Assembly: GCA_947167215.1 (NCBI GenBank)
Contig: CAMVHE010000012.1
Span: 1 to 58,156 of the forward strand
Direction: 5' to 3'
Source: an uncultured Clostridia bacterium
GTDB taxonomy: Bacteria > Bacillota > Clostridia > Christensenellales > Aristaeellaceae
DNA: 58,156 bases
Shown here piece by piece: positions 1 through 58,156 of the stretch. Within the stretch, counting starts at the first letter, position 1. The number at the start of each line of letters is the position of its first letter. A program made the position numbers and the translations under genes. The notes below the pieces were generated by a model. It was not told where the DNA came from. It saw only the letters and a list, made by a program, of their open reading frames with translations, and made no database searches.

Positions 1-12
1 CAATTCCTCCCA

Positions 13-28
13 CGACCTATAGAGGTCG
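13..28. other. short perfect hairpin at the window edge
   Basis: CGACCT and AGGTCG form a 6-bp stem around an ATAG loop, about 20 bases before the first gene. It has no T tract, so it may belong to an upstream transcript end or to the 5' leader of the first gene. Purpose unknown. Confidence 0.35.
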
Positions 29-49
29 GGGTCTCCTTGCTTACGATTG

Positions 50-904
50 ATGAACGAATTCGTGTCAAACATTGAAAAGAAGATAAAATATTATAAGTTT
101 TTCAAGCTTATCCTCATCATACTGCTTATTTCTGCCATTCCACTGCTCGCAATGCGCCGCACCGGTGCAATCATCTATTTCATCGTTATCGTTTTCTTCG
201 GGCTCATCGGCAGCCATGTTCTCAAGAAACAGTATAAACAGGCATGCATGCAGGCGGAGGTCTGCACCAATGCCAGCGATTTCCTCGGCAGCTATACCTA
301 TACCGCCAGTCAGTCTGTTTCCGGCAACCTGACCGAGTCCCTCGGCTTCACCCCTTCCATTCCGGTTGCCAGGGACCAGCGGCTGTTCCATGTGGTCCAT
401 GCCGAAATGAACGGCTGTCCTTTCGAGATCGGGGAAACCGCTTTTGTCCGACGTGATACGGGAAACCTCATTGCCGGCGGAACGGTTCTCACCGTTAAGA
501 ACTGCCTCCCGCTCCAGGAAGACTTCGTGATCCTTCAGAAAGATGCATTCAAAGGAATTGTCAATCTGAACGAGTATAACCATGCAGGCTGGCAGATTCA
601 GTCAGATCTCCACCCCATCAGCAGGAATAATGCCATCTGCTTTTCCGTCCAGGAACAGCCTTCCCTGCTTCCGCTGTTCTGTACCGGGATTTCCGAAGAA
701 ATGCCCGAGGAAGTTCTTGCAGCGGCATCCTATAACGGCAGTCTATCGCTGTTTATCCAGGGAAGGTATTATTCCGATGACCCGGATAAAGTGATTCCCG
801 TTAATGCAGAAAACATTCCGCATCATGATTTCCCCGGACGGAAGCTGGCAGAGCGCATCCTGCAGCTGATCCAGGAACAGAATGACAAAGACCAGACGGT
901 TTGA
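50..904 (+). CDS. membrane-anchored protein of unknown function, DUF3137-like
   Basis: About 284 residues. A lysine-rich N-terminus is followed by two hydrophobic segments at roughly residues 20-34 and 39-56, so the rest of the chain is tethered to the membrane. The soluble part has a beta-rich pattern around FEIGETAFVRR that resembles the DUF3137 family; this match is by eye only. A TTG at 47 directly precedes the ATG at 50, an in-frame stop lies at 20-22, and no strong ribosome site is visible, so the ATG is preferred. Its stop codon lies in the loop of the following terminator and it converges on the minus-strand operon. No function is proposed. Confidence 0.7.
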   Translation: MNEFVSNIEKKIKYYKFFKLILIILLISAIPLLAMRRTGAIIYFIVIVFFGLIGSHVLKKQYKQACMQAEVCTNASDFLGSYTYTASQSVSGNLTESLGFTPSIPVARDQRLFHVVHAEMNGCPFEIGETAFVRRDTGNLIAGGTVLTVKNCLPLQEDFVILQKDAFKGIVNLNEYNHAGWQIQSDLHPISRNNAICFSVQEQPSLLPLFCTGISEEMPEEVLAAASYNGSLSLFIQGRYYSDDPDKVIPVNAENIPHHDFPGRKLAERILQLIQEQNDKDQTV

Positions 905-926
905 TACCATCTGGCCTTTTTCTTTT
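892..926 (+). terminator. intrinsic terminator after the DUF3137-like gene
   Basis: A 9-position stem (CCAGACGGT against ACCATCTGG, one C/A mismatch) with a five-base loop is followed by CC and a T-rich run. The TGA stop of the gene lies within the hairpin. Confidence 0.75.
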
Positions 927-1638
927 ACTTTTGCACCGGAGGCGTCCTGAGGTAGGAAAGGAAAGCTTCCACCGAAGGTTCTTCCAGCGTCACAGAAACT
1001 TCCGCTTCTGAAATATCCCCGAGATAATGCGCATCGGAAGAATGCAGTACAACCTTTCCTGCCTGCGGGGTATGCGGGCAGGGCAGCAGACGCCAGACCT
1101 CCACGGCAGTCAGGTTCAGGTTCGGGGGAATGAATCCCAGATTCATGAGAAGACCATTCGCTCCCCGGTTGATGTGTGCGGGAACCGGAACGCCTCCCAC
1201 ATCACGCACCGCCTTTACCAGTTTCTCGAGGGAAAGATCCGATGCCCCGATCAGAAGACAGTCTTCCTCCGCAATGACTTCATCGTCTTCGTTCATCACC
1301 AGCTGGTTTCCGAAAACAGCCGGCGTATTCTTCCCCTTGGGCATATGTCCGCGAAGGAACTCGCCAAAGTCCAGTGCAGTCGGAACATCCGGAAAGTATC
1401 CGAGTAGGTGTACTTCCTCACTGGTCGTAATCTCCATGCCCGGAATAAACAGCAGTCCATATGCTTTTGCACAGGCGGCTGCCGCGGGGAGGTTTCTTGC
1501 GTTGTTATGATCCGTAACGGCAATCATCTGCAGACCTTTCAGCATTGCCATGCCGCAGATGTTCCCCGGCGTCATATCATCGCTTGCGCAGGGAGATACA
1601 CAGGAATGAATATGCAGATCGGAAAAGAGTGTAACCAT
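925..1638 (-). CDS. PHP-domain metal-dependent phosphoesterase
   Basis: A 237-residue single-domain PHP protein. Visible metal-site motifs are DLHIH at residues 7-11, TDHNN near 42-46, PGMEITT with Glu69, HINRG in the middle and SSDAH near the C-terminus, in the order expected for the trinuclear-metal PHP fold. Family members hydrolyse phosphomonoesters such as histidinol phosphate or nucleotide 3'-phosphates; the substrate here cannot be read from sequence. It is the last gene of the minus-strand operon, three bases after the second DRTGG gene, so it is co-transcribed with the hydrogenase-like protein and probably acts in the same signalling or redox circuit (inference). Confidence 0.88.
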   Translation of the reverse strand: MVTLFSDLHIHSCVSPCASDDMTPGNICGMAMLKGLQMIAVTDHNNARNLPAAAACAKAYGLLFIPGMEITTSEEVHLLGYFPDVPTALDFGEFLRGHMPKGKNTPAVFGNQLVMNEDDEVIAEEDCLLIGASDLSLEKLVKAVRDVGGVPVPAHINRGANGLLMNLGFIPPNLNLTAVEVWRLLPCPHTPQAGKVVLHSSDAHYLGDISEAEVSVTLEEPSVEAFLSYLRTPPVQK

Positions 1639-1641
1639 ACG

Positions 1642-1986
1642 CTACGCCCTTCCCGATACGCCCTCCGCTGCCATTCTGCCGCAGATATCAAATGCAGTCA
1701 GCGGAGAAGAAAGTACCATCATCCCCTCAGCCTTGGCTTTTTCCAGGCTGTCTCCTTCCATGGTAATTCCCTCCGGGAGGATCACGCATGCCATCTCAGC
1801 CAGCACCGCTACAGCAACCACGTTCATATGGGTCTGGACGGTTACCCATGCCATGCCTTCCTCGCCATGGCTCATCACCCAGCTCAGCAGATCACAGCAG
1901 TAACCGCAGGTAATCTCCCGGTCAAGAGGAAGTTCGGGGGTCAGGTTGGCGGCTTCAATCAATGTAATCAGATCATTTGCTTTCAT
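1642..1986 (-). CDS. DRTGG-domain protein (second copy)
   Basis: A 114-residue protein that is essentially one DRTGG domain, a fold also found in phosphotransacetylase and next to CBS pairs, thought to bind small ligands. The ATG at 1986 has GGAG eight bases upstream; a longer reading frame to 2079 runs into the hydrogenase-like gene and is unlikely. It lies 10 bases after that gene and 3 before the PHP gene. It resembles the first DRTGG gene of the operon (shared pattern of a C/T-rich loop, hydrophobic core strands and a C-terminal T-A-F-x-x-C-G), suggesting an old duplication. Confidence 0.85.
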   Translation of the reverse strand: MKANDLITLIEAANLTPELPLDREITCGYCCDLLSWVMSHGEEGMAWVTVQTHMNVVAVAVLAEMACVILPEGITMEGDSLEKAKAEGMMVLSSPLTAFDICGRMAAEGVSGRA

Positions 1987-1996
1987 GATGTTCTCC

Positions 1997-3301
1997 TTAT
2001 TCTCGTTTTGTCTGTGCCAGCTCCAGCATCTGCTGGGCCATATTCTGAATCTTGTTCCGCATGAGATGGATACAGTCAAGCTCTACCGCAAATCCGCGCA
2101 CAATGTCCTCTGCGAAAGTCGCACAGGTAGGTGAGCCGCAGGAGCCGCAGTCATATCCGGGAAGTCTTTCCAGAATCTCGTTCATGCGCTTCATCTTCCG
2201 CATTGCCTCTGCCAGGTTATCATCCAGCTTCACCGCGGGATTGGGAAGAAAAGGCATGTCATTGCGGGTGGGATACTTGTTCAGCATGGAAATGGGGACA
2301 TCCTGGTCCGGATGCACATCCGGCATCTGGCTGACCATCTTCTTGATGGCATTTTTTGCAACATAGTTATTTTCAAAAGTCAGTGCTCCGCCGACGCAGC
2401 CGCCCATGCACGCATTGCCTTCCAGGTAATCCAGGTCCGTAAGCTTTTCGTTTTCCACTTCTTCGAGAACCCGGATAACATTGGGAATGCCGTCCACTGC
2501 AAGGCTGTTTCCCGGGCAGACCGCATTCGCCTCGCCGTCCGATGTCGCCCAGGCCACGCCATAACGAGTCGCGGGCACAAAGTCGGGATCAGACATCATT
2601 TCCTGAATATGCGGAAGCAGCAGTCCGTAAAGCTCCATCATGGAAATTGCCCCGTTCAGCTCCGATTCATGCTGTCCAAGGGGCGTACGGATGGCTGTCA
2701 TCTTTGCAGGACAGGGGGTAATGAAAAAGCATCCCACATCTTCCGGCTGGCAGTCATGCTTCTTGCAGAATTCCCTTCTCGCAATGCTAGCAGCAACTTC
2801 CATCGGCTGACGGATATCAATGACCTGGTCCAGCAGATCCGGAAAACGGACCTGAATGAGACGTACCACTGCAGGACAGGCCGAAGAAATCATAGGTCTC
2901 GGAAGATTCGGCTCCCTTAAACGTTCCCGTATTGCCCTCGTGACCACGTCTGCGCCCCTGGCCACTTCAAAAACATCGTCAAAGCCGATGCGTAGCAGCG
3001 CTTCGAGTACAAATTCAGGCCGGGTCATTCCGCGGAACTGCCCGTAAAGCGAAGGTGCCGGCAGCGCGATGCTGTACTTGTATGCCTTGATATTCGAAAG
3101 CGCATCGGTGAAAGCAACTTTGGCGTGGTATTCACAGATACGGATACATTCTCCGCAGTCAATACAGAGGTTGTCAAGAATATGCGCTCTCCCGCCGCGC
3201 ACGCGGATGGCTTCCGTCGGACAGTGATTCAGACAGTTGGTGCATCCTTTGCAGCGTTCCTTATCGAGGCGTACGGAATGGTATCTTCTTTCCTCCATCA
3301 T
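1997..3301 (-). CDS. [FeFe]-hydrogenase-like H-cluster protein, probably sensory
   Basis: A 434-residue protein. Two ferredoxin 4Fe-4S motifs (Cys17/20/23/27 and Cys46/49/52/56) are followed by an [FeFe]-hydrogenase large-subunit domain and a C-terminal four-cysteine FeS domain (Cys385/388/393/410). The four H-cluster ligands appear kept: Cys142 in SSACP, Cys197 in TPCPAK, Cys298 and Cys302 in NACMGGC. The residue just before Cys142, the proton-relay cysteine of catalytic hydrogenases, is Ala141, and the usual methionines of the second and third motifs are Thr and Asn. Known sensory-type (group C and D) enzymes share the Cys-to-Ala change. GGAGG lies five bases before the first of two tandem ATGs. 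The operon context (ATPase, DRTGG, PHP) supports sensing over bulk hydrogen production. Confidence 0.88.
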   Translation of the reverse strand: MMEERRYHSVRLDKERCKGCTNCLNHCPTEAIRVRGGRAHILDNLCIDCGECIRICEYHAKVAFTDALSNIKAYKYSIALPAPSLYGQFRGMTRPEFVLEALLRIGFDDVFEVARGADVVTRAIRERLREPNLPRPMISSACPAVVRLIQVRFPDLLDQVIDIRQPMEVAASIARREFCKKHDCQPEDVGCFFITPCPAKMTAIRTPLGQHESELNGAISMMELYGLLLPHIQEMMSDPDFVPATRYGVAWATSDGEANAVCPGNSLAVDGIPNVIRVLEEVENEKLTDLDYLEGNACMGGCVGGALTFENNYVAKNAIKKMVSQMPDVHPDQDVPISMLNKYPTRNDMPFLPNPAVKLDDNLAEAMRKMKRMNEILERLPGYDCGSCGSPTCATFAEDIVRGFAVELDCIHLMRNKIQNMAQQMLELAQTKRE

Positions 3302-3319
3302 CTGTTCCTCCCCCTATGC

Positions 3320-3745
3320 TTACGCCAGGGTAAAGCGCATCGTGATGGTGGTCCCCACCCCAACCGTGCTCTGAATGTCAAATTCATCTGCATTGCGTTT
3401 CATGTTCGGCAGTCCCATTCCTGCACCGAAGCCCAGAGAACGGGCCTCCTCATTCGCAGTGGAATAGCCTTCCCGCATTGCCATTGCCAGATCGGGAATT
3501 CCCGGTCCCACATCGGTGGAAACCAGTTCCACCGCTTCCGGATATACCGCCAGACGCAGTTCCCCTCCAAGGGAATGGATGACCAGGTTCAGTTCCACTT
3601 CATAGGAAGCAACTGCCACTCTTCTTAAAACGTCGCCCCCTACGCCCAGCTGCTTCAGTCTGCGCTTGATATCCGCGCTGGCTTTTCCGGCACTGACATA
3701 GTCCGCCTGTTTGATGGGATAATTCGTTGAAAACAATTCTTCCAT
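3320..3745 (-). CDS. anti-sigma-factor-type ATP-binding protein (RsbW/RsbT-like)
   Basis: A 141-residue GHKL-fold ATPase. The signature boxes are YEVELNLVIHS (N-box), STDVGPGIPD (G1) and GFGAGMGLPNMKR (G2), as in anti-sigma switch kinases of the RsbW/RsbT/SpoIIAB class. The start at 3745 has GGAGGGG upstream, and its ATG overlaps the TGA of the preceding DRTGG gene by one base (TGATG), which predicts translational coupling. An in-frame start at 3769 lacks this. No anti-sigma antagonist (STAS protein) or sigma factor gene is in the window, so its partner is unknown; neighbours suggest it relays the state of the H-cluster protein. Confidence 0.85.
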   Translation of the reverse strand: MEELFSTNYPIKQADYVSAGKASADIKRRLKQLGVGGDVLRRVAVASYEVELNLVIHSLGGELRLAVYPEAVELVSTDVGPGIPDLAMAMREGYSTANEEARSLGFGAGMGLPNMKRNADEFDIQSTVGVGTTITMRFTLA

Positions 3746-4116
3746 CAGTCTTTCCCCTCCGTATCCCATTCAATCGGAACTCCCCTCAGTCCTGCCTCAT
3801 AAAGCAGACCGCAGGTGGAGAATGCCGTGTACTTCGTTGTCAGCACGACCAGGCCCTGTTCGTCCGCGCTCTCCAGAATATCATCCGTCGGCACCTTTCC
3901 TCTGGCAAACACGAGGCACTTCAGATCGAGCATTTCACTGGTTCGTACGACATGAGGGTTCGTGAGGCCTGTAATCAGCACTGTCTTTTCGTTCACGAAT
4001 GCAAGCACATCACTCATGAGGTCAGAGCAGCATGCGGTATACACGGGTGTATCCAGCTTTTCCTCCCCCAATAACACTTTTGCATTCAGGACTCGTACCA
4101 TATCCGCAATCGTCAT
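3745..4116 (-). CDS. DRTGG-domain protein (first copy)
   Basis: A 123-residue DRTGG-domain protein and the first gene of the operon, read from a near-consensus promoter 32-60 bases upstream with a GAGGTG ribosome site. Its stop overlaps the start of the anti-sigma-type ATPase by one base. The short N-terminal segment MTIADMVRVLNAKVL is followed by alternating strands and helices typical of this ligand-binding fold. Partner and ligand are unknown. Confidence 0.85.
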   Translation of the reverse strand: MTIADMVRVLNAKVLLGEEKLDTPVYTACCSDLMSDVLAFVNEKTVLITGLTNPHVVRTSEMLDLKCLVFARGKVPTDDILESADEQGLVVLTTKYTAFSTCGLLYEAGLRGVPIEWDTEGKD

Positions 4117-4147
4117 GGAATCACCTCATCGCATTTTGTTGTTTTCC

Positions 4148-4176
4148 ATTTTAGTGGAAAAGGCCCTCATCGTCAA
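4148..4176 (-). promoter_or_regulatory. sigma-A promoter of the H-cluster operon
   Basis: On the minus strand TTGACG (4176-4171), a 17-base spacer and TAAAAT (4153-4148) stand about 32 bases upstream of the first DRTGG gene. Confidence 0.82.
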
Positions 4177-4393
4177 TAACTTTTCGCTTCCAATGTACTG
4201 CGAAAAACACCGGGGAATGCTGAAGTCCTCCGTACCCCGCCCCGTCCGGCGAAAGGCCCTTTGCAGTCTTCCCGTCTGCTCACCGGAAACCGTACCGGAA
4301 ATTCTTTCGTCGGATTCCCTGCTTTGCGGACTGCAGTTCATGCTGCCCTCTTGGGGAAAACAAAAATGGTCTACCGAAGCCTTTTTCCGCTGC

Positions 4394-4425
4394 AAAAAGG
4401 CAGGCTCTGTTTCAGAACCTGCCTT
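4394..4425 (-). terminator. intrinsic terminator after the lipid-kinase operon
   Basis: A 10-bp stem (GGCAGGTTCT with AGAGCCTGCC on the minus strand, one wobble) is followed by TTTTT. Between it and the H-cluster promoter (about 4177-4393) nothing coding is supported. Confidence 0.82.
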
Positions 4426-4444
4426 CAAGTTACCTGTTTCTCCC

Positions 4445-4894
4445 TTATTTTCGGGAAAACCATCCCCGTTTTTCCGTAATTCCGGCGTGCTTTTTCAATT
4501 GCCGTAGCACTTCATCCTGAACCGGAAGACGCTTGCGGCGGGGAAGCATCCTTTCATAATCCCCGGATAATTCCAGTGCCTCCTCCGGGGAAAGGCTGGA
4601 AATCAACGGAAGCACTTCCGCATGCACGGCAGACAGGGTGAAATAGGCATGGGAATCTTCCCTGCCCTGCTGTTCCCATAAGATGCGCCGGACTGCCTCT
4701 GCCGCTTTCTCCTTTTCCTCCCATTTGCCGATAATCTCCCGGACAGACAATACCAGCTCCCGATGGCAGGGTGCCTGGCTTACCGTACCGCCAAAGCCAA
4801 GGATGCCATCCAGTGGCCCCTGCTTCCGAACGGCTTCATCCAGTGCCCTGTAAAAAGCATCATAGCATTCCGAAAGAGCAGACATCCCGTCCAT
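4445..4894 (-). CDS. hypothetical protein downstream of lipid kinase
   Basis: A 149-residue, mostly helical, charged soluble protein with no motif I recognise. Its ATG directly follows the TAA of the lipid kinase with no gap, and the terminator at 4394-4425 follows it, so the two form one transcription unit. The N-terminal half is rich in Glu/Ala helices; the C-terminus is basic (RRKRLPVQDE, KRGWFSRK). It could be a partner of the kinase, but that rests on position only. Confidence 0.65.
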   Translation of the reverse strand: MDGMSALSECYDAFYRALDEAVRKQGPLDGILGFGGTVSQAPCHRELVLSVREIIGKWEEKEKAAEAVRRILWEQQGREDSHAYFTLSAVHAEVLPLISSLSPEEALELSGDYERMLPRRKRLPVQDEVLRQLKKHAGITEKRGWFSRK

Positions 4895-5797
4895 TTAATC
4901 ACCATTCCCTTCCGTTAAGCTTTGTGTTCCTTTCGGCAGATGAATCTCCAGCGCTCCCGGGAGGATTCTGTAATGTGCTTCATCCATCTCAATCAGCTCA
5001 CCGTCGATGTCCATAACCATCCCTGGACAGCGGATGGTGATTTCCCTGCAGCGAAACTCCCTCACGCCTTCCATTCCGACATGCCTGCCGGAAATGAACT
5101 TGCCAAGCAGCTGCAGAATCTTCAGCCGTCCAAACTCTTTGGCGATGATTACATCAAAAAGGCCGTCATTGATCCTTGAATGCGGTACGGCTTTCATGCC
5201 GCCTCCGAAATAGCTTCCGTTTCCAATGGAAATGAGGGTGACTTTCTGCTTTTCCGTTTTTCCGTCCACGGTCAGAACCACCTGCATGGGCTGAAAATGC
5301 CTCAGTGCCGCAAATATTCCCAGCAGATATGGAAGAATTCCCTTGCCGAGGCGTTTGAAAGCCGATGCCCGTTTCAGGACGTCCACATCAAATCCGGTGC
5401 CGGAGACATTCAGAAAATGATAATCATTCAGCTGGCCTTCATCAATCCTTACCGGTTTCCCGTCCAGCTGTTCCTGAAATGCCTCTATCGGATCTTTGGA
5501 GAGGTTCAGCATCTTGACAAAATCATTTCCTGTCCCGCAGGGAACAAAGTACAGCGATGCGAAGCGTCCGGCAAGTCCGTTGACGATTTCAAAATTGTTT
5601 CCGTCGCCGCCCAGACAGACAATATCCGTTTTCCAGCTCTTGCATGCTTCATCAGAGAGCTTTCCAGCATCTCCCGATCCCTTTGTCGTATGAACCTCAT
5701 ACTCGAGGCCACGGTCCTCCAGAACTTTCTTCACCTGTTCCAGCACCCTTGCCCCAAGGCCGCTGCCTGACGTTTCATTGGCGATGATATAGAACAT
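4895..5797 (-). CDS. diacylglycerol kinase family lipid kinase (YegS/BmrU-like)
   Basis: About 300 residues with the catalytic DAGK fold: an N-terminal NETSGSG loop near residues 7-13, a nucleotide-binding GGDGN at 63-67 and CGTGNDF at 87-93, then the C-terminal beta sandwich ending DIDGELIEMD. The family phosphorylates diacylglycerol or related lipids with ATP. The usual GGDGT reads GGDGN here. The start at 5797 (MFYIIAN) matches the family and has AGGGG upstream; an ATG at 5818 with GGGAG upstream would add seven residues and cannot be ruled out. First gene of a two-gene unit; no clear promoter was seen. Confidence 0.9.
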   Translation of the reverse strand: MFYIIANETSGSGLGARVLEQVKKVLEDRGLEYEVHTTKGSGDAGKLSDEACKSWKTDIVCLGGDGNNFEIVNGLAGRFASLYFVPCGTGNDFVKMLNLSKDPIEAFQEQLDGKPVRIDEGQLNDYHFLNVSGTGFDVDVLKRASAFKRLGKGILPYLLGIFAALRHFQPMQVVLTVDGKTEKQKVTLISIGNGSYFGGGMKAVPHSRINDGLFDVIIAKEFGRLKILQLLGKFISGRHVGMEGVREFRCREITIRCPGMVMDIDGELIEMDEAHYRILPGALEIHLPKGTQSLTEGNGD

Positions 5798-5960
5798 GAA
5801 CGGAATTCCCCTTTCCATTGCTTCTCCCACGCAGGGACGTCCGCCCTGGTTTCATTCGCAGAAAACCAGAGCTTCTTGCTTTTCCGGGTATGAGGTCCGC
5901 TGATTCAGGGCAGGAAGAAAGCCGGTTCTCCCCGGGCAGGGACCTGGCAACATCTGCCGC

Positions 5961-6002
5961 AAAAAGAAAACTCCGTTTCCGGGATTTCCGAAAACAGAGT
6001 TA
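5961..6002 (-). terminator. intrinsic terminator after the ireB-ruvX unit
   Basis: On the minus strand a 14-position stem with G-U wobbles (AACTCTGTTTTCGG against CCGGAAACGGAGTT) with a five-base loop leads into TTCTTTTT. The 120 bases between this and the lipid kinase hold no supported gene. Confidence 0.85.
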
Positions 6003-6008
6003 TAGGGT

Positions 6009-6389
6009 CTACTGTAAAAATTCCGGCATACCGCAGACGCATATCTCGTTAAGGCCGTGCTTCCTGTTGCAGCCCATCTGTCCGAACTGAATATCCACCC
6101 CGGGCATTGACTCCAGTTCAGGCATCACTGCCGAGAAGAACCGGGGCATTACTTCCCCCACTTCCTCTTCATCATGAACAACCACCAGAGAGGTTCCATC
6201 TTCCCGCTCCTCTTCGCGGACCAGCAGCAGATCGTTTTCAATTCCGTCTGGAGTCTCATGAATGTTCCCCATAACGCGATATACTTTTCTTTCAAATTCA
6301 ATGGTCGCCAGGTTCATCAGCATCGCTGTGTTGCCATCCTGGTCCTTTACTGCCATCAAATGCGGCGAAATCAAGTCCGATAAATTCAT
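6009..6389 (-). CDS. DUF1292-like protein
   Basis: A 126-residue acidic protein with the DUF1292 pattern (DQDGNTAMLMNLATIEFERKVYRVM then an acidic stretch). The YrzB-type member of this family sits next to ruvX in many Bacillota, as here. Unlike typical members it continues into a C-terminal tail with four cysteines (GCNRKHGLNEICVCGM region), which might hold a metal. It is the last gene of the ireB-ruvX unit. Function unknown. Confidence 0.75.
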   Translation of the reverse strand: MNLSDLISPHLMAVKDQDGNTAMLMNLATIEFERKVYRVMGNIHETPDGIENDLLLVREEEREDGTSLVVVHDEEEVGEVMPRFFSAVMPELESMPGVDIQFGQMGCNRKHGLNEICVCGMPEFLQ

Positions 6390-6408
6390 CGCGGAAACCT
6401 CCTTTTCC

Positions 6409-7104
6409 TCAGTTATCTGTCTGCTTTAGATAGGCTTCATAAACCGCAGCCAGTATGTCTTCATCCACAATATCTTCGAGATATTCCTGACCGTCTTCAT
6501 CCGTCTTGTGTTCCAGAACAAGAAAATCCGTATTCTCCTCTTCTGCTTCTCCGAGCATATTCATCAGGGAATACCGGCGTCCGTGCAATGTTACTTCAGC
6601 AACCGGATAAAGATCGTAGGTATTGCCTTCCTCATCCGTCACCGAAACCGTACCGTCATCCTCTTCCGCATCCTCTGCATCATCCTGGATTCTGAAAGTT
6701 CCGGCATCCAGAAAAGACTGGAGAATCACCGCTGCTGCCACCATGTCCACTTTGCCTTTCCGGTCATTGCGGCTCACATTTCCTTCCAGAAGCGCACTTT
6801 CCGCGATGATCGTTGTCATGCGTTCATCCTGAAAGAGAATGGTAAATCCTGCTTTTTCCAGCTCTGCTGCAAAGGCTTTCGCTTTCTCTGACTGGAATCC
6901 TTCTGTGCCATCCATATTTTTCGGCAGGCCGCAGACGATGCGCTTTACATCATAATGGGAAGCGATTTCCCGTATATGCGCCACATCCGGACCATATCCC
7001 TTTCGGACGTACGTTTCCAGCGGCTGTGCCGTAATCTGCAGCGGATCGCTGACAGCAATTCCAATTCTTCGGTCTCCTATATCTAGTCCGATAAAACGTT
7101 CCAT
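6409..7104 (-). CDS. ruvX: RuvX/YqgF-family nuclease fused to a DUF1292 domain
   Basis: Residues 1-140 form a YqgF/RuvX RNase H-like domain: GLDIGDRRIGIAVSD at the start, GLPKNMDGTEG in the middle, FQDERMTT and KVDMVAAAVILQSFL at the end, containing the expected acidic residues. The family acts in 16S rRNA 5'-end maturation or as a Holliday-junction nuclease. Residues 150-231 are acidic and match DUF1292, normally a separate neighbouring gene, so this is a domain fusion. The ATG at 7104 begins MERFIGLDIG with GAGG upstream; a longer frame overlapping ireB is not credible. It starts 7 bases after ireB. Confidence 0.9.
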   Translation of the reverse strand: MERFIGLDIGDRRIGIAVSDPLQITAQPLETYVRKGYGPDVAHIREIASHYDVKRIVCGLPKNMDGTEGFQSEKAKAFAAELEKAGFTILFQDERMTTIIAESALLEGNVSRNDRKGKVDMVAAAVILQSFLDAGTFRIQDDAEDAEEDDGTVSVTDEEGNTYDLYPVAEVTLHGRRYSLMNMLGEAEEENTDFLVLEHKTDEDGQEYLEDIVDEDILAAVYEAYLKQTDN

Positions 7105-7111
7105 ATGTGCC

Positions 7112-7369
7112 TCACACATTCTTTGAGATGTAAAACTGGACAAGCTCTTCCAGCAGCTCATCCCGGTCAATTCGACAGATAAGGGAACGCGCATTCTGAT
7201 AGCTTGTAATATATGTTGGATCGCCACTGATCAGGTAACCAACCATCTGTGTTATAGGGTCATATCCCTTATTGGACAGCGCCTGATACACGCTGAGGAG
7301 AATCGTCTTGGCGTCCTGTGGATTGTCACTGACAGCCCTGAAATGCTGGGTATCACGACCAGAATCCAT
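7112..7369 (-). CDS. ireB: IreB family regulatory phosphoprotein
   Basis: An 85-residue protein matching the IreB (UPF0297/DUF965) family in full length: the FRAVSDNPQDAKTIL start, a central KGYDPITQMVGYLISGDPTYIT block and the ARSLICRIDRDELLEELVQFY end. In enterococci IreB is a substrate of the Ser/Thr kinase IreK and affects cephalosporin tolerance. Heads a unit with ruvX-DUF1292 and the second DUF1292 gene behind a near-consensus promoter. The usual upstream neighbour alaS is absent. Confidence 0.93.
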   Translation of the reverse strand: MDSGRDTQHFRAVSDNPQDAKTILLSVYQALSNKGYDPITQMVGYLISGDPTYITSYQNARSLICRIDRDELLEELVQFYISKNV

Positions 7370-7401
7370 TTTGCAGCACTCCCTTCCACATAGTCGCCTT
7401 C

Positions 7402-7430
7402 ATTATACACGATTTTAAAAGGTCTTTCAA
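7402..7430 (-). promoter_or_regulatory. sigma-A promoter of ireB-ruvX
   Basis: On the minus strand TTGAAA (7430-7425), 17-base spacer, TATAAT (7407-7402), about 32 bases before the ireB start. Confidence 0.87.
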
Positions 7431-7500
7431 CGCGTATTTCCCATTTATTTGATTTCTCTTTCCTTCCCCCCGGCTGTTTTTCTGCAGGAACCGGCTTTCT

Positions 7501-7535
7501 GCCCGGTTCACAGGCTGTGCGCCGGGCATTTTTTT
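7501..7535 (+). terminator. orphan intrinsic terminator with a competing hairpin
   Basis: GCCCGG (7501-7506) pairs with CCGGGC (7522-7527), with CACA/TGTG pairing inside, followed by A and seven Ts on the plus strand. No plus-strand gene ends before it. GAACCGG just upstream can instead pair with CCGGTTC that overlaps the first arm, so two exclusive structures are possible. It lies in the 398-base gap between the ireB and thioredoxin-fold genes, which otherwise holds only promoters. Confidence 0.65.
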
Positions 7536-7707
7536 GAAATCGCATGCATTATTCTCCGGTTTTCTCCACCCTGGCGTTTCCCTTACGCGGAACATATTCT
7601 GTCCGCCTTCCTGAAGATTTGACAGACTGCCCTTTTCCGGCGCAATGCTTTTTAAGGCTTCCGTTCCGCTCCGGAAGAACCCCCATTTCCCCTGTTCCTT
7701 CTCCTTC

Positions 7708-7736
7708 TTGCATTTTTCCCTGTTTTCGGCTACACT
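7708..7736 (+). promoter_or_regulatory. possible promoter of the secreted thioredoxin-fold gene
   Basis: TTGCAT (7708-7713), 17-base spacer, TACACT (7731-7736), 31 bases before the start codon. Both boxes are weak matches. Confidence 0.4.
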
Positions 7737-7767
7737 CGATTCCATCTTTTCGATAAGGAGATGCTGT

Positions 7768-9204
7768 ATGAAACGCATTCTGCCTCTTTTCCTGTTTCTT
7801 CTCTTTTCCTGCGGCCTTGCAGAAAGTCTCTCTTCTCCTCTCCTTCAGAAGATGGAGGATTTCACCGTCCAATGCATCACGGGACAGGACTGGTCGCTTC
7901 ATGATGCCCTCTCGGAAAAGAAGGGCGTAATGATCTATTTATTTGCCACAAGCTCCTATTCCTGCTTCGAGGATTTTCCGAGAGTGGAAGAAGCCTATCT
8001 GGACTATTCCGGGGAAATCGAGGTCCTTGCCCTTTCCGTCGATCCGGAAGATGATGATTCTCTTCTCTCCGATTATGCAAAGGGTCTCTCCCTGTCCTTC
8101 AGCCTTGCAGGAACCTCTGCACTGACCCGGGAATCCGGCGTTTCGAAGGAGAGTCTTCCCATGCAGCTGTTCATTGACCGCTTTGGAATGATCATTTTCT
8201 CCCACAACGGGCCTATCCCTTCCGCAGGGATTTACCGTAGTCTTTTCGATCACCTCATTGATGAGAATTATACGGAGTCCTATCCATTGCTCTCCCTGCC
8301 TCCGGAAAAAATCCCGTATTCGCCGTTTCCGGAGGATACGGTAGCAGCTGCGCTGAATCTTGAAGACCCATGCATCCGCATCCTTCAGGAAGAGGATTAT
8401 TATCCGTTTCTCCCCTCCGATACATCGGAATTTCCTGGAATCGCTGCCTCCAATACCGGCGCCGACAGTACTGAAGCCCAGATTCTCTTCCGGATCGAAG
8501 CCGAATCTCCCGGTGCTTTCAGCGTAAATTATGAGCTTGTCTCGGAGTCCCCCGGTGACTTTCTGGTTTTCGGCCTTGATGGTGTCCGAAAGAAAGCCCT
8601 CTCAGGCTCCCGCAGCGGTTCCTATTCCATCCCGCTTTCCGAAGGTACGCATACCATCTCCGTAGCATACCGGAAAGATGCGGAGAATTCCGTATCCGTT
8701 GAAACTGCCCGTATCCTCGGCGTTTCCTTTCTGACCGGCGACACAGCCGCTTCCTCGCTGGCCGGAAATCCGTCCTTTCCGTTCTCGGATTACCGCATTT
8801 CCATCGCCAATGGCACGCCTCTAACGCTTTCGGATCCGGACGGATTGCTGAAGACGTATTACGGAGATACCCCTCTTTTCAGCATTGTGTCCAGCGACAG
8901 CGCCCAGATCATTGTCACTGTCCCGGAAGAAACGGATCCGGACTGTTCCTTTTTCTATGATTTTATGACGAATCAATACCGCTGCCTGGCGGATCTGAAA
9001 TGGGGCGATCATTTTATCTACACCTCCTCTCTCCATACAGAGGACTCTGACGAATCCGGGTATTCCCTGATCGTTTTCATCCGTGACTACCTGTCCATGG
9101 ATCTTTCCTATATCATTCTCTTCCCTGACCAGGAGAGTGCGGACTTCTATGCGGAACAGGTTTCCAGGGAATTCGGATATCCTGCCGCCTGGCTCGAACA
9201 ATAA
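7768..9204 (+). CDS. secreted thioredoxin/redoxin-fold protein without a CxxC motif
   Basis: 478 residues. A hydrophobic signal segment at residues 2-18 contains FSCG, a poor lipobox, and GLAES, a possible signal peptidase I site. Residues about 25-150 follow a TlpA/ResA-like redoxin pattern (MIYLFATSSYSCFEDFPRVEE, later ALSVDPEDD and MQLFIDRFGMIIFSHNG), but where WCxxC is expected the sequence has SSYSC, so classical disulfide exchange is unlikely. The remaining 330 residues are beta-rich and unrecognised, probably an extracellular domain. The ATG at 7768 follows AAGGAG by seven bases; the longer frame from 7645 has no support. Confidence 0.75.
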   Translation: MKRILPLFLFLLFSCGLAESLSSPLLQKMEDFTVQCITGQDWSLHDALSEKKGVMIYLFATSSYSCFEDFPRVEEAYLDYSGEIEVLALSVDPEDDDSLLSDYAKGLSLSFSLAGTSALTRESGVSKESLPMQLFIDRFGMIIFSHNGPIPSAGIYRSLFDHLIDENYTESYPLLSLPPEKIPYSPFPEDTVAAALNLEDPCIRILQEEDYYPFLPSDTSEFPGIAASNTGADSTEAQILFRIEAESPGAFSVNYELVSESPGDFLVFGLDGVRKKALSGSRSGSYSIPLSEGTHTISVAYRKDAENSVSVETARILGVSFLTGDTAASSLAGNPSFPFSDYRISIANGTPLTLSDPDGLLKTYYGDTPLFSIVSSDSAQIIVTVPEETDPDCSFFYDFMTNQYRCLADLKWGDHFIYTSSLHTEDSDESGYSLIVFIRDYLSMDLSYIILFPDQESADFYAEQVSREFGYPAAWLEQ

Positions 9205-9211
9205 GAAAAAT

Positions 9212-9263
9212 GCTGTGAAACGGGAACGTCAAGGTTCATTCCCTGTCTCACAGCTTTTCTTTT
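9212..9263 (+). terminator. intrinsic terminator of the thioredoxin-fold gene
   Basis: GCTGTGA pairs with TCACAGC around an imperfect inner stem (CGGGAA with TTCCCTG region), followed by TTTTCTTTT. Confidence 0.7.
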
Positions 9264-9271
9264 GAAAGCCC

Positions 9272-9307
9272 AAAAAATCATGCATCCAAACAGCTTGGAT
9301 GCATGAT
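9272..9307 (-). terminator. intrinsic terminator of the SH3-repeat membrane protein
   Basis: A perfect 13-bp stem (ATCATGCATCCAA with TTGGATGCATGAT) precedes a T run on the minus strand. It sits just past the plus-strand terminator at 9212-9263. Confidence 0.87.
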
Positions 9308-9349
9308 GAATTTCAGGCTTACCTTTTTCTTCTGTTCACGCCGTGCTTC

Positions 9350-10918
9350 TTACTCGGTGTATTCCACCGGTTCCTTATGCGCATCATCGATCTGCATCAC
9401 CTGAATAACATAATCGCGTACATAGCCGTGTACTTTTCCGGTCTCTGTGCTTACCTCATACCATACTTCTCCCTGGTTCATATACACTCCCAGGATAAAG
9501 AGCTTCACGTTTTTGGAAAGCTGACGGACAACCTTGGCATTGGAGACCGGCTTGCTGCGGACATTTGCAGCCCGGTTTGTTGCTGCCCTGCCAATGATTT
9601 CTCTGTCCAGAATGGTATTGCTGGGCGGAAGTTCGGAAGAGGAAACGGAATTCTGCGAAGCTTCCGGAGCCGGGGTCGATGTGGGTGCCGCCGTGGGAAC
9701 GGGAGCAGGAATGACGACTCCTTTATCCAGATTGATCAGGGAAGCAAGGATATACCCCTCGGTTTTGCTGCCGTCCGGGCGTACATGATACCAGATTTTT
9801 CCTTTTTTATCGAATTCTGCCCCAAGAATGTTAACCTTTTTGCCTTCGCGCAGCTGGGTCAGAACCGTGCCATTCATAAACTTGCGGAGATTGGCATCAT
9901 GATTTGTTTTTCCCGTTCCGAGTACGCTCGGATCAATCTCCACCAGCTGAACCTCTTCTGTTCCCGAACTCTCCGGGATTTCCGTCGGTGTCGGCGTATC
10001 GATGGGCTTATCCAGCTTGATGCAGTAATCGCGCATGAAACCTTCAAAATGGGAACTGTCCACCGTGATCCGGTACCAGGTGTTTTTGTCTTTATCGATG
10101 ATCAGTTCATGGATCGTAACTGCTTCACCTTTTTTGATTTCCCGTACTCTTTTCGCCGTAGAAGATGCCGACGCACGCAGGTTGGCATTCCTGTTGGTTG
10201 TTCCGGTTCCAAGAACAGGCGTTGGCGTCGGTTCAGGCGTCGGGCTGGGCGTAGGCGTCGGGGTGGGTGTCGGTGTGGGACTGGGCGTGGGCGTATTGGT
10301 CAGAATAATCGGGAGCGGCGTCATGGTCGGCTGCGGAGTAGGTGTCGGAACAACCGTCGGCATTGGCGTTGGTGTGGGAGCCACTGTCGGAACCGCCGTT
10401 GGCTGTATGGTTATGACAGGTGTCGATGTAGCCGTATCCACCGCGGGGAAGATAACCGGAAGATTCTCTTCCGCATTATACCCGTAATCATCAAAAACCC
10501 CTTCAGGCTCATCATCATAGACAACCTGAGACGGAAGCTCTGTGCTTTCCTCGTCGTCTGCCTGGTAAGTGGTATCACTGGCCGTGCTGTAAGGCAGGCC
10601 CTCTGACTCGGTTACATCCCGGTTGCTAAGAAAATGCCGGGCAAGAAGCAGTGCAATCAGGACAACGACAAGCACCACAACAATAATCAGGAGAATTCTG
10701 GTCAGACCGGAAGAAAACACTCCCCCGCCGCCTTTGCGTTTTCCTGCATTGTCATCGTCTTCCTCGTCCGTATCGTCCTCATCGTCCGTTTCATCCGGCT
10801 CCTCTGCCTCCGGCTCTTCATCCTCCATATCCTCGTACTCATCATCCATCAGGTCATCATAGGGATTATCGCGCTGATTGTTGTCAAAATCATCGGAATC
10901 GAATCTTTTGTTTGTCAT
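9350..10918 (-). CDS. membrane-anchored SH3-repeat protein with acidic and Pro/Thr-rich linkers
   Basis: 522 residues in order: a highly acidic cytoplasmic N-terminus (about 5-57), basic GKRK, one transmembrane helix (about 73-95), a Pro/Thr repeat stalk (about 165-240), then three bacterial SH3-type modules near 240-310, 335-405 and 450-510, each starting with an NxNANLR-like or [10 protein letters not shown] motif. Bacterial SH3 modules usually bind peptidoglycan or cell-surface polymers, so this is a type II wall-reaching protein. The ATG at 10918 has AGGGG upstream; a GTG at 10939 is less likely. It is a single gene with its own terminator. Confidence 0.82.
10205..10420. repeat. low-complexity Pro/Thr-encoding repeat
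   Basis: Imperfect tandem GGCGTCGGTGTGGG-like units encode PTPTP on the minus strand and form the stalk of the SH3-repeat protein. Such tracts vary in length by slippage and also open a spurious glycine/valine-rich frame on the plus strand. Confidence 0.75.
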
Positions 10919-10964
10919 GTTGGTTCCCCTTTCGTCCACTCTATCGATTCAGGCAGTGATCTCC

Positions 10965-11765
10965 TTAACTCACGGCCTGAAGCTTTTCCGTTACTTTGCA
11001 GAAGAAATCTGCATTCCATAGCTGAAGCGCTGCATGATCCCGGATATAGGGATCCACTTCCGCTGCCAGTTTTTTGAAATCAAGTGTCTGGAACTGTCCG
11101 CAGAGCATATCCCGTACCGACTCAATCGTACATGGCTGCGGGGACAGTCTTCCATCTTTTTCCAGCATCCCCTGAAGTCCGGAAAGATTAACCTCCGAAC
11201 CTCTCGATATCTGAAAGATATAATCGTAAAGATCGGTTCCCTTCAGCCGTCTGCTGTTCTGATGCAGAAGACTGCTGATGGTTTCCGCCAGAAGGGTGGG
11301 CGCATCCAGCAGGCAGAGTTCATAGGGTACCGGCAGCAGCCGGTAGCGGTGTTCACATCCGTCCTTCCCTTTCTCCTGATAGATCAATCTGCAGAGCACC
11401 TGTATTTTTTCATCCTCACCGTTCTCGTTAAACTGCAGATTCATGAATCCAGCCGGTCCGGTATCCACCCTTTTCACGGCAACTCCAAAGGAGGCCGCTT
11501 CCTTCAGTACGGAAGGATAATACTTATCAAAAGAAAGCATTTCTCCTTCCTTCTTCGTCACGAATTCCAGCGAGTCAGAAAACCGGTCCAGTCCGTAACA
11601 CAGACGGAGTGCAGTACTTCCGCAAAGAGCGGCCTTTTCAAAGAAACCACTTCTTGCAAGGCCGCACAGGACAATTTCCTGAAAAACCCCCCGAAGCGCA
11701 ACTTTCTCATCCTGTGCAAATTCCCTTGCACGGGTTTTTTTCATCTGTTCCAGTAATGTATTCAT
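10965..11765 (-). CDS. AbiEii-type nucleotidyltransferase toxin
   Basis: 266 residues of the AbiEii/AbiGii toxin family (type IV toxin-antitoxin, phage abortive infection). The nucleotidyltransferase core is visible at residues 49-68: GSTALRL, then LDRFSDSLEF with Asp64 and Glu67 in the metal-binding positions. The C-terminal half is helical, as in the family. The ATG at 11765 overlaps the stop of the upstream AbiEi gene in an ATGA, giving translational coupling with the antitoxin made first. It looks intact. Confidence 0.85.
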   Translation of the reverse strand: MNTLLEQMKKTRAREFAQDEKVALRGVFQEIVLCGLARSGFFEKAALCGSTALRLCYGLDRFSDSLEFVTKKEGEMLSFDKYYPSVLKEAASFGVAVKRVDTGPAGFMNLQFNENGEDEKIQVLCRLIYQEKGKDGCEHRYRLLPVPYELCLLDAPTLLAETISSLLHQNSRRLKGTDLYDYIFQISRGSEVNLSGLQGMLEKDGRLSPQPCTIESVRDMLCGQFQTLDFKKLAAEVDPYIRDHAALQLWNADFFCKVTEKLQAVS

Positions 11766-12346
11766 CCTGCATCCTCCAGTATCTCGCCAAACAGTTTCAG
11801 GTTGCGCGAAGGATAGCATGGAATCAGATTTTTCAGAGTCTTTCTGTCAAGTCTTCGGATCAGTGCACCATCGATTTCATAATGTACTTCCAGGAATTCC
11901 CTTAAGTCCCTTTTGTTCTTGGCCGGAGGCAGCTTGTACAACTGGTCGCAGAGTGCTTTTTCGGGGCTAGCAATCTGGAAGTAGTAATCCCCTTCCTTCT
12001 TCATCTGCACCTCCCTCGGATAAGCAGTTTCCGGCACATCCCGGTACGTAAATCTTCCAAAGGCGTTCTGATAATCCTTTGTCTTCCTTTTTGAAAAGGT
12101 CGCCGACGTGAAGACGGTCACCGCATTCCGTATCAGTCCGTGATATGCAAGTGCATATTCGAAGGACAGATAGGACGGGTTGTAGATACTGCCTGCCAGT
12201 AAATGTCCGGGAGTTTCCGGATTCGTCTCATACACTCCGCGTGTCAGAGGAATCCATTTTCCCTCCCGGACCATTCTGGATAGTTTATTGGCAGGTGCCT
12301 TGTAATCCGATAGCCTTTCCAATATCATGTCTGTCGTCTGTATCAT
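11762..12346 (-). CDS. AbiEi-type antitoxin/transcription regulator
   Basis: 194 residues. An N-terminal winged-helix segment (APANKLSRMVREGKWIPLTRGVYE, about residues 17-40) is followed by the domain with YLSFEYALAYHGLI and the ASPEKALCDQLY motif typical of AbiEi proteins. AbiEi represses its own promoter and counters AbiEii. GAGGTG lies eight bases before the ATG, and a consensus promoter lies just upstream. It overlaps the toxin gene by four bases. Confidence 0.87.
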   Translation of the reverse strand: MIQTTDMILERLSDYKAPANKLSRMVREGKWIPLTRGVYETNPETPGHLLAGSIYNPSYLSFEYALAYHGLIRNAVTVFTSATFSKRKTKDYQNAFGRFTYRDVPETAYPREVQMKKEGDYYFQIASPEKALCDQLYKLPPAKNKRDLREFLEVHYEIDGALIRRLDRKTLKNLIPCYPSRNLKLFGEILEDAG

Positions 12347-12367
12347 CTTTTTGCACCTCTAAATCAC

Positions 12368-12396
12368 ATTATATTACATTTCGCGGAGCAAATCAA
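12368..12396 (-). promoter_or_regulatory. promoter of the AbiE toxin-antitoxin operon
   Basis: On the minus strand TTGATT (12396-12391), 17-base spacer, TATAAT (12373-12368), 22 bases before the AbiEi start. TTGAT occurs twice next to the -35 box (TTGATACTTGATT), a possible AbiEi operator. Confidence 0.82.
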
Positions 12397-12873
12397 GTAT
12401 CAATTTTCGATTTTTTTCTGAAGGGCCGTCTGCTGCCGGCATGAAAAAAGCCGGCCTCCTTTCCGCACCTGCCTCCGTCCTTTCAGATCCGATTTTTCCA
12501 TATATTGTTAAAACAGTTGCATGTTTCAGCAAATCCGAAAAGCCATTTTCCCTTCGGAGGGACCGTAGAAAGCGCGTTCCGTTTCCTCTTTTGTCCCGGT
12601 TTTATCCTTCTCCGGGTTTATCTTTTTCCATTCCATATGACGGAGCATTTCCGAATCTGCTCCAGGAACTTGCATTGTTATCCGAGATACCACAATGGCT
12701 ACCCTGGCCAGATAGGTTCCGTACCGCAGCTAATCCCTTCGCGCTCTTCCGATCTGTCATCCAGTTCATCCACGCTGCACGGAGTTTTCCGCTGCGGCCC
12801 GCTCCATCCTTTCTCTGGCCCCGTCTGCCGTTCCTTTCCGTAACGGTCCTGATCCTTATCTTTCCAAAAACGG
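12397..12873. other. stretch without a supported gene
   Basis: Open frames here (for example the plus-strand frame 12441-12944) lack ribosome sites, show shadow-like composition and run into hairpin sequence. Nothing beyond a GCCGGC inverted repeat around 12435-12456 was recognised. Confidence 0.5.
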
Positions 12874-12913
12874 AAAAAGCCGGAAGATTTTCCTGTTTCC
12901 AGGTTCTTCCGGC
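12874..12913 (-). terminator. orphan terminator-like hairpin
   Basis: GCCGGAAGA (12879-12887) pairs with TCTTCCGGC (12905-12913), with an inner CCTG/CAGG stem, followed by TTTTT on the minus strand. No protein gene ends here; the 180 bases up to the tRNA terminator contain several small hairpins but no gene I can support. Confidence 0.6.
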
Positions 12914-13091
12914 TTCCCTCTTCTGTTCTCCTCTCCGAAACTAAGTCGTGCCGGCTGGCACTTTCCCTTTTCCGAAGTTCTGATTACCGTCTGCGGAAAA
13001 CTGCTTCTGCTGCACTCAGGAGGGGCTTTCCTGCTTTTCACCGGCCTATCCGAAAGCCGGATAAGCTTCCGGTCCGTTCCTTCACAGAAAC

Positions 13092-13119
13092 AAAAAAAGA
13101 GCAGTCATTGGACTGCTCT
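13092..13119 (-). terminator. terminator of the tRNA pair
   Basis: A perfect 9-bp stem (AGAGCAGTC with GACTGCTCT) with a four-base loop is followed by a run of seven Ts on the minus strand, directly after tRNA-Pro. Confidence 0.92.
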
Positions 13120-13122
13120 AGA

Positions 13123-13199
13123 TGGTCGAGGTGACTGGATTTGAACCAGCGACCTTTTGGTCCCGAACCAAACGCGCTACCAAACTGCGCTACACCTCG
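13123..13199 (-). tRNA. tRNA-Pro (CGG anticodon)
   Basis: 77 bases including an encoded CCA. The acceptor stem CGAGGTG pairs with CACCTCG, the D arm contains AGCGCAGTTTGGTAGCGC, the anticodon loop is TTCGGGA with CGG at positions 34-36, and the T arm reads CTGGTTCAAATCCAG. Second gene of a two-tRNA transcript. Confidence 0.95.
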
Positions 13200-13201
13200 A
13201 A

Positions 13202-13277
13202 TGGAGCCAAAGAAGGGACTCGAACCCTTGACCTGCGGTTTACGAAACCGCTGCTCTACCGACTGAGCCACTTTGGC
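13202..13277 (-). tRNA. tRNA-Thr (CGT anticodon)
   Basis: 76 bases including an encoded CCA. GCCAAAG pairs with CTTTGGC, the anticodon stem GCGGT/ACCGC holds the loop TTCGTAA (anticodon CGT), and the T arm reads AAGGGTTCGAGTCCCTT. It precedes tRNA-Pro by two bases. Confidence 0.95.
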
Positions 13278-13299
13278 GTGTTGCTTTCAACAGATTGGT

Positions 13300-13328
13300 A
13301 TTTTATCAAAACCAATTTCTTTTGTCAA
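13300..13328 (-). promoter_or_regulatory. promoter of the tRNA-Thr/tRNA-Pro operon
   Basis: On the minus strand a perfect TTGACA (13328-13323), 17-base spacer, TAAAAT (13305-13300), 23 bases before tRNA-Thr. Confidence 0.92.
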
Positions 13329-13579
13329 CACTTTTTTAAAAATTTTTCGTAACATGAAATTTGGCAAAAAATCGTGAAGTGTTGACAGTCTGTTTCCGGT
13401 CCCTGTGTTGAATTCTGTCCGAAAAGCTGCTTTATCGCCGTACCTCTCCGCCTGCGTAATATTCAAGGATTCCCTCTGCTGCGCTTTTTTTCCTCCGCAC
13501 CCCTGTCCAGGATTGAATTTCAGCACAACGAAGCTGGTGAATTCCTGTTCTTTCTCTTTTTCCATCCCGTTTTCTCTGG
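13329..13579. other. AT-rich intergenic stretch
   Basis: No gene is supported. TGTCAACAC at the tRNA promoter and GTGTTGACA near 13379-13387 form a 9-bp inverted repeat; the second copy supplies a plus-strand TTGACA but no good -10 box follows at the right distance. Confidence 0.45.
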
Positions 13580-13585
13580 TATAAT
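13580..13585 (+). promoter_or_regulatory. possible -10 box of the arabinofuranosidase gene
   Basis: TATAAT 64 bases before the start codon. The -35 position (TTTTTC, 13557-13562) is poor, so an activator may be needed. Confidence 0.45.
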
Positions 13586-13648
13586 GCTCACAAACATCCC
13601 ATCTCTTTTCAGAGCATCCAATAAGATCTTCAAGGAAAGGAATAAGCC

Positions 13649-15157
13649 ATGAAAAAAGCCGCTGTTATTCTTGACCGTGATTACACCATCGCACCAATTG
13701 ACCCGCGCCTCTTCGGTTCCTTCATCGAACACCTCGGGCGGGCGGTCTATGGCGGAATCTATGAGCCCTCCCATCCTACAGCCACACCGGAAGGTTTTCG
13801 TCAGGATGTCATGGGCCTCATCCGCAAGCTCCGCATCCCTGTCATCCGCTACCCGGGTGGAAACTTTGTATCCGGTTTCCGCTGGGAAGATTCCATCGGC
13901 CCTAAGGAAAGCCGTCCGCGCCGTCTGGATCTGGCCTGGGATACGACGGAAACCAACGAAGTCGGTCTGCATGAATTTGTATCTTTCTGCAGGCAGGTAG
14001 ACTCGGAAGTGATGTATGCCGTAAACCTCGGTACCCGCGGGCCTGAAAACGCCAAGGATATCGTTGAATACTGCAATCATCCCTCCGGTACAAAATGGTC
14101 GGATCTGCGCATTCAGAACGGTGCTGCCGAGCCTTTCAACATCCGACTCTGGTGTCTCGGCAACGAGATGGACGGCCCCTGGCAGATGGGCCAGAAGACC
14201 GCCTATGAATACGGCCGTGCCGCAAATGAAGCGGCAAAGCTCATGAAATGGGTAGACCCCAGCATTGAGCTGGTTGCCTGCGGATCCTCCAGTTCCATGA
14301 TGCCTACCTTCGGCGACTGGGAACTGACCATGCTGAATGAGTGCTATGATAACGTTGACTACGTTTCCCTCCATCGCTATTACGGAAAGACCAATATGGA
14401 TACCCCGACCTTCCTGGCAAGCACCATGGACCTTGAGGACTTCATTCGTACCGTCGCTTCCATCTGCGATGCGGTCAAAGGCAAAAAACACTCGAAGAAG
14501 AAGCTGAACCTCTCTTTTGATGAATGGAACGTCTGGTATCACTCTCACGGCCAGGATGCCGAATTGCGCAAGGAGAAGAAATGGGGGCAGGCACTCCCGC
14601 TGCTTCAGGATATCTACACCCTGGAGGATGCCCTTCTTGCAGGATCCATGCTTCTTACTTTCCTGCGCAATGCAGACCGGGTCAAAATCGCCTGCCTTGC
14701 CCAGCTCGTCAACGTCATCGCCCCCATCATGACGCGCAATGGCGGCCCCAGCTGGTGTCAGACCATTTTCTATCCGTTCCTCCATGTATCGAATTACGGC
14801 CGGGGAACGGCCCTGAACGTCCTGGTCGACACGCCGGTCTATGACTGCAGGGAATATGAAAAGGTGCCCGTCGTCGACGCTGCTGCCACCGTGGACAGTA
14901 CCGGCAATGTCACCGTCTTCTGTGTAAACCGGGATCTTCAGGAAGACTGCGTGCTGAAGCTGGATCTCCGCTCCTTCTCTTCTCTCTCAAAGCTCGAGCA
15001 CATCTGTCTCACGCATTCTGATCCGCTTGCCGTCAATACGGAAGAGAATCCTGATAACGTTGTTCCTCATTCAGAAAAGCCCTTGTTCAGCGAAGATGGC
15101 ACCTTTGAAGTCCGTCTTTCCCCGCTCAGCTGGAATGTTTTGAGAATTACAGACTGA
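13649..15157 (+). CDS. alpha-L-arabinofuranosidase, glycoside hydrolase family 51
   Basis: 502 residues, normal for GH51. The (beta/alpha)8 catalytic domain shows the acid/base Glu173 in LGNEMDGPWQ and the nucleophile Glu292 in LSFDEWNVWY, followed by a C-terminal beta domain. The enzyme removes arabinose side chains from arabinoxylan or arabinan oligosaccharides. There is no signal peptide, so it acts in the cytoplasm on imported oligosaccharides. AAGGAA precedes the ATG. It stands alone, with a MATE gene 210 bases downstream and no clear terminator between. Confidence 0.95.
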   Translation: MKKAAVILDRDYTIAPIDPRLFGSFIEHLGRAVYGGIYEPSHPTATPEGFRQDVMGLIRKLRIPVIRYPGGNFVSGFRWEDSIGPKESRPRRLDLAWDTTETNEVGLHEFVSFCRQVDSEVMYAVNLGTRGPENAKDIVEYCNHPSGTKWSDLRIQNGAAEPFNIRLWCLGNEMDGPWQMGQKTAYEYGRAANEAAKLMKWVDPSIELVACGSSSSMMPTFGDWELTMLNECYDNVDYVSLHRYYGKTNMDTPTFLASTMDLEDFIRTVASICDAVKGKKHSKKKLNLSFDEWNVWYHSHGQDAELRKEKKWGQALPLLQDIYTLEDALLAGSMLLTFLRNADRVKIACLAQLVNVIAPIMTRNGGPSWCQTIFYPFLHVSNYGRGTALNVLVDTPVYDCREYEKVPVVDAAATVDSTGNVTVFCVNRDLQEDCVLKLDLRSFSSLSKLEHICLTHSDPLAVNTEENPDNVVPHSEKPLFSEDGTFEVRLSPLSWNVLRITD

Positions 15158-15366
15158 ATTCACAAGGGCAAGAAACGGCATCCCCTCTATTTCCTCCATG
15201 CCTGATTCTGTTATGCCTGTTTGCAGAGTGCTGTTCTGTCCGGCAGCACCTCTGTTTTTTTGTCAGGCCCTGCTTCCGGCTTTACCTATTCCCGGATGAA
15301 TTTCTTACATCCCGCCTCTTTTATCCAATTTAGTTTTTTCAGGAAGGACAGCTCACACCGCTGCTG

Positions 15367-16761
15367 ATGAACATGACACAGAAAGATGATTTTTTCTCCC
15401 GCCTGATCTCCATCGTACTCCCGCTTGCCCTCCAGGCATTCATGCTGGCCCTTGTCAGTGCAACAGATGCACTGATGCTCGGATTTGTGGACCAGACTTC
15501 CCTTTCCGCCGTATCCCTTGGCGGTCAGATTCAGTTTGTCCTGAATCTGTTCATCATCGGCATCACCGGCGGACTCAGCATCCTTGCTTCCCAGTACTGG
15601 GGCAAGGGAAACCACACTGTTATTGAACGCCTGATTCCGGCAAATCTGCTTTACATGAGCATCATCGGCTCGCTGGTGACCCTGGCCTGCCTGCTTTTCC
15701 CCAGAGGCATCATGCACTTTTTCACCAGTGAAAGCGACCTGATCGCCAGCGGGGCATCCTATCTTCGCACGGTAGCGCTGTCCTATATTCTCTGTACCGT
15801 TTCCCAGGTTTACCTGACCGTGCTCAAAACCACCGGCAGAGCCTCTGTAGCCTCCCGCATCAGTTCCCTGGCCGTCATCCTCAATATCGTGCTGAATGCC
15901 ATACTGATCTTCGGCCTGCTCGGCGCTCCAAAGCAGGGCATCGTCGGTGCCGCAGTAGCCACCGTCATTGCACGCGCCACCGAGCTGGTCTGCTCCATTG
16001 CTGCCGTAAGCAAGCCGACGGACATGGATATTCCCGGATCCGGCCGGAAGCAGGTTGTCATCCATATGTACTGGAACCGCCTCTTCGTTCCCCAGCCCGA
16101 ACTGATCCGGGATTTCTGGAAATACACCAGTCCGTTGCTGTTGGCTTCCCTGGTCTGGGGCATCGCCTACACCCTGTATTCCGTCATCATGGGCCATATG
16201 GGAAGCGATGCTGTGGCAGCCCATTCCATCACCGGAATCGCCAGAAGTCTGACGGCATGCTTTACAAGAGGCCTCGGCAATGGTGCCGGCATCATCGTCG
16301 GAAATGCGCTTGGTACCGGTAATCTTCCCCTCGGCAAGGAATACGGGAAGCGACTCACCCATCTTTCCATTATTGCCGGCATACTGACCGGACTTGTACT
16401 CATTGCCCTCTCCCCGCTCATCGTCGCCCTTGCTCCGCTGACTGAAACGGCCTCCGGATACCTGCAGGGCATGCTTATCTTCTGCGGCATCAATCTGATG
16501 TTTCAGTCGGTCAACCACACCGTGCTCGACGGGGTATTCTGTGCCGGCGGCGATTCTGCCTTCGATATGTACGGCAATATCGGCGCAATGTGGTGCTTTT
16601 CCCTTCCGGCGGGCTTCCTTGCCGCCTTCGTCTTCAAAGCCCCGCCGCTTCTTGTATACTGCATCGTCAATCTCGACGAGATTGTCAAAATCCCCGCGGT
16701 ATACCTTCGGTATAAGAAATATATCTGGCTTCGGGACCTCACCAGAAATACGGCTGATTAA
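15367..16761 (+). CDS. MATE family efflux transporter
   Basis: 464 residues with about 12 transmembrane helices in two similar halves. The first helix reads IVLPLALQAFMLALVSATDALMLGFV and is followed by the SAVSLGGQIQFVLN segment typical of the MATE/DinF group; LASQYWGKGN follows helix 2. MATE proteins export cationic drugs or metabolites using Na+ or H+ gradients; substrate unknown. An ATG at 15373 is an alternative start; the AGGAAGGA upstream is further away than usual. No signs of damage. Confidence 0.9.
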   Translation: MNMTQKDDFFSRLISIVLPLALQAFMLALVSATDALMLGFVDQTSLSAVSLGGQIQFVLNLFIIGITGGLSILASQYWGKGNHTVIERLIPANLLYMSIIGSLVTLACLLFPRGIMHFFTSESDLIASGASYLRTVALSYILCTVSQVYLTVLKTTGRASVASRISSLAVILNIVLNAILIFGLLGAPKQGIVGAAVATVIARATELVCSIAAVSKPTDMDIPGSGRKQVVIHMYWNRLFVPQPELIRDFWKYTSPLLLASLVWGIAYTLYSVIMGHMGSDAVAAHSITGIARSLTACFTRGLGNGAGIIVGNALGTGNLPLGKEYGKRLTHLSIIAGILTGLVLIALSPLIVALAPLTETASGYLQGMLIFCGINLMFQSVNHTVLDGVFCAGGDSAFDMYGNIGAMWCFSLPAGFLAAFVFKAPPLLVYCIVNLDEIVKIPAVYLRYKKYIWLRDLTRNTAD

Positions 16762-16875
16762 GCCGGCATGCTGGTTTTCCTTCCCTGCCGGATGAGCGGA
16801 CGCGAATGGGCCGTTCCGCATTTCCTTCTTCCTTTTAAGAAGCATGGCAGCAGGCACATCAAGGCATTTTTCTTG

Positions 16876-16881
16876 TATAAT
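16876..16881 (+). promoter_or_regulatory. -10 box likely serving rhaD-fucO
   Basis: TATAAT, with a partial -35 (GGCACA at 16853-16858) 17 bases upstream, implies a leader of about 160 bases. A second, weaker candidate (TTGTTT 16994-16999, GATATA 17017-17022) lies closer to the gene. Confidence 0.45.
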
Positions 16882-17045
16882 TCCGGACACTTTTTCATCA
16901 ATTTACGACATGGAAAAAAAGGACGATCTGTATTATCATCTGATGTGTTTCAGGAAGAAAAACCGGATATACCTTAAATTACTTAGTGTTTAATTGTTTC
17001 CCTTTCATCATAATCCGATATAAAAACATTTTGGAGGCAACTACA

Positions 17046-17858
17046 ATGAAGGACATTTTAACTGCACCTTTTGTCGTCGAAATGGTTCGTACGACAAGCA
17101 ACATGTATGCCCACGGATGGGATGAGCGCAACGGCGGAAATATTTCTCTGCTGCTCGAAGAGTCTTCTGTCAAGGAGTATCTTGACATTACCGCTGTAAA
17201 GCGGACCATTCCCACCGGTTTTGAAGCACCTGCACTCGAGGGCAAATACTTCCTGGTCACCGGCACCGGCAAGTATTTCAAAAATGTCGAAGTTGCTCCT
17301 GCAGTGAACCTCGGTATCGTCCGCCTGATCAACCAGGGTCGTGATGCCGAACTTCTGTGGGGTTACGAGGATGGCGGCCAATTCACCAGCGAATTCCCGG
17401 CACATATGATGAGCCACATGGCCCGTCTGGCAGTTGACCCGAAGAACCATGTCGTAATGCACTGCCACCCCGCCAATCTGCTGGCAATGACCTATGTCCA
17501 TACCCTGGATGAACGTGCTTTCACCCGTACGCTCTGGCAGATGTGCACGGAATGCATCGTGGTTTTCCCCGACGGCGTCAATGTTCTCCCCTGGATGCTG
17601 TGCGGCACCAATGAGATCGGTGAAGCCACCGCAGAAAAGATGAACACTGCACGTCTTGTGGTCTGGGCACAGCATGGCATCTACGGTGCCGGCAAGGATC
17701 TGGACGAAACCTTCGGCCTCATTGAAACCGCCGAAAAAGCTGCAGAAATCTATATGAAGATCGCCCATCTGCCTCTGGTCAATACCATCACGGACGAGCA
17801 GATGCATCAGCTGGAAGGCCGCTTCTCCGTCAAAGCCCGCGAAGGCTATCTCGATTAA
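17046..17858 (+). CDS. rhaD: rhamnulose-1-phosphate aldolase
   Basis: 270 residues, close to the 274 of the E. coli enzyme. Class II (zinc) aldolase: His139 and His141 in MHCHPAN, His210 in AQHGIYGAG and the catalytic Glu116 in TSEFPAH. It splits L-rhamnulose 1-phosphate into dihydroxyacetone phosphate and L-lactaldehyde. GGAGG stands before the ATG at 17046; an in-frame codon at 16986 has no ribosome site. It is followed after 18 bases by the lactaldehyde reductase. Isomerase and kinase genes (rhaA, rhaB) are not in the window. Confidence 0.95.
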   Translation: MKDILTAPFVVEMVRTTSNMYAHGWDERNGGNISLLLEESSVKEYLDITAVKRTIPTGFEAPALEGKYFLVTGTGKYFKNVEVAPAVNLGIVRLINQGRDAELLWGYEDGGQFTSEFPAHMMSHMARLAVDPKNHVVMHCHPANLLAMTYVHTLDERAFTRTLWQMCTECIVVFPDGVNVLPWMLCGTNEIGEATAEKMNTARLVVWAQHGIYGAGKDLDETFGLIETAEKAAEIYMKIAHLPLVNTITDEQMHQLEGRFSVKAREGYLD

Positions 17859-17876
17859 TCAAGGGAGGAGAATAAA

Positions 17877-19025
17877 ATGGCAGACCGTATTGTTCTTAAT
17901 CCTGTTTCCTATCATGGACATGGTGCTATCGAAAACATCGTACCCGAACTGACCCGCCGTGCCGTAAAGCACGTCTTTGTCGCCACCGATCCGGACCTCA
18001 TCAAGTTCGGCGTGGCCGCTAAGGTTACCGACCTTCTTGCCAAGGCCGAGATTCCTTTCACCGTTTACAGCGATATCAAGGCGAATCCGACCATTGAAAA
18101 CGTGCAGAACGGCGTTTCTGCCTTCAAGGCATGCGGCGCTGACGCCATCGTTGCCATCGGCGGCGGTTCCGCGATGGACACTTCCAAGGCCATCGGCATC
18201 ATTATCAACAACCCCGAATTTGCAGATGTCCGCTCCCTGGAAGGCGTTGCCCCCACGAAGCAGCATGCGGTGTTCACCATTGCAGTCCCCACCACTGCCG
18301 GTACCGCTGCTGAGGTGACCATCAACTACGTTATCACGGACGTTGAGAAGAAGCGCAAGTTTGTCTGCGTGGATGTCAACGACATTCCCGAGGTTGCTGT
18401 GGTGGATCCCGATATGATGTCCACCATGCCCCGCGGCCTTACCGCTGCAACCGGTATGGACGCACTGACCCACGCAATTGAAGGCTATATCACCAAGGGC
18501 CATTGCGCTATTTCGGATATGTTCCATCTCGAAGCAATCCGTCTCATCAGCCATAACCTGCGCGCTGCAGTTGCCAACGATCCGGACGGACGTGAAGGCA
18601 TGGCACTCGGCCAGTATATCGCAGGCATGGGCTTCAGCAATGTCGGTCTTGGCATTGTCCACTCCATGGCACACGGTCTTTCCGCACTTTATGACACTCC
18701 TCATGGCGTAGCCTGCGCCATCATCCTTCCCTTCGGCCTCGAGTATAACATGCCGGTAGCCGGCAAGCGTTATCGCGCCATCGGCAAGGCAATGGGCGTT
18801 GACGGCATCGACGCCATGGACGACGAATCCGCTGCACTCGCAACCATCGCCGCCGTCAAGAAGCTTTCCGCAGATGTCGGAATTCCCGCCAATCTGAAAG
18901 GAATCCTGAAGGAAGAAGACGTAGCCTTCCTCACCGAGTCCGCTTATGCAGATGCCTGCTGCCCCGGGAATCCCCGCGATACCAACACGGACGAGATTGC
19001 AGCACTCTATCGCAGCATGATGTAA
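17877..19025 (+). CDS. fucO: lactaldehyde reductase (iron-dependent alcohol dehydrogenase)
   Basis: 382 residues, as in E. coli FucO. NAD binding: GGGSAMDTSKA at 95-105. Iron ligands: Asp195, His199, His262 and His276 in GMDALTHAIEGY, GIVHSMAHGLSA and DTPHGVACA. It reduces L-lactaldehyde to 1,2-propanediol, regenerating NAD+ in fermentation. It completes the rhaD step next door and shares its transcript; GGGAGGAG precedes the ATG. The pairing argues for rhamnose or fucose as the carbon source. Confidence 0.95.
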   Translation: MADRIVLNPVSYHGHGAIENIVPELTRRAVKHVFVATDPDLIKFGVAAKVTDLLAKAEIPFTVYSDIKANPTIENVQNGVSAFKACGADAIVAIGGGSAMDTSKAIGIIINNPEFADVRSLEGVAPTKQHAVFTIAVPTTAGTAAEVTINYVITDVEKKRKFVCVDVNDIPEVAVVDPDMMSTMPRGLTAATGMDALTHAIEGYITKGHCAISDMFHLEAIRLISHNLRAAVANDPDGREGMALGQYIAGMGFSNVGLGIVHSMAHGLSALYDTPHGVACAIILPFGLEYNMPVAGKRYRAIGKAMGVDGIDAMDDESAALATIAAVKKLSADVGIPANLKGILKEEDVAFLTESAYADACCPGNPRDTNTDEIAALYRSMM

Positions 19026-19063
19026 AAAGAAATAGCTTTCCATTAAAAGGCCAATAGAAAAAA

Positions 19064-19098
19064 CCAGTTCGATCATGAATCGGACTGGTTTTTGCTTT
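19064..19098 (+). terminator. terminator after fucO
   Basis: CCAGTTCGAT pairs with ATCGGACTGG (one wobble), loop CATGA, followed by TTTTTG. An A-rich left flank makes it potentially bidirectional. Confidence 0.85.
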
Positions 19099-19318
19099 GT
19101 CAAGAAGCGGAAAGCCCTGTATAACCTGCCACTGAAAAATAGGCTATCCCCATCTGTTTGGTCATCCATACGGAATCCGCTGGGGTAAAAGCAATACCGT
19201 TTCATACTCCGTCTGGCAGAAGCGAATCCCATTACCGCCTGAAAGCTTTTGCAATAGTACGGGGACGTAAACAGACTGCAGAGAACAGTCCTGCTAATCC
19301 CCCATAATTCGCAGCATG

Positions 19319-19356
19319 CAAAAAAGCGCCGGATATCCGCAGATATCCCGGCGCCC
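19319..19356 (-). terminator. terminator of the secreted SH3 protein
   Basis: GCGCCGGGATATC pairs with GATATCCGGCGC (one bulge) followed by TTTTTT on the minus strand. The 220 bases between this and the fucO terminator hold nothing recognisable. Confidence 0.87.
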
Positions 19357-19394
19357 TGCCTGGTCTATTTCCTTTTTCCTTCCGACGGACACTT

Positions 19395-20372
19395 TTATCT
19401 GGAGTACGAAATATGCGGAGTAACCTCATCGCTGTAGATAAATCCGCAAGTGCCATTGATTTCAACATGCAGATAATTATCCGCCCGGACCCCCAGGACC
19501 GTCAGCCTTGAACCTCTGTCCACCCGAAGCAGTCCTGTGGACTGTACCGTAGGCTGCTTTCGGATTACTGCATTTTGACTGGTAACAGTCACAACGGGGC
19601 GTTCATCCGTCTGCACCCACTCCAGCAGATATTCCGAATCAAACCATCCCGTAACGCCGCCGACCCGGACCTCAATATAACCATTCTGCATTTTTCCGGT
19701 GGGAGCAGCCTCTGTACCCGGATAATACTTTCCAAGAGCTGTACTGTTTTTGGAAGCTTCCTTTCTCAGGTTGAGCCGGTTCCCCCTCCGGTTGGGATCC
19801 CACACATACAAATAACGGTTAGCGGATGCCGGCTGGGTTGATCCCGATCCTGCTTTTGAGAAAGAGAGCCGCGGGGTTGCCAGTTCCGAGGAAACGAATC
19901 CTACTGTGTCCGGACCGGCAATGACATGAAGCATCTTGCTTCCAACCCCCAGAACAGTAACCGCGGAACCGCTGTCGACCGCACCCATGTTGCTTCCGTT
20001 ATTATAGTCCCTGATGAAGACTCTTCTTCCATCGCTGGAACGCAGGACGACGGTAGGCCTTTCGTCCCGCACGGTATTCTGTTCGCTTCCAAAGGCAAGA
20101 TACTGGGTCTGCATATATCCTTCCAGTTCACCAATGCCGTTCCCCAATCCCACGCGAACACGGGAAAATCCGTTTCCAGCATCGCGAGCCAGAACCTGCA
20201 CCGCTGTTCCACTGTAATACTTGCCGTAGGACATTGCCGAAACGCTGGGCTTGGCCCTCAGGTTCAGCCTGTCACCCTGATTGTAATTCTTCACCGTAGC
20301 CCATTCAGCCAGAGCCGGAAGGGCAAAAATGCAAATCAATACAGCCGCGATGACCATAGCTTTCCTTTTCAT
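19395..20372 (-). CDS. secreted protein with SH3-type repeats
   Basis: 325 residues. A signal peptide (KRKAMVIAAVLICIFALPALA, cut before EWATV) is followed by repeated SH3-like modules: two with GDRLNLRAKPS or GNRLNLRKEAS motifs (near residues 35-90 and 195-250) and two related ones containing AVDSGSAVTVLGVGSKMLHV and RVDRGSRLTVLGVRADNYLHV, so the protein is an internal duplication of a two-module unit. Likely binds cell wall or extracellular polymer. The ATG at 20372 has GGAG nine bases upstream; the longer frame to 20546 is not supported. No promoter clear enough to report. Confidence 0.85.
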   Translation of the reverse strand: MKRKAMVIAAVLICIFALPALAEWATVKNYNQGDRLNLRAKPSVSAMSYGKYYSGTAVQVLARDAGNGFSRVRVGLGNGIGELEGYMQTQYLAFGSEQNTVRDERPTVVLRSSDGRRVFIRDYNNGSNMGAVDSGSAVTVLGVGSKMLHVIAGPDTVGFVSSELATPRLSFSKAGSGSTQPASANRYLYVWDPNRRGNRLNLRKEASKNSTALGKYYPGTEAAPTGKMQNGYIEVRVGGVTGWFDSEYLLEWVQTDERPVVTVTSQNAVIRKQPTVQSTGLLRVDRGSRLTVLGVRADNYLHVEINGTCGFIYSDEVTPHISYSR

Positions 20373-20909
20373 TGAACTTATCTCCTTCATGCTGTTTTGT
20401 TGGCGAAATAAGGAAATGAGACTAAAAGACAAATCTCCTCTCCAGGGCATTTCTGCAGTTTCCCTGTATCTTGAAGCATCCGTAATCCTCCGGAAAAGAC
20501 GGCCTCTCGAACGGTATACTGCAGTCACCTTTTTCTTCTCTGTCAATATAACGTTTGCATCCGTCCTTTTCTTCCGGGTTACCAGATACTACAAGCAGAA
20601 ATGTTATCCGCTTCGGTCGTTTCCGGAAAAGTCCATATGCCATTGTGTTTCCTGTCAAAAAACGCTTCTCAGCAGAGAAGCGCCAATGAATACCGTAACA
20701 TACTCAGAGAATCAACAGGAACGTCGAAACTGCACAGATACCTGCCTGTCATTACGTCGGGATGCCTTTACAGGCAGAAGCTCCGGCCCCACGGAATGAT
20801 CCGGTTGGCAAAACGATGGAGTTATCGTTTGCCCTCAGGGCCGAAGAAGATGAAAATCCAGCAGAAGACCTCCATCATGCTGAGATGCATTCAGGGACTC
20901 AAAATGGTA
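20373..20909. other. 537-base stretch without a supported gene
   Basis: Frames on both strands are short, lack ribosome sites and have atypical composition. A minus-strand TTGACA near 20549-20554 has no good -10 box. No terminator for rsmE was recognised here. A decayed gene cannot be excluded. Confidence 0.45.
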
Positions 20910-21629
20910 TCAGTCAAGCTCTCCCTTCAGAAGCATCACGCCTGCGATTGCAGAAATGGCAGCCGTTTCCGTGCGGAGGATGCGCGGACCCAGGGTAACA
21001 GGAACCGCAATATCCGCCAGCTGACCGATTTCTTCCGCATCGATGCCGCCTTCCGGTCCGATTAATATGCCTATCTTTTCCGCACTGTCGTGATTCAAAA
21101 CCACTCTGCGCAGACTTTCAGCATGTGCTTCTTCCCAGGGAACAAGCATCAGGTCCATGGAGCGCATGGCATCCCTGCATTGTGAAAGCGTCTGCACCGG
21201 TTCGATAACCGGTACCTGGACACGTCCGCACTGCTTTACTGCTTCTCTGGCAATTTTCTGCCACCGATCCACTTTCTTCGCTGCGTCCTTTTCATTCAGT
21301 TTTACAACACTTCTCTGCATGAAAACCGGTACAATCCATGCAATGCCGAGTTCTGTTGCCTTCTGAACAATCCATTCCATTTTATCCGCTTTGGGGAGCC
21401 CCATAAACAGCGTCACCTGGGTATGCGCTTCCGTGTCTTCCAGCGGCTGCAGTAGCCTGCAGCAGACATTTCCCTCTGTATCGGTGATTTCTGCCTTAAA
21501 GCGCGAATCTTCCACCACCAGTTCAACCATGTCCCCCGCTTTAAGACGCAGGACACGAAGCGCATGCTCGCTGTCCTCTGAAGACAGCCGTGCAAGCTCT
21601 CCATCCCGTGCTGCAAAAAAACGATGCAT
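20910..21629 (-). CDS. rsmE: 16S rRNA (uracil-1498-N3)-methyltransferase
   Basis: 239 residues matching RsmE in full: the N-terminal PUA-like part starts MHRFF with the HALRVLRLKAGD motif, and the SPOUT methyltransferase domain ends with IGPEGGIDAEEI and LGPRILRTETAAISAI, the knotted SAM-binding region. It methylates U1498 of 16S rRNA in the assembled 30S subunit. It lies six bases after prmA, the usual order in Bacillota. Confidence 0.96.
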   Translation of the reverse strand: MHRFFAARDGELARLSSEDSEHALRVLRLKAGDMVELVVEDSRFKAEITDTEGNVCCRLLQPLEDTEAHTQVTLFMGLPKADKMEWIVQKATELGIAWIVPVFMQRSVVKLNEKDAAKKVDRWQKIAREAVKQCGRVQVPVIEPVQTLSQCRDAMRSMDLMLVPWEEAHAESLRRVVLNHDSAEKIGILIGPEGGIDAEEIGQLADIAVPVTLGPRILRTETAAISAIAGVMLLKGELD

Positions 21630-21635
21630 AATCTT

Positions 21636-22580
21636 TTACTCCAGTCCTGCCACCAGGCAGACCCAGTCCCCCTTCTGAATGCGCTTTCTGAGCGTATATC
21701 CATGTACCGTCAGCGCATTCATCACATCTTCTTCGCGACTGTCAAGAATTCCGGAACAGATGAATGTTCCGTTCTTTTTCAGATGGGAGCGAACGGGTCC
21801 CGCCAGATAGCAGATAACGTCCGCAATAATATTGGCAACAATCACATCCGCGACTTCATCCTGTTTTTCGAGCAGATCTCCGTGGACGACACGGACGGTA
21901 TCCGCAAGACCATTTTTGATGACATTCTCTTTGGCGGTTTTCACCGCGTCCGCATCCAGGTCGATTGCAAGAACATCCGAGGCGCCAAGCTTTGCTGCAG
22001 CCAGTCCCAGGATTCCGCTGCCGGTGCCGACATCAATGCAGGTGCAACCCGGCGTAATCACATCTTCCAGGGTAGCAAGGCACATGCTGGTTGTTTCATG
22101 GCTTCCGGTACCAAACGCCATGCCCGGATCGATTTCAATGACAAGATCGGATGGAGCAGCGTCATATTTTTCCCAGCTCGGCTTGATCACCAGACGTTTT
22201 CCGGCTTTCATGGGTTTGTAATACTTCTTCCAGTTCTCCGCCCAGTCTTCATCTTTCACCTGCTCGGTGTCGATGTTCAGGGAGCCGATGTCAAATCCAA
22301 GCTGCATGGACAAGAGTTCCTTCATCTTCTCCGAGAGCCCGGGCAGCAGTTCCGCAGCATTGCTGGTCATGGGAAAAAATGCCTTGACCAGCACATCCTC
22401 TGCCATATGGGAGAGAACATCCTCATCAATCATGTCCCACATACCATCTTCTTTCCTGCTGGAAAGCACATCATAACGGTCTTCCACCTGGGTTCCTTCC
22501 GCCCCCGCATTCATGAGGACATCGCTGACCAGGTCAGCGCCCATGGTGGTGGTATGTATCGTCAGTTCAAGCCAATCCAT
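21636..22580 (-). CDS. prmA: ribosomal protein L11 methyltransferase
   Basis: 314 residues. The N-terminal substrate-binding domain (WLELTIHT) is joined to a Rossmann methyltransferase domain with PGMAFGTGSHETTSMCL, CIDVGTGSGILGLAAAKLGA and VVANIIADVI, all characteristic of PrmA. It trimethylates L11. It follows dnaJ but is separated from it by an intrinsic terminator, so it depends on readthrough or a weak promoter of its own. Confidence 0.96.
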   Translation of the reverse strand: MDWLELTIHTTTMGADLVSDVLMNAGAEGTQVEDRYDVLSSRKEDGMWDMIDEDVLSHMAEDVLVKAFFPMTSNAAELLPGLSEKMKELLSMQLGFDIGSLNIDTEQVKDEDWAENWKKYYKPMKAGKRLVIKPSWEKYDAAPSDLVIEIDPGMAFGTGSHETTSMCLATLEDVITPGCTCIDVGTGSGILGLAAAKLGASDVLAIDLDADAVKTAKENVIKNGLADTVRVVHGDLLEKQDEVADVIVANIIADVICYLAGPVRSHLKKNGTFICSGILDSREEDVMNALTVHGYTLRKRIQKGDWVCLVAGLE

Positions 22581-22598
22581 GATATTTCTCCTTCATCC

Positions 22599-22620
22599 AA
22601 AAAAGCGCAGAAACTGCGCT
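22599..22620 (-). terminator. terminator between dnaJ and prmA
   Basis: AGCGCAG pairs with CTGCGCT around a three-base loop, followed by a T run on the minus strand, directly after the dnaJ stop. Confidence 0.87.
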
Positions 22621-22621
22621 T

Positions 22622-23809
22622 TTATTTCTTATCCTTGCCAAATACTTCCCGGAACTTGTCCGCATTGGACTTCATGTAATCTGCCAGCTGATCGCCGAAA
22701 GATTTCCTGCGCTCGTATTCCCGTCCATTCAGGGAGTCCTCGAATTCACGCAGCAGGTTCTTCTGCTTCTCATTAAGATGTTTCGGAACCTCCACATGTA
22801 CCGTAAAGTAGAGATCCCCTCTACTGGTACCGCGGAACTGCTGAATGCCCTGATTGCGGATGCGGAAACGGGTTCCTTCCTGCGTACCCGCAGGAATATT
22901 ATACTTGGTGGATCCTTCCAGCGTGGGAACATCGATTTCTCCGCCAATCGCAGCCTGTGTAAAGGAAATCGGAACCTCACAATGGATGTCAAAACGATCC
23001 CGCTTGAAAATCTTGTGCGGTGCCACGGAGCAGGTAATATAGAGATCACCGGCGGGACCGCCATTGCGTCCGGGTTCACCTTCTCCGGGAATCGTCTTGA
23101 AGTTCTGTCCGTCATCGACACCAGCAGGAACCGTGATGTTAACCGTTCTCGTAATTCTGGAGAATCCGCTGCCTCCGCACTTGGAACAGCGTTCCTTAAT
23201 AACCTTGCCCTTGCCTCCGCACGCCTGGCACGTCCGCATGCTCTGGACCTGTCCAAACGGAGAATTCATGGTCACGCGCTGCTGGCCGGTTCCGCCGCAA
23301 ACCGTGCAATTGGTCGGGCTGGTACCCGGTTTTGCACCGGTACCGTGACAATTGTCACACACCGCATTACGCTGGAACTTGAATTCCTTCTTACAGCCGA
23401 AGGCCGCTTCCTCAAAGGTCAGACGCAGATTGTACTGAAGATCGCTGCCGCGTGTAGGGGCGTTCTGCCGCCGGCTCCTTGAACCGCCGCCAAATCCGCC
23501 GAACATGTCAAACAGGTCATCCAGATCGCCAAAACCGCTGAATCCGCTGAATCCGCTGCTATATCCGCCGCCGCCGCCCATCGTGGGATCCTCAAAGCCG
23601 AACTGATCATACCTTGCACGCTTCTGGGGATCGGAAAGCACCTCATAGGCTTCATTGACTTCCTTGAAACGGGCCTCCGCTTCCTTATCATCGGGATGCA
23701 AATCAGGATGGCAGGATTTGGCCGCTTTCCGGTAGGCTTTTTTCAGTTCATCATCAGAGGCGTTTTTATTGACGCCCAAAACCTCATAATAGTCTCTCTT
23801 ATCTGCCAC
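22622..23809 (-). CDS. dnaJ: chaperone protein DnaJ
   Basis: 395 residues, type I DnaJ: J domain with HPD (about 33-35), a Gly/Phe-rich linker (about 70-110), four zinc-binding CxxCxGxG repeats ([32 protein letters not shown]) and the two C-terminal substrate domains. It stimulates DnaK ATPase and delivers substrates. A GTG at 23809 is chosen because AGGTGG lies at the right distance and the protein then starts [13 protein letters not shown] like its homologues; two further GTGs upstream overlap that ribosome site. Confidence 0.95.
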
Positions 23810-23840
23810 AGCAGTCACCACCTGTCTTTAACGCACGCGC

Positions 23841-23866
23841 GCCGCCGTCACTTCTGTGGCGGCGGC
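23841..23866 (-). other. stable hairpin between dnaK and dnaJ
   Basis: An 11-bp GC-rich stem (GCCGCCGTCAC with GTGGCGGCGGC, one G-U) and four-base loop stand in the 104-base gap. There is no T run, so it more likely protects or marks processing of the dnaK mRNA than ends it. Confidence 0.6.
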
Positions 23867-23913
23867 CCCGTGCATGAAATGTGTTATATGACACCGGTCT
23901 GAACCGGATTTAA

Positions 23914-25785
<1,872 letters not shown>

Positions 25786-25801
25786 TTATGTGAAACGGGT
25801 G

Positions 25802-26374
25802 TCAGCCCGCAACCACCTTAACCATTGCATGCCGGATTACGTGGCCGGCAAGCTGATAACCTTTCTGCAGCACCATGCATACCGTTCCGGGTTCGCCCTC
25901 TTCGGAAGTTCCCTGCATTACCGCATTCATGGTCTGCGCATCAAAAGGCTGTCCCAGAGGATCTATTGTTTCGACTCCCATCTTGGTCAGGATATCCTTC
26001 ATCTGGCGCAGAACCATATCCACGCCTTCCCGCATCGGGGAATCTTCTGCAGCAGCATCCAGGGCGCGCTCCAGATTGTCAAGCACCGAAAGCATCTGGG
26101 AAAGGGTATCCCTTCTTCCATCATCATAGGCTTCCTTGCGAACCCCTTCGGTCCGTCTCCGGTAATTGGCGAATTCCGCCTTCTGCCGCTGAGCCAGATC
26201 CAGGTATTCGTCTGCCTGGGCTTTCTGCTTTTCAAGTTCCTTCTTAAGGGTCTCCACTGGGTCGACGTCCTCACAGGCTTCCTCTTTTTCTGCTTCTGCC
26301 GCGGTAGTTTCCTCCGCAGTCACCGGCTCGGCTGCCTGCTCTTCCGGTACTCGATTCTCAGTTTCTTCGTTCAT
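25802..26374 (-). CDS. grpE: nucleotide exchange factor GrpE
   Basis: About 190 residues. An acidic N-terminus leads into a long coiled coil (ETLKKELEKQKAQADEYLDLAQRQKAEFANYRRR) and the C-terminal wing domain with the family end pattern (GYQLAGHVIRHAMVKVV). It releases ADP from DnaK. The start at 26374 (MNEETEN, AGGA eight bases upstream) gives a typical acidic beginning; an ATG at 26452 with GGAGAG upstream, overlapping the end of hrcA, would add a lysine-rich 26-residue extension and is a real alternative. Confidence 0.94.
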   Translation of the reverse strand: MNEETENRVPEEQAAEPVTAEETTAAEAEKEEACEDVDPVETLKKELEKQKAQADEYLDLAQRQKAEFANYRRRTEGVRKEAYDDGRRDTLSQMLSVLDNLERALDAAAEDSPMREGVDMVLRQMKDILTKMGVETIDPLGQPFDAQTMNAVMQGTSEEGEPGTVCMVLQKGYQLAGHVIRHAMVKVVAG

Positions 26375-26429
26375 GCCCTTCGTCCTTTCCTTGCTGTTCT
26401 TCTTTCCATCCGGAAAGAGGAACCGCTTT

Positions 26430-27485
26430 TTATCGTGTTTCTTTTTCTTCATCTGTCGTTCTCTCCTGCTCGTCCAGAACAGCGCCAAGCGCACGTCCCA
26501 CCTCTCCCAGTACCGCCATCACTTTGCCGTACTGCATTCTGGTGGGGCCGATCAGTCCGATGGTGTTAACCCTTCCATCCCGCAGCTTGTAGCTGGCAGT
26601 CACCACGGAACAATCCGTAAGCTCCTCCATGCCAGTTTCCGGACCAATTCGGACAGATATTTCCATCGCTCCCTGAGAAAGCAGTGAAATCATCTTATCA
26701 CGGGTTTCCAGCACGCTGAGAAGATTCCGGGCTTTTTCCACATCGGCATATTCCGGATAGCTGAGCAGATTGGATCTGCCGCCTACCACCAGGGAACCGA
26801 CTTCGCTCTTTTCGGAAAGATGCCCGCTTCTGGCCATTGCATTCATCAGCTTGCGCATCTCATCCGGTTCTTTCTGGGACATTTTCTCCAGCGTACTGAC
26901 CAGCTCGCTCATGCGAACCCCTTCCAGCTGCTGGGAAAGGAAGCGGCTGACCGTATACAGCGCATCCGGTGCAACCGGATTATCCAGCTCAACCGGTACC
27001 TGTTTGACCGCGCCGGACTGCGTTACCAGAATGAGAAGCACCCGTCTGTCGGCAATCGGGACGATCTGCAGATGGCTCAGGCGGTGATCCGCCTTGGGCA
27101 TCCGCGTCATCACCGCGGCCGTATAATGCGTCATGCCGGCAAGGGTCTTTGCGAGTCGCGCGCTGAGCTCTTCCACCTGAGAAATACGGCTTTCAAACAG
27201 CGACTGGATAAAAGCGATATCCTCACCGGAAAGGGAGAGCGGCTGAAGCATCTGGTCCACATACAGGCGGTACGCCTTCACGGATGGAACCCGTCCTGCA
27301 GAAGTGTGGGGGCTGTCCAGATATCCCAGTTCTTCCAGATCGCTCATCTCATTGCGAATGGTCGCCGAAGAGAGTTTCTGTTCATATTTTCTCGAAATGG
27401 TTCGTGAACCGACAGGCAGGGCAGTCAGGATATAGTCATCAATAATCGCCTGCAATATACGATACTTACGATCAATTAAATCCAT
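26430..27485 (-). CDS. hrcA: heat-inducible transcription repressor HrcA
   Basis: 351 residues: an N-terminal winged helix (LIDRKYRILQAIIDDYILTALPVGSRTIS and LSSATIRNEMSDLEELGYLDSPHTSAGRVPS) and the GAF-like core and dimerisation parts ending NTIGLIGPTRMQYGKVM. It represses this operon by binding CIRCE and is folded by GroEL. GGAGG precedes the ATG at 27485; longer starts fall in the CIRCE element itself. First gene of the operon. Confidence 0.97.
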   Translation of the reverse strand: MDLIDRKYRILQAIIDDYILTALPVGSRTISRKYEQKLSSATIRNEMSDLEELGYLDSPHTSAGRVPSVKAYRLYVDQMLQPLSLSGEDIAFIQSLFESRISQVEELSARLAKTLAGMTHYTAAVMTRMPKADHRLSHLQIVPIADRRVLLILVTQSGAVKQVPVELDNPVAPDALYTVSRFLSQQLEGVRMSELVSTLEKMSQKEPDEMRKLMNAMARSGHLSEKSEVGSLVVGGRSNLLSYPEYADVEKARNLLSVLETRDKMISLLSQGAMEISVRIGPETGMEELTDCSVVTASYKLRDGRVNTIGLIGPTRMQYGKVMAVLGEVGRALGAVLDEQERTTDEEKETR

Positions 27486-27513
27486 CCTGAAATCCTCCCT
27501 TCCGTTTCGGTTG

Positions 27514-27540
27514 TTAGCACTCATTTGTGTTGAGTGCTAA
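27514..27540 (-). promoter_or_regulatory. CIRCE operator
   Basis: A perfect TTAGCACTC-N9-GAGTGCTAA inverted repeat, 29 bases before hrcA and downstream of its promoter: the HrcA binding site. Confidence 0.98.
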
Positions 27541-27551
27541 TCAGCGTGATA

Positions 27552-27580
27552 AAGATATCACAGCCCATCCTTTTTGTCAA
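27552..27580 (-). promoter_or_regulatory. promoter of the hrcA-grpE-dnaK-dnaJ operon
   Basis: On the minus strand TTGACA (27580-27575), 17-base spacer, TATCTT (27557-27552), with CIRCE starting 11 bases after the -10 box. Confidence 0.9.
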
Positions 27581-27700
27581 CAGGAAAAAACAACTTTTTT
27601 GCAAAAATTTGACTTTCTCTGCCCTTTCCATGAACCTTTGGAACGGGAAATCAGACATCTGAAAGCTGACGGTGATGTTTGAAACATCCGATTGTATCTT

Positions 27701-28843
27701 TCAGACATCCGCTTCTTCCATCATCCGGACCAGCAGCGTATTCATCACGTTCATGCCCTCCCCGGTCAGGGCAAACCTTTCACCGTGCCAGTCTCCCAGC
27801 CCGTACATCCTTATTTCCTCCATGGATTCCGGGAACGCTTCGTCCAGGGTTTTTCCAAAGTCCTCCCGGAAACGTCTTCCGTCCACCCCTTTTACCATGC
27901 GGAGTCCCATCATGACCCTTTCAAACATCCGGTCCCGGATGCTCCCGTCTCCTTCCTTTTCCCGGTCTGCACGGTCAATGCACTGTTTCCATGCATCCAG
28001 GGTATCCGGGTTGCTGAAGCGTCCGTGCATATCGCTGTGCGCCCCGCATCCGACTCCTATATAAGGTAGACATTCCCAGTAAAACAGATTATGCCTGCAT
28101 TCCTTTCCCGGTCTGGCATAATTGCTGACTTCATACCGTTCAAAGCCCGCATCCGCCAGAATTTCCCGGAGATGCTTCTCCATGGCAAGAACAGCATCAT
28201 CGTCGGGAACCTCCGGGGTTCTGCCGCTCTCCACTTCGCGGGTCAGCACCGTTCCCTCTTCCAGGATCAGGCTGTACAGGGACAGATGGGAAACCGGCAG
28301 GGACAACGCCAGCCTTACCGAGTGCAGAAGGGTTTCCTCCTTCTGCCCCGGGAGCGCATACATCAGGTCCACATTGATATTGTCAAATCCGCAGGCAGCG
28401 GCCAGCCGGACAGCCTCCGCCGCTTCCTCCTGTGTATGAATTCTTCCCAGCATCCGAAGCTCGGAAGAATCAAAGCTCTGAACCCCGATGGAGAGCCGGT
28501 TGATGCCGGCGCTGCGGTATCCTTTCAGTTTTCCGGCATCCAGCGTTCCGGGATTGGCTTCCATGGAGATTTCGGCATCGTCCGAAACAGGAAAAGCGCT
28601 CCTCACCGTGTCCATGAGCTGCTGCATCTGTTCTCCCGTCAGAAGGGATGGCGTACCCCCTCCGATATATATGGTAGAAAGAGCAGGGCGCGCAAAATGC
28701 AGGGCCTGTGTCCGGATTTCCCGGCACAGGTCCTGCAGATATTCCGGAATCCGGTGTTCCATTCCTCCCGTTGACACGAAATCACAGTAGGAACACCGCC
28801 GTTTGCAAAAGGGAAAATGGATATATAAAGCACACTTTTCCAT
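27701..28843 (-). CDS. hemW: heme chaperone HemW (radical SAM)
   Basis: 380 residues. The radical SAM motif is Cys13/Cys17/Cys20 followed by Asp-Phe (CxxxCxxCDF); catalytic coproporphyrinogen oxidase HemN has a fourth cysteine there, so this is the HemW type. SAM-binding motifs YIGGGTPSLL and EANPGTL and the C-terminal HemW domain (MMGLRMVKGVD) are present. It transfers heme to acceptor proteins. It starts 3 bases after lepA, the standard Bacillota arrangement. Confidence 0.94.
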   Translation of the reverse strand: MEKCALYIHFPFCKRRCSYCDFVSTGGMEHRIPEYLQDLCREIRTQALHFARPALSTIYIGGGTPSLLTGEQMQQLMDTVRSAFPVSDDAEISMEANPGTLDAGKLKGYRSAGINRLSIGVQSFDSSELRMLGRIHTQEEAAEAVRLAAACGFDNINVDLMYALPGQKEETLLHSVRLALSLPVSHLSLYSLILEEGTVLTREVESGRTPEVPDDDAVLAMEKHLREILADAGFERYEVSNYARPGKECRHNLFYWECLPYIGVGCGAHSDMHGRFSNPDTLDAWKQCIDRADREKEGDGSIRDRMFERVMMGLRMVKGVDGRRFREDFGKTLDEAFPESMEEIRMYGLGDWHGERFALTGEGMNVMNTLLVRMMEEADV

Positions 28844-28846
28844 CTG

Positions 28847-30652
28847 TCACTCATCCATTTTCAATACCGTCATGAATGCTTCGCTGGGGACTTCCACGGA
28901 GCCCAGCTGCCGCATGCGCTTCTTGCCCTCTTTCTGCTTCTCCAGGAGTTTCTTCTTTCGCGAAATATCGCCGCCGTAGCACTTGGCCAGAACATCCTTG
29001 CGCATTGCCCGTACGGTTTCCCTGGCAATCACCTTGCCTCCGATGGCCGCCTGGACCGGAATCTCAAAGAGCTGTCTCGGAATGACATCCTTGAGCTTTT
29101 CCGCAATGGACCGTCCCCTGGCATACGCCCGGTCACGATGCACAATCATGGAAAGTGCGTCACAGATCTCGCCGTTCAGCAGGAAATCGAGTTTTACCAG
29201 ATCACTCTGGCGGTACCCGGAAAGCTCATAGTCATAGCTGGCATATCCCCTGCTGCGGCTTTTCACCTGGTCAAAGAAATCGAAGACGATTTCCGACAGG
29301 GGCAGTTCGTAGTGAAGGCATACATGCTGACCTTCATACACCATATCCTTGAATTCGCCGCGCTTGTTCTGGCAGACTTCCATCAGGGCGCCGACATATT
29401 CCTGGGGGCTGTGTACGCTGACCTTCACATAGGGTTCTTCCATGAAGTCGATCGTACCCGGTGCCGGCAGATTGGACGGATTGTCCACGTCCACCACGGT
29501 GCCGTCCGTCCGGTGTACGCGGTATATCACGCTGGGAGCGGTGGTGATCAGGTCCAGATCAAATTCGCGCTCCAGCCGCTGCTGGATGATTTCCATGTGC
29601 AGAAGGCCCAGGAAACCGCAGCGGAAGCCGTAGCCTAGCGCCTGGCTGGTTTCCAGATCATACGTGAGGCTGGCATCGTTCAGCTGGAGCTTCTCAAGGG
29701 CATCCTTGAGGTTTTCATAATCCGCCCCGTCTGCAGGATAGATTCCGCAGAAGACCATCGGCACCACCTGCCGATAGCCGGGCAGCACCTCGTCCGCAGG
29801 CCGGTTGTGGTCCGTAATGGTATCGCCTACACGGGTATCATGCAGGTCCTTGATGCTGGCTGCGATATATCCCACATCGCCTGCGGACAGTTCCGGAAGC
29901 TGCTGGTATCCCGGGCTGCGCACACCGACTTCCACCACTTCGAAGGTGGCTCCGGTATTCATCATCCGGATGGTCATTCCGGGGCGGACAGTTCCGCTGA
30001 CCACACGGACATAGCAGATCGCCCCCCGGTAATTATCATAGAAAGAATCGAAAATCAGCGCCTGAAGGGGTGCCTCCGGGTCTCCTTGGGGCGCCGGAAC
30101 GGCTTTCACGATCTGTTCGAGAACCTGTTCCACGCCAAGGCCCGTCTTTGCACTGATGAGCGGCGCATCATCCGCCGGAATGCCGATGACATCCTCAATC
30201 TCTGCCTTCACTTCTTCCGGATGCGCGCTCGGAAGATCGATCTTATTGATCACGGGAATAATCTCGAGATTGTGCTCAATGGCCATATACACATTGGCAA
30301 GCGTCTGCGCTTCCACTCCCTGGGTGGAATCCACTACCAGCACCGCGCCCTCACAGGCAGCCAGTGCCCTGCTGACTTCATAGGTAAAGTCGACATGGCC
30401 GGGAGTATCAATAAGGTTCAGCTCATAGGTTTCCCCGTTTTCTGCCCGGTAATTCATCCGGACGGCCTTGCTTTTAATCGTGATGCCGCGCTCCCGTTCC
30501 AGTTCCATGGAATCCAGAATCTGATCCACCATCTCGCGCTTCTCATAGACGCCTGTTTTTTCCAGCAGACGGTCAGCAAGCGTGGATTTACCGTGGTCAA
30601 TATGTGCGATAATGCAGAAATTCCGGATATGATCTATACGTGTATCGCTCAA
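28847..30652 (-). CDS. lepA: translation elongation factor 4 (LepA)
   Basis: 601 residues, complete. GTPase motifs: AHIDHGKST (G1), DTPGHVDF (G3), NKIDLPSA (G4); then EF-G-like domains and the LepA-specific C-terminus with [23 protein letters not shown]. It back-translocates or remodels stalled ribosomes and aids initiation or 30S biogenesis. Likely co-transcribed from the promoter ahead of the metallo-hydrolase gene, which ends 31 bases upstream. Confidence 0.98.
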
Positions 30653-30683
30653 GTCTGTTTCTCCTTAACTATTTCTGAGAGTT

Positions 30684-31562
30684 TCAGTCACATTTATGCC
30701 AGTACATCCGGTTCCGGTCGAACCGGACATCCAGAACATTCCGGTCAAGCAGCCAGGTGAGGTAGGATCTCACGGTACTGCCCACCAGGACGTATTGTTC
30801 CGCGTTCATAGTGAGTCCGTACTGTTCAAAGAGGTTTGCCAGAATATCTTCAAAGCTGCGGGGCTCCTCACAGAAGGAAACAATTCGGTCGCCGATCTCC
30901 TGTACCTTGCGGATATTGATATCCGCGAGTTCCGAGATGCTTTCGGATGCCGGCGCATGGGCCGGAACGAAAATCTTCCCTTCCATCTGTCTGACGTGTT
31001 CCAGTGTTTCAAGATACGACGCCACATCGACAAGAAAAGTGATTCCGTACTTGGCAAGCGTCTCCTCACTGGACAGACAGTCGGCCAGATAGACGACCCC
31101 TTCCTCTGTCTGATAGCCTACCATATTCATGGAATGCCCCGGCAGCGGAAAGCATCCCATATTTCTAAGAAGATTCTGCTCTGTCAGCACAGCGGCATCG
31201 CTTTCCCTGGCCATCAGGAATTTATGTCTCAGCAGCTTCGGCGGATTGCCGCCGTATAAAAAGGAAGGTTCCAGAACGGGATGTCTGGTAAAAGCCTGCT
31301 CCACTTCCGGAACATAGACGGCACATCCGGTCTGGTTCTGAAGATACCGGTTTCCCCCGATATGATCCGCATGGGAATGGGTATTGTAAATCGCACGCAG
31401 GTGCCAGTCATGGCTTTTGAGAATCTTCAGAATCTTCCTGCCGGCATCCTGATCGTTTCCGCTGTCAATGAGTATAACGCCGTCTTCCGTTTCCACCAGT
31501 CCGACTTTGGCCGGGCTTTCGATATAATAGGCATGCGCTGCCAGCTGTACCAGCTCATACAT
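30684..31562 (-). CDS. MBL-fold metallo-hydrolase
   Basis: 292 residues. The metallo-beta-lactamase metal motif THSHADHIGG is at about residues 63-72, with GHSMNMVGY, YLADCLSS and PAHAP as the later metal-ligand motifs. The glyoxalase II-like branch is large and the substrate is not evident. The ATG at 31562 is chosen: GAGG lies nine bases upstream, whereas the ATG at 31583 would be only a few bases from the transcription start predicted by the promoter. First gene of a probable unit with lepA and hemW. Confidence 0.87.
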   Translation of the reverse strand: MYELVQLAAHAYYIESPAKVGLVETEDGVILIDSGNDQDAGRKILKILKSHDWHLRAIYNTHSHADHIGGNRYLQNQTGCAVYVPEVEQAFTRHPVLEPSFLYGGNPPKLLRHKFLMARESDAAVLTEQNLLRNMGCFPLPGHSMNMVGYQTEEGVVYLADCLSSEETLAKYGITFLVDVASYLETLEHVRQMEGKIFVPAHAPASESISELADINIRKVQEIGDRIVSFCEEPRSFEDILANLFEQYGLTMNAEQYVLVGSTVRSYLTWLLDRNVLDVRFDRNRMYWHKCD

Positions 31563-31594
31563 TGCAGGAAACCTCTTTTTCATTATTCCCCGGT

Positions 31595-31623
31595 ATTCTA
31601 GCAGAACAATTCTTTTTTCGCAA
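31595..31623 (-). promoter_or_regulatory. promoter of the metallo-hydrolase-lepA-hemW unit
   Basis: On the minus strand TTGCGA (31623-31618), 17-base spacer, TAGAAT (31600-31595). Confidence 0.8.
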
Positions 31624-31684
31624 CAGGCATTTCTTCCCGGTGCGGGTGGGACACCGTCCGGCAGGAGCAGGGGGCCGGTTAGTT

Positions 31685-31713
31685 TTGACACCGGAGGCCC
31701 AACGTGCTATGCT
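31685..31713 (+). promoter_or_regulatory. promoter of the pyruvate-kinase-like gene
   Basis: A perfect TTGACA (31685-31690), 17-base spacer and extended TGC-TATGCT (-10 box 31708-31713). The implied leader is about 145 bases, with a CCGG hairpin followed by a T run near 31755-31772 that could attenuate transcription. Confidence 0.85.
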
Positions 31714-31865
31714 TGCGCTGTAACAAGGAAAGAAGCCTGTATTCCGGCCCTTTTACCGGACCGTATGTTTTTTTCGCTTCTTTGCTCCCACAGCCGCTTT
31801 ATTTCCGCTTCCCCTCTGTGCGGAAAGATGGGATCGTCTGTTTCCAAGTACAAGGAGATAATCGC

Positions 31866-32954
31866 ATGATTCATAAATATGCAACCTTTGGTCCATCCTG
31901 CGACAGTACGGAAGTACTCGTCCAAATGCTGCAGGAAGGCATTACGGGAATGCGTCTCAACCTTTCCCATACTTCCCTGGAGGAGAGCGCAGACCGGATA
32001 AGAAATTACATGGAAGCCTGCAGGACCGTGAACCGCAGGCCGGAACTGCTGATCGATCTTCATGGACCGGAACAGCGCATCGGCCGGCTAAAAGGGCATC
32101 TCCCGGTCAGAACCGGTGCCAAGGTGGTCGCAGCTTCCCGAAATACCGGAGAAGAATGTCCCTGCATTCCTGTTTCTCCGCTCATCCTGGTCAATTTGGT
32201 TCCCGGTGACCATCTTCTTATCCGTGACGGGCTCATTCAGCTGGAAGTGGAAAAAGCACTGCCCGCCTCTGTCCCTGCATTGCAGGACGGAGAAGCGCTG
32301 CCGGAAACGGATGACGGCAGATTCCTGCGCTTTCAGTGTACGGTCCTCCGCGGCGGCACGGTGCGCTCCTTACAGTCGGTTAAAATCGAGGGAAAAGAAG
32401 TCTACGGAAATCTTGTTACTTCTGCCGACAGAGAGAACCTGCAGAAAGCCGCGCTTTTCGGCGTGACTTCCGTCATGCAGCCCTTTGTACGGAGCGGAGA
32501 AGATATTCATGCGCTCCGGAAAATTCTCCGCGATCTGGGGCTGCACGCCCGGATTTTTGCAAAAATCGAATCCCAGACCGGCCTTGCGAATCTCGATTCC
32601 ATCATCGACGCCGCAGATGTCGTGGTCATTGCCCGGGGTGATCTCGGGAATACGATGCCGCTTTGGGAGCTTCCCGCAGTACAGAAGGAAATATCCACGC
32701 GCTGCAGGCAGAAAAACCGTCCGTTCATGGTGGTCACCCAGATGCTTCATTCCATGGAAGAAAATGCAGTGCCCACACGGGCAGAAGTATCCGACATCTT
32801 CCATGCAGTGCTGGACGGCGCCGCTTACGTCATGATCACCGGGGAATCCGCCGTCGGCAGATTCCCCGCAGAAGCTTCCCGCTATCTCTGCCGCACAGCA
32901 GATGAAGCCGAATCCTATCTGCTGCATCACGATCTTCCTCCGGTTCTCGCATGA
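31866..32954 (+). CDS. short pyruvate-kinase-like protein
   Basis: 362 residues against about 470-590 for pyruvate kinase. The barrel motifs are present: RLNLSH at 30-35, FAKIES with Lys233 and Glu235, ARGDLG with Asp259, TQMLHSMEENAVPTRAEVSD at 291-310 and ITGESAVG. The phosphoenolpyruvate-side TDTKGPEIR motif reads IDLHGPEQR, with the lysine replaced by His66, the B domain is reduced and the C-terminal allosteric domain is missing. It may be an unregulated kinase or a relative acting on another substrate. AAGGAG precedes the ATG at 31866; the longer frame from 31704 is not credible. Confidence 0.82.
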   Translation: MIHKYATFGPSCDSTEVLVQMLQEGITGMRLNLSHTSLEESADRIRNYMEACRTVNRRPELLIDLHGPEQRIGRLKGHLPVRTGAKVVAASRNTGEECPCIPVSPLILVNLVPGDHLLIRDGLIQLEVEKALPASVPALQDGEALPETDDGRFLRFQCTVLRGGTVRSLQSVKIEGKEVYGNLVTSADRENLQKAALFGVTSVMQPFVRSGEDIHALRKILRDLGLHARIFAKIESQTGLANLDSIIDAADVVVIARGDLGNTMPLWELPAVQKEISTRCRQKNRPFMVVTQMLHSMEENAVPTRAEVSDIFHAVLDGAAYVMITGESAVGRFPAEASRYLCRTADEAESYLLHHDLPPVLA

Positions 32955-32967
32955 GAACCGGTTTTCT
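32940..32967 (+). terminator. terminator of the pyruvate-kinase-like gene
   Basis: CCGGTTCTC pairs perfectly with GAGAACCGG around a GCAT loop, followed by TTTTCT. The stop codon lies inside the hairpin. Confidence 0.87.
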
Positions 32968-34828
32968 ATATCCCATAATTCTTCATTTTCCTCCAGAGCG
33001 TTGACCGGCTCATTCCCAGCCGTTCTGCTGCTTCGTTCCGGTTGTTGCCGCATTCTTTTAAAATCCGGCGTATTTTAAGCTCTTCTTCATTGGCAACAAT
33101 GTGCATTTCCTCTTTCTGCGGGCCTTCCTCTAGATCCGGCAGAAGGTATCGGGTTACAAAATCCAGGGTAATGACCGGCTCGGAAGCAAGCATGACCGCC
33201 TTCATGCAGAAATACTCAATATCCCGCAGATTGGACGGCCAGGAATAATGACAGAGTCTTTCCATCACCTCGTCGCTGAGGCTCACCTGTTTCTTGAATT
33301 TCCGGATGCTCTGTTCGAGGTAATAATTCACATAATATGGAATCTCTTCCGGAATCTCGCGGATCGGCGGCATGGACAGCATAAGTCCCTTCAGGGTGTT
33401 TGCAAGCTGCGGCAGCCATTTTCCCTCCCGGACCAGTTCATCCAGGTCCATGAAGGTCGAGCAGATAAAACGCATGGAAATCGGAATGGCTTCTTCGGAA
33501 CTGCGCCTGAAAAAATAGCCGTAACGCAGGATGCTCAGAAGCTGACGCTGGCACTCCGGCATCAGGGTGTGAACGTCCAGGATGAACAGCGTTCCTTTAT
33601 GGGCATAGGAAACCATCCCGACATCGCCTTCTCCCCTTCCGAACAGCAGATCAAACTGTTTTTCCAAGGGCATGGTACCCAGATCCACCGCGACAAACGG
33701 GTTTCCTCTCCTCATGCTGGCATTGTGAATGCACTCTGCCAGCCTTTTTTTTGATAACCGCGGTTCTCCGGTGATCAGTATCGGCACGTCATATTGTGCA
33801 TAGGTTTCCGCTTCATGTACCACCCTTTGCATCTTGGGGGATTTGGAAGGGAAGTCTGCAAAATGCGTTTCCGCCACATAGCCCCGTCGGTGGCGCTCCT
33901 GACGGATACGTTCATCCATGTCATCAATGGCGGCAAATTCCTGCATGGATAATATCCATCCGTCATGTATCCCCTGCACGGAAAGCGAGGCAATATTGGC
34001 GACATAGGAGGATCTTCGGAACTGCAGCACAATAGAATAGATATCCTGATGGGAATCCATTGCCCGGACCAGTGCGGAAGAGTAGGAAAGCTCCGGCATT
34101 TCGAGAAGCTTTTTCCCGAGAATCTCCTCCCGGGGCCTGCCGATGGCCTTCTCCGCCCTCGGGTTCAGAAAAACGATCTCGCCGCTTTTTCCAAGGCGGA
34201 TGATGGCATCGGAAGAATACTGAAGAAGGGAACGGATTTCCAGGGACCGCTGCATTTCCCGCGTCATTACCGTACACAGTCTGGATGCCATGCGGATGGC
34301 TGAGAGCAGACTGAGGCGGATATCCGATATTTTTTCAGTCCGAAACCCTTCCTTTTCTGCTTCCTCGCACAAAGCCTCATCCGCGACGACTAGCTGCACT
34401 CCCGCGTTTTTTGCCTGCTGAAACACCTCCGGGAAGCTGCTGCTTCCGGCAATATAGTAAACATAGACCTCCGCCCCCAGAATTCTGGCAATGGGCTCCG
34501 GGTCAGAGAACATATACCTTTCTCCGATAAGCGCAATGCATGGCTTTCCCGTACATTGCCGGACAGCGCGCGAAAGCAGGTCCGCCAGATCCTGTCCGGT
34601 AATCACGACCTCTACCAGCGGAAACACAGATTGTTTCTTCAGGAGAGAAGCCAGCTGTCCTTTTGCCACCGTAACGCCGGTTTCGTTTCCAAAGTACCGC
34701 TCCACATCATGCAGCACATTTTCGGTGTCGGTGATGAGCACCGATGCCTGAATCCTGCTCTCTGCAAAGATCTGCTCCGCAGCGGCCGCCTCCGTGTGAT
34801 TTCCCGTAACAAAGAGAAGTGAATTCAT
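32966..34828 (-). CDS. PrpR-N/PAS regulator with a degenerate sigma-54-activator AAA+ domain
   Basis: 620 residues. Residues 1-165 resemble the PrpR N-terminal sensor, 200-300 a PAS domain, 325-560 the AAA+ domain of sigma-54 activators, and 585-620 a Fis-type helix-turn-helix (NRNEAAERLGMSRSTLWRKM). The AAA+ domain has lost its working parts: the P-loop reads GEPRLSKK at 354-361, the GAFTGA loop region reads GRGEGDVGMVSYAHKG, Walker B reads GTLFILDV without the acidic pair, and the arginine-finger region is changed. It probably binds DNA and a ligand without activating sigma-54. Divergent from the Opp-type operon it likely controls. The start at 34828 has GGGGGA upstream. Confidence 0.85.
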   Translation of the reverse strand: MNSLLFVTGNHTEAAAAEQIFAESRIQASVLITDTENVLHDVERYFGNETGVTVAKGQLASLLKKQSVFPLVEVVITGQDLADLLSRAVRQCTGKPCIALIGERYMFSDPEPIARILGAEVYVYYIAGSSSFPEVFQQAKNAGVQLVVADEALCEEAEKEGFRTEKISDIRLSLLSAIRMASRLCTVMTREMQRSLEIRSLLQYSSDAIIRLGKSGEIVFLNPRAEKAIGRPREEILGKKLLEMPELSYSSALVRAMDSHQDIYSIVLQFRRSSYVANIASLSVQGIHDGWILSMQEFAAIDDMDERIRQERHRRGYVAETHFADFPSKSPKMQRVVHEAETYAQYDVPILITGEPRLSKKRLAECIHNASMRRGNPFVAVDLGTMPLEKQFDLLFGRGEGDVGMVSYAHKGTLFILDVHTLMPECQRQLLSILRYGYFFRRSSEEAIPISMRFICSTFMDLDELVREGKWLPQLANTLKGLMLSMPPIREIPEEIPYYVNYYLEQSIRKFKKQVSLSDEVMERLCHYSWPSNLRDIEYFCMKAVMLASEPVITLDFVTRYLLPDLEEGPQKEEMHIVANEEELKIRRILKECGNNRNEAAERLGMSRSTLWRKMKNYGI

Positions 34829-34856
34829 ACAACATGTTCCCCCTGCCTTTTTGGTC

Positions 34857-34885
34857 ATTGTATAACATATTAAATATGAGATCAA
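34857..34885 (-). promoter_or_regulatory. promoter of the degenerate activator gene
   Basis: On the minus strand TTGATC (34885-34880), 17-base spacer, TACAAT (34862-34857), 29 bases before the start. Confidence 0.75.
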
Positions 34886-34923
34886 GCAGACCATCCGTTG
34901 CATCTGAGACACATTTTTAAAAC

Positions 34924-34953
34924 AATGAAACGTTTTGTCTTAAAAAATGAAAC
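34924..34953. promoter_or_regulatory. direct repeat in the divergent promoter region, candidate operator
   Basis: AATGAAAC occurs at 34924-34931 and 34946-34953, 22 bases apart (about two helix turns), between the divergent promoters. AAACGTTT in the first copy is itself a palindrome. Candidate binding sites for the divergent regulator; no sigma-54 -24/-12 element was found here. Confidence 0.45.
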
Positions 34954-35018
34954 ATCAAAATCGTTTTATGGATTATTCATACATTTATCGGATAAAAATT
35001 AGATGAAATATTCAGATA

Positions 35019-35048
35019 TTGTCCTTCCGCATTGGTCAACAGTATACT
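35019..35048 (+). promoter_or_regulatory. candidate promoter of the Opp/Dpp-type operon
   Basis: TTGTCC (35019-35024), 18-base spacer, TATACT (35043-35048), 34 bases before the first permease gene. Confidence 0.55.
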
Positions 35049-35082
35049 ATTTACAACATAATAATGGCAAGGAGGCTTCTGG

Positions 35083-36027
35083 ATGGCCAGATACATTCTT
35101 CAGCGTCTCGGACAAACGCTTCTCGTTCTGCTGATTGTTTCATTCCTGACCTATTTGTTAGTCGACTTTCTGCCGGGCGATCCCATTGCTGCCATGACCG
35201 GCGGAGAAATCTCCGGTGAGACCTATGAACGGCTTTATTATGAAATGAACATGGATAAGCCCGTTCTTGTCCGCTACTTCCTCTGGCTGAAAGGTGCCCT
35301 TACCGGAAACCTCGGCACTTCCCAGTCGTATCACCGGAATGTGGTCGACATCATCGCCGAGCGGGTTCCCGTAACCATCTACTTTTCCCTGCTGGCCTTT
35401 ATCATCTCCGTTCCCCTTGGCATCCTGTTCGGAATCATCAGCGCCGTGAAAAGGGGTACTGCCGCAGATACCAGCGTTACGCTGACCGCCAATGTATGCT
35501 GCTGTCTCCCCCAGTTCTGGCTCGGTATCCTGTTCATGTACGTCTTCGCCATGAAGCTGGGCTGGTTCCCATCCAGCGGATTTGTCTGGCCGCATCAGGA
35601 CTTTGTTCTCAGCATCCGTCAGACCATCATGCCGCTGCTCTGTCTGGCAATCGGCGGCATCGCCAGCATTACCCGTCAGACCCGTTCCTCCATGCTGGAA
35701 GTAATCCGTCAGGACTACATCCGCACCGCCAAATCCAAAGGACTCAAGAGCAAGAAGGTCATCTACGTTCATGCTCTCAAAAATGCCCTGCTTCCGGTTA
35801 TCACCCTGATGGGACTTCGTCTTGGCGGTCTCATCGGCGGCTCCGTCTTTGTGGAAAACGTCTTTGTTATCCCGGGCATGGGCTCCCTGCTGGTCAATGC
35901 CATTACCAGTGTTGACATCCCCCTGATTCAGGGATGCGTGCTGCTGATTGCGGTATTTTCCTGCGTCGTCAACCTGATTACGGATATTGTCTACGTCTAT
36001 GTGGATCCGCGGATCAAAGTCGCCTGA
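35083..36027 (+). CDS. ABC transporter permease, DppB/OppB family
   Basis: 314 residues with six predicted transmembrane helices; the first is RLGQTLLVLLIVSFLTYLLVDFLPGDP, the family hallmark, and the cytoplasmic EAA loop reads EVIRQDYIRTAKSKGLKSKKVIYVHALKNALLPVI. It forms half of the channel of a peptide/nickel/opine/oligosaccharide type importer. AAGGAGG precedes the ATG. First gene of the five-gene operon oppB-oppC-oppDF-binding protein-dehydratase. Confidence 0.95.
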   Translation: MARYILQRLGQTLLVLLIVSFLTYLLVDFLPGDPIAAMTGGEISGETYERLYYEMNMDKPVLVRYFLWLKGALTGNLGTSQSYHRNVVDIIAERVPVTIYFSLLAFIISVPLGILFGIISAVKRGTAADTSVTLTANVCCCLPQFWLGILFMYVFAMKLGWFPSSGFVWPHQDFVLSIRQTIMPLLCLAIGGIASITRQTRSSMLEVIRQDYIRTAKSKGLKSKKVIYVHALKNALLPVITLMGLRLGGLIGGSVFVENVFVIPGMGSLLVNAITSVDIPLIQGCVLLIAVFSCVVNLITDIVYVYVDPRIKVA

Positions 36028-36044
36028 CAAGAAAGGAGCGTATC

Positions 36045-36929
36045 ATGAGTTCTTCTGCAAGTTCCGTTCAAAAGGAAAACCGGTCCAAAAAGAGAAGACA
36101 GTTTGTTCATGCGCTCTTCTCTAGGAAAATCGTTCTGATTTCTGCAATTATCGTTGTTCTGATTATCCTGGTTGCCATCTTTGCCAACCAGCTCATGCCT
36201 TTTGATCCGAACAAGCCCGCCGTACGGGACCGCAACCAGGGTCCCAGCGCCACGCACCTTCTCGGTACGGATGAATTCGGCCGCGACGTGCTCAGCCGGA
36301 TTATCATCGGAAGCCGCGTTTCCCTCATCGTCGGCGTGCTTGCCGTGGTCATCGCCTGCGTCATCGGTACGACCTTCGGCATGATTGCCGGCTACTTCGG
36401 CGGTTTCGTCGATGACGCGATAAGCCGAATCGCGGAAGCCATCCGCGTCATACCGCAGGTGGTCCTGGCCATTGCCCTCTGCGCGGTATTCGGCGGCGGC
36501 ATCCTCAACATGTCGATCATTCTCGGCATCTCCAACATGACCGTTTATATCCGCATGATGCGCTCCCAGGTTATGTCCATCAAGGAGCGGGATTACATCA
36601 TGGCAGGAAAGCTTCAGGGCAACAGCAACCTCCGCCTCATGCTGGCACATATTCTTCCCAACAGCATTTCCCCGATCATCGTCACCATGACGCAGCAGAT
36701 CGGCGGCACCATCCTCTCCGAGGCCGGCCTGAGCTTCCTGGGGCTTGGAATTTCCACCCCCACCGCATCCTGGGGCACCCTGGTTTCCGGAGGCCGCTCC
36801 TATCTGCTTACCAATCCTGTTTACTCCCTTGCCCCCGGCTTCTGCATCGCCCTGCTCGTTATCTGCCTCAACTCCCTGGGTGACGGCGTTCGTGATGCTC
36901 TTGATCCTCGCCTGCGCGGCGAACTGTAA
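36045..36929 (+). CDS. ABC transporter permease, DppC/OppC family
   Basis: 294 residues. N-terminal cytoplasmic segment, then a first helix (KIVLISAIIVVLIILVAIFANQ), the HLLGTDEFGRDVLSRIIIGSRVSL signature of DppC-type permeases, and five further helices with the EAA loop near the middle. Partner of the preceding permease. The ATG at 36045 follows AAGGAG; the longer frame overlapping oppB is not supported. Confidence 0.95.
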   Translation: MSSSASSVQKENRSKKRRQFVHALFSRKIVLISAIIVVLIILVAIFANQLMPFDPNKPAVRDRNQGPSATHLLGTDEFGRDVLSRIIIGSRVSLIVGVLAVVIACVIGTTFGMIAGYFGGFVDDAISRIAEAIRVIPQVVLAIALCAVFGGGILNMSIILGISNMTVYIRMMRSQVMSIKERDYIMAGKLQGNSNLRLMLAHILPNSISPIIVTMTQQIGGTILSEAGLSFLGLGISTPTASWGTLVSGGRSYLLTNPVYSLAPGFCIALLVICLNSLGDGVRDALDPRLRGEL

Positions 36930-36946
36930 TGGAAGGGGGATTAACC

Positions 36947-38968
36947 ATGGCACATCTGCTTGAAATCAAAGACCTTGTGACGACATTCCGTTCCGACGGC
37001 AAGGAATTCAACGCCATTGAAGGCGTAAACCTTCATATCGACCGCGGCGAAATCGTAGGAATCGTCGGCGAGAGCGGTTCCGGCAAATCCGTCACCATGC
37101 TCTCTTCCCTGCAGCTCATTGCCAGCCCCGGCCGGGTTGCCGGCGGTGAAGTCTACCTGGAAGGCGTTGACAAGAATCTTCTCAGCTTTGACAGCGACAG
37201 TGAAGAAATGCGGCAGATTCGCGGAGGCCGTATTTCCATGATCTTCCAGGAGCCCATGACCAGCCTGAACCCGGTTCTGACAGTCGGCTACCAGATCCAG
37301 GAAAACATCCTGCTTCACAAAAATGTCACTCCCGAGGAAGCCCGCCGCCTGACCATCGAAGCGATGAAAACGGTGAATATCCCCGATGCGGAAACCCGCT
37401 ATGACTATTATCCGCAGCAGTTTTCCGGCGGAATGCGGCAGCGCATCATGATCGCCATGGCGATGGCTCCCGGTCCGGATATCCTCATTGCAGACGAGGC
37501 AACCACTGCACTGGACGTCACGACACAGGCACAGCTGCTGGAGATGATCCGGGATATCGCCAAGAAAACCAACACCGCCGTTATCATGGTTACCCACAAC
37601 CTCGGCCTGGTTGCCCGCTATGCAGAACGCATCTACGTCATGTACGGCGGACACATCATGGAAACCAGCAACTGCGTCGAGATCTTCCATAATACCAAGC
37701 ATCCCTATACCCGTGCGCTTCTCCGCGCCATCCCCCGGCTCGACGATCCCAAGGACCGGGTTCTGATTCCCATTGACGGTCTGCCGCCGGTTCCCTCCCA
37801 GCGCCCGGACTACTGTCCTTTCTATGCCCGCTGCGAGTACCGCTGTGATGCCTGCCTCTCCAACCATGATTATTCCCTCCACGAGGTCGGGGAAGGACAC
37901 TATTCTTCCTGCATTCTCACGGATGAGGAACTGGACAGAAAAGCGGAAGAGCTGCTGCACAAGGACTACGGCGCTTCTCCTGAACGGCATCCCCTCAACC
38001 GGGAGTGTCTCCGGGTAACCAATGTCCGCAAGTACTTCCCGGTTTACAAGGGAATGCTCCGCAAGAAAGTCGGCGAGGTAAAGGCCATTGAAGATATCGC
38101 CTTTACCCTGCAGCAGGGAGAGACCCTGGGCGTCGTCGGTGAATCCGGATGCGGAAAGACAACTCTTGCCCGCTGCATCATGCGGATGTATGAACCGGAT
38201 GAGGGAGAAATCCTCTTCGGCGGACGGGACATTGCCCATCTCAAGGATAAGGACCTCAAGTCGGTCCGTCCCAAGATCTCCATGATCTTCCAGGATCCCT
38301 TCTCTTCCCTGGATCCCAGGCAGAATGCCGGTTCCATCGTTGGCGAAAGCCTGCTGATTCACAAGCTGACAAAGACCCGGGAAGAATATGAAAACCGCGT
38401 GGATGAGCTTTTCCGCAAGGTAGGCATGGATCCCGCCATGAAGGACCGCGTCGCCCATGAGTTTTCCGGCGGCCAGCGGCAGCGCATCGGCATCGCCCGC
38501 GCCCTGTCCTCCAATCCGGACCTCATCATCTGCGATGAACCCATCTCCGCACTGGACGTTTCCATTCAGGCACAGATCATCAATCTGCTGGAGAACATCC
38601 AGGCCGAACTCGGCATTTCCTACATTTTCATTGCCCATGACCTTGCAGTCGTCAAGCATATCAGCGACCGGATTCTCGTCATGTACCTCGGGCGCGTCAT
38701 GGAAATTGCAGACTGTGATACCCTCTATGAGAATCCCCTGCATCCTTACACCCAGGCACTGCTTTCCGCCATTCCCGTCGCAGATCCTGTCGTGGAAGCG
38801 TCCCGCGAAGCCGTACCGATCCAGGGCGAAGTTCCCAGCATCCTGAAGCGTCCTTCCGGATGCCCGTTCCACAACCGATGCCCCAGGGCAACCGAGCGCT
38901 GCAGCCAGGAAGTACCCCAGCTCCATGCCGTGGATGGTACCCATGAGGTTGCCTGCCATCTCTACTGA
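36947..38968 (+). CDS. fused DppD-DppF ABC ATPase (two nucleotide-binding domains)
   Basis: 673 residues holding both ATPases of an Opp/Dpp importer in one chain. Domain 1: Walker A GESGSGKS at 41-48, signature FSGGMRQRI, Walker B DILIADEATTALD, then a C-terminal region with CPFYARCEYRCDAC. Domain 2: Walker A GESGCGKT starting near 398, signature FSGGQRQRI, Walker B DLIICDEPISALD, and CPFHNRCPRATERC. Both sites look active, and both cysteine-rich tails resemble the FeS-like tails of DppD/DppF. Most such systems use two genes; GsiA is a known fusion. GGGGG precedes the ATG at 36947. Confidence 0.95.
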   Translation: MAHLLEIKDLVTTFRSDGKEFNAIEGVNLHIDRGEIVGIVGESGSGKSVTMLSSLQLIASPGRVAGGEVYLEGVDKNLLSFDSDSEEMRQIRGGRISMIFQEPMTSLNPVLTVGYQIQENILLHKNVTPEEARRLTIEAMKTVNIPDAETRYDYYPQQFSGGMRQRIMIAMAMAPGPDILIADEATTALDVTTQAQLLEMIRDIAKKTNTAVIMVTHNLGLVARYAERIYVMYGGHIMETSNCVEIFHNTKHPYTRALLRAIPRLDDPKDRVLIPIDGLPPVPSQRPDYCPFYARCEYRCDACLSNHDYSLHEVGEGHYSSCILTDEELDRKAEELLHKDYGASPERHPLNRECLRVTNVRKYFPVYKGMLRKKVGEVKAIEDIAFTLQQGETLGVVGESGCGKTTLARCIMRMYEPDEGEILFGGRDIAHLKDKDLKSVRPKISMIFQDPFSSLDPRQNAGSIVGESLLIHKLTKTREEYENRVDELFRKVGMDPAMKDRVAHEFSGGQRQRIGIARALSSNPDLIICDEPISALDVSIQAQIINLLENIQAELGISYIFIAHDLAVVKHISDRILVMYLGRVMEIADCDTLYENPLHPYTQALLSAIPVADPVVEASREAVPIQGEVPSILKRPSGCPFHNRCPRATERCSQEVPQLHAVDGTHEVACHLY

Positions 38969-39066
38969 TCCTGACCAAGGTCCCTGCTTACTTTCGGTGT
39001 TTTCCCCTGCCGGGGTACACATACAAGCCACCTCAGTGGCCAACACAAATAGGAGGTTTTTTATCC

Positions 39067-40599
39067 ATGAAAAAGATCCTTGCTATGGTCCTCTCTCTGA
39101 TGCTTCTGGCATCCCTGGTTCCCGCAGTCATGGCCGAAGGCACTCCCACCTACGGTGGAACGCTGACCGTTCTCGGCTTCGACTTCGCCACCTTCTTCCT
39201 CCCGCATTCCACCACCACTTCCGACCGTTACAATGCAGCTCCTGCAATCGAGTCCCTCGGCCGCAGGAATCCTGAAACCGGCGATACCGAAGGCTGGCTG
39301 GCCGATGAGTTCATCATCGACGCAGAAGCCCTGACCCTCACCCTGAAGCTCCACCAGGGGATCAAGTTCTCCGACGGCACGGACTTCAATGCGGATGCCG
39401 TTATCTGGAACTTCCAGCAGATGGTTGACTTCGGCAAATCCTCCGAGCTCGTCAATCCTGCCAGCTTCGAAAAAGTGGATGATTACACTGTCGTCCTGAA
39501 GTATGAATCCTGGGCAAACACCTGGGCAGATACCGTCGGCGAAGTTCGCATCTATTCTCCGGCCGCCTATGAAGCCAACGGCGAAGACTGGGCAGCCATC
39601 CATCCGGTCGGCACCGGCGCCTTCGTTATGAAGGAAATGGTCGCTGACAGCCACATCTCCTACGTCAAGAACGAGAACTACTGGCGTGAGGGCGAGCCCT
39701 ATCTGGATGGCATTGAAGTCCTCTTCATGAGCGATGCCACCACCCAGCTGTCCGCTTTCACCAATGGCGAACTGGACGTTCTGCGCAACCCCAACAGTGT
39801 AGGCATCAAGCAGCTCATGGACAAGTATGAGAATGTTGCCAATGCTGCTCCTGACCTTGCCGGCATCACCTACATGATGTTCTGCTCCGGTGTCGAAGAA
39901 TCCCCCTTCTCCAAGCTGGATGTCCGTCTTGCCGTTATGCATGCCATTGACTGGGAAGAAATGGCTGACGCCATCTATGATGGTCTCGGCGGAGCTACCC
40001 CGCTGTTTGCCGTTCCCGGCGCCTGGTCCTATGATGAGAACGTAGAACTCTACACCCAGGATTTTGACCTCGCCAAGAAGATGTTGGCCGATGCCGGATA
40101 TCCCAATGGTTTTGACACTGTCATCACGCTGAATGCCGAGAATGCTGCCAACGAGCCCTGCGCCGTCATGCTCCAGTACTATCTGAGCGAGATCGGCATC
40201 AATGCTGAAATCAAGAAACTGACCAACGCTGACTTCAATGCCCAGAAGGCAGAAGGCAACTATGATCTTGGCATCATGGTAAACAACGGCTCTTCCAAGC
40301 TCGACTTTACCGCCAACTACATCCGCCTCTATTCTTCCGAGGGTGTCAACTACAAGGTCATGATGGAAAAGCCTGCTGATTACGAAGAAGCCCTCTTCGC
40401 AGCCCGCGCCGCCACCACGCTCGAAGAGAAGAAAGAGCTGCTCAAGACCGCTGCCCGCCTCTTCAGCCATGACTATGCACTGGTTGTCGCTACCGGCTAT
40501 CAGAGCGCTTACTGCTATGCGCAGCCTGGCGTTCACAACACCGGCATCTGCTCCACCACTGCAGAAGCCTGGACGCCTGAATCCGCCTGGAAAGAGTAA
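39067..40599 (+). CDS. extracellular solute-binding protein, family 5
   Basis: 510 residues of the DppA/OppA family (SBP family 5). A signal peptide (KKILAMVLSLMLLASLVPAVMA, cut before EGTPT) is followed by GGTLTVL, TLTLKLHQGIKFSDGTDFNADAV and VGTGAFVMKE, which are family landmarks. There is no lipobox cysteine, although monoderm binding proteins are normally lipoproteins, so retention at the surface is unexplained. AGGAGG precedes the ATG. Ligand unknown; the dehydratase that follows suggests a sugar acid or oligosaccharide. Confidence 0.93.
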   Translation: MKKILAMVLSLMLLASLVPAVMAEGTPTYGGTLTVLGFDFATFFLPHSTTTSDRYNAAPAIESLGRRNPETGDTEGWLADEFIIDAEALTLTLKLHQGIKFSDGTDFNADAVIWNFQQMVDFGKSSELVNPASFEKVDDYTVVLKYESWANTWADTVGEVRIYSPAAYEANGEDWAAIHPVGTGAFVMKEMVADSHISYVKNENYWREGEPYLDGIEVLFMSDATTQLSAFTNGELDVLRNPNSVGIKQLMDKYENVANAAPDLAGITYMMFCSGVEESPFSKLDVRLAVMHAIDWEEMADAIYDGLGGATPLFAVPGAWSYDENVELYTQDFDLAKKMLADAGYPNGFDTVITLNAENAANEPCAVMLQYYLSEIGINAEIKKLTNADFNAQKAEGNYDLGIMVNNGSSKLDFTANYIRLYSSEGVNYKVMMEKPADYEEALFAARAATTLEEKKELLKTAARLFSHDYALVVATGYQSAYCYAQPGVHNTGICSTTAEAWTPESAWKE

Positions 40600-40628
40600 T
40601 ATCCGCCTAGACGTTCCGTCTGCAGCAC

Positions 40629-40658
40629 GTACAGGGGTAATCCGTTTTACCCCTGTAC
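40629..40658 (+). other. strong hairpin between binding-protein and dehydratase genes
   Basis: A perfect 12-bp stem (GTACAGGGGTAA with TTACCCCTGTAC) and six-base loop without a T run. In this position such hairpins usually protect the 3' end of the abundant binding-protein mRNA or cause partial termination. Confidence 0.7.
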
Positions 40659-40707
40659 ACCTGTTCTGCAATACGAACAATGATATCACACTAATGGAGG
40701 AACGTTT

Positions 40708-41685
40708 ATGAAACGGATGAACCCGCAACTGGGCATTCGCTCTGACACACTGACCCCCGACTATCTCCAGTATCTGCGGCAGATGAACATCTCCCACTGT
40801 TTTGTTCTGTTCAGCAATGAGCATTCCAATTATGAAGATGTCAATCGTACGCTGGATACGGTGCGCAAGGCCGGCCTGACCGTCGATGATGCAGGAAATG
40901 ATTTCCTGTACAAACACCTTTCCATTCATCTGGGTATGGACGACCGGGATCAGTGGATCGAGAAATACAACAACCTGAACCGGATTCTCGGCAAAGCAGG
41001 GGTATCCATCGGATATATCGGCAACAGCAGAGTCAGCCATACCGGCTACTTTGCCAACGAGTATACCCATGGTGCGCTCGGCCGGACGGTACAGATGGAT
41101 GAAATTCTTGCAAGACCCGCTTCCGTTTCCAAAGAGGTAAACGAAGAACAGCTCTGGGATGCCTTCCGCTATTTTCTGCAGCAGGCACTTCCCGTTGCCC
41201 ATGAAGTCGGAATGAAGCTCGCGCTTCATCCCAGCGATCCCCCCTATCCCATGTATGAGGGTTATGCCAGTCTCATCTACAACAGCGACTGCTATCGGAA
41301 AGCCCTGAAGATGGCGGACGAGATTGTTCCCGACGTCCTCGGAATCAAATTCTGCTGCGGATGCTGGCTCGAAGGCGGACAGTCCTTCGGCGATATACTG
41401 GCTGACCTCCGCGAGTTCGTCAGAGCAGGCCGTGTCCTGACCATTCACTTCCGCAACGTAAGTTGTCCTCTTCCCAATTTCACCGAAACCCTTGCGGAAG
41501 ACGGATACTTCGACATGATGAAGATTATGCAGGTCCTGGTCGAAGAGGGTTATGATCATGGTATCTACCCGGATCATATTTTCAGAACCACTCCGGAATC
41601 CGGCGGCAATCTGACAAGCTTTGCCTATGCGGTAGGATACATGAAGGGACTCATGAACGCTGCATACAGCCTCTATGAGAAGTAA
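40708..41685 (+). CDS. mannonate-dehydratase-like TIM-barrel protein (UxuA family)
   Basis: 325 residues, somewhat shorter than typical UxuA (about 350-395). Landmarks of the family are KLALHPSDPP (metal His174; UxuA has HPDDPP), GIKFCCGCW (Cys216 or Cys219), IHFRNV (His247) and IYPDHIFR (Asp289; UxuA has RPDHGR). UxuA removes water from D-mannonate to give 2-keto-3-deoxygluconate in glucuronate breakdown. The altered motifs allow a different sugar-acid substrate or an isomerase role. GGAGG precedes the ATG. Last gene of the transporter operon, followed by a terminator. Confidence 0.8.
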   Translation: MKRMNPQLGIRSDTLTPDYLQYLRQMNISHCFVLFSNEHSNYEDVNRTLDTVRKAGLTVDDAGNDFLYKHLSIHLGMDDRDQWIEKYNNLNRILGKAGVSIGYIGNSRVSHTGYFANEYTHGALGRTVQMDEILARPASVSKEVNEEQLWDAFRYFLQQALPVAHEVGMKLALHPSDPPYPMYEGYASLIYNSDCYRKALKMADEIVPDVLGIKFCCGCWLEGGQSFGDILADLREFVRAGRVLTIHFRNVSCPLPNFTETLAEDGYFDMMKIMQVLVEEGYDHGIYPDHIFRTTPESGGNLTSFAYAVGYMKGLMNAAYSLYEK

Positions 41686-41741
41686 TGGATCCTATGCGGT
41701 CCGCTTGCAGCATGGGTTTCAAAATCCGGATTATTTCAATG

Positions 41742-41771
41742 ACTGGCATGAAGATCATGCCAGTTTTTTTC
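41742..41771 (+). terminator. terminator of the transporter operon
   Basis: ACTGGCATGA pairs perfectly with TCATGCCAGT around AGA, followed by seven Ts. Confidence 0.92.
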
Positions 41772-41881
41772 GTCCGCCGTTTTCCCCCGAAAGGACGCCC
41801 GTCTCCCCCTGCCCCGTTTTCCGTTTCCGGCATCCGATTCCCTGCCTGCACAGGCATGGCCGCTTCGGGTGTTCTCTCCGT

Positions 41882-41913
41882 AAAAAAAGATTCCCCTCGC
41901 AAAAGGGGAATCT
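41882..41913 (-). terminator. terminator of the GH120 gene
   Basis: AGATTCCCCT pairs with AGGGGAATCT around a six-base loop, followed by a T run on the minus strand; convergent with the terminator at 41742-41771. Confidence 0.9.
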
Positions 41914-41926
41914 AATCATTTTCGGA

Positions 41927-43954
41927 TTATTTCTTCCAGACCAGCACCCGTCCGCTTACCGGTTCTGCAAAGCATCCTGGATAGATCTTATCGGTTTTCT
42001 TTATGCCTGCATAATCCCTTTCAAAACAGATCGGTGATCCGTCCGGATTTTCGTAGCACTGTTCCGGTTCAAACGCCATTCCAAGGCGCTTCGTATCCAC
42101 GGGTGCCACCGATTTTTCTTCGGGAAGCCGGACATTCAGGTACCAACCGTCTTCGTCTTCCTCGATGGAAACGCTGTAATTCTGCCCTTTTTCCTGCTGG
42201 AAGTCCTGTTCCTTGTCGCAGGGCTTTGCATCTCCCACAAAAAGGTTTCCACCCGTATAGACCGGCAATTTCATATAATAGCGGTCACTGGGATCCGAAC
42301 CCATGCCGCAGTACCCTTCAAACTCCTTCTTCCATTCTTCCTCTGTCGGATAGCCGTCATATGGGAACGTACCGCAATCCACATTCCAGGTATCCCATTC
42401 CAGGTCGCCCTTTGCAATCGAAGCATCACAGGCCTTCCGGAGCGCTTCCCGGACAGGCTGCTGGATGAAGATGTTATTATAGAACCGCATATCTCCGTGA
42501 AGGATCGTCATAAAGCCGGCAACAGCGGTGCCATGCGGTACATGATAGGGTGTATAGCGCGGAGATTTCAGCGTCCTGCTGCCATTGTTGACGCCCACTC
42601 CCACTGCAGTCAGGGAGCCGGCAACCAGGTTATGCACCATGGCCACGCCCTGGGTCGGCAGCTTCATGGCTCTCTCCGAAAGGAGAATATTGTGATCCAC
42701 CAGCGTAGGCCCGTGAGAAACCTCAATGAAGATATCTTCCCCGATGCAGGCGTCCGGACAGGTCAGCAGATGGTTTTCGGCCAGCGTGTTGTCATGGAAA
42801 AGGTTCTGTGTTACCCGGGTGCCCTGTGCCTGCCAGTCCAGCCACAGTCCGCGGGTGCAGTGATGGAAATGATTGCGACGGATGATCACATCAATGGCTG
42901 CATGCATTTTAATTCCGCCGATTTCCGCTCCCGCGAGATTCTCGCGATTGTTGATATGATGAATATGATTATCCTCAATCACCGAGAAAACACCGCCCAG
43001 ATGACCGACAATTCCGGTCTGCCCACAGTCATGGATATCACATCTCCGGATGATATGGCTTCCGATATTTTCCCGGTTCCAGCCTTCCCGCTGTGCCTGG
43101 CAGATACAGTCGCGCTCCGTCTGGGTGCCGTCCTTGTACTTCCAGTGAAGCCACTTATTGTCATTTTCCGGCTGCCTGTACTTTCCGAGCGAAATACCGC
43201 TGCACTTGGAATCGGAAATCTCACAGTCCTCAATAATCCATCCTTTGGACCAGTGCGGGCCGACCATGCCCTCCTGATAGGCGGTGGGAGGAGCCCACTG
43301 CGTCGCAGCCTTGCAGATTCTGAATCCTGAAAGCGTGATATAGCCGATGCCCTCCTTCGTCGGATAGAAGCAGTTTTCCCGCACGTTGATCTCTACATTT
43401 TCTTCATTGGGGTTCTTTCCGTGGAAGTTTGCATAGATCACCGTTTCATCTTTTTCCGGGTCCTGTTCGGTATACCAGGTAAACACCGAGAATGCAATGT
43501 CCCAGGCTGCCTGGGATGGCACGGGATGCAGCACGCCGTCCAGACTGGTGACTTCATACATCGCCTTGTCATTCAGGTAGACTTCCCCCGTATGGGCGAT
43601 AAAGGTCGCAATAAACCAGTCTCCCTCGACCAGAGTGGTATAGGGATTATAGTCCTGCGCAAAAATGCTGTTCGGCACATGCGCCACATAAACATCGCCC
43701 TCGTACTTCTCCCAGTGCTTCACCGGCTCCGCGCCGGTGATCACCGCCTTTCCCTTCTCGGAAGCGCGGTACACAATCCGCTCATAAGCCGTGCCTGCCC
43801 TGGGGGGATCCACATGTTCCCGATAGGTGCCGGGCATAACGATGACTTCATCTCCGGGGCATGCCACCATCGCCGCCTCGGTAATCGTCTTAAAGGGTGC
43901 AACCCTGGTACCATTGCCGGAAGGCAATGCTTTAGCATCTACAAAATACTGCAT
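41927..43954 (-). CDS. beta-xylosidase, glycoside hydrolase family 120
   Basis: 675 residues, a right-handed beta-helix enzyme. It closely follows the remembered sequence of the Thermoanaerobacterium XylC type: the start YFVDAKALPSGNGT, AATQWAPPTAYQ, KGWIIEDCEI, IGSHIIRRCDIHDCGQ, GHLGGVFS and GLWLDWQAQGTRV. The catalytic pair is Asp373 (LWLDW) and Glu411 (IFIEVSHGP); about 16 extra residues (LAENHLLTCPDACIG) lie between them. It releases xylose from xylo-oligosaccharides; no signal peptide, so cytoplasmic. GAGGAGG precedes the ATG at 43954; the GTG at 44023 lies in the -35 box and is excluded. Confidence 0.9.
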   Translation of the reverse strand: MQYFVDAKALPSGNGTRVAPFKTITEAAMVACPGDEVIVMPGTYREHVDPPRAGTAYERIVYRASEKGKAVITGAEPVKHWEKYEGDVYVAHVPNSIFAQDYNPYTTLVEGDWFIATFIAHTGEVYLNDKAMYEVTSLDGVLHPVPSQAAWDIAFSVFTWYTEQDPEKDETVIYANFHGKNPNEENVEINVRENCFYPTKEGIGYITLSGFRICKAATQWAPPTAYQEGMVGPHWSKGWIIEDCEISDSKCSGISLGKYRQPENDNKWLHWKYKDGTQTERDCICQAQREGWNRENIGSHIIRRCDIHDCGQTGIVGHLGGVFSVIEDNHIHHINNRENLAGAEIGGIKMHAAIDVIIRRNHFHHCTRGLWLDWQAQGTRVTQNLFHDNTLAENHLLTCPDACIGEDIFIEVSHGPTLVDHNILLSERAMKLPTQGVAMVHNLVAGSLTAVGVGVNNGSRTLKSPRYTPYHVPHGTAVAGFMTILHGDMRFYNNIFIQQPVREALRKACDASIAKGDLEWDTWNVDCGTFPYDGYPTEEEWKKEFEGYCGMGSDPSDRYYMKLPVYTGGNLFVGDAKPCDKEQDFQQEKGQNYSVSIEEDEDGWYLNVRLPEEKSVAPVDTKRLGMAFEPEQCYENPDGSPICFERDYAGIKKTDKIYPGCFAEPVSGRVLVWKK

Positions 43955-43994
43955 AGTTACCTCCTCCGTCTTCCATTTCACTGGACTATCCCGC

Positions 43995-44023
43995 ATTTTA
44001 TCATCTTCCACCGGTCTGTGCAA
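43995..44023 (-). promoter_or_regulatory. promoter of the GH120 gene
   Basis: On the minus strand TTGCAC (44023-44018), 17-base spacer, TAAAAT (44000-43995), 40 bases before the start codon. Confidence 0.82.
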
Positions 44024-44125
44024 TCCCTCACAGCGTCCTCAGGAAAGGAACGTCCGGACTTCCCCGAACGCTTTCTCCGATGGCTTCCCGGTTCTTTCGG
44101 GCACCCGTTTCCGGCATTCAGCACT

Positions 44126-44154
44126 AAAAAAGATCCAGGCAGTCTGCCTGGATC
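44126..44154 (-). terminator. terminator of the YHYH-nitroreductase unit
   Basis: GATCCAGGCA pairs with TGCCTGGATC around GAC, followed by six Ts on the minus strand. Confidence 0.9.
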
Positions 44155-44162
44155 CAATCCGC

Positions 44163-44894
44163 TCAGGGACGATGATATGCTTCAAGGTATGCGCGTACGG
44201 ATCTGCTCATTTCTTTCGAAAAATCCGAATTGTATTTCCGGTTGCAGAAACGCTTCGTCCATTCCTCCAGGGAAAGCTCCCCTGCCTTCCACCCGAAGGT
44301 GCAGGCAAGCCCCTCCTTCTCTCTGCGTTCGTAACGGTTTTCCATGACGATCGTGTCGAGCGGGCACCGGCCGGGTTTCTCCCGTTTCTTCTGCTGTTCT
44401 GTCGGGAATCCCAACACCAGCATCGCACAGGGAAACACATAGGGTGGCAGGCTGAGCAGCTCCCGCATGGATTCGCATTGTTCCATCACGTCACCGATAT
44501 AGCAGGAGCCTATTCCCAGACTCCAGGCCGCATTGACAGCATTCTCCGCTGCAATGCAGGTATCTGTCACGGCCAGCATAATGTCTCCTGCTTCAGGGCG
44601 TCTGGCGTTGCAGTCACAGGCGTCGTACAGATCAAGCCATTTCTGCTGATCTGCCACAAAAACCAGAACCAGCGGTGCTTTTGCGATAAAAGCCTGATGA
44701 TCGCAAAGCTCTGCCAGCTGCTCCTTCACTTCCTGATCCGTTACGTCGATAATGCTGTAGAGCTGCTGATTCCCTGCCGTCGGTGCCTGACAGGCCGCCT
44801 CCAGAATGGCCTTCTTCTGTTCAGGGGAAACTGGGGTATCCTCAAAAGCCCGTACGGATTTGCGATCAAACATCTGCCGGATAATCTCGTTCAT
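44163..44894 (-). CDS. nitroreductase family FMN-dependent oxidoreductase
   Basis: 243 residues. N-terminal RKSVRAFEDTPVSPEQKKAILEAACQAPTAGNQQ is the FMN-binding signature, and AENAVNAAWSLGIGSCYIG and CAMLVLGFP follow as expected. Family members reduce nitro-aromatics, quinones or flavins with NAD(P)H. An extended C-terminus (about 60 residues) resembles the longer clostridial members. The ATG at 44894 has AAGGA upstream. It follows the YHYH gene by 20 bases, so the two are probably co-transcribed. Confidence 0.9.
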   Translation of the reverse strand: MNEIIRQMFDRKSVRAFEDTPVSPEQKKAILEAACQAPTAGNQQLYSIIDVTDQEVKEQLAELCDHQAFIAKAPLVLVFVADQQKWLDLYDACDCNARRPEAGDIMLAVTDTCIAAENAVNAAWSLGIGSCYIGDVMEQCESMRELLSLPPYVFPCAMLVLGFPTEQQKKREKPGRCPLDTIVMENRYERREKEGLACTFGWKAGELSLEEWTKRFCNRKYNSDFSKEMSRSVRAYLEAYHRP

Positions 44895-44914
44895 GGGGAT
44901 TCCTTTCCGACACC

Positions 44915-45718
44915 TCATGCAGAGCGTGTCTCATCCTGCTCGTTCTTTTTTGCTTCTTCAAACCATCTCAGGTCCGGCCTTACGGGATGACAGATGGGGC
45001 AGTCTACCTTCGGGCAATGCTTGGAAGCAGCATTCACCTGAATAAAGGCAAGCTCGCAATCCATGGTATGGATTTCCTCCCCGTCCGCGTCCGTACAGAA
45101 GGTGTATTTTCTGCCCCACTTCGGCTCTGCCTTGTTCGTGGGTACGGAGGTATCATTCGGTTCTGCAGCCTTATGCTCCAGATAGCGGGCATACGCTTCT
45201 TTTTCCCACGGCAGCCCATCCTCACCGATAACCGTATCCTCCGGCATTTCGGGTTCTTCTTCTACAACTTCCTCTTCCTGCAGAACAGCCGCTTCTTCGG
45301 AGAGACGACGCTTCCTTCTTCTGAAAATCAGGACTGCACCGCCAGCTGCCGCGGCTGCTCCTCCGGCCACTGCGGGAAGCGGATTCCCACCCTTTTCCGT
45401 AGCCTTATTGGCATCATCCCAGCGGTTTGCCGCATCCTCCGGCGTCTCATTGTCGATGGTGGGCGTCTCCGTCTTATCATGCTGCTGTGCTTCCCACTCC
45501 TGGAGCGTCGCTGGCTTTTCCGGTATTTTCAGTTCCCATTCGGTTCCGGTATAGGGGCAGATGCCATTTTCATGCTGATGTTCCGGATAACCATGATGAT
45601 AATGATAAAGACCTGTACTGTGATTGTAATGTCCTCCATTGGCATCGGTTCCTCCCGGGCTGGCCAGTGCCATCGTGGGGAGCATGAGCAGCAAGCAGAG
45701 CAGTAATACCTTTTTCAT
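44915..45718 (-). CDS. secreted or membrane YHYH-domain protein
   Basis: 267 residues. Signal peptide (about 1-20, cut after ALA), then a histidine-rich YHYH domain (GGHYNHSTGLYHYHHG, residues about 27-45) ending ENGICPY, a likely metal site; an Ala/Gly-rich membrane helix near 122-142 followed by RRRKRR (stop-transfer), and an acidic cytoplasmic tail. The tail ends with a cysteine/histidine segment (FCTDADGEEIH, CPKVDCPICHP) that could bind zinc. So it is a single-pass protein with metal-type motifs on both faces. GGAAGG precedes the ATG. No defined role is known to me. Confidence 0.78.
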   Translation of the reverse strand: MKKVLLLCLLLMLPTMALASPGGTDANGGHYNHSTGLYHYHHGYPEHQHENGICPYTGTEWELKIPEKPATLQEWEAQQHDKTETPTIDNETPEDAANRWDDANKATEKGGNPLPAVAGGAAAAAGGAVLIFRRRKRRLSEEAAVLQEEEVVEEEPEMPEDTVIGEDGLPWEKEAYARYLEHKAAEPNDTSVPTNKAEPKWGRKYTFCTDADGEEIHTMDCELAFIQVNAASKHCPKVDCPICHPVRPDLRWFEEAKKNEQDETRSA

Positions 45719-45782
45719 TGCAATTTCCTTCCTGTTTCCTGGCAAAACGCCGTAATATGTTTAAGAATCCTTTTCTGTTTCC

Positions 45783-45798
45783 GTGCGGTCTCCCGCAC
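45783..45798. other. small GC-rich hairpin
   Basis: GTGCGG and CCGCAC pair around four bases, in the 151-base gap between the YHYH and ketopantoate-reductase genes; no T run follows. The gap otherwise shows nothing. Confidence 0.35.
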
Positions 45799-45869
45799 AA
45801 TCGCAATGCAGGAAAGGATCCGTTCTGGAAACTCCTTTTTCCTTTTCTCCGGGGCGCCTGTGCTTTCCC

Positions 45870-46808
45870 CTATTCTTCCCGGATAATCGAAAGCAGCGCC
45901 TGGTGCATCTCCCTGGTGTAGGGAACCTCCAGATGGTGCGCTTCGGCTTTCCGGAGAACGGCACCGGTAAAGGCGTCCAGCTCTGTCTTCCGCTTTGCTT
46001 CCACATCTCTGCGCATGGAACTGGTTCCCGATGGATCCTGCTTCTCCATCATGAAGCGGTATTTGGTTTCTACCAGATTTTCGGGAAGCTCGACGCCTTC
46101 GCTTACTCCTACCTCATAAGCTTCCTTCAGCAGATGGTATACCTGGTCGCGCATGACCGGATCCGCCCGGATGGTTCCGGAATCCGTCACGTAGCGGGCA
46201 GTCACCGTATTAAATGCGCAGTTCAGGATAAACTTCTGCCAGATCTCGCTTTCTATCCGTTCAGACCATCGGACATCAAAACCAACCGATAGGAGGAGTT
46301 CATATACTTCCCGGATCCGGTTCATTTTTTCTTCCGGCCAGCATACCTTGCTCCCCATATAGAGATAGGTATACGGTCCTCTCTGCGTAATGGAATAATC
46401 CGCATTGGCACCCGTTGTCGTATACATCAGCGCATCCCCCACGATTGCCTGCGGAAAACGCAGCCGCAGCCAGTCTCCGGCTTCGGTACCGTTAAGGACC
46501 GGTAGAATAACCGTGTTTTCACCGATTGCAGGTTCCAGCGTATCCGCAATCTCCGACAGGGAATAATTCTTGACGGCAATAATCACGATATCCTGCAATG
46601 GTAAACTGCTGCATTCCGAAACAACGTTCGGGATTCTGGCGGTCTTTTCCCCATAATAGGTACTGTGCAGGATAACGCCATGCTCCCGAAGCGATTCTGC
46701 TCTTTCGCCTCTTGCTATCAGTGTCATGCTTTCCGCATACTTCTGTCCCAGCATCGCAGAAAGCATGCCGCCCAAAGCACCAATGCCCGCAATACAAATC
46801 CTTCGCAT
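45870..46808 (-). CDS. 2-dehydropantoate 2-reductase (ketopantoate reductase family)
   Basis: 312 residues. Rossmann motif GIGALG at 8-13, VKNYSLSEI (the conserved VKxY lysine), LPVLNGTEA (NG motif), and the C-terminal WQKFILNCAFNTVTA with a catalytic lysine, as in PanE. It reduces ketopantoate to pantoate with NADPH for coenzyme A synthesis; no other pantothenate genes are nearby, and the family includes relatives with other substrates. GGAG precedes the ATG. Confidence 0.88.
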   Translation of the reverse strand: MRRICIAGIGALGGMLSAMLGQKYAESMTLIARGERAESLREHGVILHSTYYGEKTARIPNVVSECSSLPLQDIVIIAVKNYSLSEIADTLEPAIGENTVILPVLNGTEAGDWLRLRFPQAIVGDALMYTTTGANADYSITQRGPYTYLYMGSKVCWPEEKMNRIREVYELLLSVGFDVRWSERIESEIWQKFILNCAFNTVTARYVTDSGTIRADPVMRDQVYHLLKEAYEVGVSEGVELPENLVETKYRFMMEKQDPSGTSSMRRDVEAKRKTELDAFTGAVLRKAEAHHLEVPYTREMHQALLSIIREE

Positions 46809-46844
46809 ATAATACTCCTTTACCCTGTACTCCTTCAGTTCCGA

Positions 46845-46873
46845 ATTATAGCAAAAGAATCCTTCTAAAACAA
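46845..46873 (-). promoter_or_regulatory. promoter of the ketopantoate reductase gene
   Basis: On the minus strand TTGTTT (46873-46868), 17-base spacer, TATAAT (46850-46845). Confidence 0.8.
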
Positions 46874-47028
46874 TGGATTATTACGGGACTGCAGACCGGA
46901 TTTCTTCCTGTTTTTCCTTCCCATTGATACCCGGGAACCTCTGCCCGAAACACGGTCTGAAGCATGCCCTGCCTCTTTCCCTCCGGTAGGAAGCGAAAGG
47001 AGGAAGAAGCAGCTCTGGCATTCTTTCT

Positions 47029-47053
47029 AAAAAAATATGGCCGGAACGGCCAT
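47029..47053 (-). terminator. terminator of the GntR regulator
   Basis: ATGGCCG pairs with CGGCCAT around three bases, followed by A and a T run on the minus strand. Confidence 0.82.
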
Positions 47054-47060
47054 GTTCAAA

Positions 47061-47819
47061 TTATTTATCCTGTTTCGGGTAAAGCACATCGACTTCGATT
47101 TTGTTCATATCCCCGCGGTAGTATGAATAGGAAATATCCATCACATCCCCGTCTTCGTTGTACCGGATGGCAGTCATCTTCTGTATCGCGCTTCCCTCTT
47201 CCATCTCCAGTACTTTCATATCTTCCTTTCCGGGAGGAAGGGCCTCAATCGTTCGTTTGACCCTGCAGACTCTGGTCTTGGGATTGCTGTTCATGAGGGA
47301 CTTGAGACTCACATTTTCGAGATCCTCATCAAGAATATGTGAAAAAATGCTGTATGGCAGATAGGTTTCCGTACGATTCAGGGGCTGCCCGTCCGCAATC
47401 CGCCTGCGGTAAAGGTAAATGGCCTTATCCCCGCTCTTGCCGGCGCCAAGTTCGATCATGGCCTGTGGCATGGGAACAATTTCCTTTTTCAAAACCTGGA
47501 CGATAACCTGGTTATAGGTGCTCTGTACGGCGACATCATAGGAATAATAGGAGCTCATCACATCATTAGTTTCCTTCGGTTTGGAAACGAAGGTCCCCTT
47601 GCTTTTGATGCGATAAAGATAGCCTTCCTGAACCAGCTCCGTAATTGCCTGCCGGACCGTCGTTCTGCTGATGTCAAACATCGTGCTCAATTCAAGCTCC
47701 GTAGGGATCATATCCCCGGGCTTATAGACCTCATCCTTCAGCTGGGTGAGGATCAGCGTTTTTAACTGATAATACAATGGTACAGGAGTGTTCTTATCCA
47801 ATGAAAAATCTTCAAGCAT
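47061..47819 (-). CDS. GntR-family transcription regulator with UTRA domain
   Basis: 252 residues. An N-terminal winged helix (PLYYQLKTLILTQL, TELELSTMFDISRTTVRQAITELVQEGYLYRIKSKGTFV, residues 13-78) is joined to a UTRA ligand domain (about 95-245) with YLYRRRIADGQPLNRTETYLP. HutC-subfamily members of this type usually sense sugar phosphates or amino sugars and repress nearby genes. The divergent mutarotase-like gene at 48383 is the nearest candidate target. A consensus promoter precedes it. Confidence 0.92.
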   Translation of the reverse strand: MLEDFSLDKNTPVPLYYQLKTLILTQLKDEVYKPGDMIPTELELSTMFDISRTTVRQAITELVQEGYLYRIKSKGTFVSKPKETNDVMSSYYSYDVAVQSTYNQVIVQVLKKEIVPMPQAMIELGAGKSGDKAIYLYRRRIADGQPLNRTETYLPYSIFSHILDEDLENVSLKSLMNSNPKTRVCRVKRTIEALPPGKEDMKVLEMEEGSAIQKMTAIRYNEDGDVMDISYSYYRGDMNKIEVDVLYPKQDK

Positions 47820-47876
47820 GATCCCTTCCCACTTTCTAGCATTCGTATTATTATTTCTTCGTCTGCATTTTCATCC

Positions 47877-47905
47877 ATTATAGTTCTCTTCCGGTCAGAC
47901 GTAAA
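47877..47905 (-). promoter_or_regulatory. promoter of the GntR regulator
   Basis: On the minus strand TTTACG (47905-47900), 17-base spacer, TATAAT (47882-47877). AT-rich AATAATAATACGAAT downstream of the -10 box could hold an autoregulatory site. Confidence 0.72.
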
Positions 47906-47966
47906 GGAAGGAAAACGTCGTTTATATTTTCCGGCAGCCCACTATTGTCCGCTTCAGAAAATGGTA

Positions 47967-48264
47967 TTATACAGGGCTGAAGTCACGGGACGGATTACAA
48001 TGGGGATATTTGCATAAAATATAGAACAAATAATTGTGATACTGTTTCGAGCGAGAAGTGATCCTTATAACCCATTCCTTTTCTTCCGGGGTGACATCCA
48101 AGAGCACCTTCGTGACAGACTCCTGAAAAATATCGACATACCGATGCGCAGCCGGCAATTCGTGGCATATTCTCACACTGCGACAGATAACAAGTTTCAC
48201 CGTTTCATGGGCGTCCGCCTTTTCCTCCATCCCTATTCGTCGTTCTGACGTTTCTGTTTGCCAT
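47967..48264 (-). pseudogene. possible small broken or frameshifted gene
   Basis: An ATG at 48264 with AGGAG nine bases upstream, behind a promoter-like TTTACA-17-TATACA, opens a frame of only 19 codons (MANRNVRTTNRDGGKGGRP). A second frame then runs on to 47967 with protein-like composition (HELPAAHRYVDIFQESVTKVLL). One frameshift would join them into a protein of about 98 residues. No homologue is recognised; it could also be chance. Confidence 0.3.
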
Positions 48265-48292
48265 TGATACTTTCTCCTGAAAAAACTCCCTC

Positions 48293-48320
48293 TTGTTATC
48301 ATTCTGTAGTTATGTATAAT
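48293..48320 (+). promoter_or_regulatory. promoter of the mutarotase-like gene
   Basis: TTGTTA (48293-48298), 16-base spacer, TATAAT (48315-48320). It overlaps the minus-strand promoter-like sequence of the small broken gene. Confidence 0.7.
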
Positions 48321-48382
48321 GAAGCCACTTTACAATGTAAATAATCAGACCCATATTTTTTTTCAGAAAGAAGGAAACAGTC

Positions 48383-49279
48383 ATGTTCAGCCTCTGTTCC
48401 AAACGTCTGCGGGTAGAAATTGCAGAACCCGGCGAATCTCCCAATGTATCTCTCCGCTTCGATCGTGCCAGCTATATCAGTGACGTAGTCCTGGATGGTT
48501 CCTACCATTTCTGTGCTTCCGAACCGAAGAACCTTATTCATCCATCCTCCATGGGCCGCGGTCTCTGCAGCGAATGGTGCTTCGATGTAAGCAGTGAAGC
48601 CGCAATTGGAGAGTACTTTCCCAAGTTCGGCGTGGGACTCATTCGCAAGGAAGAAGACGAGCAGTATATTTTCCATAAAAAATACCGGGATGTCCAGCCG
48701 TTTCCCGTTTTCTATTCCCATACTGAGGATTCTGCACATTTTGAGACAGAAACCCCTCTCTGTCTCGGTTATGCTATGAAGAGCATCCGGGATATCACCG
48801 TTCATGACAACAGCATCACGATGCTCATCCGTGCAGAGAATACCGGGGAAAAGGCCATCGCCATGAGAGAATTCTGTCATAATTTTCTGAGTGTCGACGG
48901 AATGGCCCTGGGCTCCGATTACCATATTGCACTCCCCGGTATCCCGGATCAGAGGCATGATCGTCTGAAAAATCGGAACGGCAGTTCCAGCAGCTTCCGC
49001 GGGGAAGGAGAAGGTCTCACATTCTGCGAATTCTCAGCAGTGGCTACTTCCATTGCTTTTGATCAGAAAGATATCCGCAACAGCCTTCCATTCACATGGA
49101 AAATAACCCATCAGGGAGCCAAAATGTGGTGCCAGGGGGAAGATTACTTTCATCCCTTCCGCATTGATGTCTGGGCAGTTGACCATATCATCGCCCCTGA
49201 AATCAGCCATACCTTTACTGTCGCTCCCGGGGAAAGCCACGAATACAAACGTATCTGGACCTTCGGCACCGATTTCTGA
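48383..49279 (+). CDS. galactose-mutarotase-like protein of unknown function
   Basis: 298 residues, beta-rich, with features of the aldose-1-epimerase/galactose mutarotase-like superfamily: SYISDVVLDGSYHFCASEP at the start, a central ETPLCLGYAMKSIRDITVHDNSITMLIRAENTGEKAI stretch and a C-terminal HPFRIDVWAVDHIIAPEISHTFTVAPGESHEYKRIW pattern like other members. The exact catalytic histidines were not identified, so it may be a carbohydrate-binding relative. GAAGGAAA precedes the ATG. It stands alone, about 560 bases from the GntR regulator, which may control it. Confidence 0.72.
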   Translation: MFSLCSKRLRVEIAEPGESPNVSLRFDRASYISDVVLDGSYHFCASEPKNLIHPSSMGRGLCSEWCFDVSSEAAIGEYFPKFGVGLIRKEEDEQYIFHKKYRDVQPFPVFYSHTEDSAHFETETPLCLGYAMKSIRDITVHDNSITMLIRAENTGEKAIAMREFCHNFLSVDGMALGSDYHIALPGIPDQRHDRLKNRNGSSSSFRGEGEGLTFCEFSAVATSIAFDQKDIRNSLPFTWKITHQGAKMWCQGEDYFHPFRIDVWAVDHIIAPEISHTFTVAPGESHEYKRIWTFGTDF

Positions 49280-49455
49280 TTTCACAGCCTTCCCCATTCA
49301 ATTTTCAATGAAGGGGTTCCCTTGATTACTTTTTCCTTTTTTACCGTTTCGGCACAGCTTGATCTTATGGGGAGAAGGCTCTGACCTCAACAATCCGCAG
49401 ATTGCAGGTGGTGAGATGCTCCTTCAAGTGCATTCTTTTCTTTTTTATCGCCGTA

Positions 49456-49464
49456 TGATACAAT
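49456..49464 (+). promoter_or_regulatory. extended -10 promoter of the NAD salvage operon
   Basis: TGA-TACAAT (49456-49464), 73 bases before pncA; the -35 region (TTTTCT) is weak, as is common with extended -10 boxes. Confidence 0.6.
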
Positions 49465-49477
49465 AATGCCGTTTCCC

Positions 49478-49497
49478 AACCCATTTGCGAATGGGTT
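49478..49497. promoter_or_regulatory. perfect inverted repeat, candidate operator of the NAD salvage operon
   Basis: AACCCATT and AATGGGTT flank TGCG, starting 13 bases after the -10 box, so a bound repressor would block early transcription. It does not resemble the remembered NiaR or NrtR sites. It could also act as an mRNA hairpin. Confidence 0.55.
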
Positions 49498-49537
49498 TAC
49501 AACTGTCATCTGTCTCACACGGAAAGGGGCATTGATT

Positions 49538-50062
49538 ATGAAACAATCCTTTCTCATCGTCGTTGACATGCAGAACGATTTTGTTACCGGTTCACTGGGA
49601 ACGAAAGAAGCAGAGGCGATTGTACCCGCTGTCTGCCGCAAGGTCGAAGCCTTTCCTGGTCCAGTTCTCTATACCATGGATACGCATGAAGAAAACTATC
49701 TGTCTACCCAGGAAGGAAGAATGCTCCCGGTTTCCCACTGCATTCGTGGGAAAGACGGCTGGCAACTGATTCCGGAGCTTTCCCCCTTCCTTTCCGATGC
49801 AACGCTGATTTTTGAAAAGCCCACCTTCGGCTCCCGGAAGCTGGCCGAGTATCTCAAGGAACGGGAAAAAGAGATTGCCACCATCGAACTCGTCGGATTG
49901 TGCACGGATATCTGTGTTATCTCAAATGCACTGCTTCTTAAGGCCTATATGCCGGAGATTCCGATTGCGGTCGATTCTTCCTGCTGTGCCGGCGTAACGC
50001 CGGAAGCCCACAATGCTGCGATCGCCACGATGCGCAGCTGTCAGATTCTGGTCGAATCCTGA
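49538..50062 (+). CDS. pncA: isochorismatase-family cysteine hydrolase, likely nicotinamidase
   Basis: 174 residues. Catalytic triad Asp10 (VVDMQNDF), Lys94 (FEKPTFG) and Cys126 (GLCTDICV). Metal-site residues Asp48, His50 and His67 (SHCIRG) match nicotinamidase; the fourth usual histidine is not obvious. Nicotinamidase converts nicotinamide to nicotinate, the entry step for the pncB, nadD and nadE genes that follow, so context strongly favours this over other isochorismatase relatives. The ATG at 49538 has AAGGGG upstream; an earlier in-frame codon at 49466 is before the operator and unlikely. Confidence 0.88.
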   Translation: MKQSFLIVVDMQNDFVTGSLGTKEAEAIVPAVCRKVEAFPGPVLYTMDTHEENYLSTQEGRMLPVSHCIRGKDGWQLIPELSPFLSDATLIFEKPTFGSRKLAEYLKEREKEIATIELVGLCTDICVISNALLLKAYMPEIPIAVDSSCCAGVTPEAHNAAIATMRSCQILVES

Positions 50063-50073
50063 GGGAGGCTCGG

Positions 50074-50715
50074 ATGGCACATATCGGACTCTTTGGAGGA
50101 TCCTTCAATCCCATTCACGTCGGACACCTTACGCTTGCAGAAGAAGCCCGCATGGCGCTTCATCTGGATTCCGTCATTTTCATTCCTTCCGGGAATCCAT
50201 ATTTTAAGGATCCGGCCTCCCTGGCCTCCCAGGAAGACCGCTTCACGATGACCTGCCTGGCAACCGCTTCCCGGCCCTGTTTCCGTGTTTCCGACATGGA
50301 AATCAAAACGCCTGGTCCTTCCTATACCTGCGTTACCGTAGAAGCATTCCGCAGGCTTTACCCGGAGGATTTCTTTGTCCTTCTTCTTGGGGCGGACAGC
50401 CTGCTGCAGATCGAATCCTGGAAAGAACCTGCCCGCATCTTTGATGCGGTCGAGGTTGCTGTAATGACCCGGGGAGGCTATGACGAATCGCTGCTCACTG
50501 CAGAGATTTCCCGTCTTGAATCCCGGTACCATGCCCGGATCCGGCTTCTTGACAGTATCAGCATTACCCTTTCTTCGTCTGAACTGCGTTCCTGGCATCG
50601 TGAAGGTCATGGTATCCGTCACCTTGTCACCGAACCTGTTTATAATTACATCACAACTCACCACCTGTATGAGATTACCAAAGGAGATCTTAATGAAACC
50701 ATTCACAGTCTATGA
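50074..50715 (+). CDS. nadD: nicotinate-nucleotide adenylyltransferase
   Basis: 213 residues. The nucleotidyltransferase motif GGSFNPIHVGH at 8-18 and a C-terminal SITLSSSELR (the ISxTxxR equivalent) are present, and LLGADSLLQIESWKE is typical of NadD. It makes deamido-NAD from nicotinate mononucleotide and ATP. GGGAGG precedes the ATG. It overlaps pncB by 23 bases. Confidence 0.95.
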   Translation: MAHIGLFGGSFNPIHVGHLTLAEEARMALHLDSVIFIPSGNPYFKDPASLASQEDRFTMTCLATASRPCFRVSDMEIKTPGPSYTCVTVEAFRRLYPEDFFVLLLGADSLLQIESWKEPARIFDAVEVAVMTRGGYDESLLTAEISRLESRYHARIRLLDSISITLSSSELRSWHREGHGIRHLVTEPVYNYITTHHLYEITKGDLNETIHSL

Positions 50716-52165
50716 CAAACGGAATCTGTCCATGATGATGGACCTCTATGAGCTTACCATGGCGAACGGCTACTTTGCCACGGAGGCCAATGAGACCCTC
50801 GTTGCATTCGACGTTTTCTATCGGAAAAACCCTGACAACGGCGGTTTTGCCATTTTTGCCGGGCTGGAGCAGATCCTTGAATACCTCGAAGGAATGCATT
50901 TTGATGAAGATGATATTGCTTACCTTCGCAGCCTGAATCTTTTCAGCGAGGAATTCCTTTCCTATCTTTCCAGTTTTCATTTTACAGGCGATATATATGC
51001 CTTCAGCGAAGGAACGGTCATGTATCCGAATGAACCGATTATCACAGTTGTTGCCAACCTCGTCGAAGCCCAGATGATCGAGACGGAAATCCTCTCCCAG
51101 GTTAACCACCAGTCCCTTGTTGCCACCAAGGCAAATCGTGTGGTCCGCGCAGCTTCCGGCAAACCGGTTTCTGACTTTGGCGCACGTCGGGCCCATAACA
51201 ACGATGCTGCCATCTACGGTGCACGGGCCTGCTATATCGGAGGCGTATCAGGAACCGCAACCGTTTCCGCAGGCCAGGCGTTTGATATTCCCGTCGGAGG
51301 CACCATGGCCCACAGCTGGGTGATGTTCCATGAAGACGAACTTACTGCCTTCCGGAAATTCGCAGAAATCTATCCGGATAACTGCATTCTGCTGGTGGAT
51401 ACTTATGATGTGCTTCGCTCCGGTCTTCCGAATGCAATTCAGGTTTTCAAGGAAATGAAGGCCAAAGGCATTGCTTCCCGTTCCTACGGTATCCGTCTTG
51501 ACTCCGGCGACCTTGCCTATCTGTCCCGTGAGACCCGGAAAATGCTCGATGATGCCGGTTTCCCGGATGCAAAGATCATCGTCAGCAACAGCCTTGATGA
51601 ATATACCATCACTTCCATTCTGGACCAGGGCGGCTGCATTGATTCCTTCGGTGTCGGTGAAAGAATGATCACGGCAAAATCTGACCCGGTCTTCGGTGCG
51701 GTTTACAAGCTGTGTGCCGTTTCCCGTCCGGACGGAAGCTTCGCCCCGCGAATCAAGATTTCGGAAACCGTTGCCAAAATTACAAATCCGGGTCTGAAGC
51801 ACGTATACCGCATCTACAACGAGAGCGGCAAGGCCATTGCGGACCTGATCTCCGGTGAAGAGCGGGTATCCCCGGAAGAGCTGAAATCCCGTTTCCGTTT
51901 CATTGACCCGGACCGTCCCTGGAAGAAGATGTATTTTGAAAACTGCACGCTGCGGGAGCTCCAGGTCCCCGTCATGAAACACGGCGTCCGCGTGGATGAT
52001 CGTCCGACCGTCCGCCAGATCGCATCCTATGTCCGCTCCCAGCTGACGAACGAAATCTGGGAAGAAGAGCAGCGCTTTGAAAACCCGCATGCCCATTACC
52101 TCGACATGACGCCTGAATACTATGCCATGAAGATGGCCCTGCTGGAGGAACTGCACAATGGCTGA
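50693..52165 (+). CDS. pncB: nicotinate phosphoribosyltransferase
   Basis: 490 residues. MDLYELTMANGYF at 14-26, FDVFYRKNP, the substrate-binding SDFGARRAHN with the family arginines, GTMAHSWVM, YGIRLDSGDL and FGVGERM are all diagnostic. It makes nicotinate mononucleotide from nicotinate and PRPP. The ATG at 50693 follows AAGGAG and lies inside the end of nadD; the ATGs further upstream in the same frame are within nadD and are rejected. It overlaps nadE by eight bases. Confidence 0.97.
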   Translation: MKPFTVYDKRNLSMMMDLYELTMANGYFATEANETLVAFDVFYRKNPDNGGFAIFAGLEQILEYLEGMHFDEDDIAYLRSLNLFSEEFLSYLSSFHFTGDIYAFSEGTVMYPNEPIITVVANLVEAQMIETEILSQVNHQSLVATKANRVVRAASGKPVSDFGARRAHNNDAAIYGARACYIGGVSGTATVSAGQAFDIPVGGTMAHSWVMFHEDELTAFRKFAEIYPDNCILLVDTYDVLRSGLPNAIQVFKEMKAKGIASRSYGIRLDSGDLAYLSRETRKMLDDAGFPDAKIIVSNSLDEYTITSILDQGGCIDSFGVGERMITAKSDPVFGAVYKLCAVSRPDGSFAPRIKISETVAKITNPGLKHVYRIYNESGKAIADLISGEERVSPEELKSRFRFIDPDRPWKKMYFENCTLRELQVPVMKHGVRVDDRPTVRQIASYVRSQLTNEIWEEEQRFENPHAHYLDMTPEYYAMKMALLEELHNG

Positions 52166-52937
52166 TTACTCTTTTAATGCCCCCGCTATCCGTGACCGGC
52201 TTGTTGACCTGATTTCCGCGCATCTCAAAAACTGCCGCTGCAGCCGTGTCGTCCTAGGCATCTCCGGCGGAAAGGACTCCAGTGTGGCCGCTGCCCTGTG
52301 CGCCAGAGCGCTCGGACCGGAAAACGTGTACGGAATCATGCTGCCGGACGGGCATCAGATTGACATTGCGGACAGCAGACGGATCTGCGAAAGTCTCGGC
52401 ATTCACTCCCGGACGCTCAATATCGGAAGCATGCACCAGGCCCTTAAGGAGCAGATCACTGCACCGGTCGAAGAAACGGAAATCAACGGTTTTGTGATCC
52501 CGGTGGATCATGAAAGCGATATCAACGTTGGCCCCCGCCTTCGTATGACGACGCTCCGCTATGTTGCCCAGGCAATGGGAGCATTTCTGTGCGGTACCGG
52601 AAACCTTTCGGAGGCCACGGTCGGATATTGTACGAAAGACGGTGATACCAGCTGTGACTTCAATCCTCTGGGTGCCCTTACCAGTGTGGAAGTGGTGGAA
52701 GTCGGCAAGACCATTCCAGAGCTTCCCATGGATCTGGTCCTCAAGACCCCTACGGACGGTCTTTCCGGGATGAGCGACGAGGAGAAGCTGGGAATCACCT
52801 ATCTGCAGATTCACAATTATCTGCGTCTTGGAAGCAGCGGCAGCGCAGAGGTGGACCAGTTTATTGCAAGCAAGGAAAAAGCAAACATGCATAAGCGCGT
52901 GAAGCCCCCTATCCTGAACCCGTTTCTTCTGATCTGA
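52158..52937 (+). CDS. nadE: ammonia-dependent NAD synthetase
   Basis: 259 residues without the glutaminase domain of the larger enzymes, so it uses ammonia. The PP-loop SGGKDSS is at 36-42, followed by GTGNLSEATVGYCTKDGD and LKTPTDGLSGMSDEEKLGITY, diagnostic of NadE. It amidates deamido-NAD to NAD. GAGG precedes the ATG, which overlaps pncB: tight coupling. Last gene of the operon, followed by a terminator. Confidence 0.97.
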   Translation: MADYSFNAPAIRDRLVDLISAHLKNCRCSRVVLGISGGKDSSVAAALCARALGPENVYGIMLPDGHQIDIADSRRICESLGIHSRTLNIGSMHQALKEQITAPVEETEINGFVIPVDHESDINVGPRLRMTTLRYVAQAMGAFLCGTGNLSEATVGYCTKDGDTSCDFNPLGALTSVEVVEVGKTIPELPMDLVLKTPTDGLSGMSDEEKLGITYLQIHNYLRLGSSGSAEVDQFIASKEKANMHKRVKPPILNPFLLI

Positions 52938-52971
52938 TCGGAAAGCCCAAAAAAAGATATATCTACTCCCC

Positions 52972-53001
52972 AAGACCGGCAATTGCCGGTCTTTTCTTTT
53001 C
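52972..53001 (+). terminator. terminator of the NAD salvage operon
   Basis: AAGACCGGC pairs perfectly with GCCGGTCTT around AATT, followed by TTCTTTTCC. Confidence 0.9.
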
Positions 53002-53127
53002 CGTTCCCTGCCTCCGGCGGGTCATTCCGAAAGTGTACCACTGAAGTCAGTCCCCGCACGATAAAAGGCCATTCCCGGGTTCTTTCCGGAAACGGCCCTG
53101 TCTTCCCTCACGCATCCTCCCGAATGC

Positions 53128-53160
53128 AAAAAATCGGCTGCTGCAAAGCTTGCAGCAGCC
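53128..53160 (-). terminator. terminator of the peptidoglycan-binding protein gene
   Basis: GGCTGCTGCAA pairs perfectly with TTGCAGCAGCC around three bases, then GA and six Ts on the minus strand. Confidence 0.9.
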
Positions 53161-53168
53161 GGGAATCT

Positions 53169-54524
53169 CTATTGTCCCAATTCCTTCAGAATGGCATTGA
53201 TGGTTGCCTTGCCGGCAATTCCATCCTCCAACAGGTTATGCTTGTTCTGGAAGGCCTTTACCGCCTTCTCGGTCTGCTCCCCGAAGTAACCTGTCGGGGA
53301 ACCGGCAAAGTAGCCAAGCTTTGCGAGTGCTTCCTGCAATGCCCGTACCTCCTCGGAGCGCTGATAGCGTCTCAGATTCTTCCCGGCACTCAGGGTTCCG
53401 CTGCCCGCCGGAGAAGCCGTCTTGGCGGTGCTTTCCGTGGTCTGTGCAGTGGCAGCATTGCTCTTTCCGCCCGAAAGTTTCTCCCGGAGAAGGGCGATGG
53501 TCTTTGCACCTGCTGCACCATCCGCCTTCAGGTTATTGGCTTTCTGGAATTTACGGATGGCGCTGACCGTGATGCTGCCGCAGTTTCCGGTCACCGAACC
53601 CGAATAGAATCCGAGGCTCTTCAGGGCCTGCTGGAGTTCCGTAACATCGGTTCCCTTGACGCCCAGTCGGATCGTGCGGCTTCCAAGGGTAACCTTCGTG
53701 GCCGTCGTTTCCTTTACATTCTTTTCGTCCGCTTCCTTGGCGGTCTCGACGTTGCTGTTTCCGGCAGCTTCTGTCTTCTTGGCTTCGTCTTTTTCAGCAG
53801 AATCTTTGGTTACCGCCGTTTCGGTATTCTTCGCCGAAGCATCGCTCTTTGCTTCTTCCTTTTCAGTGGCACCGGAAGAAGCATTGTTCTTCTCATTGAC
53901 TTTCGCAAGAATGGCAGATGCAGTCTTGCCGCCCGCAATGCCGTCCACCGTAAGCTTGTTCGCACGCTGGAACTTCCGGACCGCGGCCATGGTCAGCGCA
54001 CCGTAATTACCGGTACTGTTTCCCGAATAAAAGCCGAGTGTTCTGAGATAGTCCTGCAGCATACGGACATCCTCGCCCTGGGTGTCCTTTTTCATCGTTC
54101 TGGAGCCATAGGAAACGGATGCTTTGGTTCCAACATTCTGCTCGGCTGCATTTCCCGTGTTATCCGCTGCGGCAGTGCTGTCCTTTTCCGCTGTACCGGT
54201 TCCCTTGCGGTAGGCCTCTTTATACTTCGTCTGCATCAGGCTGTAATCACCGCTGGTAACCACTCCCGTTGCGACGGAACCCATTTCTTTCTGGAAACTG
54301 CGGATTCCTTCTGCCGTCTTGTCCCCGAAATGGCCTGTGACGTTTCCGGTGTAGAAACCCATCTCTTTCAGCATTTTCTGCACATTGCGCACGGTGTTCT
54401 CAATCTGTGAATCCGTCGTCTGACCCTGAAAGAGCGGAAAAACAGCGTTTGACTCAGCAGATGCTGTGAAAAATGTCAGCAGCAGCATCATGATGAGCAG
54501 CAAGCCGATCCATTGCTTTCTCAT
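53169..54524 (-). CDS. secreted protein with four peptidoglycan-binding modules
   Basis: 451 residues. Signal peptide (about 1-23, cut after ASA), then four PG_binding_1 modules at about 38-95, 148-210, 285-350 and 385-450, each with an L-x-x-LGFYSG-x-x-TG-x-(F/Y)G then a-(I/V)-(K/R)-x-FQ core, separated by Lys/Glu/Thr/Ala-rich linkers. No catalytic domain is present, so it probably decorates or cross-bridges the wall. AGGAGG precedes the ATG. Single gene with its own promoter and terminator. Confidence 0.92.
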   Translation of the reverse strand: MRKQWIGLLLIMMLLLTFFTASAESNAVFPLFQGQTTDSQIENTVRNVQKMLKEMGFYTGNVTGHFGDKTAEGIRSFQKEMGSVATGVVTSGDYSLMQTKYKEAYRKGTGTAEKDSTAAADNTGNAAEQNVGTKASVSYGSRTMKKDTQGEDVRMLQDYLRTLGFYSGNSTGNYGALTMAAVRKFQRANKLTVDGIAGGKTASAILAKVNEKNNASSGATEKEEAKSDASAKNTETAVTKDSAEKDEAKKTEAAGNSNVETAKEADEKNVKETTATKVTLGSRTIRLGVKGTDVTELQQALKSLGFYSGSVTGNCGSITVSAIRKFQKANNLKADGAAGAKTIALLREKLSGGKSNAATAQTTESTAKTASPAGSGTLSAGKNLRRYQRSEEVRALQEALAKLGYFAGSPTGYFGEQTEKAVKAFQNKHNLLEDGIAGKATINAILKELGQ

Positions 54525-54584
54525 ATTTCCTCCTGTGATCGTGCCGTCTCAATTCCGCTTATCACCGGTTCGGCACTCTTTGTA

Positions 54585-54613
54585 AGTATACACAAAAAAT
54601 TAACCCGCGGCAA
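54585..54613 (-). promoter_or_regulatory. promoter of the peptidoglycan-binding protein gene
   Basis: On the minus strand TTGCCG (54613-54608), 17-base spacer, TATACT (54590-54585). The -35 box and spacer fall inside the hairpin at 54592-54628. Confidence 0.75.
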
Positions 54614-54628
54614 TAAATCGGGTTAATT
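54592..54628 (-). terminator. terminator of the phosphatase unit, overlapping the next promoter
   Basis: AATTAACCCG pairs perfectly with CGGGTTAATT around 11 bases, followed by Ts on the minus strand. It would end the HAD-phosphatase transcript. The symmetry could instead be an operator, as it covers the -35 region of the next gene. Confidence 0.7.
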
Positions 54629-54769
54629 CTTAATGCAATTGTAAACATAATTAACAGCTTACCCGGCAAATGGACAAAATCTGTAATCATTTCCGTTCCC
54701 GCTTCCGGGACGGCCCCACCGGATTCTTCCACGCTGTCCCGTCTCATTACAGCGCTCCCGGAGAGACTC

Positions 54770-55615
54770 TCAGGAGTGGTCCCCTGTACCCATCAGGAAG
54801 CAGGAGATCGCCTCTGCACAGCCGCCATGGGCATGATCTGCCACCACCGTATCCGCTGCCGCTTTTGCATTTTCGTTCCCGTTTCCTACGGCAATGCCCA
54901 TCCCTGCCATCTTCAGCATCGTGACATCATTATCCGAATCCCCGACTGTAATCAGCTGCTCCGGCCGGAGACCGATCAGGCTGCATAGGCGCTGAAGGCC
55001 GACGCTTTTATCGATTCCTCTGGGCGAAATCTCGAGGCTGATGCCCACTGCGGATACCAGCTCCACGGGAAGTTGAAGGATCGAAGCAGTCATGTCCGCC
55101 CGCTCCTCTACGCTTCTGCAGTAATAGTTTATCTTTTCAAGGCCTGCGGCACGGGAATGCAGGTATGCGTAAAGATTGTCTTTTTTTACTGCCGTCTGTT
55201 CATACAGCTCCCGGAATTCCCCCATATGGAATTCTGCCATCCGGGGGATGTCGCTCGTCATGGCAATTCCCTGCCCGTTCAGCATCCCGTACAGCATGGC
55301 TCCCCGTTTCCGGCCTTCTTTCAGAATGGTCTTCAGCACCTTCGGCGGGAAGGTGTTGCGCCACAGCAGCTTCCGCTTCCGGACATCATATCCGTAGGCG
55401 CCGTTCTCGCAGACAACGTAGTGAAGCGCATGACGGAGCACCGGGAAATAAGGCCGCACCTCGGAAAGGGGCCTCCCGGAAGCAATAATCATGATTTTTC
55501 CGGCAGCGGCAGCTTCTGTCATTCTCTGCACCGTCTCTGCATCGATCTGCTTCTCTTCGTTAAGCAGTGTTCCATCCATATCAAAGGCAATCGCCTCAAA
55601 GGTTCTCTGCAACAT
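54770..55615 (-). CDS. Cof-type HAD-IIB family phosphatase
   Basis: 281 residues. HAD motif I FDMDGTLL (residues about 10-17), motif II IIASGR, motif III lysine in GIDKSVGLQRL, and motif IV GDSDNDVTML; the region between is the C2 cap. Such enzymes dephosphorylate sugar phosphates, flavin or pyridoxal phosphates. The ATG at 55615 follows GAGGG. It is 14 bases after the metallophosphoesterase gene, so both are co-transcribed. Confidence 0.92.
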   Translation of the reverse strand: MLQRTFEAIAFDMDGTLLNEEKQIDAETVQRMTEAAAAGKIMIIASGRPLSEVRPYFPVLRHALHYVVCENGAYGYDVRKRKLLWRNTFPPKVLKTILKEGRKRGAMLYGMLNGQGIAMTSDIPRMAEFHMGEFRELYEQTAVKKDNLYAYLHSRAAGLEKINYYCRSVEERADMTASILQLPVELVSAVGISLEISPRGIDKSVGLQRLCSLIGLRPEQLITVGDSDNDVTMLKMAGMGIAVGNGNENAKAAADTVVADHAHGGCAEAISCFLMGTGDHS

Positions 55616-55629
55616 GTTTCCCTCTCTCT

Positions 55630-56376
55630 TTATGGCAGGATGCACTTCGGTTTCCAGCGGAGATAATCTCCGGATACCAGCTGGTATGTAATTCCGTGCA
55701 TGATGCCCTCAATGCTGTCATGGAAACGTCTCTCCCCATGGCAGTGCGCGTAAATGACCTGTTCTGCGGCATATTCTTCCGCAATATGCGTAAAGACGCT
55801 TTCCTCCTCAAGAATATTGGTCGGAGGATAATGCAGAAAGATGATAAAACGGCGGTACCCTGCCTTTTTTGCCATATCCAGGGAGATTCTCAGCCGTTCC
55901 GCCTCCCGGTCTACCAGTTTTTCCGCATGGACGGCCTGTCCTTCATCCCATCCGATGATCTGCCCCCTGGCATTCAGGTAAAACGGTCCTTCGAAAGTAA
56001 ATCCTTTCGTCCCCACCAGCGCCACATCCCCGAAGGCGGCAAAATTGTTCTGCAGGAAAAACAGGCTTCCCGCATACCGCTGGTTCAGACTCTCTGTTTT
56101 CTTGGCGTCCCAGAACATGTCATGGTTGCCCCGCAGAAGGACCTTCCTTCCCGGAAGATCCTGGATATAGCGAAAATCCGGCTCGCATTCCGCGGCATTC
56201 CGGCCCCAGCTGTGATCTCCGACCAGAACCAGAACATCTTCGTCCGTGAGCATTTTCTGACAGTTCTGTCGGAAGATTTCCTCGTGGTTCCTCCAGAGAC
56301 GGCCGGAAAGCTGCTCTCTGGATTTCAGTTCAGACCCGAAGTGGAGATGCAGATCTCCCAGTGCATACAGCCCCAT
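55630..56376 (-). CDS. metallophosphoesterase
   Basis: 248 residues of the calcineurin-like fold: GDLHLH (DxH) at 6-11, VGDHSWG (the GD motif), RGNHD, FLHYPP and HCHG near the C-terminus, together making a two-metal site. The substrate is unknown; this short branch is common in Clostridia. GGGAGGG ahead of the ATG at 56376 decides the start over the ATG at 56391. A near-consensus promoter precedes it. Confidence 0.92.
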   Translation of the reverse strand: MGLYALGDLHLHFGSELKSREQLSGRLWRNHEEIFRQNCQKMLTDEDVLVLVGDHSWGRNAAECEPDFRYIQDLPGRKVLLRGNHDMFWDAKKTESLNQRYAGSLFFLQNNFAAFGDVALVGTKGFTFEGPFYLNARGQIIGWDEGQAVHAEKLVDREAERLRISLDMAKKAGYRRFIIFLHYPPTNILEEESVFTHIAEEYAAEQVIYAHCHGERRFHDSIEGIMHGITYQLVSGDYLRWKPKCILP

Positions 56377-56405
56377 ATACCCTCCCAGCATGGTTTGTGG
56401 GCGGC

Positions 56406-56434
56406 ATTATAGCATGGCCGCTCCTGTGTTTCAA
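56406..56434 (-). promoter_or_regulatory. promoter of the metallophosphoesterase-HAD unit
   Basis: On the minus strand TTGAAA (56434-56429), 17-base spacer, TATAAT (56411-56406). Confidence 0.87.
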
Positions 56435-56459
56435 GTGTATGGCATTAATCGCGTGCATA

Positions 56460-56468
56460 TGTTATACT
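56460..56468 (+). promoter_or_regulatory. extended -10 promoter of the ABC exporter gene
   Basis: TGT-TATACT (-10 box 56463-56468), 31 bases before the start; the -35 region (TGGCAT) is poor. Divergent from the metallophosphoesterase promoter. Confidence 0.6.
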
Positions 56469-56498
56469 TATGGAACTTTACTGAATGAGGTGATATAA

Positions 56499-58156
56499 AT
56501 GCCTGGTCCCGGTGGTCCGATGGGCAGAGCCCATTATATGACAGAGGAGGAAAAACAGGCCAGCCCCAAGATCAGCAGGGAACTGCTGGTCCGTGTCTTT
56601 TCCTATCTGCGTCCTTACATGAAACAGCTGCTTCTGGTGTTTGTCTGCATCATTTTCTCTTCCATCTGCAGTCTGTTCCCCTCCATACTGACCGGTCATA
56701 TCGTTGATGTTCTCACCGGAAAGGATCTGGGCGGCTGGATCGGTACCGGGATTTCCGCATTGCTCCGCCTGATTCTTCTGTCCCTGCTGCTCCATTTCAG
56801 CTCCAATCTGATCGGCGTCGGGGAAAGCTACCTGAACAGCTGGATTGCGCAGCATATTTCCTATGATATGCGCAATGAGATGTACCGGCATCTGCAGAAG
56901 ATGTCCCAGCGCTTTTTTACGTCTGCCAATCAGGGCGATATCATCACACGCATGACCAGTGATATTTCCGGCGTGGAATCGGTCATTACCGGCACCTTTA
57001 CCAGCATCCTGTCCAACATCATCACGCTGGTGGTCGCCGTCATCGCCATGTTCCAGAAGAACTGGATTCTGGCACTGGTAGGCATCATTGTCGTCCCCCT
57101 GTTTACCCTTCCTACGCGCATGGCAGGAAAAACCCGGTGGAAACTGGCCAGTGAAGCCCAGGCCTGCAATGATGAGATCAACGGCATCCTGAACGAAACC
57201 CTCTCTGTCAGCGGCCAGCTGCTGGTCAAGCTGTTCGGCCGTGAAGAAACGGAATACAAGCGCTACGAAGAAGTAAACGGGCGCATGATCCGGCTGAACA
57301 TCCGCGAAAGAATGGCAGGCAGATGGTTCTTCATGCTGCTTGGCACGCTGACGACCATCGGCCCGATGCTGCTCTATCTGGTCGGCGGAATCCTCATCAT
57401 GCGGTACAACAGCACCCTGACCGTGGGCGACATCACCGTACTGGTGGCATTGCTCGGACGGATGTACGGTCCGGTCAACAGCCTTCTGAACATTCAGGTG
57501 GACTGGATCCGTTCCATGGCCATGTTTACCCGCATTTTTGACTATTTTGACATGAAGCCGGAAATTGAGGAAAAGCCGGATGCCCTGGAGCTCACGCAGA
57601 CCAAGGGCGAAGTAAGCTTTGACCACGTGGACTTTTCCTATGACGGGGATCGGATGATCCTGCACGACATCTCTTTTGAACTGAAGAGCGGTGACTGTAT
57701 TGCCATTGTCGGCCCCAGCGGAAGCGGGAAAAGCACCATCGTCAACCTCATTCCCCGTCTCTGGGATGTGACGAATGGCCGGGTTACCTTTGACGGAAAG
57801 GATGTCCGTGACCTGACCCTCCATTCCCTCCGGGATGAAATCGGCGTTGTTACACAGGAAACCTATCTCTTCAACGGAACCATCCGGGAAAACCTTCGTT
57901 ATGCAAAAGAGGACGCAACGGAGGAAGAGATGATTGAAGCCTGCAAGAAAGCCAATATCTATGATTTTATCCTCCGGCAGCCGGAAGGGCTCGACACCAT
58001 GGTCGGCAATCGCGGACTGAAGCTTTCCGGAGGTGAAAAGCAGAGGATTTCCATCGCGCGGGTACTGCTCAAGGATCCCGCACTGCTGATCTTTGACGAA
58101 GCCACCTCTGCCCTGGATTCCATCTCCGAAGCAGCAATCCAGGCAGCAATCAACCC
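56499..58156 (+). CDS. ABC exporter, fused membrane and ATPase domains (3' end missing)
   Basis: 552 residues are present; the frame is open at the window edge. After an N-terminal Gly/Pro-rich stretch (MPGPGGPMGRAHYM) come six transmembrane helices (exporter type, FFTSANQGDIITRMTSDI coupling helix), then the ATPase: Walker A GPSGSGKST, Q-loop VTQETYLFNGTI, signature LSGGEKQRISIARVLL and Walker B ALLIFDEATSALD, with the H-loop lost to truncation. It matches the MsbA/LmrA-like multidrug or lipid exporters, often encoded as heterodimer halves. GAGGTG precedes the ATG. Substrate unknown. Confidence 0.95.
   Translation, partial: MPGPGGPMGRAHYMTEEEKQASPKISRELLVRVFSYLRPYMKQLLLVFVCIIFSSICSLFPSILTGHIVDVLTGKDLGGWIGTGISALLRLILLSLLLHFSSNLIGVGESYLNSWIAQHISYDMRNEMYRHLQKMSQRFFTSANQGDIITRMTSDISGVESVITGTFTSILSNIITLVVAVIAMFQKNWILALVGIIVVPLFTLPTRMAGKTRWKLASEAQACNDEINGILNETLSVSGQLLVKLFGREETEYKRYEEVNGRMIRLNIRERMAGRWFFMLLGTLTTIGPMLLYLVGGILIMRYNSTLTVGDITVLVALLGRMYGPVNSLLNIQVDWIRSMAMFTRIFDYFDMKPEIEEKPDALELTQTKGEVSFDHVDFSYDGDRMILHDISFELKSGDCIAIVGPSGSGKSTIVNLIPRLWDVTNGRVTFDGKDVRDLTLHSLRDEIGVVTQETYLFNGTIRENLRYAKEDATEEEMIEACKKANIYDFILRQPEGLDTMVGNRGLKLSGGEKQRISIARVLLKDPALLIFDEATSALDSISEAAIQAAIN

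Follow-up and report, generated by a model that had tools for sequence, protein, structure and literature searches.

TamHydS of Thermoanaerobacter mathranii, a studied [FeFe]-hydrogenase of group D (M2e), shows low rates and a raised affinity for H2 and has been proposed by its authors to play a sensory role (accessible part of PMC8163306); its C-terminal cluster is described as giving no response to H2 (accessible part of PMC13104023). A sensory role for group D has been suggested before, and the location of its genes upstream of hydABC has likewise been published (PMC8163306 and PMC3608648, in their available sections). Sensing has likewise been proposed for the group C sensory hydrogenases (TmHydS, HfsB and R. 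albus HydS), of which TmHydS also lacks the proton-relay cysteine and carries a C-terminal FeS motif (PMC8163306, available sections), and which, unlike the protein described here (HydS), possess a PAS domain. Group D has thus far consisted of proposed sensors without a known signalling partner, and the five-gene module reported here, present in five phyla (by record labels), names candidates for such partners.

Within the window (the whole stretch of 58,156 nucleotides that was analysed), the minus strand carries, from position 4116 to 925, the genes DRTGG1, ATPase, HydS, DRTGG2 and PHP in this order (Table 1), separated by -1, 18, 10 and 3 bp, a spacing from which the five genes are probably co-transcribed; all five reading frames lie at the place given in an earlier note on this DNA. 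Promoter-like sites in the region numbered 4 (shuffle mean 2.8), and the one upstream of DRTGG1 was no better than those found in shuffles. Of 80 loci examined, 72 show the same five-gene order on one strand, as do 59 of the 61 that are flanked by 1.6 kb or more on both sides, so that the linkage of ATPase, DRTGG and PHP genes, which the earlier note had offered as a test, is conserved. Furthermore, where the right flank exceeds 7.5 kb (50 loci), the module is followed downstream by hydB and hydA in 34 cases (in the other 16, as in the window, hydA is not adjacent), and a second HATPase gene sits inside the hydABC operon of relatives. The literature searched held no description of the module (Calusinska 2010 and the Aristaeella description lay outside the search and may contain an earlier notice), nor were the DRTGG and PHP partners found there, the available portions of PMC10102598 and PMC3990059 included.

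Table 1. Features of the HydS operon and its upstream region (window positions).
Feature	Position	Strand	Basis
DRTGG1, 123 aa, opens the operon	3745..4116	-	Pfam DRTGG 36.3 bits; conserved residues; AlphaFold model
SpoIIAB/RsbW/RsbT-like GHKL ATPase, 141 aa	3320..3745	-	HATPase_c and HATPase_c_2; SpoIIAB structures; conserved boxes
HydS, group D [FeFe]-hydrogenase-like protein, 434 aa	1997..3301	-	Fe_hyd_lg_C 110.1 bits, Fer4, FeS; tree clade; residue table
Codons for Ala141 (CpI C299 position) and Cys142 (cluster ligand) of HydS	2876..2881	-	Alignment
Codons for the C-terminal Cx2Cx4Cx16C of HydS, Cys385-Cys410	2072..2149	-	All four Cys in 104/104 aligned
DRTGG2, 114 aa, paralogue of DRTGG1	1642..1986	-	29% aligned identity; Pfam match of the L042 orthologue; conserved residues
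PHP-family phosphoesterase, 237 aa	925..1638	-	Pfam PHP 31.5 bits; conserved residues; fold matches
Promoter-like site TTGACG-17-TAAAAT, 5' of DRTGG1	4148..4176	-	10/12 matches; weak

HydS comprises two N-terminal 4Fe-4S motifs, an H-domain and a C-terminal Cx2Cx4Cx16C motif (Pfam matches to Fe_hyd_lg_C, FeS and 4Fe-4S), and stops 24 residues past Cys410 with no Pfam match to a PAS domain. Across 104 aligned HydS proteins the cluster ligands Cys142, Cys197, Cys298 and Cys302 are invariant, while position 141 is occupied by Ala (94), Ser (9) or Tyr (1) and never by Cys; the ligand and Ala141 pattern that the earlier note had described, with correct numbering, is by this alignment beyond chance. 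Position 195 (M353 in CpI) is Thr in the window protein and carries a hydroxyl residue (Thr or Ser) in all 104. In a tree of 14 chosen HydS, 20 group A and 15 group-B-type rows, from which named group C and D reference sequences are absent, HydS formed one clade (SH-aLRT 99) apart from both other groups; it does not fall among the group A enzymes, a placement that the earlier note had named as refuting its reading. By its architecture, which has no match to the PAS domain that group C proteins carry after the C-terminal cluster, by Thr195 and by its place in the tree HydS fits group D (M2e, TamHydS type); without the proton-relay cysteine and outside the A clade, it does not fit catalytic group A. 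With these group D marks the sensory-type assignment was upheld. The likeness to TamHydS extends to domain order, the replaced C299, the exchange of M353 for Ser/Thr, the Cx2Cx4Cx16C motif, conserved charged residues, a linked ATPase gene and, in many relatives, linkage to hydABC (available parts of PMC8163306 and PMC13104023); HydS R33, R35, K61, E398, D399, D384 and D409 correspond to TamHydS R30, R32, K58, E392, D393, D378 and D403 when mapped by motif and offset, without the TamHydS sequence. On the other hand, the window operon lies away from hydABC, its host has no recognised HydEFG, and DRTGG or PHP partners are not discussed for TamHydS in the accessible parts of PMC8163306 and PMC13104023.

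By its Pfam matches, the ATPase consists of a small GHKL domain and lacks a sensor part; its best PDB matches and nearest solved structures are those of SpoIIAB (E 5e-12), and its conserved segments (Y48-E49..N53..H57, DxGPGI and GFGAGMGLPN) keep the ATP-binding N, G1 and G2 boxes of the SpoIIAB/RsbW/RsbT switch kinases. It differs from these in its GFGAGMGLPN lid, in its NCBIfam SpoIIAB score (45.5, cut-off 135) and in its surroundings, since the five products and the three flanking ORFs gave no Pfam match to STAS or sigma-factor families. Both DRTGG proteins are strongly conserved: D32, S35, T49, N53, G73-K74 and P76 of DRTGG1 (AlphaFold model pLDDT 93.2) in at least 95% of 79 rows, and Y29, D32, L33, L34, S35, W47, T49 and N55 of DRTGG2 in at least 95% of 80; the window DRTGG2 had no Pfam match of its own, and its orthologue in L042 matched DRTGG with 27.9 bits. 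S35, invariant in both paralogues, was considered as a kinase-target serine specific to the operon proteins and dropped as evidence, because a similar MS motif occurs in the wider DRTGG family. The DRTGG domains found in CBS-type pyrophosphatases and in AF_1212 belong to the same Pfam family; PDB profile matches to them were weak (E 5e-4 to 8e-4) and came behind a hit to a repeat protein that was regarded as spurious. In contrast to those domains, the operon proteins are stand-alone domains in two paralogous copies. The PHP protein retains H9, H11, D43, H44, E69, H77, H155, D202 and H204 (at least 95% of 75 rows), the residues expected to serve as metal ligands in this family. Its nearest folds are EndoQ, the phosphoesterase 3o0f, RNase AM and 2yb1; it shares fold and residue pattern with RNase AM and nucleoside-bisphosphatase PHP enzymes, but every NCBIfam score is far under cut-off.

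The host genome gave no match to HydE or HydG, and the best of its HydF candidates (30 of 30 scored) reached 88 bits against a cut-off of 325.55, in searches that the positive control Thermotoga maritima passed for all three maturases. Since these were not found, an H-cluster in HydS cannot be assumed, and on this point the earlier note, which speaks of an H-cluster protein, is unsupported as worded. In the window's family, [FeFe]-hydrogenase homologues were present in 80 of 80 genomes, HydE, HydF and HydG were all absent in 65 of the 80, and HydF was absent in 44 of the 58 that bear HydS (for both HydF counts, in many genomes 20 of a larger number of candidates were scored); within the order, HydG was absent in 94 of 116 hydrogenase genomes. 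The literature searched (Calusinska 2010 and the Aristaeella description again outside it) held no description of such maturase-less hydrogenase bacteria. In those of these genomes that were inspected, the active-site residues of HydS, HydA and the group-B-type proteins are retained; in HydA, Ser takes the place of one cluster ligand, which is also seen in Acetobacterium woodii. Decay of the hydrogenases was rejected for the rows examined on the grounds of residue conservation and of low dN/dS of HydS and HydA (for HydS 0.035-0.18 in 8/8 chosen pairs from HydF-negative genomes). Taken together, these observations make it rather probable that the window's order keeps intact, selected [FeFe]-hydrogenases, HydS included, mostly without HydE, HydF and HydG, and that it therefore uses an H-cluster pathway of a kind not yet known, a ready-made 2Fe precursor from neighbours, or the 4Fe-4S part alone.

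The last of these options, applied to HydS, would make it a 4Fe-4S redox sensor that holds the cubane part only, never the 2Fe subsite, and does not sense H2. The missing maturases of the window genome speak for it, as do the HydF-negative HydS genomes of the family, whose cluster cysteines are nevertheless kept in 43/43 aligned proteins; against it, A82, P83 and K200, which by their CpI counterparts lie at the 2Fe part in catalytic enzymes, are equally kept (43/43 each), and the proton-pathway residues of HydA (26/26) and the group-B-type motifs (19 rows) in HydF-negative genomes are hard to explain without H2 chemistry. We consider this possible, at something like one chance in four.

It is unlikely that the maturases were simply missed, whether because hydEFG reside on plasmids or islands lost from drafts or because divergent forms escaped the searches. 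Most genomes are draft-like by contig numbers, in many of them only 20 of a larger number of HydF candidates were scored, and family presence is patchy on the HydS tree. Records labelled as plasmids also yielded hydG, 39 of them with some match and 7 with a match spanning 80% or more of the query, too few for plasmid carriage, which was rejected. However, G019, an assembly in 3 contigs of which one measures 3.97 Mb, with 97% completeness, encodes HydS, HydA and further PF02906 genes with no HydE, HydF or HydG match, whereas in the comparably good assembly G075 all three maturases lie on a 3.26 Mb contig; moreover, all HydF candidates of the window genome were scored, the Thermotoga control passed, and among 48 HydS genomes at greater distance HydG exceeded its cut-off in 35. 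Systematic assembly gaps are hence an unlikely source of the absence. No maturase was recognised, judging by N-terminal residues, beside the hydrogenase genes of G000 and G019 (stretches L161, L162, L175 and L222). The GGGtGRT/NifU pair, which adjoins HydF in G003, was rejected as a substitute maturase because no more than 59 of the 80 family genomes have it and it was not found in the window genome.

The window organism and its order are probably gut-dwelling Clostridia, and studies of gut and rumen often deduce H2 metabolism from the presence of hydrogenase genes (e.g. PMC12578642 and PMC6776011, in whose main texts a term search met neither maturase, maturation nor HydEFG). If the 94 order genomes truly lack HydG, either such deductions do not hold for them or the H-cluster can be reached by a second route.

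A sensor and switch role appears to be the best reading of the operon, and we see about an even chance of a sensory module built round a group D HydS with output to HydABC. HydS would sense H2 or the ferredoxin/redox state through its H-domain metal cluster and N-terminal 4Fe-4S wires (in the window's lineage, given the missing maturases, a whole H-cluster or the 4Fe-4S part alone may serve), and its state may alter contact with the SpoIIAB/RsbW-like ATPase, which would work as a switch kinase or by sequestration, the DRTGG proteins being its likely partners. The PHP enzyme might hydrolyse a nucleotide-like phosphoester tied to DRTGG ligand binding, the weakest step, and the most likely output would be tuning of the bifurcating HydABC, whose genes are adjacent in many relatives. 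Of the earlier note's similar interpretation, the sensory-type relative and the conserved linkage stand, the kept ATPase boxes and PHP residues agree with it, the sensing, switching and small-molecule steps are putative, and the H-cluster is unsupported as worded. That the module instead uses ATP to help in the assembly or activation of HydABC is quite improbable, for although hydABC linkage, the second HATPase gene and the sensor-less GHKL domain would suit it, hydA is not adjacent in 16/50 long loci, the PHP and DRTGG families indicate nucleotide chemistry and ligand binding and not chaperone work, and HydABC enzymes elsewhere are made without the five genes.

Counting against the sensory-module reading are the missing STAS and sigma matches, the absence of adjacent hydABC from the window and from 16 of 50 long loci, the H2-insensitive C-terminal cluster of TamHydS (available part of PMC13104023) and the HydE, HydF and HydG that were not found. 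In its favour are the conserved five-gene order, the hydA linkage, the group D marks and separate HydS clade, the kept ATPase boxes and PHP residues, the low dN/dS of HydS and the properties of TamHydS. In L048, moreover, a related sensory-type H-domain that shares the C-terminal FeS motif forms one protein with a sigma-54 activator domain and a Fis HTH, a hint that H-domains of this kind can act on the control of transcription.

The window's [FeFe]-hydrogenase-like protein (HydS) lies third in a five-gene operon (table below), in which successive genes are spaced by -1, 18, 10 and 3 bp and the families of the five products agree with their Pfam and NCBIfam matches (all NCBIfam scores shown being below cut-offs). 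The window's DRTGG2 has no Pfam match of its own; its orthologue in Petroclostridium (locus L042) does. The numbering of the earlier note (Cys142, 197, 298 and 302 as cluster ligands, and Ala141) proved correct on the window sequence. HydS comprises two N-terminal 4Fe-4S motifs, the H-domain and a C-terminal Cx2Cx4Cx16C (no PAS domain was matched in a Pfam scan), with Ala141 and Thr195 at the positions of CpI C299 and M353. Across a 104-row alignment (56 of the family's 58 HydS genomes, those of G024 and G037 being excluded as fragments, together with 48 source genomes of other loci), residue 195 is always Thr or Ser (104/104), and position 141 is Ala in 94 rows, Ser in 9 and Tyr in 1. Such residue and architecture features are listed in PMC8163306 and PMC13104023 as marks of group D. 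Within an H-domain tree built of HydS, HydA (bifurcating hydrogenase) and group-B-type rows, with no named reference from group C or group D among them, the 14 HydS rows chosen fall together in a single clade (SH-aLRT 99), separate from 20 HydA (100) and 15 group-B-type rows (97).

Coordinates of the operon genes and of features at related loci
Feature	Position	Strand	Remark
DRTGG1	4116-3745	-	first operon gene
ATPase	3745-3320	-	second operon gene
HydS	3301-1997	-	third operon gene
DRTGG2	1986-1642	-	fourth operon gene
PHP	1638-925	-	fifth operon gene
Second sensory-type H-domain protein	L048:9052-11274	+	open frame, 741 codons; C-terminal FeS motif
ABC transporter genes, divergent HydE-like gene, HydF, consecutive	L196:4799-9340		genome G043
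ABC transporter genes, divergent HydE-like gene, HydF, consecutive	L201:4599-9551		genome G067

The five-gene order recurs on one strand in 72 of 80 related loci (the closest 80 of 361 relatives), labelled as Bacillota, Coprothermobacterota, Armatimonadota, Thermodesulfobacteriota and Myxococcota, phylum labels that may be wrong since many are draft assemblies. Where at least 1.6 kb flanks HydS on either side, the order holds in 59 of 61 loci, the two exceptions (L057 and L060) lacking a PHP match. Downstream hydB and hydA follow on the same strand in 34 of the 50 loci whose right flank exceeds 7.5 kb (16 are without them), usually preceded by hydC, a HATPase gene and a 2Fe-2S protein gene; at some loci hydC precedes DRTGG1 instead, and the window genome carries hydA and hydB on a different contig, at its end. 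PMC3608648 and PMC8163306 already report that HydS lies upstream of hydABC, accompanied by a histidine-kinase-like gene.

The ATPase keeps Y48-E49..N53..H57 and DxGPGI, its GFGAGMGLPN lid is near-invariant, and among solved structures it is closest to SpoIIAB (E 5e-12), with weaker matches to CheA and RsbW, all of which is consistent with an active ATPase. The predicted metal-binding residues of the PHP protein are retained in alignment, and the structures matched by its model are EndoQ, a putative phosphoesterase, RNase AM and 2yb1 (whose PHP-fold structure was determined with AMP and phosphate), as would fit an active phosphoesterase; substrates and partners are a matter of inference. D32, S35 and T49 are common to DRTGG1 and DRTGG2 (34/34 aligned rows). 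The earlier proposal of a sensor that sets an ATPase switch stands as the best account of the module, a reading to which we give an even chance, but its "H-cluster" needs a caveat here, as HydE, HydF and HydG were not found.

The window's own genome (3.83 Mb in 204 contigs, completeness 96.24%, contamination 7.14%) has four PF02906 ([FeFe]-hydrogenase) matches, zero HydG or HydE matches, and a best HydF score of 88 bits against a cut-off of 325.55 (30/30 candidates scored); the Thermotoga maritima genome, as positive control, exceeded all three cut-offs. Among 80 family genomes (completeness >=85%), PF02906 is present in all, HydF exceeds its cut-off in at least 15 (20 candidates scored in most), HydE in 11 (two further HydE-like genes below cut-off adjoin HydF) and HydG in 9; all HydE- and HydG-positive genomes fall within the 15 HydF-positive ones, which leaves 65 of 80 with none of the three above its cut-off. 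One such genome, G019 (a 3.97 Mb contig, completeness 97%), lacks any match to HydE, HydF or HydG. HydS occurs in 58 of the 80, 44 of them without HydF over cut-off. In the order (121 genomes, completeness >=90%; PF02906 at E <=1e-40 and HydG over cut-off, counted on what was taken to be one genome set), PF02906 is found in 116, HydG in 23 and both in 22, so that by profile matches to these two families 94 of 116 hydrogenase genomes are without HydG. In contrast, HydG exceeds its cut-off in 35 of the 48 genomes behind the more distant loci (the remaining 32 of 80 lying outside this set, and kinship not being accounted for); three of the 48, all HydG-less, cluster with the window's family on the HydS tree, leaving 35 of 45 others. 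G078 (locus L158), the only one with HydS among three sampled genus mates of the window, has HydE, HydF and HydG. Its HydS is 48% identical to the window's, as against up to 82% for copies from other genera, which hints at transfer or replacement.

Where inspected, the hydrogenase proteins of HydF-negative genomes are not decayed. HydS retains its 16 cluster cysteines in 43/43 such genomes of the family, and HydA (26 of the 65 genomes covered) keeps E279, E282, C299, S319, M353, C355, K358, M497, C499 and C503 (CpI numbering) in 26/26. At the CpI C300 ligand position HydA has Ser in these 26 and in all 13 HydF-positive genomes examined, as does A. woodii HydA1. Since PMC3787301 regards TSCSPGW as a deviation from the functional motif, this Ser counts against a textbook H-cluster in HydA. 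The motif TSCSP is found in 39/39 family genomes examined (e.g. locus L161; contig C4 of G000). In the group-B-type proteins, taken from 19 HydF-negative genomes, both motif 1 cysteines are present in 19, and the final two cysteines in 18 and 17 respectively, the remaining rows having alignment gaps there. With reading frames defined stop to stop, dN/dS is 0.035-0.18 for HydS (8 chosen HydF-negative pairs) versus 0.05-0.105 (three HydF-positive pairs), and 0.06-0.24 for HydA (7 chosen pairs) versus 0.05-0.165 (three). Either the cofactor arrives by an unknown route, or the cubane alone is used, or hydEFG systematically escape the assemblies and searches.

In G043 and G067, which belong to one genus, the HydE-like genes next to HydF stay under the cut-off (138.6 and 149.7 bits), and HydG does not pass its own in either genome. 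An SsuA-type substrate protein is among the transporter genes of L196 (the locus whose proteins were profiled); speculatively, the arrangement in these two genomes would fit uptake of a precursor. In G003 (L195:5493-8889) HydF directly follows a NifU-like scaffold gene and a GGGtGRT gene, and the genome has no HydE or HydG match.

A Clostridia assembly (L048) carries HydS, DRTGG2, PHP and hydA on the same contig as a second H-domain protein, which is only 26% identical to HydS (placement unsure, on a long branch) and continues into a sigma-54 activator AAA+ domain (241 bits) and a Fis-type HTH. This apparent hydrogenase-type transcription regulator, as judged from its domains, suggests that sensory-type H-domains can couple to transcription.
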